Virus record (IMG/VR): IMGVR_UViG_3300025407_000092
Location: 1 to 28,953 of that record
Source of the DNA: a virus
Strand: one strand, 5' to 3'
DNA length: 28,953 nucleotides
This document shows, in pieces, positions 1 through 28,953 of the stretch; positions within the stretch are counted from its first letter, which is position 1; each line of letters opens with the position of its first letter. The translations under genes were made by a program, and so were the position numbers. The notes beneath the pieces are model-generated. The model was given only the letters and a program-made list of their open reading frames with translations, was not told the DNA's origin and ran no database searches.

Positions 1-130
1 TAAACAATATATCAATGAAGTTATGACCTATGGTGTCAATCAAGCTAAATGGCATGCAGCTAATGAATTCTGTTTAGATAGAGGTTGGGAGTTTAGGGTG
101 CTAACTGAAAAAGATTTAGGAATTGGCTAA
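1..130 (+). CDS. 4: Head completion protein gp4-like, C-terminal fragment
   Basis: Open from base 2 to TAA at 128-130, so only the last 42 residues are present. The stretch YINEVMTYGVNQAKWHAA and the later GWEFRVLTEKDLG line up by eye with the C-terminus of T4 gp4 (YTWSVNTDKWKAAQ, then FRILTEDGL). gp4 is a TnsA-nuclease-like protein needed to finish DNA-filled heads before tail joining. The next plus-strand gene is gp53, the same order as T4 (2-4-53). Its last 15 bases overlap the end of the convergent nuclease gene. The fold assignment rests on the family, since the catalytic half is outside the window. Confidence 0.8.
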   Translation, partial: KQYINEVMTYGVNQAKWHAANEFCLDRGWEFRVLTEKDLGIG

Positions 131-682
131 ACCAATATATTCGTATAATCTATTCAATTCTATTAAATCTAATTCAAATTTTTCTGTATAAATTGGTTTA
201 GATGGGCATCTTGTTTTAATCTCATTGACTGTAAATAATTCAAATGATTTACCTGTTGTGTCTTGACATAAAGCTTGATAGTATCGTAAAGTTGAATCTT
301 TTACTGCATTTTGACCACAAACTACTGCAAACTTAATATCTGAATTAGTTGCTCTTTTGATGTCATTGAAATTAGCAACTGCTCTAACACAATGTGAGGC
401 GTCAAAGTAACATTTAGCTTCAATAGCAATCTTTAATTCATTATTTGTTCTTACTCTTATGTGCCTATCGACTTGAACATTATCTCTCTTTTCTGATAGA
501 CAATATGAGGTAAGGTAATCATTCTTTAATGATACTAGATTTGGATAGAGTTTAACAATATCATCTATCAGATGTTCAAATAAATTACCAGATGCAGCTG
601 CTGCTTTTCTAGCACCTACTTCACGATAGATTTGTTCTAATAAATTTAAATTGTGATTATAATTATCTATAATATTTTTCAT
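116..682 (-). CDS. Putative PD-(D/E)XK endonuclease, self-promoted, inserted between gp4 and gp53
   Basis: 188 aa from ATG at 682. A longer frame opens at 718, but the -10 hexamer at 690-695 puts transcription start at about 682-683, so the longer start would not be transcribed from this promoter. Restriction-nuclease-like features are GNLFEHLIDDI near residue 36, then QVDRHIRVR, then IAIEAKCYFD; the D and the ExK spacing fit a PD-(D/E)XK core. It lies antisense to late genes and has no Shine-Dalgarno. Position and autonomy resemble the free-standing homing endonucleases and morons of T4-like phages. The target is unknown. Alternatives are an anti-phage or anti-host restriction-type nuclease. 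The nuclease call is by motif only. Confidence 0.6.
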   Translation of the reverse strand: MKNIIDNYNHNLNLLEQIYREVGARKAAAASGNLFEHLIDDIVKLYPNLVSLKNDYLTSYCLSEKRDNVQVDRHIRVRTNNELKIAIEAKCYFDASHCVRAVANFNDIKRATNSDIKFAVVCGQNAVKDSTLRYYQALCQDTTGKSFELFTVNEIKTRCPSKPIYTEKFELDLIELNRLYEYIGLANS

Positions 683-689
683 ACATATG

Positions 690-718
690 ATTATATATCG
701 AATCAAATAAAAAGTCAA
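690..718 (-). promoter_or_regulatory. Sigma-70-type promoter of the nuclease gene
   Basis: Reading leftward: TTGACT (718-713), 17-nt spacer, TATAAT (695-690). The predicted start falls on or next to the ATG at 682, giving a leaderless transcript. It is the only host-type promoter seen in the late block. Confidence 0.8.
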
Positions 719-728
719 TGGAAAACGA

Positions 729-735
729 ATAAATA
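729..735 (+). promoter_or_regulatory. T4-late-like promoter motif before gp53
   Basis: ATAAATA matches the core of the T4 late promoter TATAAATA and sits just 5 nt before the gp53 ATG. If used, transcription would begin about at the start codon. No Shine-Dalgarno is present between motif and ATG. Confidence 0.45.
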
Positions 736-740
736 CTACA

Positions 741-1337
741 ATGGCCTCTTTACTTACAAAATTATCAGCAGAAAAGTCTGCATCTGAAACACAAATGTTA
801 TCTCGTCAATCTATACAATGGTTGACCAATAAGATAGCAACATTAAGAAATATGAGGTCTGTACCTACTGCTATTAGTAGAGAACAATTCAGACAAGTAA
901 ACCAATTTAAATTGGGTCGTTTATATTTCTTCTATTATGACCCAAAAGGTAAAGATGATTTACCATATTATGATAAGTTTCCACTTGTATTAGCATTAGA
1001 AAAATACAATGACGGATTTTTAGGGTTGAACCTACATTACTTGCCAATTAGATATAGAGTGGCATTTTTAGGTAAACTTTTGGATTTTGCGTCCATGAAT
1101 GATAAAGATGAAATTACAAGGATTCGTATCACTTACGATATTTTGAACGCCACGAAACACCTAAAAGAGTTTAGGCCATGTATTAAACAATATTTGATGA
1201 GTAATGTTAAGTCTAAAATACTTGCCGTTGAACCACATGAGTGGGAAGTGGCAACATTCTTACCTATTCATCAGTTCAAGAAAGCTAAAGCTGAAAAAGT
1301 ATGGGAAGATTCAGTTAAAGAAATTAAGGAGCAATAA
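741..1337 (+). CDS. 53: Baseplate wedge subunit gp53-like
   Basis: 198 aa, against 196 for T4 gp53. The centre carries the family-type stretch FKLGRLYFFYYDPK, then DLPYYDKFPLVL, then FLGLNLHYLP, which I recognise from gp53 of T4-like phages. gp53 joins wedges together around the hub during baseplate assembly. It follows gp4 as in T4 and precedes a tail-tube-fold gene by 1 nt (the TAA is followed by AATGG). The ATG at 741 has no good Shine-Dalgarno; translation may depend on the late-type promoter directly upstream. The long frame ends with a Lys/Glu-rich tail. Confidence 0.8.
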   Translation: MASLLTKLSAEKSASETQMLSRQSIQWLTNKIATLRNMRSVPTAISREQFRQVNQFKLGRLYFFYYDPKGKDDLPYYDKFPLVLALEKYNDGFLGLNLHYLPIRYRVAFLGKLLDFASMNDKDEITRIRITYDILNATKHLKEFRPCIKQYLMSNVKSKILAVEPHEWEVATFLPIHQFKKAKAEKVWEDSVKEIKEQ

Positions 1338-1338
1338 A

Positions 1339-1977
1339 ATGGCATCAAACTTAAACGAGTTTCTATCTACCTTCACGTCGGATGTATCAAGGCCAAATAA
1401 GTTCTATGTTGTGGTCAATGTACCTCCGTTTTTACTATCACAATATTCTAATATGCCTAGAGCACTTTCATTTCGTTGTGAAACGGCAGAAATTCCAGGT
1501 AGAACAATTAATACGATTGACCAAAAGTTTGGTTCTAATCCTATTGAGAAGTTTCCAAACCAATCATCATATAATGATTTAACATTAACATTTATTGTTT
1601 CAGATGACATGAGTGAAAAAGCTTTCTTTGATGCCTGGATGGATTTTATTAATCCTACAAGTAACTTTAATTTTAAATATAAAGTCGATTATGCTGTACC
1701 AATATACATCAATCAATATGATGTGACGGATCAATTGTCATTCCAAGTGGAATGTATTGATGCTTATCCTATAGCAATTAATCAATTAGATTTAGATTGG
1801 TCAAGTGATGGCCATCATAAATTAACGGTAGTATTTGCATATACATATTATAATACATACCCACAACAAGCAGGTGTATCATTACCAACAGATACAGCTC
1901 TTGGTATATCTTCACAACTACAAGGTGCGCCTTTCCCACCACCTCCACCACCTAATGGTGTTAATTTTGGGTTATAG
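1339..1977 (+). CDS. Tail tube-fold protein (T4 gp19/gp54 superfamily)
   Basis: 212 aa from ATG 1339, preceded by AAGGAG; a longer in-phase frame from 1204 is only overlap with gp53. The opening NKFYVVVNVPP, the SFRCETAEIPGRTI strand pair and YNDLTLTFIVSDDM are typical of phage tube proteins, where the arriving subunit swaps strands with the ring below. T4 gp19 is about 163 aa; the extra length is a C-terminal tail with a six-proline run and no clear fold. It may be the main tube protein or a baseplate-proximal initiator such as gp54. Position beside gp53 and gp26 favours a baseplate-proximal role, but this is undecided. Confidence 0.75.
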   Translation: MASNLNEFLSTFTSDVSRPNKFYVVVNVPPFLLSQYSNMPRALSFRCETAEIPGRTINTIDQKFGSNPIEKFPNQSSYNDLTLTFIVSDDMSEKAFFDAWMDFINPTSNFNFKYKVDYAVPIYINQYDVTDQLSFQVECIDAYPIAINQLDLDWSSDGHHKLTVVFAYTYYNTYPQQAGVSLPTDTALGISSQLQGAPFPPPPPPNGVNFGL

Positions 1978-2000
1978 ATTATTAATTAGGAGATAATATT

Positions 2001-2726
2001 ATGGCTTTGCCAAAAATTGATGTGCCGGTCTACCAAATTGATTTGCCTTTATCTAAAAAGCATATTAATTTTAGACCATTTTTAGTAAAAGAACAAAAGA
2101 ATTTATTGATGGCAATGGAATCATCTGATTCTGAAACCATTGAACAAAACATAAAACAAATTCTTACAAATTGCACCATATCAGAAAATATAGATATTGA
2201 TTCATTACCAATTATTGATATTGAATACTACTTCTTGCAATTACGAGCAAGGTCTGTTGGTGAAATTATAGAAAACAAATATAAGTGTAATAATGTTGTA
2301 GAAGATAAAGAATGTGGTAATTTAATGGATGTAAAATTAAATATCTTTGATGTTAAAGTAGACATGAAAGAAGATTTAAAAGATGTCATTCAATTAACAG
2401 ATAAAATTTCTGTCAAATTAAACTACCCAAAATTCTCAGCAATCAAACGAGCATCAAAGTTTGAAAATTCAGCTGACATGGCATTTGATATGATTGCTAG
2501 TTCTATTGAATATGTTTACGATGGTGAACAATTCTATTACGCTAAAGAAACAGATCCTGGTGAGATGATTGATTTTATCGAATCACTTAATACTGAACAG
2601 TTTAGTAAATTGGAAGAATTCTTTGCTAATTTGCCAAAGATGAAACAAACTGTTGCTATGAAATGTAAGAAGTGTGGTTTTGGCCACAGCATAGATGTGG
2701 AGGGTCTGGAAAGTTTTTTCGGTTAG
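2001..2726 (+). CDS. 26: Baseplate hub/assembly protein gp26-like, zero-frame product
   Basis: 241 aa with Shine-Dalgarno TTAGGAG upstream. It resembles the T4 gp26 baseplate family (T4 gp26 is 208 aa). Cysteine pairs at CNN...EC in mid-protein and CKKCGF near the end look like a split zinc ribbon or decayed zinc site. The last codons before TAG are AGT-TTT-TTC-GGT and contain a perfect -1 slippery heptamer, so a second, longer product is expected (see the frameshift site). gp26 acts in hub assembly in T4; whether this one is a chaperone or a structural subunit cannot be told from sequence. Confidence 0.75.
   Translation: MALPKIDVPVYQIDLPLSKKHINFRPFLVKEQKNLLMAMESSDSETIEQNIKQILTNCTISENIDIDSLPIIDIEYYFLQLRARSVGEIIENKYKCNNVVEDKECGNLMDVKLNIFDVKVDMKEDLKDVIQLTDKISVKLNYPKFSAIKRASKFENSADMAFDMIASSIEYVYDGEQFYYAKETDPGEMIDFIESLNTEQFSKLEEFFANLPKMKQTVAMKCKKCGFGHSIDVEGLESFFG
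2699..2720 (+). promoter_or_regulatory. Programmed -1 ribosomal frameshift site
   Basis: The heptamer T-TTT-TTC at 2714-2720 is in the correct phase of the gp26 frame for X-XXY-YYZ slippage. GGAGGG at 2699-2704 is a strong Shine-Dalgarno-like element ending 9 nt before it, the arrangement that stimulates -1 slippage in E. coli dnaX. Downstream there is only the short palindrome TTGTCATGACAA (2730-2741) as a possible hairpin. The -1 frame runs on for 64 codons to TGA at 2912-2914. P2 uses the similar T-TTT-TTG in its E/E' tail genes. Confidence 0.75.
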
Positions 2727-2914
2727 TTTTTTGTCATGACAACTTGAGTAATTATTACCGCACTAACTTTTCATTGATTCAGCATCACAAATATAGCCTG
2801 GCAGAGCTAGAGAATATGCTGCCTTGGGAGCGTGATATCTATGTCACCATGTTAATACAGCATATTGAAGAAGAAAACGAAAAGATTAAACAACGAAACG
2901 CTGCTAACAAATGA
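2720..2914 (+). CDS. -1-frame extension of gp26 (tail-assembly-chaperone-type second domain, gp51 position)
   Basis: 64 codons in the -1 frame relative to gp26, ending at TGA 2912-2914. The frame has no ATG before its conserved-looking part and no ribosome site of its own; the only upstream starts are a GTG inside gp26 and isolated TTGs. Through slippage it would give a 304-residue gp26 fusion. The sequence YSLAELENMLPWERDIYV followed by HIEEENEKIK is a compact helical domain of the kind seen in the second half of frameshifted tail assembly chaperones. Overlaps the next gene by ATGA. Small proteins in this position are sometimes annotated gp51; I do not claim homology to T4 gp51. Confidence 0.65.
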   Translation, partial: RLVFCHDNLSNYYRTNFSLIQHHKYSLAELENMLPWERDIYVTMLIQHIEEENEKIKQRNAANK

Positions 2915-4485
2915 TAACCAAAAAACTAGGCGAAGAAGTTTATGTTTGGGATCCTTTAGCCTTTATGGGTAAAGGATATTGGTTCATTCTTGGCAAAAAT
3001 GGAAAGTATGGGCGTGCTGCTTCTAAAAAAGATGCTACAAAATTAGGTAAGATTAAACCTGAATCCAAAGCAGAAGTTCCTAAAAAAGATATCATTAAAG
3101 CTTCACCAATTTCAAATAATACACCTATACCTGAAGTATCAGAAGAAACCAAAGAATCTGTAGAAAAAACTACCAAGAAATTTTCTCCTGAAAATATGGC
3201 AAAAGGTATTATGAAAGGAAAAAGTTTTTTATCACCTGAAGAACACACCAAACACGAAAAACTAAAAGCAAGAGCAAAGCCTAGAAAAGAAAATGTATTC
3301 AAAAAACATTTAGGTTTAATATATGCTTTAGTTAAAACTAAAATTGAAGAAGATAAGTTGAAAATGGAATTAGCTAAAGATTTCCATAAACAACAAGAAA
3401 ATGATGAACAAAAAAGACATGAAGAATTAGTTTCAGCTTTAGGTGGAAAAGGTGTAAGGCCTACATCTAAAGAAGATAAGAAAAAACAAAAAGAGAAAAA
3501 AGAAAGTAATACATTATTAAAAGCAATTATAGGATTTGTTACTGGTGGAATAGTTGGTCTACTTACTGATTCAAAAAAAAGTGTAGATAAAACAAGCCAA
3601 GATATAGATAAGAGTAAAAGTGATGCTGATAAAATGAAAAGTGATTCTGCTGATTTGGATTCAAAAGAAGCGGAGAAGAAAAAAACAACAGTATCAACAA
3701 GAGAAGGTGCACCTGCACCTACAAAAGCGCCTGGCGCAGGTAGACCTCCATCAAGACCTCCATCTGGTGCACCAGCTGGTAAACCTTTACCACCATCTCA
3801 AGCAGAAAAAGCAATTGCAGGTGGTGATCCAGTTAAAGCTATGATTGTTCGACATGAAGGTGTTCGTATGGCACCTTATAAAGATAGTTTAGGATTATGG
3901 ACAGTAGGTGTTGGTCATCTTATTGGTGACGGTAAATCTCTACCATCTGAATGGAATAAAACATTTTCAGCAGAAGAAGTTAAAGACTTATTTGACCAAG
4001 ATTATGAGTATCACAAAAAGGCTGCTGAAAAGATACCAGGTTATTCTAATGTTAAGGGGCCAGGACAAGGCGCATTGATTGATTTGACTTTTAATATGGG
4101 TCCAGTTTGGTATAAAAAATGGCCTACATTCACTAAAAAGTTATCTGGTGGTGACATTCAAGGTGCAGCTGGTGAATTAGAAAAGAGTAAATGGTACACA
4201 CAAGTAGGTAAACGTGGTCCTGATATTGTTGCTATGTTACAATCATCAGATAAAGGTGGTTCATCGTCAGCGGATGCAACACCAAGCAATAGAAATACAG
4301 GCGCACAATTAGCAAGTGCTTCATCCACCAATAAAGATATGAAAGCTGACCAAGCATCATCTGGTCAAAACACAGTTATTGTAAATAATAATAACACAAC
4401 AGTAGCAAAGAGCACCACAACAAAAACTAATGTAGTTCCACAAAAAAACGATAATTCAGTATTAACGCAGGCACAATATGGATAA
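2911..4485 (+). CDS. Tail/baseplate protein with T4-type lysozyme domain
   Basis: 524 aa. Residues 1-45 hold a domain shared with the next gene (VWDPLAFMGKGYWF, then GRAASKK). Next comes a Lys/Glu-rich, probably coiled segment to about 200, a hydrophobic Gly-rich stretch near 202-220, an Ala/Pro linker near 265-295, then a GH24 lysozyme domain about 308-440. Catalytic residues E316, D325 and T331 keep the exact T4 lysozyme spacing (E11, D20, T26) in RHEGVRMAPYKDS...LWTVGVGH. The C-terminus is Asn/Thr-rich. The role is local peptidoglycan digestion by the tail, as for T4 gp5, but there is no gp5 OB fold or beta-helix repeat visible, so this is not a plain gp5 orthologue. Starts in the ATGA overlap with the frameshifted frame. 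Confidence 0.75.
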   Translation: MITKKLGEEVYVWDPLAFMGKGYWFILGKNGKYGRAASKKDATKLGKIKPESKAEVPKKDIIKASPISNNTPIPEVSEETKESVEKTTKKFSPENMAKGIMKGKSFLSPEEHTKHEKLKARAKPRKENVFKKHLGLIYALVKTKIEEDKLKMELAKDFHKQQENDEQKRHEELVSALGGKGVRPTSKEDKKKQKEKKESNTLLKAIIGFVTGGIVGLLTDSKKSVDKTSQDIDKSKSDADKMKSDSADLDSKEAEKKKTTVSTREGAPAPTKAPGAGRPPSRPPSGAPAGKPLPPSQAEKAIAGGDPVKAMIVRHEGVRMAPYKDSLGLWTVGVGHLIGDGKSLPSEWNKTFSAEEVKDLFDQDYEYHKKAAEKIPGYSNVKGPGQGALIDLTFNMGPVWYKKWPTFTKKLSGGDIQGAAGELEKSKWYTQVGKRGPDIVAMLQSSDKGGSSSADATPSNRNTGAQLASASSTNKDMKADQASSGQNTVIVNNNNTTVAKSTTTKTNVVPQKNDNSVLTQAQYG

Positions 4486-6163
4486 CCTTATAACTAAAAA
4501 ATTAGATGGACATACTTGGGTTTGGGATCCTTTAGCCTTTATGGGTAAAGGTTATTGGTTTATGCTTGGTAAAAACGGCAACTATGGTCGTGCTGCTTCT
4601 AAAAAAGAAGCCGCTTCATTAGGCAAAATTGATAAAACAGAAACCGAACCAGCATCAGAAAAAGTCTATAAACAAGAAAAGGGTAAACCCGGAAAAGAAT
4701 CTGAATTTGCTAAAGCAGGAGAAATTAGAAAAAAAGGTTTCTCTAAAATGGTTGCTGAAAAATTAGCATCAGGCCAATCTTTAGGTAAATCATTAAAATC
4801 TACCATATCAGAAAAAACAAAAGCAAAAGCGGTTGGTATGAGAGAGAAGTTTAATCCAATGAATATTGCTAAAGGTATGTTTGGTGAAGCAGGCGCAATG
4901 TATGTTGGCAAAAAAATGGGCGCAAAAAAAGAAGATATTGAATATTTTTCTGATACAAAAATACCAAATAAGTTAGAAGACGAGAAAGCAAAGAAAAAGA
5001 AAAGTAAGGAACCTGAATCTGAACCTACTGCTACTAAAGTTCCATCAGCAGGAAAAAGTAATGCTACTACCGAAAATATGTCTGACACCAAAACTATGAA
5101 AGGTTCAGCAGATACTATTATTGTAAAACTTTATGAATTACTTAAAAAGAATTTTGATGATAAAAAAACTCAAGATGAGTTAATGAAAGACTTTGAACAA
5201 GAAAGAAAAAATACTCAAGAAAAAAGACACAAAGAATTAATTGAAGCAATTAAAAGTAGAGGTGATGGTAAAGGTTTAGCTGAAAAAATTGGAGATAAAG
5301 TTAAAGAAGCAAAACAAGGATTCATGGAAAAACTTATCTCTGGTTTAGGTAAAATGTTTGAGATATTTGAAGGTATTGGTGCATTTATTTCAATGATTGC
5401 ACCATTATTAGCTGGTCTTGCTGAATTATTTGTACCAATACTTGCTGTTATAGCTGCTGTTATTGCCGTAGTTGCATTATTTAAACTAGGTAAATGGTTA
5501 TGGAATAAATTCAAAGGTGCTGACAAGAAAGCTGATGATGTAAAAAAAGATATACCAAAAGAAGTAGCATCAGGTGATACAGCAACAAAACAATCTTCTG
5601 CATCAGGCGGTGAAACACCATCAGCATCACCAACAAATTCAGGCGCAAATGGTGCATCAGGCTCAAACGGAAGTTCTGGTATGGCCGGAGCTGCAGGTTC
5701 AGACGGAAGTTCTGGTACATCTGGAGCTCCAGGTGCTTCACCTTCAGCAAGTTCTGCAGGTGCTCCAGGTTCCGCAGGAGCAGCTGGATCATCTTCAAGT
5801 GGTGCACCAGGATCAGCAGGAGCCGCTGGTTCACCAGGTGCCGCCGGAGCACCAGGTTCAGCGGGATCCGTTGGTTCTGTTGGTGCTGCTGGCGCAAGTG
5901 CAACTGCTTCACCTACATCGGCACCAACGGCTACACCAACTGCATCGCCAAGTTCTTTAGGTTCTAAAATGACGGCTGCAACAAAAGAAAATAATGATGC
6001 TCAATTACAATCATCAGGTTCTTCAACACCTACTATTATTAATAATACATCTTCAAAAGGAATGGATATTGATCCTCCAGATGTTATGACTGGTAATTTT
6101 TCAGTGCGTAATGATGACTCAGCGTTTATGAGAGTGTTACGAATGAACACTCGAGCAGTATAA
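4478..6163 (+). CDS. Tail protein with shared N-terminal domain, membrane segment and collagen-like tract
   Basis: 561 aa, overlapping the previous gene by 8 nt. Residues 5-50 repeat the N-terminal domain of the lysozyme protein (ITKKL, VWDPLAFMGKGYWF, LGKNG, YGRAASKK). Residues about 50-290 are Lys/Glu-rich and helical. A long hydrophobic block about 295-340 (IAPLLAGLAELFVPILAVIA) could span a membrane or lie in the tail lumen. Residues about 388-475 are a Gly-X-X collagen-like tract with GAPGSAGAAGS twice. The C-terminus (GNFSVRNDDSAFMRV) is the only compact-looking part. It could be a tape-measure-related or tail-tip protein ejected toward the host membrane. No firm family recognised. Last gene of the late block, directly before a terminator. 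Confidence 0.55.
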   Translation: MDNLITKKLDGHTWVWDPLAFMGKGYWFMLGKNGNYGRAASKKEAASLGKIDKTETEPASEKVYKQEKGKPGKESEFAKAGEIRKKGFSKMVAEKLASGQSLGKSLKSTISEKTKAKAVGMREKFNPMNIAKGMFGEAGAMYVGKKMGAKKEDIEYFSDTKIPNKLEDEKAKKKKSKEPESEPTATKVPSAGKSNATTENMSDTKTMKGSADTIIVKLYELLKKNFDDKKTQDELMKDFEQERKNTQEKRHKELIEAIKSRGDGKGLAEKIGDKVKEAKQGFMEKLISGLGKMFEIFEGIGAFISMIAPLLAGLAELFVPILAVIAAVIAVVALFKLGKWLWNKFKGADKKADDVKKDIPKEVASGDTATKQSSASGGETPSASPTNSGANGASGSNGSSGMAGAAGSDGSSGTSGAPGASPSASSAGAPGSAGAAGSSSSGAPGSAGAAGSPGAAGAPGSAGSVGSVGAAGASATASPTSAPTATPTASPSSLGSKMTAATKENNDAQLQSSGSSTPTIINNTSSKGMDIDPPDVMTGNFSVRNDDSAFMRVLRMNTRAV

Positions 6164-6187
6164 AAAAAAGGAGGCCGAAGCCTCCTT
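6162..6187. terminator. Bidirectional terminator between tail genes and gp32
   Basis: AAGGAGGC (6168-6175), tetraloop CGAA, GCCTCCTT (6180-6187). On the minus strand the loop is the stable TTCG and is followed by eight T (7 As plus the stop-codon region on plus), an ideal intrinsic terminator for the gp32 operon. On plus it follows the last tail gene but has only a short T tract. Confidence 0.9.
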
Positions 6188-6216
6188 CTAAAACTTTCCT
6201 TCTTTAAGGGAATGTT

Positions 6217-7101
6217 TTAATCTTCCATTGCTAAGTTCTCAAAATACTTCATATCATCATCATCTGAAATATCTGGTTCAATAGATGGTGCTGGTGTAGA
6301 TTTAACTTGTTCTTTAATTTGTTCAACGGTTGTTTTAACTGCAACTGTTTCACCATTAAGACCTAACACCTTATCTAACCTAGTTTTCAATGCATCATAA
6401 GATTTGAATTCAGATTCTTTTACTAAATCTTGTAAAGAATATTCTGATTTCCAGATTGTTTCTAACTTCTCATCATTATCTGATAACGGTGATGCTGAAT
6501 CAAATTCTGATTTATCATAGTTTTGGAAACCATCTACTTTACGAATCTTGAGTTTAAAGTTAGCACCTTTCCATAAATCAAAAGGATTAATTGCTGTTTC
6601 ATCTTCAAAGGCAGGATTCATAGCCTCTGTAATCTTATCAAAGATTTTTTTACCAAATCTGAATAACTTAATTTGGCCTTCATTCTCTGGATGTTTAGGA
6701 TCAGATACGATATAAACATTAGCGATATAGTTTAACTTACGCTTTTGTTTACGAACCACATCTTTATTTGCTTCAATGCCAGAGTTCCATAGTGATGAAT
6801 TATGTTCACAAACTGGACATTTTTGATTTGTTGTTGTAAGACAGTTATCAATGAACCAACCACCTGGTCCTTGGAAACCGTGTGAGAATACTTTTACCCA
6901 AGGCAAAGCATCTTCACCATCTTTTTCTGATGCAGGTAGAAAACGGATTGTTGCCATGCCGTTGCCTGCTTTATCTACTTCAGGACGCCAGAAATTATCT
7001 TGCTTTTCTGAACCACCTTCTGTATTTGTATTGATTGCCTCGATAGCTTTTGATAGTTTATCAAGATTGCCTGATTGGCGTTTTAGATTTGCAAAACTCA
7101 T
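6217..7101 (-). CDS. 32: Single-stranded DNA-binding protein gp32
   Basis: 294 aa from ATG 7101, preceded by AAAGG; the frame opens 5 codons earlier without a better site. T4 gp32 is 301 aa. The basic N-terminus (SFANLKRQ) mediates cooperative binding. H74, C87, C95 and C98 form the zinc site, with the T4 H-x12-C ... C-x2-C layout. The OB-fold core runs to about 245. The acidic C-terminus (SDDDDMKYFENLAMED) is the usual docking tail for replication partners. Order 33-59-32 is as in T4. A direct repeat in its leader may be an autoregulatory site. Confidence 0.95.
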   Translation of the reverse strand: MSFANLKRQSGNLDKLSKAIEAINTNTEGGSEKQDNFWRPEVDKAGNGMATIRFLPASEKDGEDALPWVKVFSHGFQGPGGWFIDNCLTTTNQKCPVCEHNSSLWNSGIEANKDVVRKQKRKLNYIANVYIVSDPKHPENEGQIKLFRFGKKIFDKITEAMNPAFEDETAINPFDLWKGANFKLKIRKVDGFQNYDKSEFDSASPLSDNDEKLETIWKSEYSLQDLVKESEFKSYDALKTRLDKVLGLNGETVAVKTTVEQIKEQVKSTPAPSIEPDISDDDDMKYFENLAMED

Positions 7102-7119
7102 ATTATTACCTTTCATATA

Positions 7120-7140
7120 AACGGAATATTAACGGAATAT
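7120..7140 (-). repeat. Tandem 10-nt repeat in the gp32 leader
   Basis: AACGGAATAT occurs at 7120-7129 and 7131-7140 (plus strand), period 11, ending about 10 nt before the gp32 Shine-Dalgarno. In the mRNA it reads AUAUUCCGUU twice, unstructured and A/U-rich, in the place where T4 gp32 binds its own message to repress translation. Confidence 0.5.
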
Positions 7141-7175
7141 AACTTCTTATCCACAAACTACTCATAACCATACTT

Positions 7176-7787
7176 CTATTTATCACTACTTCCAATCTTA
7201 TCTTTCAGAATAGTTTTAAACTTTTTCTTATCATAAGATAGAAACGGTGAATACTTCTCACACTTCATACGGAAGTTTGGCCATATTATATCATCTTCAA
7301 TTTTTTCATTCCACATAACAAAGAATTTCATAATATCATTTAATATAACCAAAGTTTCCAATGAAATGTCTTCCTGCATTGTTGCCTTAAGCAACATTGG
7401 ATAATCACCAGATGACACAGAAAGAAGTTCATTAGGTGTTTTTACTTTATCCAACAATAACATTATATCATTCTCAAAGGTATATGTCAAGCTTTGAGTA
7501 ATCTTTTGCCATCTTTTATAATTGTCTTCTGCTTCAGGTGTAAGCAGTTCTCTAGCCCAATTACCTTTACCTACTATAAAATTAGAAACATAAAAGTTTT
7601 TCAATTCTTCTATTGAGTATTTTCTAGATAACTTATAGAAAGAAAATCTTTCTTTTTTGGTAGAGAATGTATTTTTGCTAACACTAGTCTTACCATGATA
7701 TTTAAAATAATCATAGGAGTTTGATGTAAAGTGCAACTTCAATGCATTATATAGAGCATAGGCTGCAAAGCCGGTGCCATCGTTCAT
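7176..7787 (-). CDS. 59: Helicase loader gp59
   Basis: 203 aa, against 217 in T4. All-helical, basic; the N-terminal segment GTGFAAYALYNALKLH, then DYFKYHGKTSVS and FSFYKLSRKYS match the gp59 pattern (T4 VIKYNWCMRVS, FFQKLSEKY). The later LSVSSGDYPMLLKATMQ and IIWPNFRMKCEKYSPFL also align in position. It loads the gp41 helicase on gp32-coated forks and bridges gp32. It overlaps gp33 by 4 nt (ATGA) and precedes gp32, exactly the T4 arrangement. A strong promoter lies inside its coding sequence and would feed gp32. Confidence 0.9.
   Translation of the reverse strand: MNDGTGFAAYALYNALKLHFTSNSYDYFKYHGKTSVSKNTFSTKKERFSFYKLSRKYSIEELKNFYVSNFIVGKGNWARELLTPEAEDNYKRWQKITQSLTYTFENDIMLLLDKVKTPNELLSVSSGDYPMLLKATMQEDISLETLVILNDIMKFFVMWNEKIEDDIIWPNFRMKCEKYSPFLSYDKKKFKTILKDKIGSSDK
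7177..7183 (-). promoter_or_regulatory. T4-late-like motif upstream of gp32
   Basis: ATAAATA within GATAAATAG, overlapping the gp59 stop codon, about 75 nt before the gp32 start. T4 gene 32 also has a late promoter, so the position is sensible, but a 7-mer in AT-rich DNA can arise by chance. Confidence 0.35.
7462..7490 (-). promoter_or_regulatory. Consensus promoter inside gp59, directed at gp32
   Basis: Leftward TTGACA (7490-7485), 17-nt spacer, TATAAT (7467-7462), preceded by GC as in the dispersed promoter family. Both hexamers are perfect consensus although embedded in coding sequence. Confidence 0.7.
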
Positions 7788-8005
7788 ATTGGTAATCTAG
7801 CGGTTTTCTTTAATAAGTTTAAATCTTCTGCTTCTGCTTTAATTTTTGCTTTGAGTGGTGGTGAAATGAGTGTTGCAGCCATTTCAACTTCTAATTGATT
7901 TTCTTTACAGTAATGACAGATAGCATCCATAACTGTTAGATTTTTTTCTGATGCAAACTTCTCAATCATAAAACTAAATTCTTTTATCTCATCTTTTGTC
8001 GGCAT
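7784..8005 (-). CDS. 33: Late-transcription coactivator gp33
   Basis: 73 aa, shorter than T4 gp33 (112) but like the compact versions in other T4-like phages: PTKDEIKEFSFMIEKFA, MDAICHYC, then LKAKIKAEAEDLN. gp33 binds RNA polymerase beta flap and couples the sliding clamp with late promoters; the late sigma gp55 is outside this window. Overlaps gp59 by 4 nt and the upstream 57-aa gene by 17 nt, so translation is coupled. Confidence 0.85.
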   Translation of the reverse strand: MPTKDEIKEFSFMIEKFASEKNLTVMDAICHYCKENQLEVEMAATLISPPLKAKIKAEAEDLNLLKKTARLPI

Positions 8006-8162
8006 ATTCTCTCAACTTCATAATTAATGTATCTAATTCACTTTCATGTATACTAAAACCTTTAGTATTTCTTGGTGGTAAACCAGAGTCAGGCGAATTA
8101 AACTCTGTTCTTAAAACTTTTAGGTATTCGCCTGCGTATGGTTTAATTTCAAATTCTATCAT
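7989..8162 (-). CDS. 57-aa protein upstream of gp33
   Basis: ATG 8162 to TGA 7989, starting in the TAATG overlap with the cell-wall hydrolase and ending inside gp33. Sequence begins MIEFEIKPYAGEYLKVL and ends with a helix (ESELDTLIMKLREYADKR). Beta strands followed by a C-terminal helix vaguely recall PC4-type single-strand binders, but that resemblance is weak and I do not recognise the family. Its place directly before gp33 suggests a role in late transcription or replication. T4 has dsbA here, and this protein is not obviously dsbA. Confidence 0.75.
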   Translation of the reverse strand: MIEFEIKPYAGEYLKVLRTEFNSPDSGLPPRNTKGFSIHESELDTLIMKLREYADKR

Positions 8163-8692
8163 TATATACTTGCATAAAATATGTGATGGCCAATCTTTGT
8201 AATAATGCCATGTTTATTCCAATGTGGATTAACATAGTCAGCATGATAAAACAAAGCATTTGATTTTTTAATCATATCATGTGATGTTGGCTTTGTCAAG
8301 GCTATATGAGCAATATACTTCGCTTCTTGCCATGTATATTCATCTAATTTAGTATTTACTTTAAAGCATGTCCATGTAAATTGACATACAGTTTCACCAT
8401 AGGTTGTTTTCTTTTGATAAACAACACCACAGATGCTACTAGGGAATTCAGGTTCTTTGGTTCGGTTTAGCGTCACTTGAGCAACTGCTAACTTACCTTC
8501 AAACGATTCATGGCCTGCCTCATAATAAATGTTTTTAGCAAGGCAATCCATTTCTTTAGTGTATTCACTTTCAACTTGAATTGATTGTATTTCTCTACTT
8601 ACTGATTTACTAAAACTTGGCATAGTATACATGAATATTGATAAACATAATACTATTACTACTGCTGATACTACTGAATTATTCTTTCTCAA
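8162..8692 (-). CDS. Cell-wall hydrolase, SleB/Hydrolase_2 family, exported
   Basis: 176 aa from a TTG start at 8692, chosen because AAAGGAG lies just upstream and the start restores a full signal sequence (MRKNNS, then VVSAVVIVLCLSIFMYTM). The hydrolase domain covers about 47-175: CLAKNIYYEAGHES with the family glutamate, VAQVTLNR, and FYHADYVNPHW. These enzymes cleave peptidoglycan (transglycosylase or amidase types are known). With a signal or signal-anchor it could act as a Sec-exported endolysin independent of a holin, or assist a separate lysis system. Shares TAATG with the 57-aa gene. Confidence 0.8.
   Translation of the reverse strand: MRKNNSVVSAVVIVLCLSIFMYTMPSFSKSVSREIQSIQVESEYTKEMDCLAKNIYYEAGHESFEGKLAVAQVTLNRTKEPEFPSSICGVVYQKKTTYGETVCQFTWTCFKVNTKLDEYTWQEAKYIAHIALTKPTSHDMIKKSNALFYHADYVNPHWNKHGIITKIGHHIFYASI
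8271..8299 (-). promoter_or_regulatory. Promoter inside the cell-wall hydrolase gene
   Basis: Leftward TTGACA (8299-8294), 17-nt spacer, TATGAT (8276-8271). It would drive the 57-aa gene, gp33, gp59 and gp32 separately from the hydrolase. Embedded in coding sequence, so unproven. Confidence 0.5.
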
Positions 8693-8716
8693 GATATTTC
8701 TCCTTTTTGAATAATG

Positions 8717-8742
8717 TTGGCGCCCATTAAAACAGGCGCCAA
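8717..8742 (-). other. GC-rich hairpin before the hydrolase gene
   Basis: Perfect 8-bp stem TTGGCGCC / GGCGCCAA with a 10-nt loop in the 70-nt gap between the 87-aa gene and the hydrolase. No T tract follows on the transcribed strand, so it is more likely an RNA-stability or processing element than a terminator. Confidence 0.6.
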
Positions 8743-8762
8743 GATAATCTCCAATTACGATT

Positions 8763-9026
8763 TTACTTTTTGATTTTTACTTCAGGTTGTGGAGTTTGTG
8801 AAACGAAATTATTAAGCACTTCTGCTTTTTTAATAATTGCATCTTCGGTTGGAAAATTAGGCAAATCTGGATGATTTGGTGATGTTGTGCCGGCAATTTG
8901 TGCCGCCGCAACTTCAGTTTGCCATTGTTGTTGTAAGATATCCTTTTGTGAGTGAAAGTCATCTAACAACATATCTTTTGCCATTTTTAATAGCTCAAGA
9001 CGAATTTCATACGGGGTCATGCTCAT
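8763..9026 (-). CDS. Conserved T4-like phage protein, unknown function
   Basis: 87 aa from ATG 9026 with AAAGGAG 8 nt upstream; the frame extends 19 codons further, but that part crosses a terminator hairpin. Begins MSMTPYEIRLELLKMAKDML, helical, and ends DLPNFPTEDAIIKKAEVLN with a Lys-rich tail. I recall this N-terminal signature from other T4-like phages of aquatic bacteria, without a function. It stands alone after a terminator, so it needs its own transcription; the late-like motif at 9096-9103 is the only candidate seen. Confidence 0.8.
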   Translation of the reverse strand: MSMTPYEIRLELLKMAKDMLLDDFHSQKDILQQQWQTEVAAAQIAGTTSPNHPDLPNFPTEDAIIKKAEVLNNFVSQTPQPEVKIKK

Positions 9027-9050
9027 AGTATTTCTCCTTTTGTGTGTGTG

Positions 9051-9081
9051 TAAAAAAATGGGAGATTTTATAGGTTCTCCC
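9051..9081 (-). terminator. Intrinsic terminator after the 47-aa secreted protein
   Basis: Leftward GGGAGA (9081-9076), 10-nt loop, TCTCCC (9065-9060), then A and seven T. Lies 22 nt after the stop of the 47-aa gene. Confidence 0.8.
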
Positions 9082-9095
9082 AAACCTTATATCTT

Positions 9096-9103
9096 TATTT
9101 ATA
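9096..9103 (-). promoter_or_regulatory. Exact T4 late promoter octamer TATAAATA
   Basis: The full octamer TATAAATA reads leftward directly after the stop codon of the 47-aa gene. Its expected start (about 9090) lies just upstream of the terminator hairpin, so a transcript would have to read through it to reach the 87-aa gene. Confidence 0.35.
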
Positions 9104-9247
9104 TTACTTTGCAGCTTTTGGTGCAGGTTTTGCAGCAGATTTAACCGCGGGTGCTTTTGCAGGTTTAGCAGGAGCTTTATCAGCTGCTAAAGAAGCGAAA
9201 GTAGCGAAACCGAAAGCAATCATTAATGCTAATGCTAACTTTTTCAT
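9104..9247 (-). CDS. 47-aa secreted Ala/Lys/Pro-rich protein
   Basis: ATG 9247, Shine-Dalgarno AAGGAG, TAA 9104-9106. A classic signal peptide (MKKLALALMIAFGFATFASLAA) is followed by a 25-residue mature part of Ala, Lys and Pro only (DKAPAKPAKAP and similar). A low-complexity basic periplasmic peptide of this sort could bind nucleic acid, LPS or peptidoglycan; no family is recognised. It has a near-perfect promoter and a terminator, so it forms a single-gene unit. Confidence 0.8.
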   Translation of the reverse strand: MKKLALALMIAFGFATFASLAADKAPAKPAKAPAVKSAAKPAPKAAK

Positions 9248-9274
9248 ACCATTTCTCCTTTTTTATTATGAACC

Positions 9275-9303
9275 ATTATATAACACTTTCTCAAGTTTGT
9301 CAA
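9275..9303 (-). promoter_or_regulatory. Consensus promoter of the 47-aa secreted protein
   Basis: Leftward TTGACA (9303-9298), 17-nt spacer, TATAAT (9280-9275), then GG. Both hexamers are exact consensus; ATG is 28 nt downstream. Confidence 0.9.
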
Positions 9304-9305
9304 CC

Positions 9306-9380
9306 TTAATTTTTAGGTGGTACACCAGTTTTAGAAGGTATGGTTGGTGCAGGTTTTTGTGGTTTATTTGGTGTTGCCAT
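9306..9380 (-). CDS. 24-aa Pro/Lys-rich microprotein
   Basis: ATG 9380 begins 1 nt after the stop of the HNH gene; TAA 9306-9308. Sequence MATPNKPQKPAPTIPSKTGV continues PPKN. No Shine-Dalgarno, so expression would rely on reinitiation after the HNH protein. Composition resembles the mature part of the adjacent 47-aa protein. It may be real or a chance short frame. Confidence 0.45.
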   Translation of the reverse strand: MATPNKPQKPAPTIPSKTGVPPKN

Positions 9381-9381
9381 A

Positions 9382-9846
9382 TTACTTAGCCTTTGGATCT
9401 ACATATTTTTTATATGCATCAATCCAGTTTGTTGAAATTGCTTTTTGTGCATCTGCTTGTGATATTTTACCAGCACACATTAAAGCGTGTAATTGATTTT
9501 CTAATTTATCTTTTTGATGAGCATTTTTATCACCATCAAATGGTTGAGGCCATAAATTAGCAACATCATTTGAACCACCAAGTTCTAATGAGATAAGATG
9601 GTCAACTTCACAACCTTCTTTACCTGAGCAATAGCCTTCATGATTTTTTACATTATAATTAGCATATACTTGTTTCTTTGTTGCTTCGGTTACATTTCTA
9701 ACTGTAGTTGTTGTAAATCCTTTAGCACAAATAACTGCTGCTGTTAATTTTGGATCAGGTTTACCTGGTGTTACTTTTGCATTTGGTAAAATATCAGCGT
9801 GAGCAATGCCTGCTGATAATAATGCTACGAATAATAACTTTTTCAT
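9382..9846 (-). CDS. Secreted HNH-type nuclease-like protein
   Basis: 154 aa. Signal peptide MKKLLFVALLSAGIAHA, then a mature domain with CEVDHLISLELGGSNDVANL, WPQP and NAHQKDKLENQLH, the beta-beta-alpha metal fold of HNH enzymes (D-H, N, H), and three further cysteines for disulphides. Exported HNH proteins of this type occur in phages and bacteria without settled roles; plausible jobs are degrading DNA in the periplasm, excluding superinfecting phage DNA, or scavenging nucleotides. Starts in an ATGA overlap with the upstream exonuclease. Confidence 0.7.
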   Translation of the reverse strand: MKKLLFVALLSAGIAHADILPNAKVTPGKPDPKLTAAVICAKGFTTTTVRNVTEATKKQVYANYNVKNHEGYCSGKEGCEVDHLISLELGGSNDVANLWPQPFDGDKNAHQKDKLENQLHALMCAGKISQADAQKAISTNWIDAYKKYVDPKAK

Positions 9847-10499
9847 ATTTTTCCTTTATAAAAATTAATTGCCTTCACAAGACCTTCTATATAGTCTTCC
9901 GTTTTTTGCTTGTAGATAAAAGGTCCACCATTTTCTACTGCCATGATAATGACCAAATTATTTATTGGTTCACCTATCAATTCTTCATACATTAAGGCAT
10001 ATGCTGCTGTTTGCCAAAAGTAATCTTGAATTTCTTCTAAATCTTTAACTCGTTTAGATGTTTTAAAGTCAATGACTGATAAATCTAATTCAAAGTCAGC
10101 AATACAATCAACACGACCTGCTACACCTAACTTCTCTGACCATAATGCCTGTTCTTGATATCTAATGTTATCTATACGATTGAGATATGGCTTAATAGAT
10201 AAAAACATTTCTTGAGCATCAGGCATAATTTCACCTAATGGTTCATTATTAAGATATCTCTCGCATAGTGTATGAACATTGGTACCACGATTAGATGCTT
10301 TCTTTGATATAGCATTAGCAACATCATGACCAACCCTATCACGCCATCTCTGTATAGATTCTTTCTTTAAAGCACCTAATACAGTTGTGATTGATGGTAA
10401 CTTCTGACCATTAGGTGAGATATAAAATCTACCTTTAGATGTGGTTTCAGATTCTAAATTGGGTAATACTTTTGGCGGACAATAATTAAATGTTACCAT
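9843..10499 (-). CDS. PD-(D/E)XK exonuclease, Cas4/RecB-nuclease-like
   Basis: 218 aa. Motifs in order: RGTNVHTLCERYL (H), GVAGRVDCIADF (D), LSVIDFKTSKR (D-x-K core) and YFWQTAAYALMYEE (QxxxY), the layout of the Cas4/RecB nuclease clade. N-terminal PSITTVLGALKK is typical of phage members that also open with a Tyr/Pro region. The likely role is 5'-3' or end resection in recombination or host DNA breakdown. ATGA overlap with the HNH gene; overlaps the next gene upstream by 7 nt. No Cys cluster for a Fe-S centre, unlike classic Cas4. Confidence 0.8.
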   Translation of the reverse strand: MVTFNYCPPKVLPNLESETTSKGRFYISPNGQKLPSITTVLGALKKESIQRWRDRVGHDVANAISKKASNRGTNVHTLCERYLNNEPLGEIMPDAQEMFLSIKPYLNRIDNIRYQEQALWSEKLGVAGRVDCIADFELDLSVIDFKTSKRVKDLEEIQDYFWQTAAYALMYEELIGEPINNLVIIMAVENGGPFIYKQKTEDYIEGLVKAINFYKGKI

Positions 10500-10768
10500 T
10501 CTCTAGGTGCTTTTGTTTTGTGACCATCTTTGATTGTGTTTTGACCAACTTGTTCTTTCATTCTACCAATAACATACTTCTCAAATGTAGAATCAGCCTT
10601 ACCTGTGCCAGGTGTATTTAATCTCATACCGTCAGATAGAATAGGTGTGCCTGAATGATGCCTAATGTGTGTAGGATTATCAATTAAGTATTGGTCTAAT
10701 TCTGTATAAGACATTTTCTTTTCAAATATCTCATCTGTTTCTGTATTCTTAAACTCATAGTTGGGCAT
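10493..10768 (-). CDS. FmdB-like small protein without zinc cysteines
   Basis: 91 aa from ATG 10768 (CCGGAG upstream); the earlier frame start only overlaps the preceding gene. N-terminus MPNYEFKNTETDEIFEKKMS has the strand pattern of FmdB-type zinc ribbons (MPxYEYxC) but lacks the cysteines. The C-terminal half is Lys/Gly-rich. Similar proteins are common in T4-like phages; function unknown. Confidence 0.7.
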   Translation of the reverse strand: MPNYEFKNTETDEIFEKKMSYTELDQYLIDNPTHIRHHSGTPILSDGMRLNTPGTGKADSTFEKYVIGRMKEQVGQNTIKDGHKTKAPREW

Positions 10769-11318
10769 TATACCACTCCGGAATTGGTCTAGAATTAATT
10801 TTTCCTTGCCATGAAGCAAGATGTGTTTTATTGTTTATATAGTAATTTCTGTAGGACGCCAAAGAATTTCCTGCTATCTTCACCGCATCAGGCATAGCTG
10901 GTGTTGGTTCGGTAAAGTTAGCATTAGGTATATTCTTTGGTGTGTTCCAAAATAACTTATCAACTAGTCCTATCTGTTCACACTTATGGACTTTACCATA
11001 ACGATAGGTATATTCTTTACATAGTTCTTTGAGTAGTTTACTTAACCAGATATAGTTTGAATTACTATGGCGACACCAGATAGCGGATGGATGGTTGATG
11101 TGTGTTGCTGAATACAAAATAGTTTCACGGTCATCAGATAGAATCCAACGCTTAACATTACGATTAGTTTTTGATTTTACAGTTACTTCTTGGCCATCTA
11201 ATACACGGTGGGCCGTGGATAAAAGCTGGGAATATTCTAAAATCATTTTTATACAATGTTTATCGTTGTGCATTTGCGCACAAACGGTTTCGTCTTTATC
11301 TAGGTAAAATATATTCAT
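10755..11318 (-). CDS. Conserved phage protein, sometimes labelled pyrimidine-dimer glycosylase-like
   Basis: 187 aa. Opens MNIFYLDKDETVCAQMHNDK followed by HCIKMILEYSQLLSTAHR, and contains INHPSAIWCR, YIWLSKLLKELCKEYTYRYG and LASWQGK. This conserved His/Lys/Trp-rich protein is widespread in phages and I recall it carrying DNA-repair-type labels, but it is not recognisably T4 DenV. Function uncertain. The start ATG lies 9 nt after a -10 hexamer and lacks a Shine-Dalgarno, so the mRNA looks leaderless. The last 14 nt overlap the next gene. Confidence 0.65.
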   Translation of the reverse strand: MNIFYLDKDETVCAQMHNDKHCIKMILEYSQLLSTAHRVLDGQEVTVKSKTNRNVKRWILSDDRETILYSATHINHPSAIWCRHSNSNYIWLSKLLKELCKEYTYRYGKVHKCEQIGLVDKLFWNTPKNIPNANFTEPTPAMPDAVKIAGNSLASYRNYYINNKTHLASWQGKINSRPIPEWYNAQL

Positions 11319-11326
11319 AATGTAAA

Positions 11327-11354
11327 GGATAACACAATACTGCTGTTATGTCAA
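11327..11354 (-). promoter_or_regulatory. Promoter with 16-nt spacer, leaderless start
   Basis: Leftward TTGACA (11354-11349), 16-nt spacer, TTATCC (11332-11327). The -10 is poor, but a similar TATCCT appears at 26257. The downstream ATG at 11318 is about at the expected transcription start. Confidence 0.6.
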
Positions 11355-11356
11355 GT

Positions 11357-11659
11357 TTATTTTCTAGCAAAAATATGTTTAATCTTTTCCCAAAGTGTTC
11401 TTTCTTCAGCAAGTAATTTATCTCCTGCTGTGTTTAATTCACCTTGTAATGTATTAACATTCTTTTTGAGAGCATTAACGATGGTAAGCAATTCTTTATG
11501 TTTTACTAATTCATTATTAATATAACCAACAATATCATTAGAAACATTAGATAGTCCTGCATGAAATGCTGGTGCTTCTGGTGCAGCTGGTGCTGGTGTA
11601 GCTTCAGGTGCTGGTGTTGCTGTCACTTCAGGTGTTGCTTGTTGAATATCATCTGCCAT
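11357..11659 (-). CDS. 100-aa protein with Ala/Pro-rich N-terminus and coiled coil
   Basis: Shine-Dalgarno AAGGAG. Residues 1-31 are an Ala/Pro/Thr/Glu linker (TPAPEATPAPAAPEAPA); residues about 35-90 are amphipathic helix with heptads (LLTIVNALKKNVNTLQGEL); basic C-terminus ending IKHIFARK. No family recognised. Layout suggests an oligomerising helix with a flexible tail, possibly virion or membrane associated. Follows purD by 18 nt. Confidence 0.75.
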   Translation of the reverse strand: MADDIQQATPEVTATPAPEATPAPAAPEAPAFHAGLSNVSNDIVGYINNELVKHKELLTIVNALKKNVNTLQGELNTAGDKLLAEERTLWEKIKHIFARK

Positions 11660-11677
11660 AATTTTCTCCTTAATTAA

Positions 11678-12997
11678 TTAATATTTCCAATCTTTACAAT
11701 AACCAAGTTTGTGTAATTTTTTCAATGCATCATCACATTTATCACCGATATCGGTTCTATGATGTTCATCGTTACCAAACTTAACTTTATCGACAATATC
11801 ATAAGCTTTATCTTTTGCCTCTGATACTGTATCACCTACTCCTGTGCAAACAACAATATAACTACCTGCTGTTCCCCATTCATAGGCTTCTTCATCTAAC
11901 ACACCATCGACCATTTTAACTGTCTTTGATAGTTTCACTTCACAAGGATGAATAAATTTATAATCATCACCTTCTGCTTTCTCTGTTAAAACAGGGAAGT
12001 CTAGGTATGATTCTTCTTCGTTTTTGTTGTGTGGGAAATCTGAATTTGCCATTACAACACCAACACAAGTTTTAAAATCCACTTCTAATGTGTTTTTACC
12101 TTTAACACAATCTAAAATCCATTCTGCTGGGTCACCTTTATGTAAAGGTTGTTGAATATTCCACATAGGATATCCAGGTCTTGCTGTCCATTCCATTGGC
12201 CATGGTGTACCATCTTTCTCATCAATGATACAATTCATATCTAGCATACCAACATAACCAATCTTGTGTAAGGTGTCTGCCATTGGTTTGAGTAGCATAT
12301 CTGCTAGTTTAGATTGTTTGGTGTAACGGATAACTGTTCCCATCTCTCCTGTGTTTACACCAAGGTCTTTGTTCATATGTTTCTTATGTTCAAAACCTTC
12401 TGCAAAGAATGGCATCCAACCTGCTGGGCCAAATATACCAGTCACACATAGTTCAATACCAGGTCTAAATTCTTGTAGAATAAACTTACCGGTACCGCCA
12501 CCTTTTTCTTTATGTTTCATTAAGAAACCAATCATATCTGCCTCATCTTTGGCAACATATGATAATGTCTTGTCTTCTTCTTCACCTATTGGTTTAGAAA
12601 CCCAACGACCACCATGTTCTTTTACGAATTGAATGGCTGCATCATAATTACTGAATGGGTGTGATGGTATAACTTTACCACCAAAGTCTTCAATTACTTT
12701 TTGACCATACATACGGTCTAATTCTAGTTTAGCTGCTCGTTTACCTGGTCCAAATATAGGATAACCTTTCTTAATATACTCATCAATTTCATCCATCATT
12801 TCGAGGTTATCTGATGAGAATATCAAATCGGCAACATCCATATACTTGCGCCAATTGGTAATCTTGTCTACAAGGCCTTCACCTATATGGGAAGACCTTG
12901 AGCCTTTGGTATACAATTTGACTGTGTGTCCGGCAGCAACACAGCGTAAGCACCAGTCTAAAGTTAATGCTGGTGGATCAAGAACGAGAATAAGCAT
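11678..12997 (-). CDS. purD: Phosphoribosylamine-glycine ligase-like ATP-grasp enzyme
   Basis: 439 aa, close to the usual length of about 430. N-terminal Rossmann-like part (LILVLDPPALTLDWC) differs from the canonical GxGGREHA start. ATP-grasp features follow: WVSKPIGEEEDKTLSYV, FILQEFRPGIELCVTG, then HKKHMNKDLGVNTGEMGTV (canonical NTGGMG) and WPMEWTARPGYP. PurD makes glycinamide ribonucleotide, step two of purine synthesis, so it would act as an auxiliary metabolic gene raising nucleotide supply. The altered N-terminus leaves open another ATP-grasp substrate. Shine-Dalgarno AGGA precedes the ATG. Confidence 0.75.
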   Translation of the reverse strand: MLILVLDPPALTLDWCLRCVAAGHTVKLYTKGSRSSHIGEGLVDKITNWRKYMDVADLIFSSDNLEMMDEIDEYIKKGYPIFGPGKRAAKLELDRMYGQKVIEDFGGKVIPSHPFSNYDAAIQFVKEHGGRWVSKPIGEEEDKTLSYVAKDEADMIGFLMKHKEKGGGTGKFILQEFRPGIELCVTGIFGPAGWMPFFAEGFEHKKHMNKDLGVNTGEMGTVIRYTKQSKLADMLLKPMADTLHKIGYVGMLDMNCIIDEKDGTPWPMEWTARPGYPMWNIQQPLHKGDPAEWILDCVKGKNTLEVDFKTCVGVVMANSDFPHNKNEEESYLDFPVLTEKAEGDDYKFIHPCEVKLSKTVKMVDGVLDEEAYEWGTAGSYIVVCTGVGDTVSEAKDKAYDIVDKVKFGNDEHHRTDIGDKCDDALKKLHKLGYCKDWKY

Positions 12998-13039
12998 TTA
13001 AATTCCTAAGGTATGAGTTAATTTACCTTATTATTTAGT

Positions 13040-13303
13040 TTATTCCAATGTGCCTGCTTGTGCTTTTAAACTCTTAATTCTCTTTGCAATATCTTCTGAT
13101 GATACAGTTTGCATTGCGAATTGTTTGAATTGGTCGTAAGAATCTCTGACCTTGATTGATGTTTTGCCGCCTACAGCAGCTGAATCAGAAATGAATAATG
13201 CACAACCACCATCACGGAGTGGAGCAATCTCAATCACTTCATCTAAATTTAAAATTACTTTACAATTTTTCTCAACTGATTCTACTTCAATAAATAACGC
13301 CAT
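13040..13303 (-). CDS. 87-aa small beta-rich protein, unknown
   Basis: Shine-Dalgarno GGAGAG. The N-terminal half is beta-rich (ALFIEVES, CKVILNLDEVIEIAPL, GCALFI), the pattern of FlbD-like small proteins with LN-x-D-x-I; the C-terminal half is helical and basic. A similar layout occurs in the 74-aa protein at 15229-15453. Function unknown. Starts 1 nt after the preceding 54-aa gene. Confidence 0.75.
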   Translation of the reverse strand: MALFIEVESVEKNCKVILNLDEVIEIAPLRDGGCALFISDSAAVGGKTSIKVRDSYDQFKQFAMQTVSSEDIAKRIKSLKAQAGTLE

Positions 13304-13304
13304 T

Positions 13305-13469
13305 TTACTCTCCTTCAGGTTTAATAATATCTTTAAGTTTAACGAATTTCATTTTTGCTGCTGACATCTCAGCTGACATCATCATCTTTTTCCAAATTGC
13401 TCTTTTCTCACCTTTAAGACTTGATAGTAACCTTTTGGTAGATTTTGACATATTATAATTTGAACCCAT
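13305..13469 (-). CDS. 54-aa basic, Met-rich microprotein
   Basis: ATG 13469 (TAATG overlap with the upstream gene) to TAA 13305. Sequence MGSNYNMSKSTKRLLSSLKG, then EKRAIWKKMMMSAEMSAAKM and KFVKLKDIIKPEGE. Highly basic helix; Shine-Dalgarno AGGAAG. Its end supplies the Shine-Dalgarno of the next gene. Possible nucleic-acid binder; no family. Confidence 0.7.
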   Translation of the reverse strand: MGSNYNMSKSTKRLLSSLKGEKRAIWKKMMMSAEMSAAKMKFVKLKDIIKPEGE

Positions 13470-13732
13470 TATCTTCCTCTTGTTTCTGTTTTATCACAAT
13501 CAGATAACCTGACCAATAAAACATCTGTTGTATTTAGTGGCTTGACAAAATAACATTCATTATTGACCGACCATACTAAATGATTTTGAATACCTTTTTC
13601 AAAGGTGCCATTGAAACCACCTTTAGGTATTAAATAATAAGCTATATTTAAAAGAATAATTGCAAGAAATATTCCAATAATTAACAAGTTCGATGCAATC
13701 CATCTTGATACATTTTTAACTGTTGTTACCAT
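13469..13732 (-). CDS. 87-aa single-pass membrane protein
   Basis: Residues 12-34 (WIASNLLIIGIFLAIILLNI) form one strong TM helix after a short basic N-terminus; the remaining 50 residues (two Cys) would face the periplasm. TAATG overlap at both ends. Unknown function; one of a run of TM microproteins here. Confidence 0.75.
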   Translation of the reverse strand: MVTTVKNVSRWIASNLLIIGIFLAIILLNIAYYLIPKGGFNGTFEKGIQNHLVWSVNNECYFVKPLNTTDVLLVRLSDCDKTETRGR

Positions 13733-13977
13733 TATAATACTCCATACTTATATGAACCATACAGTATAACACCAATAATAGATAATGTCAATACAATATA
13801 ACCCAATCTTACCGACTTCATACGATAATATTCAACTTCAAATTCAATCATTTCTTTTTGTGCTTGAAGCATATCATTCATTGTGCCTCTTGTATAATCA
13901 TCAGCATACATTCTAATGGTTTCATTTTGAAGCGCAAGATGTTTTTTCGCCTGTAGATAACGATAAAAAGAAAGCAT
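13732..13977 (-). CDS. 81-aa C-tail-anchored membrane protein
   Basis: Residues 1-55 are helical and charged (MNDMLQAQKEMIEFEVEYYR), followed by a single C-terminal TM (LGYIVLTLSIIGVILYGS). Starts in a TAATG overlap with the 43-aa gene. A cytoplasmic coiled coil with C-terminal anchor; no family recognised. Confidence 0.75.
   Translation of the reverse strand: MLSFYRYLQAKKHLALQNETIRMYADDYTRGTMNDMLQAQKEMIEFEVEYYRMKSVRLGYIVLTLSIIGVILYGSYKYGVL
13763..13791 (-). promoter_or_regulatory. Possible promoter inside the 81-aa gene
   Basis: Leftward TTGACA (13791-13786), 17-nt spacer, TATACT (13768-13763), within coding sequence of a TM helix. It would drive the 87-aa membrane protein, the 54-aa protein and genes beyond. 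Could be coincidence in AT-rich TM codons. Confidence 0.35.
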
Positions 13978-14108
13978 TATTTAACCAATTCTGTATGTTT
14001 ATGCTGTAAACTTTTACGCAAGATTTTGAACCAAAGTTTTTTTTCTTTTTTGGTATTGTGTCTAACACAAGCACGATACATTTTTCTAATTAATTTTTTA
14101 ACTTTCAT
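13977..14108 (-). CDS. 43-aa very basic microprotein
   Basis: ATG 14108, inside the end of the upstream gene (11-nt overlap), to TAA 13977. MKVKKLIRKMYRACVRHNTK, then KEKKLWFKILRKSLQHKHTE and LVK: about one third Lys/Arg. Weak AAAGG upstream. Likely a nucleic-acid- or polymerase-binding peptide by composition only. Confidence 0.65.
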   Translation of the reverse strand: MKVKKLIRKMYRACVRHNTKKEKKLWFKILRKSLQHKHTELVK

Positions 14109-14367
14109 AGAATAACCTTTTCCAACTTACATGACGGCAAACTTCTTGTTTTGCTTTTGCCAAAGAATCAAACTTATTACCCATAATATATATCGATTTT
14201 GGGCCATAGACCAAAATATCACCAATCATTGTTTCAAATCGATATCTAGTTTTACCTTTGCTATCAACTTCTTTAGTTTTACAATGATAATTATCTACAA
14301 TACCACCAAAGATTAAAGTTTCCCTTAACTCGTCTGATACTATCTTGCGCATAAAGGCATTATTCAT
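14098..14367 (-). CDS. 89-aa protein, unknown
   Basis: Starts in a TAATG overlap with the preceding gene. Mixed alpha/beta: helical N-terminus (MNNAFMRKIVSDELRETLIF) then strands (TRYRFETMIGDILVYG, SIYIMG) and a basic end (CRHVSWKRLFYES). No family recognised. Confidence 0.7.
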   Translation of the reverse strand: MNNAFMRKIVSDELRETLIFGGIVDNYHCKTKEVDSKGKTRYRFETMIGDILVYGPKSIYIMGNKFDSLAKAKQEVCRHVSWKRLFYES

Positions 14368-14624
14368 TAGTGCACCACATGAAGATGAGGTTTTTGTTTT
14401 CTGATATCAGGTAATGATTGAATAGTTTCAATTGCTTTAGATAAAAGCATTGATGCTTCTTTTTCACAACCTGCAGCTTCAGCAAACATAACTATTCTTG
14501 CTGTAATGATAGCAATAACATTTAAAGCATTATCAATCTCATGTTTATCAATCATATCAGCTATAAAGGTATCGATATCAATTGAAATAGTATTCAATTG
14601 TTCATCTGTTAAATTATTCAGCAT
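14367..14624 (-). CDS. 85-aa helical protein, unknown
   Basis: Start ATG 14624 chosen because GGAAG lies 6 nt upstream within the end of the 50-aa TM gene; the frame continues upstream to a TTG at 14648 without a ribosome site. Nearly all-helical and acidic (LTDEQLNTISIDIDTFIADM), basic His-rich tail. Unknown function. Confidence 0.7.
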   Translation of the reverse strand: MLNNLTDEQLNTISIDIDTFIADMIDKHEIDNALNVIAIITARIVMFAEAAGCEKEASMLLSKAIETIQSLPDIRKQKPHLHVVH

Positions 14625-14766
14625 CTTCATCTTCCATTGCTGATACAAAAACCGATACTGCTAATAATAAAGCACCTAAGCCTATACGCCAATCAGCTAA
14701 AAAGATTAAAATAAATCCAATCAATGCTGCTAATAACGGTAAAAATTTAATTTTGATTACTTCCAT
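14614..14766 (-). CDS. 50-aa membrane-hairpin microprotein
   Basis: ATG 14766 with TTAGGAG upstream, TAA 14614. Two hydrophobic stretches, FLPLLAALIGFILIFLA and GLGALLLAVSVFVSA, separated by DWRI, form a helical hairpin; ends acidic (MEDEDAE). Holin-like in size and topology, but nothing else supports a holin. Overlaps the next gene by 11 nt. Confidence 0.7.
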   Translation of the reverse strand: MEVIKIKFLPLLAALIGFILIFLADWRIGLGALLLAVSVFVSAMEDEDAE

Positions 14767-14775
14767 AATATTCTC

Positions 14776-14940
14776 CTAATAATTTCTTGAGTAACCATTA
14801 TTGGTTATCATTTTTGCTTCAATAACTGCTTCGTAAATACCATCAGCACACAATGGGATTATTTTATTTTGAAGTGGTAACATAAAACATTTTACCACAT
14901 CATCATAATAAATTAAACTTTCTATATCAATATTTTCCAT
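14776..14940 (-). CDS. 54-aa protein, first gene of a promoter-driven operon
   Basis: ATG 14940, Shine-Dalgarno TGAGGA, TAG 14776. MENIDIESLIYYDDVVKCFM, then LPLQNKIIPLCADGIYEAVI and EAKMITNNGYSRNY. Acidic, soluble, unknown. It is the promoter-proximal gene of the transcript starting near 14956, leading into the membrane microprotein cluster. Confidence 0.75.
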   Translation of the reverse strand: MENIDIESLIYYDDVVKCFMLPLQNKIIPLCADGIYEAVIEAKMITNNGYSRNY

Positions 14941-14962
14941 AATTTCCTCACTTTAACATACC

Positions 14963-14990
14963 ATTATAACACATCTGGACCAAAAGTCAA
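14963..14990 (-). promoter_or_regulatory. Dispersed-family promoter (16-nt spacer)
   Basis: Leftward GC-TTGACT (14990-14985), 16-nt spacer, TATAAT (14968-14963), GG. Drives the 54-aa gene and the run of small genes to its left. Confidence 0.9.
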
Positions 14991-14998
14991 GCACTATT

Positions 14999-15229
14999 TT
15001 AGCTCGTGGAATCGTCTAGGACGATTAATTTACCAATACCGACATATTCATCTACGGCATGCTTTAATTGTGTCTTGGAAGTGCTTGGAAGAACAAATGT
15101 ATACTCAAATTTTGCGTCCACACCCTTGTCCGTTAGTGTTTCATTGAGATACTTTACCGCTTGGTAAGCATCATCAAATTCTTTTCTACCATTATTATTA
15201 TTCAGGTTCGGTTTAGCGATATATTTCAT
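14999..15229 (-). CDS. 76-aa protein, unknown
   Basis: Starts in TAATG overlap with the 74-aa gene. MKYIAKPNLNNNNGRKEFDD, then AVKYLNETLTDKGVDAKFEYTF: a short alpha/beta protein with a probable strand FEYTFVLPS and a C-terminal helix. No family recognised; last gene before the 14.98-kb promoter. Confidence 0.75.
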   Translation of the reverse strand: MKYIAKPNLNNNNGRKEFDDAYQAVKYLNETLTDKGVDAKFEYTFVLPSTSKTQLKHAVDEYVGIGKLIVLDDSTS

Positions 15230-15453
15230 TATTGTGCTTTCTTATATGCTGCTGCAATTAGTTTATGAACGGTTGCAATTGGTTCTTTAACCATCCAACC
15301 TTGTTGTGTTGTTGAATAGATGTTGGTTACGGTTTCAACTTTCTTTGTGCCAACCACAACATCAGTTTCAAACACGGTTAGAATGTGATTCACATTGACC
15401 AAAAGAATTTTGCCTTTGTGTTCTGGTGCTGCATTGGTTAATTTAATAATCAT
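15229..15453 (-). CDS. 74-aa FlbD-like small beta protein
   Basis: MIIKLTNAAPEHKGKILLVN, then VNHILTVFETDVVVG, IYSTTQQGWMV and a helix ETVH-type (VHKLIAAAYKKAQ). The N-terminal Ile/Leu strand with an LVNVNHI segment and the closing helix resemble FlbD-type proteins; the match is by pattern only. Starts in an ATGA overlap. Confidence 0.7.
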   Translation of the reverse strand: MIIKLTNAAPEHKGKILLVNVNHILTVFETDVVVGTKKVETVTNIYSTTQQGWMVKEPIATVHKLIAAAYKKAQ

Positions 15454-15827
15454 TTTTTATCTTTCTTTTGTTGTTTAAGAATTTCTTTAAGTTCTTTAGG
15501 TGATTCTAATCCTGTTGGGACATAAGGAGAATCATAATTGTTTACATCACCTTTTTTTACAAAATCAGTTGGTTTCATACCTTCAAATGGTTTCCAATCA
15601 GATGCTAACCATTCTTTACAACCTTGTTCATACTTACTGAACAACTTTTCAAATCTTATTCGATATGATGTGCTCAAAGCATACAATGTTGTTATTGCTT
15701 GGTCTTCATTGATTTCACCATCATGTAAATTATTGGCAAGCTCTTCAACTTCATCGACCAGATTCCAACATTTTAAAATGTTTTGTTCTAAATCATACAT
15801 ATCAAACGGTTCTTTACTTTTTGCCAT
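15450..15827 (-). CDS. 125-aa protein, unknown
   Basis: ATG 15827 (MAKSKEPFD) chosen for GGAGA upstream; the open frame extends 6 codons into the previous gene. Helical acidic N-terminal half (NLVDEVEELANNLHDGEIN), middle EWLASDWKPFEGMKPTDF, basic end (LKQQKKDKK). Overlaps the LigA-like gene by 14 nt. No family recognised. Confidence 0.7.
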   Translation of the reverse strand: MAKSKEPFDMYDLEQNILKCWNLVDEVEELANNLHDGEINEDQAITTLYALSTSYRIRFEKLFSKYEQGCKEWLASDWKPFEGMKPTDFVKKGDVNNYDSPYVPTGLESPKELKEILKQQKKDKK

Positions 15828-16113
15828 ACATTTTCTCCAATTCAATTAATCTTTTTGCTTTTGCATAGATGACAGGGTGTCGGTGATTAAGGTGTGCGCC
15901 TGTTGTACCAGACCAATCTCTAAACTCCCAATCAAAGTAACCTATCTTCTTGCAATCTGGATTATCATTCTGTAATTTCTCTAACTCATTAGCCCAATCT
16001 TGCCATTGATGGTCTGATATTACAGGAGAATCCAATTCATAATAAAGGCAGGAGTGAAGCAACATCTGTCCTCTCCTGCGTCTAATTAACTCTTTAATGC
16101 TATCGCTTGTCAT
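15814..16113 (-). CDS. 99-aa protein resembling the N-terminal helices of NAD-dependent DNA ligase
   Basis: ATG 16113 (MTSDSIKELIRRR); earlier codons overlap the 26-aa gene. The segment LLHSCLYYELDSPVISDHQW, then WANELEKLQNDNPD closely follows the LigA domain Ia pattern (YY-x-D-x-P-x-[IV]-SD-x-x-[YW]D-x-L ... EL-x-x-LE ... P), which binds the NMN half of NAD+. The rest (GYFDWEFRDWSGTTGAHLNH) has no ligase motifs and there is no adenylation domain. It may bind a nicotinamide nucleotide, or may only share the hairpin. Confidence 0.55.
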   Translation of the reverse strand: MTSDSIKELIRRRRGQMLLHSCLYYELDSPVISDHQWQDWANELEKLQNDNPDCKKIGYFDWEFRDWSGTTGAHLNHRHPVIYAKAKRLIELEKMYGKK

Positions 16114-16180
16114 TGAAATAATCACAATCAATATAAGCTGCAATCAATAGCAATACGATAAAACCGATAAGGAAAAACAT
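16100..16180 (-). CDS. 26-aa single-TM microprotein
   Basis: ATG 16180 in a TAATG overlap with the cobS stop; TAG 16100. MFFLIGFIVLLLIAAYIDCD, then YFNDKR: one TM helix and a short charged tail. Overlaps the next gene by 14 nt. Conserved TAATG/overlap style with neighbours supports translation. Confidence 0.6.
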   Translation of the reverse strand: MFFLIGFIVLLLIAAYIDCDYFNDKR

Positions 16181-17337
16181 TATAGAGTTTCCTCACCGAT
16201 TACATCAGATTTTGGTGCTTCAGCATTCAATGGTGATTCTACTTTAGCATCAACTTTAGCATACAAGTCAAGGAAAGCATTTTTAGTTTCCTCATCAAAG
16301 CGGTTCACACATAATGTTATTGCTTTCATTCTATCGTTAAAGATTTCATAAGCCTTAGCGATATGAACCAATCTACGGGTTGAAATGATTTCGTCTGTAG
16401 CACCTTGGTCAAATGATTGGCGAACCACATCTGCCCATTGGCATAGATTGTCCACAAATTCTGAATCTTTGATTAAAGGTGTTAAGATTTTCTTTTCTGT
16501 TTTAACATCAGGATATTCTTGTTCAACTGTAATTGGGAATCTTTCCAAGAAAGCGTCATCAAGAATTTGTGATAGATACTTACCTTCATCTGAACCACGA
16601 CCTTTTGTATTAGCAGTAGCGATGATAGTAAAGCCATCTTTAGGTAAAACTACTTCACCAGATTTTTTATTGTAATATGGTTTGCCTTCTAAAATGCCTT
16701 GTAAACACATAAGTTTATTTGAACCACGGTCTACTTCGTCAATGAGTAATACAGCACCACGTTTCATAGCAGTCAAAACTGGACCGTCACGATTAACCAC
16801 ATTACCGTTTACTAAAGTAGGACCGCCAAGTAAGTCTGATTCATCTGTTTCGATTGAGATATTAACACGGATACATTCACGGTTCAATTCAGCACATACT
16901 TGTTCAACCATTAATGTTTTACCGTTACCAGAAAGACCGGTAACAAATACAGGATAGAATAATTTTGAATTGATAATACCTTTTAAGTCTTTGAAAAAAC
17001 CAAATGGTACATAATCTTTATATACCACAGGAATAGCTGGTTCAGATTCATCAATCAATTTAGGTTGTCTGAAAGCTACCACAGCCATATCAACTGTAGC
17101 AGGTTCTTGAAAGTTTGGTTGTGGTTCGGCAACTTGTTTCTTAACCACTTTTTCGCCTGATGATGGTAACTTATACTCACCACGACCAGTTCGATATTCT
17201 GATTTAGTTACCAACCAGTAAGGATATGGCACATCTGCTTCATCTACCACTTTAGAAATCATATCACGGTCTAAAACGGCATTTGTACCAAATAAACTTT
17301 CTGCTGCCATAATAAATTGTTTTGCGTTTTTGTTCAT
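16180..17337 (-). CDS. cobS: CobS/MoxR-like AAA+ ATPase
   Basis: 385 aa. Walker A GLSGNGKT at 134-141, Walker B VLLIDEVD at 196-203, sensor-1 TAN at 241-243, arginine finger near R266 (LERFPI). N-terminal 1-100 is a linker region with GRGEYKLP. It belongs to the AAA_5/CobS-type set carried by many aquatic T4-like phages. In bacteria CobS with CobN and CobT inserts cobalt in B12 synthesis; no CobN or CobT is visible here, so a remodelling ATPase role is equally likely. Has its own promoter; Shine-Dalgarno GAGAGG. Confidence 0.85.
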   Translation of the reverse strand: MNKNAKQFIMAAESLFGTNAVLDRDMISKVVDEADVPYPYWLVTKSEYRTGRGEYKLPSSGEKVVKKQVAEPQPNFQEPATVDMAVVAFRQPKLIDESEPAIPVVYKDYVPFGFFKDLKGIINSKLFYPVFVTGLSGNGKTLMVEQVCAELNRECIRVNISIETDESDLLGGPTLVNGNVVNRDGPVLTAMKRGAVLLIDEVDRGSNKLMCLQGILEGKPYYNKKSGEVVLPKDGFTIIATANTKGRGSDEGKYLSQILDDAFLERFPITVEQEYPDVKTEKKILTPLIKDSEFVDNLCQWADVVRQSFDQGATDEIISTRRLVHIAKAYEIFNDRMKAITLCVNRFDEETKNAFLDLYAKVDAKVESPLNAEAPKSDVIGEETL

Positions 17338-17372
17338 AATGTTATTTGCCTCTCATATTTAATTGTGAGACC

Positions 17373-17400
17373 ATTATAACACAACTGGAGAAAAAATCAA
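17373..17400 (-). promoter_or_regulatory. Promoter of the CobS-like gene (16-nt spacer)
   Basis: Leftward TTGATT (17400-17395), 16-nt spacer, TATAAT (17378-17373), GG. The -35 has drifted but the -10, spacing and flank match the dispersed family. Confidence 0.75.
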
Positions 17401-17409
17401 TACCAAATG

Positions 17410-17646
17410 CTAATATGTACCATCATTATAATAATCACTACCATCTGGTATTAATGCTCGAATGGTAAACCAATATCGTAGGTAATTGGTAAGTAATTTT
17501 GAATAGATAAAGTCCTCTCGAATGATATCGTAGGATTCTTTAAACATTAGACCTTCGTAGGATTGGTCAAACGGGTCTGGTGGGTATCTAAAGTTCTCGC
17601 CTGCGTAGGCAACAAAAACTTCTTCAAGTAATTCTGGTGAAATCAT
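17410..17646 (-). CDS. 78-aa acidic protein, unknown
   Basis: Starts in an ATGA overlap with the 59-aa gene. MISPELLEEVFVAYAGENFR, then a Tyr/Asp-rich body (DPFDQSYEGLMFKESYDII, YLRYWFTIRALIPDG). Aromatic-rich and acidic; possible DNA mimic by composition only. No family. Confidence 0.7.
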   Translation of the reverse strand: MISPELLEEVFVAYAGENFRYPPDPFDQSYEGLMFKESYDIIREDFIYSKLLTNYLRYWFTIRALIPDGSDYYNDGTY

Positions 17647-17822
17647 AATATCTCTACATCAATAATTTGTTTTGCTAACTTAACTGGTCTGTCTTCAAAT
17701 GACATAACCGATTCTGCCTCTGCTCTACTGTAATACGGACCATCATGATATACAGGTTTGCCATTTTGTTCTGTCATGATATAATACACATTCATTTTTT
17801 CAGGTCTTGCCATATTAGCCAT
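17643..17822 (-). CDS. 59-aa protein, unknown
   Basis: ATG 17822, Shine-Dalgarno AAGGA, TGA 17643. MANMARPEKMNVYYIMTEQN, then GKPVYHDGPYYSRAEAESVM and SFEDRPVKLAKQIIDVEIL: a small alpha/beta fold starting with a strand (VYYIMTE). Coupled by ATGA to the 78-aa gene. No family recognised. Confidence 0.75.
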   Translation of the reverse strand: MANMARPEKMNVYYIMTEQNGKPVYHDGPYYSRAEAESVMSFEDRPVKLAKQIIDVEIL

Positions 17823-17841
17823 AGTTTTTTCCTTTTCTTTT

Positions 17842-18027
17842 TTATTTAGCGTATTTTTTATAGTGGTCTAATACCTTTTCTAAAGCTGGCACTATTTCAG
17901 CGTCTGCTAAAACTGGATGGTCAAAGTCTTCAATACCATTTAACACAGCATGCTTGTATTGTAGAATACTTTCTTTTTCGTATGCTAATGAATCAATAAT
18001 GATTTGTTTTAATTCTGGTTTACTCAT
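17842..18027 (-). CDS. 61-aa helical protein, unknown
   Basis: Shine-Dalgarno GGAGA within the overlapping upstream gene. MSKPELKQIIIDSLAYEKES, then two further predicted helices (LADAEIVPALEKVLDHYKKY). Compact three-helix size; no family recognised. Confidence 0.75.
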   Translation of the reverse strand: MSKPELKQIIIDSLAYEKESILQYKHAVLNGIEDFDHPVLADAEIVPALEKVLDHYKKYAK

Positions 18028-18184
18028 TTATCCATTTCTCCGCTTCTTCTTCTGCATCTACTTGTTTATAGAATAATTCACTTCTTTGAAATTCTTCTTT
18101 GATATAATACATTACTTCAATCTCGCCTCCGTATTTTGTTACATTGGCAGTTTTTATTCCCTTACTGAATGTTTTAAGTATCAT
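18020..18184 (-). CDS. 54-aa protein, unknown
   Basis: ATG 18184 to TAA 18020, overlapping the next gene by 8 nt. MILKTFSKGIKTANVTKYGG, then EIEVMYYIKEEFQRSELFYK and QVDAEEEAEKWINE. Beta N-terminus, acidic C-terminal helix. The possible Shine-Dalgarno AGGAAG lies rather far upstream. No family. Confidence 0.65.
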   Translation of the reverse strand: MILKTFSKGIKTANVTKYGGEIEVMYYIKEEFQRSELFYKQVDAEEEAEKWINE

Positions 18185-18190
18185 ATTTTT

Positions 18191-18376
18191 TTAATAACTT
18201 CCTGTAAAATGTTCATTCAACATCATGTCTTGTAGTTTTTCAAACGATTGCATATAGATGCCGTTATTAACAACTAAACCACCTAATGGCACATAACCAT
18301 CTTCCAACTTTTGTGAACATTCGTTTTGAAAATCTTCTAATTGTTCATTCTTTACTACGATATAACGGTTACTCAT
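18191..18376 (-). CDS. DUF1737-like 61-aa protein
   Basis: Shine-Dalgarno AAGGAG. The pattern RYIVVKNEQLEDFQNECSQK, LEDGYVPLGGLVV, IYMQSF is that of the DUF1737-type small proteins (strand, helix, GW/GY-x-P-x-GG, Q-x-[FM]). Function unknown; common in phages. Confidence 0.7.
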   Translation of the reverse strand: MSNRYIVVKNEQLEDFQNECSQKLEDGYVPLGGLVVNNGIYMQSFEKLQDMMLNEHFTGSY

Positions 18377-18389
18377 ATTTTCTCCTTAA

Positions 18390-19034
18390 TTAATCCCATA
18401 ATGCTGTATAATATTTACCAAACAATCTTAAACCATTTTGAATACGAGCCCAATGTTTATCGTGGCCTTTTTTATCAAATTTAAGTGTATGCTTAGGACC
18501 TTTTTTCAATTTAGCACCACCATCAGGCAAATCAATCCATATATGGTCAATATTACCTGACCAAAATTTGTCAGCCCAATCTTCTTTGTTTAATTCGGTG
18601 AAAGCCCAAATCATTTCAGATAAAACATAATCCCAACGCTTAAACCAATTACCATCGCCAGCTTCAGCCAAGATATTCTTTTTAGCCTTTTGTGCGGACT
18701 TCGTTGTGCTTCGTAAGTTTGATGGCACATCAACATCATCAATATGAGGCGCACCGTGTTTCGTTTTCTTTAACTGAATAAGCATAGGCAGAATGATATG
18801 GGTCAAAGTATTATCCATTGACCATGTATCCCATGGATCAATCTTGACATATCGAATATCACGGTTGATAAAGTTTCTAACAGCAAAAAGGGCATTACAG
18901 AATGGTTCTAATACATCATGCCAAAATTTTACCATTGGTTCTTTGTATTCAATCTCTCGCCAGAAGATTATCTTCTCAACGATAGTGTAAGGTGATAACC
19001 AATTGTCTTTTGGTCGATTTTGGTATATAAACAT
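18390..19034 (-). CDS. Conserved phage protein, 214 aa, Trp-rich
   Basis: Shine-Dalgarno AAGGAG. Very Trp-rich: NWLSPYTIVEKIIFWRE, FWHDVLEPFC, KIDPWDTWSMDNTLTHIILP, LIQLKKTKHGAP, FWSGNIDHIWIDL. I recall close relatives in other T4-like phages and metagenomes without a function. The DPWDTWSMD motif may be a metal or ligand site. It ends LRLFGKYYTALWD. Follows directly on the 38-aa gene. Confidence 0.75.
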   Translation of the reverse strand: MFIYQNRPKDNWLSPYTIVEKIIFWREIEYKEPMVKFWHDVLEPFCNALFAVRNFINRDIRYVKIDPWDTWSMDNTLTHIILPMLIQLKKTKHGAPHIDDVDVPSNLRSTTKSAQKAKKNILAEAGDGNWFKRWDYVLSEMIWAFTELNKEDWADKFWSGNIDHIWIDLPDGGAKLKKGPKHTLKFDKKGHDKHWARIQNGLRLFGKYYTALWD

Positions 19035-19151
19035 TTATTTTTTCTCCTTACAATTATCAAAGTATATCCAAGGATAATTGGCAGCAAAAGTTACATCTAT
19101 GCCTAATTTATTAAGTCTATTTGTAAATGCTTTTATTTGATAATCATTCAT
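19035..19151 (-). CDS. 38-aa microprotein
   Basis: ATG 19151, TAA 19035, which abuts the ATG of the next gene. MNDYQIKAFTNRLNKLGIDV, then TFAANYPWIYFDNCKEKK; the C-terminal Lys codons overlap the next gene's Shine-Dalgarno. Helix then strand, with NYPWIY typical of short phage proteins that include NxPWxY/F. Unknown function. Confidence 0.65.
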   Translation of the reverse strand: MNDYQIKAFTNRLNKLGIDVTFAANYPWIYFDNCKEKK

Positions 19152-19164
19152 TTGTTTTTCTTAA

Positions 19165-19926
19165 TTATACTTCTATATATTTCAATTTAAATAGGTCATG
19201 TTGATATTCTTTTGGATAAGCTCTTGGGTTACAAATCACTCTTGTTTCACTAATTGTATAATCGAAAGGATCGTGAGTGTGCCCATGAACCCATAACTTA
19301 ACATCTTTAAATAAGTTCATAAGATAATCCAGATTACTATGAAAACCACCGTTCATTATGCTGTCATTTTCATATCGTGGGTGAACAGAATTACGGCTAG
19401 GTGAATGGTGTGTTATAACAACTTTTTTACCTGATAAACTTTCAAGCATTGTTGCAATAAAATCTATACTCTTATTATGTTCTTTAACTGATTGTTCAGG
19501 TGAATACTTAATATAATTTTCACCATCAAAGTATTTAATAATTCTCCAATCAGGCATTGAAGGCTTAATTAATTCCATTGTATACTTATCAGAATTATTC
19601 ATATTAGTCCACATGGTTGAACCAATAAAATTAATATCACCAATTTTGGCCGCTTGATTATTAAGAACACGAATATTATCCAAGTGTTTTAACTTATCTG
19701 TGATATCTTTTACCGTGTCATTGTATAGATAATTATAATGCTCGTGATTACCAACCACATATACAATATCTCTAAACTTTTTTGATATATCTTCAAAAAA
19801 ATCTATTTTAAAATGCTTTGCTGAACATATATCGCCAGCTAAAATCAATACATCAGCATTCTCATCATTATTTAATGTGAGGTCTCTATGTTCTAAATGT
19901 AAATCACTTGCAATCGCTAACTTCAC
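19165..19926 (-). CDS. Calcineurin-like metallophosphoesterase
   Basis: 253 aa from GTG 19926, chosen over a TTG four codons upstream because GGAAAA is then correctly spaced and the protein begins (M)KLAIASDLHLEH as usual. Metal motifs in order: D-x-H (SDLHLE), GD (ILAGDIC), GNHE (VVGNHEHY), H (VITHHSPS), GHTH (WVHGHTHD). Binuclear metal enzyme; phage members cleave phosphodiesters, cyclic nucleotides or nucleotide signals, and the substrate is not readable here. Lies after a structured non-coding leader of about 150 nt. Confidence 0.85.
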   Translation of the reverse strand: MKLAIASDLHLEHRDLTLNNDENADVLILAGDICSAKHFKIDFFEDISKKFRDIVYVVGNHEHYNYLYNDTVKDITDKLKHLDNIRVLNNQAAKIGDINFIGSTMWTNMNNSDKYTMELIKPSMPDWRIIKYFDGENYIKYSPEQSVKEHNKSIDFIATMLESLSGKKVVITHHSPSRNSVHPRYENDSIMNGGFHSNLDYLMNLFKDVKLWVHGHTHDPFDYTISETRVICNPRAYPKEYQHDLFKLKYIEV

Positions 19927-19944
19927 AATGTTTTCCAATTCTAT

Positions 19945-20099
19945 TATTAGCCAATAAGATATCGGGCAGTATTTAGCCGCCCTCCTGCCAAGTATCGCAG
20001 AGATTGCTTACCAAACTCGGTAGTCCAATTGGCTCGTTACGGTCGATTAACTCGATCCAGTCTGCTCTGGTTACAGGCCTTAACCTACCTGTAATTAGG
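19945..20099 (-). ncRNA. GC-rich structured intergenic RNA candidate
   Basis: 155 nt with no ATG or GTG frame on the minus strand, visibly richer in G+C than its neighbours. Successive helices in leftward order: TTACAGG/CCTGTAA (7 bp, 10-nt loop), CCAG/CTGG, TCGA/TCGA, TACC/GGTA, and GGGC/GCCC around CTAAATACT. An alternative pairing GGTTA/TAACC overlaps the first stem. It sits in the 5' region of the phosphoesterase mRNA. It could be a riboswitch-like leader, processed RNA or small RNA. Not a tRNA: no T-loop and no acceptor stem. Confidence 0.45.
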
Positions 20100-20294
20100 T
20101 TATTTTTTGATTGTATAGTTTTTAAATATACTGATTAGAATTGATACTGCTAACCAATTTCGCCATGTATAATCAATATACAAGGCAGGAAAGATTGTAT
20201 CCCATGCCCATATAACAACCAATGACCAACATAAGCATAATACTACTAATACTACTGCTGCTGTTATTGCCAATGCCCATTCTATATCTTTCAT
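20100..20294 (-). CDS. 64-aa two-TM membrane protein
   Basis: ATG 20294 (TAATG overlap, GGAGG upstream); the longer frame from 20324 overlaps the Api92-like gene. Two TM helices: ALAITAAVVLVVLCLCWSLV and WLAVSILISIF, with aromatic/acidic connection and a basic end. No family recognised. Confidence 0.75.
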   Translation of the reverse strand: MKDIEWALAITAAVVLVVLCLCWSLVVIWAWDTIFPALYIDYTWRNWLAVSILISIFKNYTIKK

Positions 20295-20830
20295 TATTGA
20301 TCCTCCGCCATCATTTCTTTCCAATCCTCAGCTATTTGTTCTAGATTGAAATCTTCAACCAGATGCTGAGGTATATTACTCAAGTCCTCATAATCAAGTT
20401 CATACGATGCGTCCTGACCGTCATAGTATTCACCGACAAATGACATACCTTCTTCAATGTATGTAGCAGAAACATCCCAGCCATGTTCAAACATCCAATG
20501 ATATAAGTTCGTTGGTGGTGCCCATGCCGTTTCACAACTAAAGGTTATGGTGTCACCTTCTCTACGCCAATTATTAGCATCGGCATTCCATTTTGTTCCC
20601 CAATTACTGACTGACCAGCTATACCAATCAGGTGCACCATACTTCTCTTGCATCTCAGCGGCTAATGCCTCATTACGGTTAGGTGATTCTACATCAACCA
20701 ATTCTTGTGGGCATGGCATAAAGAAATCAAACCAATTCTTGCCTTCACCATTCTTTAGAAAAGTTTCTAACCTGTCCATCTTTTCAGGTGTTGCTGTAAT
20801 GCTAACACTATTTGAGCACCAATTTGGCAT
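20294..20830 (-). CDS. Api92-like ferredoxin-fold phage protein (DUF1281-type)
   Basis: 178 aa, Shine-Dalgarno GGAGGG. N-terminus MPNWCSNSVSITATPEKM is the signature of the Api92/YubB family; the rest includes DWYSWSVSNWGTKWNA, AWAPPTNLYHWMFE and an acidic Tyr-rich C-terminus. Widely spread on phages and plasmids, probably anti-host or regulatory, mechanism unknown. Shares TAATG with the TM gene downstream. Confidence 0.85.
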   Translation of the reverse strand: MPNWCSNSVSITATPEKMDRLETFLKNGEGKNWFDFFMPCPQELVDVESPNRNEALAAEMQEKYGAPDWYSWSVSNWGTKWNADANNWRREGDTITFSCETAWAPPTNLYHWMFEHGWDVSATYIEEGMSFVGEYYDGQDASYELDYEDLSNIPQHLVEDFNLEQIAEDWKEMMAEDQ

Positions 20831-20831
20831 C

Positions 20832-21236
20832 TTAATTGCCCTCCACTAATTTATAAGGTTTCTTCCAATCGCCGATATTCACATCAACATAATAGGCAGT
20901 ATTAAAATAATCTATTTGAGCATTACTTTCATCATACCAATCAGCTGACTTCATCGCTTTGAATACGGTCTCTAAAAATTCTTTCGCCTTGCCAGAAAAG
21001 TGCTGATGATACCAATAAGGGTTCACATCAACATAACCAGCATCCAAATGAAAGCGATAATCGTTGCCTGTATTTGCTTTAATGTTAGATAGAAAGTCAA
21101 TCGAGCCTTCTTTAATTGATAGTTTAATCGTGCTATGGTTTCTAACCGATAATGAACCTTTGATGCCATACTTCTTGAGTATAGGTTTCAAGTTCTCTGC
21201 AATTACTTTCTTTTTAGATTGATTCATGTAAGCCAT
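20832..21236 (-). CDS. LPD29-like conserved phage protein
   Basis: 134 aa from ATG 21236 (MAYMNQSKKK) with GGGAG upstream; the frame extends 12 codons further into the structured leader. Features: NLKPILKKYGIKGSLSVRNH, STIKLSIKEG, VDVNPYWYHQHFSGKAKEFL and YFNTAYYVDVNIGDWKKPY. I recognise this as the polyvalent-protein-associated LPD29-type family common in phages; function unknown. Its leader has a 13-bp inverted repeat. Confidence 0.75.
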   Translation of the reverse strand: MAYMNQSKKKVIAENLKPILKKYGIKGSLSVRNHSTIKLSIKEGSIDFLSNIKANTGNDYRFHLDAGYVDVNPYWYHQHFSGKAKEFLETVFKAMKSADWYDESNAQIDYFNTAYYVDVNIGDWKKPYKLVEGN

Positions 21237-21258
21237 TTTACTTCTCCCGTTTAGTTTA

Positions 21259-21352
21259 TTTTTAAAGCACACTCGGCATTAAGCCTTTGCTACCAAGAAA
21301 TTGGATTGGAATGTGCTTTAAAAATGGCAGTTTCTTTAATGACTGAGCTGCC
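21259..21352 (-). ncRNA. Structured leader / attenuator candidate
   Basis: In the 129-nt gap before the LPD29-like gene. Leftward: hairpin GGCAG (21352-21348) / CTGCC (21331-21327) followed by ATTTTT, which resembles an intrinsic terminator; then a perfect 13-bp inverted repeat TTTTTAAAGCACA (21324-21312 on the minus strand) / TGTGCTTTAAAAA (21271-21259) around a 40-nt loop that itself holds GGC/GCC. The T tract of the first hairpin is the 5' arm of the second, so the two compete. Confidence 0.5.
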
Positions 21353-21365
21353 AAAAGTCTTAACA

Positions 21366-21740
21366 TTAAGCAGCGAGAGCTACTTTTTTGTCTTGTGCTA
21401 CTGGTTTTACCTTAGCAGGTTCAGCAGCCTTTACCTCAACCTTAGCGGTTGTTGTAACCTTAGCTTTAACTTGCTTGTAACGACCGTTAGCATCAAAAGC
21501 ATCTGGATTAACCAATTGATAACCAGTCACCTTACGACCATCTTTTACAACCTTAACAATGCCACCGTCACGGCGAATATTGTAAATATTGGTTGATAAG
21601 CGATATAACACCGCTTCTTGGTCTGTGCCTTTGAATACTGCTTTGATTTCGTCAGGCGATACTACTTTGCCAGATAAAAGCACTTGCGTGATTTTCTCGT
21701 GGCGATTAGTTTTGCCTTTTCTGATTTTTAATGTTGCCAT
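21366..21740 (-). CDS. Winged-helix-like DNA-binding protein with Ala/Lys tail
   Basis: 124 aa, Shine-Dalgarno GAGGAG. Residues about 15-75 look like a winged helix: ITQVLLSGKVVSPDEIKAVF (helices), LYRLSTNIYNIRRDGGIVKV (recognition helix and wing), GRKVTGYQL (wing strand). The C-terminal third (residues 88-124) is a Lys/Ala/Val-rich flexible tail. Candidate transcription regulator of the early region; promoter directly upstream. Confidence 0.65.
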   Translation of the reverse strand: MATLKIRKGKTNRHEKITQVLLSGKVVSPDEIKAVFKGTDQEAVLYRLSTNIYNIRRDGGIVKVVKDGRKVTGYQLVNPDAFDANGRYKQVKAKVTTTAKVEVKAAEPAKVKPVAQDKKVALAA

Positions 21741-21791
21741 AATATAATACTCCTCAAAATTAATAATAAACTACTCATACTACAATGTACC

Positions 21792-21819
21792 ATTATACAC
21801 TTTCCACTATAAAAGTCAA
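21792..21819 (-). promoter_or_regulatory. Dispersed-family promoter (16-nt spacer)
   Basis: Leftward GC-TTGACT (21819-21814), 16-nt spacer, TATAAT (21797-21792), GGTA. Drives the winged-helix-like gene. Confidence 0.9.
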
Positions 21820-21835
21820 GCATTATTTTGGTACT

Positions 21836-22060
21836 TTACCTCATGTATACCGAAAATCTATCGGCAAACATTCTTACGCAATCTTGGTACCTTTGGTTAG
21901 GCGACCTTCGATCCAACGGGTTAGTTCTGCTACCTCTGAACCTCACCCGAATTTTTTTACCTTGAGATTTGAAATAAGCCCTTACCTCATCCAATCGGCG
22001 TATTGGTATATTCTTATAACGGGCTTCTTCACCTTCTACTCTAAATGGTTTTAAGTTCAT
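21836..22060 (-). CDS. 74-aa basic protein, unknown
   Basis: ATG 22060 preceded by AGGAG; the frame's first codon upstream is only a GTG inside that site. MNLKPFRVEGEEARYKNIPI, then RRLDEVRAYFKSQGKKIRVR, FRGSRTNPLDRRSP. Strongly basic, Arg-rich, probably nucleic-acid binding. No family recognised. Confidence 0.75.
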   Translation of the reverse strand: MNLKPFRVEGEEARYKNIPIRRLDEVRAYFKSQGKKIRVRFRGSRTNPLDRRSPNQRYQDCVRMFADRFSVYMR

Positions 22061-22068
22061 ATTCACTC

Positions 22069-22314
22069 CTATGGTCTATAATAAGAATTAGTCCAATTGC
22101 CTTCGGGTTCTTCCTCGTAAGCAAGCGCCTGTATAATATCGTCAAGCACTTCCAACTTGTCCATTGGCATTCTATCACCGTTTAAAAATATCTCACTTCT
22201 AACCAGTTCTAAAATAGTCTTTACCTCAACCTCGGTTAGTTCTATCTTACGAAGCGAACCGTCATCCAAGTTTCTGGTCTCACCAGTTCTAGTATTCAAT
22301 GAAAACGCTACCAT
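22069..22314 (-). CDS. 81-aa protein, unknown
   Basis: Strong Shine-Dalgarno GGGAGGT. MVAFSLNTRTGETRNLDDGS, then LTEVEVKTILELVRSEIFLN and KLEVLDDIIQALAYEEEPEG. Beta start, two acidic helices. First gene after the 22.34-kb promoter. No family recognised. Confidence 0.75.
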   Translation of the reverse strand: MVAFSLNTRTGETRNLDDGSLRKIELTEVEVKTILELVRSEIFLNGDRMPMDKLEVLDDIIQALAYEEEPEGNWTNSYYRP

Positions 22315-22341
22315 ACTTACCTCCCTAATTTCAATACAACC

Positions 22342-22369
22342 ATTATATCACATCCATACCAAAAGTCAA
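22342..22369 (-). promoter_or_regulatory. Dispersed-family promoter (16-nt spacer)
   Basis: Leftward GC-TTGACT (22369-22364), TTTTGG-type spacer of 16 nt, TATAAT (22347-22342), GG. Drives the 81-aa and 74-aa genes. Confidence 0.9.
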
Positions 22370-22381
22370 GCATTATTTAGC

Positions 22382-22762
22382 CTATTCGGTATCGATCCAT
22401 ACTCTACCAAAAATCAATTCGCCACCGTTCTTTTTAATAACATAGAAGTCATTAGGAAAATCAATGATATTGCCTAAGTCCTCACGGATTTCGTCCTGAT
22501 TGATATCCTCAACCTTGATACAACCGATTGAACCAGAATCCACAGCATATTCACGACCTTCTTGGTCATTGTAAACACCATCACCATAAGCTGTACCAAA
22601 GATAGCAAACTTACGACCATCTTTTAATGAAAATACACCTTCGCCTGGGTCACCATTGGTTGGATCGAACATTATATTACATGCTTCGTCCCATTCATTG
22701 TGCATAACATAGCATAGGTCTCCCACATAATACTTACCTGCCGGCATCTTATCAACTATCAT
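22382..22762 (-). CDS. Conserved phage protein of the GKYYVGDLCYV type
   Basis: 126 aa from ATG 22762; two further codons upstream reach only a TTG. Signature segments: MPAGKYYVGDLCYVMHNEWD, EGVFSLKDGRKFAIFGTAYG, DGVYNDQEGREYAVDSGSIG. A beta-rich family seen in many phages and some bacteria; its function is unknown to me. Overlaps the 59-aa gene by 11 nt and is co-transcribed with it from the 22.97-kb promoter. Confidence 0.8.
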   Translation of the reverse strand: MIVDKMPAGKYYVGDLCYVMHNEWDEACNIMFDPTNGDPGEGVFSLKDGRKFAIFGTAYGDGVYNDQEGREYAVDSGSIGCIKVEDINQDEIREDLGNIIDFPNDFYVIKKNGGELIFGRVWIDTE

Positions 22763-22931
22763 AATCAAATAACCTTCCTATCTTATTAACGATATCCTCA
22801 TTATAATAATCTGGATCAATGTTCCGTATAGCATAAAACATATACTCCAACTCATCATAATCCAATTGAACCGTTACCTCTGGTGCATCAGTAGATAACC
22901 TCTTTACCTCAAAAATAGTCTTACCAGTCAT
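22752..22931 (-). CDS. 59-aa acidic protein, unknown
   Basis: ATG 22931 with GAGGTAA as Shine-Dalgarno, TGA 22752. MTGKTIFEVKRLSTDAPEVT, then VQLDYDELEYMFYAIRNIDP and DYYNEDIVNKIGRLFDYDS. The segment KTIFEVKRL resembles EVKTI in the 81-aa protein nearby. Promoter-proximal gene. No family recognised. Confidence 0.75.
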   Translation of the reverse strand: MTGKTIFEVKRLSTDAPEVTVQLDYDELEYMFYAIRNIDPDYYNEDIVNKIGRLFDYDS

Positions 22932-22963
22932 ATTACTTTACCTCACTTATTATTAATGTTACC

Positions 22964-22991
22964 ATTATATCATATTTGGATAGAATGTCAA
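22964..22991 (-). promoter_or_regulatory. Dispersed-family promoter (16-nt spacer)
   Basis: Leftward GC-TTGACA (22991-22986), 16-nt spacer, TATAAT (22969-22964), GGTAACAT. A run of TGAGGTA heptamers lies directly upstream. Confidence 0.9.
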
Positions 22992-23009
22992 GCATTATTT
23001 GGATACTTT

Positions 23010-23072
23010 TACCTCATTAAAACCTGTATAGTACCTCAATAGTCTTACCTCAAGTACCTCAATGATACCTCA
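23010..23072 (-). repeat. Array of five TGAGGTA heptamers upstream of a promoter
   Basis: Plus-strand TACCTCA at 23010, 23032, 23046, 23055 and 23066 (spacings 22, 14, 9, 11), ending 18 nt before the -35 of the 22.97-kb promoter; a sixth copy is the Shine-Dalgarno region at 22939 and a near copy is at 23100. Non-coding. Could be an operator or activator array. Confidence 0.5.
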
Positions 23073-23080
23073 CGGACTTA

Positions 23081-23207
23081 GCGAGGCGCCTGCGTGTAAT
23101 ACCTCGCCATGGCCTTCGCTGGCCAGTGCTCCTGTATTGGTGTTAGTTTCTCAGCACGATACCGAAAGTTCCAGAGGTATCCTGAGGAACTTCCGAGCAC
23201 CTCTGAT
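23081..23207 (-). ncRNA. Structured intergenic RNA candidate after the 48-aa gene
   Basis: G+C-rich gap with several stems: CAGAGGT/ACCTCTG (7 bp) competing with AAGTTCC/GGAACTT (7 bp), TGGCC/GGCCA, and GCGAGG/CCTCGC. No T tract, so no ordinary terminator. No supported frame. It may be a 3' UTR stability element, a small RNA, or a regulator of read-through into the next operon. Confidence 0.4.
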
Positions 23208-23208
23208 A

Positions 23209-23355
23209 TTATTTTGTGATAGCCTTTACATATTCCTTGAAGCCTGCTACTGCTGACTTCTTATCACAAAAATAGAAGCGCATGGATACCAATTGATTAT
23301 TAATGATATCGGACACCTCTATAACACCCGTATTTGGGTTCCGTGTTATAGTCAT
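23209..23355 (-). CDS. 48-aa protein, unknown
   Basis: ATG 23355, Shine-Dalgarno AAGGAG, TAA 23209. MTITRNPNTGVIEVSDIINN, then QLVSMRFYFCDKKSAVAGFK and EYVKAITK. Strand-strand-helix with a basic C-terminus. Has two tandem promoters of its own, so it is likely strongly expressed early. No family recognised. Confidence 0.8.
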   Translation of the reverse strand: MTITRNPNTGVIEVSDIINNQLVSMRFYFCDKKSAVAGFKEYVKAITK

Positions 23356-23381
23356 TCTTATCTCCTTATTATTAAACTGCT

Positions 23382-23409
23382 ATTATACATGAAATGGCAA
23401 AAATGTCAA
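23382..23409 (-). promoter_or_regulatory. Dispersed-family promoter, proximal of a tandem pair
   Basis: Leftward GC-TTGACA (23409-23404), 16-nt spacer, TATAAT (23387-23382), AG. 27 nt before the 48-aa gene. Confidence 0.9.
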
Positions 23410-23479
23410 GCACTTTCGAGCGGACTATACTATAAGAATAGCACGCAACCTCTGCTCTCCTCTCCAACCGGTAAATACC

Positions 23480-23507
23480 ATTATACACGATCCAATAAAA
23501 AAGTCAA
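23480..23507 (-). promoter_or_regulatory. Dispersed-family promoter, distal of a tandem pair
   Basis: Leftward GC-TTGACT (23507-23502), 16-nt spacer, TATAAT (23485-23480), GGTA. Its -35 region is also the 3' arm of a terminator-like hairpin. Confidence 0.9.
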
Positions 23508-23530
23508 GCACTTTTTGGGGTGCCTGACTT
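23500..23530 (-). terminator. Terminator sharing its 3' arm with a promoter -35
   Basis: Leftward AAGTCAGGCAC (23530-23520), 9-nt loop, GTGCTTGACTT (23510-23500): 11 paired positions with one G-U, then TTTTATT. It begins about 9 nt after the stop of the Gp88-like gene. The 3' arm is the GC-TTGACT of the next promoter. Confidence 0.7.
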
Positions 23531-23538
23531 CTATTTGA

Positions 23539-24255
23539 TTAAGCAGCTAGTGCGATTGGTATGGTTTTCTTGACAAAACCACTGGTGTCCTTCTTAGCCT
23601 TGCCCTTCGCCTTGAGACCGGCAATAACACCCTTAGGATCAAGGAAGCGAAGGTCGGTGTCATCAGCATTAATCACAGGGAGACCTAGGTACTGCTCTGG
23701 TAAGCCCTTATCAAATACTGCTGCTACATTATAACCTTGCTCGATAGCACGGTAAACATCGTGGTCGTTTCCGTCAGCAGCAGAAAAGGTTAGGTTATAA
23801 TTGAATGGTACAGTGCGACCGACTATTTTGGTGTAATCATAGAATTGGACAGTAGGAAATGCTTCCATCATGTTGCGGTATTGTCCTACTCTGATTTTCT
23901 CCCATGCGATATCACTGGTGCCGTTTAAACGGAATACAGGGATTAATCCCTTCTTTTCAGCATATTTGATGGTGCTCTGTATTTCAAGTGCTAGCTCTTC
24001 CATGAATTGCTCACGAGCTTCAAAAAAGCGCTTGGTTTTACGGATACGGGCTTGCTGAATTACATTGGTATTTTCGCCCTTCTTGAATATACCACCACGG
24101 CCTGCTGTATTCAAGCAAGCAGCTTTACAGCCTGCGGTTGCCTTAGGACAGGTTTGGTGGCCTGATAAGTCAGCAGGTGCTAAATGGAGGATACTGGTTA
24201 GGTAGCCCTTCTTTTCGCCCTTCATGATTTTTGGATTGCCTCTAGTCAATAACAT
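23539..24255 (-). CDS. Gp88-like conserved phage protein
   Basis: 238 aa, Shine-Dalgarno AAGGAG. Signature segments: LHLAPADLSGHQTCPKATAG, CKAACLNTAGRGGIF, VFRLNGTSDIAWE, VQFYDYTKI, LTFSAADGND. The Cys-rich start (four Cys within about 15 residues) may bind metal. This is the Gene-product-88 type found in many unrelated phages, function unknown. It ends in a Lys/Ala-rich tail. Driven by two tandem promoters. Confidence 0.8.
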   Translation of the reverse strand: MLLTRGNPKIMKGEKKGYLTSILHLAPADLSGHQTCPKATAGCKAACLNTAGRGGIFKKGENTNVIQQARIRKTKRFFEAREQFMEELALEIQSTIKYAEKKGLIPVFRLNGTSDIAWEKIRVGQYRNMMEAFPTVQFYDYTKIVGRTVPFNYNLTFSAADGNDHDVYRAIEQGYNVAAVFDKGLPEQYLGLPVINADDTDLRFLDPKGVIAGLKAKGKAKKDTSGFVKKTIPIALAA

Positions 24256-24282
24256 TTATATCTCCTTATTAATTCAAGTACC

Positions 24283-24310
24283 ATTCTACACTAATTGGCA
24301 GGAAAGTCAA
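24283..24310 (-). promoter_or_regulatory. Dispersed-family promoter, proximal of a tandem pair
   Basis: Leftward GC-TTGACT (24310-24305), 16-nt spacer, TAGAAT (24288-24283), GGTA. 28 nt before the Gp88-like start. Confidence 0.85.
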
Positions 24311-24371
24311 GCACTATTTTTGGTCATAAAACGGTCATATTGGAGCTAGCACGCAGGGGCGGTGTGGAACC

Positions 24372-24399
24372 ATTATATCATATCCAAGGGGAAAGTCAA
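24372..24399 (-). promoter_or_regulatory. Dispersed-family promoter, left half of a divergent pair
   Basis: Leftward GC-TTGACT (24399-24394), 16-nt spacer, TATAAT (24377-24372), GG. Back to back with the plus-strand promoter at 24424; together their -35 flanks form a 10-bp inverted repeat. The 60 nt to the next promoter (24311-24371) hold no gene. Confidence 0.9.
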
Positions 24400-24423
24400 G
24401 CACTATTTGGGGCTAAAAAATGC

Positions 24424-24451
24424 TTGACTTTTGGTAGGAATCATGTATAAT
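24424..24451 (+). promoter_or_regulatory. Dispersed-family promoter, right half of a divergent pair
   Basis: TTGACT (24424-24429), 16-nt spacer, TATAAT (24446-24451), GGTAACATAATG. Drives the 61-aa gene at 24480. Confidence 0.9.
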
Positions 24452-24479
24452 GGTAACATAATGACAAAGGAGATAAAAA

Positions 24480-24665
24480 ATGCAATTATACCACTTTCAT
24501 GTATTGAATAACATCTATGATGTGGAGGCACCCGATGCTGGCTCAGCCATGCAATGGATGAACCGTCAGGTTATGGATGCCTTAAACATGGGGCCATATG
24601 CTTGGATGGATATGCCTATGCTTGAAAATTCATACTATTGTAGCCCTGGCGATTATTTCAATTAA
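24480..24665 (+). CDS. 61-aa protein, first gene of the plus-strand island
   Basis: Shine-Dalgarno AAGGAG. MQLYHFHVLNNIYDVEAPDA, then AMQWMNRQVMDALNMGPYAW and Met-rich MDMPMLENSYY. A strand-turn-helix beginning like many small phage proteins; no family recognised. Separate promoter, so probably immediate early. Confidence 0.8.
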   Translation: MQLYHFHVLNNIYDVEAPDAGSAMQWMNRQVMDALNMGPYAWMDMPMLENSYYCSPGDYFN

Positions 24666-24668
24666 TGC

Positions 24669-24696
24669 TTGACTTTTTTGCCAGTTCTGATATAAT
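24669..24696 (+). promoter_or_regulatory. Dispersed-family promoter (16-nt spacer)
   Basis: GC-TTGACT (24669-24674), 16-nt spacer, TATAAT (24691-24696), GGTAACATAATG, the same initial transcribed sequence as at 24424. Begins 3 nt after the previous stop. Confidence 0.9.
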
Positions 24697-24723
24697 GGTA
24701 ACATAATGAATAAGGAGAAAAAT

Positions 24724-25047
24724 ATGACGGTTTTAGGATTTTGTAAGGTTTTAGGTGAGGTTATCGAGGACAATTATGCTGCCAAGTGGACTCATAATGT
24801 ATTGAAGATTGATATCCAAGAAGGCAAGCGCTTTTATAAGCTTGTCCGCCATGACTATGATGTGGAGACAGGCCAATTGGTTAAGTTTTCAGGCTCTGTC
24901 CACTGCTTCGTGGAGAAGGCGACTGGCGATATCTATAAGGCAGCTAGCTTTAAAGCCCCTGCCAAGGGTGTCCGTTTCAATATCGTTAAGGATCTAGAAT
25001 TATTGAAGGAAATCGCTGATTGGGCAGGTGGCTATCTATACCGCTAA
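24724..25047 (+). CDS. Conserved phage protein, 107 aa
   Basis: ATG 24724 after AAGGAG; the frame opens 6 codons earlier without a site. MTVLGFCKVLGEVIEDNYAA, then WTHNVLKIDIQEGKRFYKLV, and the C-terminal VEKATGDIYKAASFKAPAKG, which I recognise from many phage hypotheticals. Alpha/beta; function unknown. Visibly richer in G and C than the left half of the window. Confidence 0.8.
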   Translation: MTVLGFCKVLGEVIEDNYAAKWTHNVLKIDIQEGKRFYKLVRHDYDVETGQLVKFSGSVHCFVEKATGDIYKAASFKAPAKGVRFNIVKDLELLKEIADWAGGYLYR

Positions 25048-25055
25048 AATAATGC

Positions 25056-25083
25056 TTGACTTTTGGTATGGATATGTTAGGAT
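25056..25083 (+). promoter_or_regulatory. Dispersed-family promoter, leaderless start
   Basis: GC-TTGACT (25056-25061), TTTGG spacer of 16 nt, TAGGAT (25078-25083). The ATG at 25093 is 10 nt beyond, about at the transcription start. Confidence 0.75.
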
Positions 25084-25092
25084 GGCTACACT

Positions 25093-25179
25093 ATGAATAA
25101 TTTAATAACACTTTTAATAGGGCTCTGGATCGGACTAGTAATAATAACCATCGGGCTCTATATTTTGGAGAGAAAATAA
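25093..25179 (+). CDS. 28-aa single-TM microprotein
   Basis: ATG 25093 to TAA 25177-25179, 1 nt before the next ATG. MNNLITLLIGLWIGLVIITI, then GLYILERK: one TM helix with a basic end. No Shine-Dalgarno; the message appears leaderless. Its last codons carry the Shine-Dalgarno (GGAGAG) of the next gene, which fixes it in the operon. Confidence 0.7.
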   Translation: MNNLITLLIGLWIGLVIITIGLYILERK

Positions 25180-25180
25180 A

Positions 25181-25384
25181 ATGGCTAAGTTTACAGTAAG
25201 GCTACCAAAATTGGTAGAGTTTATCGAGACCGAGGTTCATACAATCGAGGCTGACTCTGCTGAAGAGGCAATGGAAATAGTAATGAATTCTAGTGGAGAT
25301 CCAAATGTCCTCTATGAGGAAGACGGATGGGAAACTAGGGAAGTGTGGTATCATGATATGGAAGCAGAGGAGATTAAAGCATGA
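25181..25384 (+). CDS. 67-aa acidic protein, unknown
   Basis: Shine-Dalgarno GGAGAG. MAKFTVRLPKLVEFIETEVH, TIEADSAEEAMEIVMNSSGD, then WETREVWYHDMEAEE. Beta-hairpin then helix with very acidic C-terminus, typical of small phage proteins that end in a DUF-like ExxAxE helix. ATGA overlap with the next gene. Confidence 0.8.
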   Translation: MAKFTVRLPKLVEFIETEVHTIEADSAEEAMEIVMNSSGDPNVLYEEDGWETREVWYHDMEAEEIKA

Positions 25385-25674
25385 GCAAATTATTAGCAGT
25401 TCTATTATTATCAGTCTCCATCGGGGCTCAGGCTCACGATGGGTTCAGAGGCGGATATGGCGGTGGGTACCATCATGGCGGTGGTAACAATTGGATCGCT
25501 CCAGCTATTATAGGGGGCATCGTAGGATATGAGCTTAATCGCTCTTATGGATACAATGCTAATCCCTACGTTGGCCAGTTCGGTCGAGGTTGCCGCCCCA
25601 TCTATCAGACCGTATGGGCTCCAAACGGATTCGGTGGAGTGGTTCCGTTTCAGCAGTATTTGGGCTGTAATTAA
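25381..25674 (+). CDS. 97-aa secreted Gly/Tyr-rich protein
   Basis: Signal peptide MSKLLAVLLLSVSIGAQA, mature start HDGFRGGYGGGYHHGGGNNW (His/Gly/Tyr-rich, possible metal binding), then IAPAIIGGIVGYELNRSYGY (glycine-zipper-like, may insert in membrane) and a C-terminus with two Cys. Resembles small bacterial glycine-zipper surface proteins. Possibly alters the envelope after infection. Confidence 0.75.
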   Translation: MSKLLAVLLLSVSIGAQAHDGFRGGYGGGYHHGGGNNWIAPAIIGGIVGYELNRSYGYNANPYVGQFGRGCRPIYQTVWAPNGFGGVVPFQQYLGCN

Positions 25675-25681
25675 GCCCCCT

Positions 25682-25709
25682 ATTATATCACATCTGGCAA
25701 TAAAGTCAA
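25682..25709 (-). promoter_or_regulatory. Dispersed-family promoter pointing antisense into the plus-strand island
   Basis: Leftward GC-TTGACT (25709-25704), 16-nt spacer, TATAAT (25687-25682). No minus-strand gene lies to the left until 24255, so its transcript would run antisense through five plus-strand genes. Confidence 0.8.
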
Positions 25710-25734
25710 GCCCCCTAGGCCCCCTAGATTTCGC

Positions 25735-25762
25735 TTGACTTTTTCATTGGTTTCTGTATAAT
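25735..25762 (+). promoter_or_regulatory. Dispersed-family promoter upstream of a gene-less stretch
   Basis: GC-TTGACT (25735-25740), 16-nt spacer, TATAAT (25757-25762), GG. Back to back with the antisense promoter at 25682; no gene follows before the next promoter at 25843. Confidence 0.85.
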
Positions 25763-25842
25763 GGACACCATTGGTAAGGCAGCAATTAATCTGGTCTTCT
25801 AATCCACCCCTGGTCGTCTTCCATAGGGGGCTAAAATTCTGC
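25763..25842 (+). ncRNA. Possible small RNA between two promoters
   Basis: About 75 nt transcribed from the 25735 promoter without a supported gene. It contains ACCATTGGT (short hairpin) and a stem CCCCTGG / CCA-ta-GGGG at 25807-25829. The only frame, 13 codons from an ATG overlapping the -10, has no ribosome site. No T tract, so the 3' end is unclear. Confidence 0.4.
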
Positions 25843-25870
25843 TTGACATTCCATCCATTTTCTGTATAAT
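25843..25870 (+). promoter_or_regulatory. Dispersed-family promoter (16-nt spacer)
   Basis: GC-TTGACA (25843-25848), 16-nt spacer, TATAAT (25865-25870), GG. Drives the 109-aa gene. Confidence 0.9.
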
Positions 25871-25898
25871 GGAACATAATTGATAAGGAGATAAAAAA

Positions 25899-26228
25899 AT
25901 GAGTATGTTAGTAATCGATACGCAAGACCAAGAAAATTATGCCGCCCACCAAGGTTTCACTGGTGACTACCGCTGGAAAATGAAGGGTGGTCAATCCTAC
26001 AAAATCACTAACATTCCACAAGGCGTGGACCCAGCTGAGGTTGTGGAGATGGTTCGCTTGGACATCGAGGAGAATAACAATTTCTTCCGCTCAGACATTA
26101 TCGGATACTCCCTCCAAGCGGATGACTGGATGTCTCCATTTGAAAAGAGCCAGCTCGAATACGAAGGCGAGATCCGCTATGCCGAACCCACCATTGATTA
26201 TCGAGATTATTTAGCAGAAATCGCTTAA
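25899..26228 (+). CDS. 109-aa protein, unknown
   Basis: Shine-Dalgarno AAGGAG. MSMLVIDTQDQENYAAHQGF, then WKMKGGQSYKITNIPQGVDP, VVEMVRLDIEENNNFFR and an acidic Tyr-rich end. Alpha/beta, acidic. I do not recognise a family with confidence. Own promoter; next promoter begins 6 nt after its stop. Confidence 0.8.
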   Translation: MSMLVIDTQDQENYAAHQGFTGDYRWKMKGGQSYKITNIPQGVDPAEVVEMVRLDIEENNNFFRSDIIGYSLQADDWMSPFEKSQLEYEGEIRYAEPTIDYRDYLAEIA

Positions 26229-26234
26229 TAATGC

Positions 26235-26262
26235 TTGACTTTTGGCATGGATGTGTTATCCT
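26235..26262 (+). promoter_or_regulatory. Dispersed-family promoter with weak -10
   Basis: GC-TTGACT (26235-26240), TTTGG spacer of 16 nt, TATCCT (26257-26262). Drives the last three genes of the island. Confidence 0.8.
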
Positions 26263-26289
26263 AGCCATACAATTAAAAAGGAGAAAAAT

Positions 26290-26559
26290 ATGACTGAAAA
26301 AGAAAAATTAGATTGGGAATTACAAGCTTACGGATGCTCTAAAGCGTCCCTTATGAGAATGGTAAAAGAGCAAGCCTTCCCAGGCACAGAGCTCATGTTC
26401 GCAGCTGGTATCCTATCAGATGCACAGGAAATCATCAGCGCTGAATTCAACGAGGACGGCTGGGTATCTCCAGACCAAGCGAATCAAGCTAGACAGTTCC
26501 TCAATCGTGCTAAATGCATCATGTTCAACTTGATGGAATCCAGAAAGGAGCCTGTATGA
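26290..26559 (+). CDS. 89-aa helical protein, unknown
   Basis: ATG 26290 after AAGGAG; earlier codons lie in the promoter. MTEKEKLDWELQAYGCSKAS, then helices with LMFAAGILSDAQEIISAEF and ANQARQFLNRAKCIMFNLME. Nearly all-helical; pattern of repeated small helices. ATGA overlap with the next gene. Such proteins are frequent hypotheticals in phages. Confidence 0.8.
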   Translation: MTEKEKLDWELQAYGCSKASLMRMVKEQAFPGTELMFAAGILSDAQEIISAEFNEDGWVSPDQANQARQFLNRAKCIMFNLMESRKEPV

Positions 26560-26852
26560 GAATCGAAAAGCTATCTTCAGCAGGAGGCACTTCCCTCCAA
26601 GGCGAAGTCTATACGGACTATGATACACTGGTGGCAGCCTTCGGTGAACCATCCTACGGTCCAGATGAGGACCCATCCGATAAGGTGACCTGTGAATGGG
26701 TGCTAGAAATCGATGGCACGGTGGTGACCATATACGACTGGAAGGAATACGGTGATACCCCTAGGCACTATTATGACTGGCACATTGGCGGGTATGATAG
26801 AAGAGCAGTGGACAAGGTTGAATCAATAATTAGGGAGGTAGAAAATGCTTAA
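26556..26852 (+). CDS. Conserved phage protein, 98 aa (FGEPSYG...WVLEIDGTVVTIYDWK type)
   Basis: ATG 26556 with AAGGAG; the longer frame overlaps the previous gene. MRIEKLSSAGGTSLQGEVYT, LVAAFGEPSYGPDEDPSDKV, CEWVLEIDGTVVTIYDWKEY, then WHIGG. This beta-rich family recurs across many phages, usually in early regions, with no assigned function that I know. Followed by the 43-aa gene (8-nt overlap). Confidence 0.8.
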   Translation: MRIEKLSSAGGTSLQGEVYTDYDTLVAAFGEPSYGPDEDPSDKVTCEWVLEIDGTVVTIYDWKEYGDTPRHYYDWHIGGYDRRAVDKVESIIREVENA

Positions 26853-26976
26853 AGGACTATTAATTGGTATTGTATTAGGATTGGTAATAAAATATGCTGT
26901 ATCGGACTCTAGGTGGTTTCAGCATGATGAATTCGCTGAGTTCAAATCAACGAGCTCATTCGAGCAGTTCAAATAG
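26845..26976 (+). CDS. 43-aa single-TM microprotein, last gene of the island
   Basis: ATG 26845 with GGGAGGT, TAG 26974-26976. MLKGLLIGIVLGLVIKYAVS forms one TM, followed by DSRWFQHDEFAEFKSTSSFE and QFK. Translation coupled to the upstream gene by overlap; terminator 33 nt downstream. Confidence 0.75.
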   Translation: MLKGLLIGIVLGLVIKYAVSDSRWFQHDEFAEFKSTSSFEQFK

Positions 26977-27008
26977 TTTTATCGGCGTCTAGTCAGCGCC
27001 ACTCTCCG

Positions 27009-27038
27009 GAGGTGTCCATTGGGGCACCTCTTTTTTTT
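27009..27038 (+). terminator. Strong intrinsic terminator of the plus-strand island
   Basis: GAGGTGTCC (27009-27017), loop ATTG, GGGCACCTC (27022-27030; one G-U pair), then eight T. A smaller GGCG/CGCC hairpin precedes it near 26983-27000. The following 27039-27122 holds no gene. Confidence 0.95.
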
Positions 27039-27122
27039 GGAGGCGGCTTAAGAATCGCTATGTGTCCTATAAAAAAAAGCCATCCATGGTCGGACTCTGA
27101 ATTCAGTAACTTTTTTTCTAGC

Positions 27123-27422
27123 CTATTTTTTTGTGGAATCGAAATTTTTTCCGGAGGGTTTTCGTGTTCCCTTAATTTTTTCCTGGAGGTCTATAATCTC
27201 CAAGTCTTTATCGGCTAATTGAACCTTGAGCGTTTGAATCACTTCATTAGACATTATCAGTTTAGTTTCTAATTCATCTACAGACTTTACCACGGAGTCT
27301 ATTCTAGTCACTTCATCAATATAATTATTATGATATTCTGAGCCATAGTACCAAATCATCGCTATTAATATAACGATTAATCCCAATAATACGTCATCTT
27401 TACCTATTTTAATTTTGTCCAT
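27123..27422 (-). CDS. 99-aa N-anchored coiled-coil protein, inner-membrane spanin candidate
   Basis: Shine-Dalgarno GAGGA. Residues 10-27 (DVLLGLIVILIAMIWYYG) form one TM, then a long heptad-rich helix (VKSVDELETKLIMSNEVIQT, LADKDLEIIDLQEKIKG) and a basic tail. This is the topology of i-spanins (N-in TM, periplasmic coiled coil). A lipoprotein gene lies about 0.75 kb upstream on the same strand. No sequence family recognised, so spanin is inference. Confidence 0.7.
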   Translation of the reverse strand: MDKIKIGKDDVLLGLIVILIAMIWYYGSEYHNNYIDEVTRIDSVVKSVDELETKLIMSNEVIQTLKVQLADKDLEIIDLQEKIKGTRKPSGKNFDSTKK

Positions 27423-27664
27423 CTGTATCCTCTTTCAATCTCTTCTTTAGTCCAACCATCATATTTTATCAGATTTCTCTTCCATCTCTTATAATCTGAT
27501 AGTAAGTAAGCAAAAGTACCACCAGGAAACTTAGGAACTTCTTCTTTTATCATAGCATCTTTTTTATCGTGTTCAAGCCATAAAATATACACAACACATA
27601 CAATAAAAAAGGCGGATATCAGAGGCCAAGGTAGATTATAATTGAATATATTAAAATTATCCAT
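27404..27664 (-). CDS. 86-aa membrane protein
   Basis: Shine-Dalgarno GAGGA; overlaps neighbours on both sides. TM about 12-30 (WPLISAFFIVCVVYILWLEH), then a charged soluble part containing FPGGTFAYLLSDYKRWKRNL and KYDGWTKEEIERGYRWTK. Unknown. Placed between two coiled-coil membrane proteins, so it may belong to the same envelope complex. Confidence 0.75.
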   Translation of the reverse strand: MDNFNIFNYNLPWPLISAFFIVCVVYILWLEHDKKDAMIKEEVPKFPGGTFAYLLSDYKRWKRNLIKYDGWTKEEIERGYRWTKLK

Positions 27665-27875
27665 TTTTATCCTCTAGAAATTTAAGTCGCTTTCTTAAAA
27701 AACTCACATCTTCTTGTAGAGATACCACTTGATTTGTCTTGATATACAGTTCATGACGGACTTCATCATCTATTTTTTCAAATAATTTCTGCCTATCTTT
27801 ACTTTTCCAATCATGGGTTACATTAATACCTATCAGGATACCCATGATAAAGAAAACTATGCACATAACAATCAT
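27657..27875 (-). CDS. 72-aa N-anchored coiled-coil protein
   Basis: Shine-Dalgarno GGAGAAG. TM residues 2-19 (IVMCIVFFIMGILIGINV), then helix with heptads (LFEKIDDEVRHELYIKTNQV, LQEDVSFLRKRLKFLEDK). Same topology as the 99-aa protein; also an i-spanin-like layout. Overlaps the next gene by 8 nt. Confidence 0.75.
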   Translation of the reverse strand: MIVMCIVFFIMGILIGINVTHDWKSKDRQKLFEKIDDEVRHELYIKTNQVVSLQEDVSFLRKRLKFLEDKNG

Positions 27876-27893
27876 ATATTCTTCTCCAAATTA

Positions 27894-28157
27894 TCACAAG
27901 CCAATCACAAATCTTGATGAATCATACTTATGAATATGCTTACAGTCTAATTTTTTGATATATTTCTTGTAAGCATCTGGTTCCATGTAAAATTGTAAGA
28001 CATCTTTTAAGGACATAGCGAGTTTTATCTCTTCCTTGTCTTCTTTATACTTGAGAGCGACTTCGAGTTGTCTTTGGAGTTCTCCCACGATGATGCATTC
28101 CATCTGGATATCTGTAAGTTGTATAGAAAATGTGTTAGAAATGTGTTTGGAAGTCAT
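27894..28157 (-). CDS. 87-aa helical protein, unknown
   Basis: ATG 28157 (MTSKHISNTFSIQLTDIQME); the frame extends 31 codons upstream, but that stretch lies over the lipoprotein gene in another frame. Helical, with VGELQRQLEVALKYKEDKEE and a Lys/His-rich C-terminus. No Shine-Dalgarno seen. No family recognised. Confidence 0.65.
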   Translation of the reverse strand: MTSKHISNTFSIQLTDIQMECIIVGELQRQLEVALKYKEDKEEIKLAMSLKDVLQFYMEPDAYKKYIKKLDCKHIHKYDSSRFVIGL

Positions 28158-28168
28158 ATTTTTGTCTT

Positions 28169-28342
28169 TTAAAAGTCTTTTTTGAATCCCGGAGTGCAAC
28201 GGACAAATTCTCCAGTCTGAATTTGACTGGAATCCTTTGAGGTTATGCACGTTTTCTCAAGAGATGAGCATCCGGTAAGTAGGAGGAATAGGAAAATCGT
28301 TGGAAACGCTGGAAAAACTGTAAGGAATTTAGATTGAAACAT
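28169..28342 (-). CDS. 57-aa lipoprotein, outer-membrane spanin candidate
   Basis: ATG 28342 to TAA 28169. Signal MFQSKFLTVFPAFPTIFLFL followed by the lipobox LLTGC with C25, then a 32-residue mature part SSLEKTCITSKDSSQIQTGE, FVRCTPGFKKDF containing two more Cys. Small phage lipoproteins of this size are usually o-spanins or superinfection-exclusion proteins. Overlaps the CDGSH-like gene by 14 nt. Two TM/coiled-coil genes follow on the same strand. Confidence 0.8.
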   Translation of the reverse strand: MFQSKFLTVFPAFPTIFLFLLLTGCSSLEKTCITSKDSSQIQTGEFVRCTPGFKKDF

Positions 28343-28517
28343 ATTTTTTAGTTTTGACTAGTGAATTCTTGTTTAGTTTATCGATTTCTTCTTTGGTTAG
28401 CGTAGAATGAGAGCTATCGCACCATCCATTTGGGTCTTTTGTCTTTCCACAGCCGCATTTTCCGATTTCTGCTAGTTCAGAAAGTCTTTTTTTGTCCCAA
28501 TCAGCTATTTTTTTCAT
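28329..28517 (-). CDS. 62-aa CDGSH-like iron-sulphur or zinc mini-protein
   Basis: Residues 21-37 read CGCGKTKDPNGWCDSSH: C21-x-C23-x9-C33-D-S-S-H37. The CDGSH 2Fe-2S motif is C-x-C-x8-C-D-G-(S/T/A)-H; here there is one extra residue and Gly is Ser. Flanks are basic helices (MKKIADWDKKRLSELAEIGK). The three Cys and one His would bind a 2Fe-2S cluster or zinc. Starts 1 nt after the co-chaperonin stop. Function in the phage is unknown; redox sensing or Fe-S handling is a guess. Confidence 0.65.
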   Translation of the reverse strand: MKKIADWDKKRLSELAEIGKCGCGKTKDPNGWCDSSHSTLTKEEIDKLNKNSLVKTKKYVSI

Positions 28518-28518
28518 A

Positions 28519-28842
28519 TTAGTGTAGTTTAGGGAATGCTCGTAGGTTGTCTTCGTGTCTTACGATATCAGTTTCTTCAACAAAATCATCAAATATCATA
28601 ACCACATTTTCTTCGGTGACAATCCAATAGTCTTCGTCTTCAAATTTAGTTTGTGAAGCAGTTTGCCAGTTAGGAAGAATAGCATCACCTACTCTAACCT
28701 CTTTAACAGTATTACCTACAGCAACCACACGGCCTTTTTGTGCCTCGGCTGGGTCATTAGATGATAGGATAATACCAGATTGTGTCTTTAAGTTTCTTTC
28801 AATCAGTTTTACAATAATTTTGTCGCCAATGGGTCTTAACAT
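28519..28842 (-). CDS. GroES-like co-chaperonin (gp31 functional equivalent)
   Basis: 107 aa, Shine-Dalgarno AAGGA. N-terminus MLRPIGDKIIVKLIERNLKT, then QSGIILSSNDPAEAQKGRVV and VGNTVKEVRVGDAILPN, the Cpn10 beta-barrel with the mobile-loop position at about 18-30. Bacterial GroES is about 97 aa. C-terminal tail DNLRAFPKLH is extra. T4 gp31 replaces GroES to fold the major capsid protein; this one is closer to GroES in sequence than T4 gp31 is. Confidence 0.85.
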   Translation of the reverse strand: MLRPIGDKIIVKLIERNLKTQSGIILSSNDPAEAQKGRVVAVGNTVKEVRVGDAILPNWQTASQTKFEDEDYWIVTEENVVMIFDDFVEETDIVRHEDNLRAFPKLH

Positions 28843-28857
28843 AATAATCCTTAAATT

Positions 28858-28953
28858 TTAAAAAAATATATTTCGTTGTATTAACTTACTTCTACCTTCT
28901 GGTGTCTTCTTTAACTTCTTAATGACATGGTGTGTCTTTTTAATTTGCAACTT
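28858..28953 (-). CDS. C-terminal fragment of an unidentified gene
   Basis: Open from the window edge to TAA 28858-28860: 31 residues, KLQIKKTHHVIKKLKKTPEG, then RSKLIQRNIFF. Strongly basic. The gap to the co-chaperonin is 15 nt and contains its Shine-Dalgarno. Too short to assign. Confidence 0.55.
   Translation of the reverse strand, partial: KLQIKKTHHVIKKLKKTPEGRSKLIQRNIFF

Follow-up and report, generated by a model that had tools for sequence, protein, structure and literature searches.

Layout of the gp26 locus

The DNA analysed here (hereafter the window) is a 28,953-nucleotide stretch of a new uncultured phage, IMG/VR record IMGVR_UViG_3300025407_000092. A tail-assembly-chaperone gene lies within its first 3 kb, with the following features at the locus and on either side of it.

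1339..1977, + strand: tail-tube-like gene directly upstream of the chaperone gene (phrog_45 tail tube, E 1.5e-38)
2001..2726, + strand: gp26, short form of the tail-assembly chaperone (TAC-N), 241 aa (open reading frame with PF12322 and phrog_150 matches)
2001..2914, + strand: predicted long form gp26-gp51 (TAC-NC), 304 aa, made through a -1 frameshift (in-frame fusion at the same point in T4-type gp51)
2699..2704, + strand: internal Shine-Dalgarno-like (SD) GGAGGG, probable stimulator (sequence; SD matches of at least 5 bases above synonymous expectation)
2714..2720, + strand: slippery heptamer T TTT TTC, predicted -1 frameshift site (in phase; in-phase TTTTTT(C/T) in 119/119 clusters of relatives)
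2720..2914, + strand: -1 frame C-terminal domain (TAC-C, "gp51"), 64 codons plus stop, predicted to be read only after the slip (phrog_634 match, coding pattern)
2911..4485, + strand: lysozyme-domain protein gene, next downstream (PF00959, E 7.6e-14)

The 3' end of gp26 reads GAG GGT CTG GAA AGT TTT TTC GGT TAG, with the stop codon at 2724-2726. The frame-0 slip codons are TTT (2715-2717) and TTC (2718-2720), so that the heptamer lies in the correct phase near the gp26 stop, as a sequence-only reading of this DNA had claimed, with a single GGT codon between heptamer and stop. GGAGGG precedes the heptamer by the 9 nt given in that reading. No stop interrupts the -1 frame between 2669 and the TGA at 2912-2914, which overlaps the start codon of the following gene (ATG, 2911) in an ATGA; its 64 codons past the slip and the product sizes of 241 and 304 aa agree with what had been predicted, and the slip product would contain the junction ESFFRLVFCHD. 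The same reading held that this frame lacks a start of its own, which stands for ATG, none of which occurs ahead of the conserved domain, but not for other start codons, since the frame contains a TTG at 2744 and, before the slip, a GTG at 2672.

In profile searches, gp26 matches PF12322 (E 1.5e-59) and phrog_150 (baseplate hub; E 9.4e-65), and it is the single PF12322 copy of the record. The peptide of the -1 frame matches phrog_634 (baseplate hub assembly catalyst, gp51; E 5.4e-30), and on this profile evidence the domain is the "gp51" family of cyanophages. Since phrog_150 has fused proteins among its members, T4 gp51 being one, the peptide also matches the final 46 positions of that family; a protein-level search matched it in 632 phage records. 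Matches of the domain to Stealth_CR2 and other Pfam families were weak, below the cut-off, and were set aside.

The slip site and the -1 frame among relatives

Taken by itself, the heptamer of the window is weak evidence, because an in-phase TTTTTT occurs at 6 of the 7,310 codon positions in the 45 window open reading frames. We therefore turned to relatives; IMG/VR and phage records supplied 364 sequences, among which 286 junctions were distinct. At 262 of these junctions an unfused gp26 is followed by the C-domain; clustering at 80% nucleotide identity gave 119 clusters. Every one of the 262 unfused loci has the C-domain in the -1 frame, open past the gp26 stop, and none has it in any other frame. 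Relatives, which the sequence-only reading had proposed as a check, never interrupt the heptamer: an in-phase TTTTTT(C/T) is present at all 262 loci and in all 119 clusters, as TTTTTTC in 106 and as TTTTTTT in 13. Ahead of the slip codon pair stands a codon for Ser, Asn, Asp, Ala, His or Thr, and this codon always ends in T. Codon usage in the same genes predicts 52.5 such sites where 119 are seen (log10 P about -46, a figure that treats the clusters as independent although they are related), and the T run occurs at only 6 of 115 other Phe-Phe pairs of these genes. It is this conservation among relatives, and not the single site, that places the predicted slip site far beyond chance.

Named phages carry the same arrangement. 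The junction is AGT/GAT/AAT TTT TT(C/T) in P-SSM2, S-SKS1, Melnitz, phiM12, Vibrio D482 and Milchi, in all of which GenBank gives gp26 and the C-domain as two separate coding sequences; the layout in the more distant pf16, Atu_ph04, S-N03 and the KVP40-like Vibrio phage V09 agrees with the frameshift type. The C-domain is unannotated in the ACG-2014e and Atu_ph04 records, though present in the -1 frame.

The -1 frame is constrained as protein from the slip onward. The first -1 codon past the slip is CGN (Arg) in 93/119 clusters, with all four third bases used, while the frame-0 residue at the same spot varies among Gly, Val, Ala and Glu. Substitutions at the three codon positions are biased to the third both in the first ten -1 codons (0.255/0.148/0.373) and in later ones (0.179/0.067/0.404). 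By these patterns, coding in the -1 frame begins at the slip codon, ahead of any start codon; the second reading frame is in the -1 phase, overlaps gp26, is coding and needs no start of its own.

The T4-type phages T4, Phi1 and phiAS4 have two genes in place of a slip. Genes 26 and 51 are divergent neighbours in these genomes, both PF12322 members, with gene 26 encoding the short protein and the long gp51 running on into the C-domain. In profile alignments with T4-type gp51, the match to gp26 ends at residue 201 and that to the -1 domain begins at residue 200, which places the fusion in this gp51 exactly at the predicted slip point. The sequence-only reading knew of no frameshift in T4 gp26, and the genes bear this out: T4 has no slip site, and the long form is encoded by the separate, paralogous gene 51. 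Across 15 records searched whole, we found one PF12322 copy in each of 12 frameshift-type records (88-253 kb) and two in each of 3 T4-type records. In the tree, which is unrooted and has long branches, a branch sets each of the three groups apart from the rest, which fits a single duplication in the T4 type; given that tree, we only infer that frameshifting was the ancestral state. V09, which is filed under Straboviridae as T4 is, falls on the frameshift side together with its close relative D482, which has one PF12322 copy, so that not all of this family has the T4-type gene pair.

Two probable products from one chaperone gene

We conclude that the locus is very probably one tail-assembly-chaperone gene decoded in two ways, giving gp26 and a -1-frameshifted gp26-gp51. 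The majority of ribosomes would stop at 2724-2726 and release the 241-aa gp26. Pairing of GGAGGG with 16S rRNA probably pulls some ribosomes back one base at T TTT TTC, where both tRNAs would re-pair on TTT TTT; the slipped ribosomes would then read the -1 frame and produce the 304-aa protein with its small helical C-terminal domain. We infer the occurrence of the slip, its efficiency and the role of GGAGGG.

The internal SD appears to be weakly but significantly selected beyond the protein sequence. Matches of at least 5 bases occur in 54/119 clusters, compared with 29.7 expected and a maximum of 41 in 500 synonymous resamplings, and the spacing to the heptamer in relatives is 8-10 nt. This excess supports a dnaX-like role for GGAGGG. 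Four-base matches are as frequent as the conserved Glu-Gly codons predict, and therefore only matches of at least 5 bases were counted. We found no conserved downstream stem-loop or pseudoknot in relatives (mean z -0.5 to -1.0 versus -0.2 to -0.8 in controls) and no structure signal downstream of the slip in the window (z between -0.2 and +1.6), and with no consistent signal we dropped downstream RNA structure as a stimulator. We likewise dropped the idea that C at heptamer position 7 tunes slipperiness, because the conserved -1 Arg codon CGN explains the C. A broader proposal, which we regard as evenly balanced between right and wrong, is that in gp26/gp51 loci outside the T4 group the T TTT TT(C/T) slip has an internal SD, 8-10 nt upstream, as its main selected stimulator and operates without downstream RNA structure, and that the T4 group lost recoding once, by duplication into a short copy and a fused long copy.

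Three other explanations of the locus were weighed. The -1 frame could be a separate small gene (gp51), translated by re-initiation or from a start of its own near the gp26 stop, which is how GenBank annotates cyanophages. P-SSM2, S-SKS1 and others do have an ATG a few bases past the gp26 stop, and re-initiation is possible in the 32/119 clusters in which an ATG follows the slip within 15 codons. It is unlikely to be the main route, however, because the other 87 clusters, and the window with them, have no such ATG, in keeping with the missing start codon claimed for the window, and because an SD match of at least 4 bases accompanies just 2 of the 32 ATGs. A separate gene would also leave unexplained the invariant TTTTTT(C/T) and the conserved -1 Arg codon ahead of the gp26 stop, and in T4-type phages the domain is made solely in fused form; we consider this reading highly improbable.

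We give the same small weight to slippage of RNA polymerase, rather than of the ribosome, on the T run, which would also join the two frames. The run has at least six T in all loci and eight in Melnitz, but strong transcriptional slippage usually needs runs longer than six T, and in the 106 clusters with TTTTTTC the run ends at six T and a C. That the heptamer is of ribosomal type and in phase, with an SD at the spacing that ribosomes use, favours the ribosome. The heptamer might instead be kept just because gp26 needs Phe-Phe, the second frame being incidental. Phe-Phe is indeed conserved at the gp26 end, but the synonymous choices are fixed as well, including the third base of the variable preceding codon; T4 gp26 retains Phe-Phe coded as TTC TTT, and the -1 frame shows protein-level constraint. 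This last reading is so improbable as to be negligible beside a ribosomal frameshift in a single chaperone gene.

Relation to known tail-assembly chaperones

The predicted gp26 fold (pLDDT 87.8) appears to resemble the HK97 (gp13-type) tail-assembly chaperone. With VIA-align, residues 1-86 of the model match the HK97 chaperone 2ob9 over 84 residues (Z 7.0, rmsd 4.3), and other matches are 3fgx (Z 8.0), YqbN 3klu (Z 6.9) and the phage-satellite-like protein 5ir0 (Z 5.6); the next, unrelated match has Z 3.2, although Z 7-8 is a level that a best background match can also reach. Foldseek alone gave no significant match of the model to the PDB (E 2.1). A profile of gp26 against the sequences of solved structures returned only a portal protein at E 0.93, which we took as chance. 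For the model of T4-type gp51 the fold search was uninformative: no match exceeded Z 4.4, and those listed included no chaperone. That long-form model has a helical C-terminal addition, with helices within residues 206-248, which fits the small helical domain that had been proposed for the -1 frame.

Frameshifting of T4-like chaperones is not a new idea. A 2016 review described G-T frameshifting as conserved in long-tailed phages "except T4" (PMC5009743), and Vladimirov, Gautam and Davidson (2022, Virology 566:9-15) are reported by citing papers (PMC10885494, PMC12846349) to have identified the T4-like chaperone genes, which frameshift in some groups and are separate in T4. Their TAC-N/TAC-NC systems, as those citing papers describe them, share with the window PF12322, a short and a long product and a poly-T -1 signal in the short-form gene. 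The window is a clear further example and no new type of system; it adds a new uncultured phage, and the internal GGAGGG and the codon-level statistics are worked out here. The abstract of the Vladimirov paper reportedly names T4 genes 26 and 51 and frameshifting in several T4-like groups. The suggestion that gp26 joins the frameshifted chaperone families is borne out by the apparent HK97-like fold of the model and by agreement with that study as cited.

As in lambda (G/GT) and P2 (E/E'), the window has a short chaperone and a predicted longer -1 form encoded after a tail-tube-like gene, and by analogy with lambda G and GT the two forms may coat the tape measure and recruit tube subunits. Profile searches reported no sequence similarity of gp26 to the lambda and P2 chaperone families, the lambda heptamer differs from T TTT TTC, and the window gp26 is larger than its lambda and P2 counterparts, carrying an additional region beyond its HK97-like N-terminal part. 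T4 genes 26 and 51 likewise encode homologous short and long proteins, but as divergently oriented paralogues with no slip site, the long form being fused in frame at the same position. E. coli dnaX (A AAA AAG) also has an internal SD about 10 nt upstream of its heptamer; it has a downstream hairpin, of which none was found here, and its frameshift gives the shorter product.

The codon-level evidence for recoding is strong, and the database records examined miss it, giving two genes or leaving the second unannotated. The T4 exception among long-tailed phages (PMC5009743) is explained by its long chaperone being a separate gene. In annotations of T4-like phages outside the T4 group, the two frames should be joined.

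The gene at 2911..4485 occupies the slot expected for a tape-measure gene and carries a lysozyme domain; in phiM12, the gene two places downstream of the C-domain is annotated as similar to tape measure proteins. The products of 2911-4485 and 4478-6163 have a common N-terminal part (identity 41% across 132 aa, E 9e-23), the former having the lysozyme domain and the latter collagen-like Gly-X-Y repeats, as if an N-terminal module had been duplicated. On the minus strand, the window also encodes a phosphoribosylglycinamide-synthetase-like ATP-grasp protein (11678-12997; GARS_A and GARS_C), an auxiliary gene of purine-synthesis type, and a GroES/Cpn10-type co-chaperonin (28519-28842; PF00166, E 2.5e-15).
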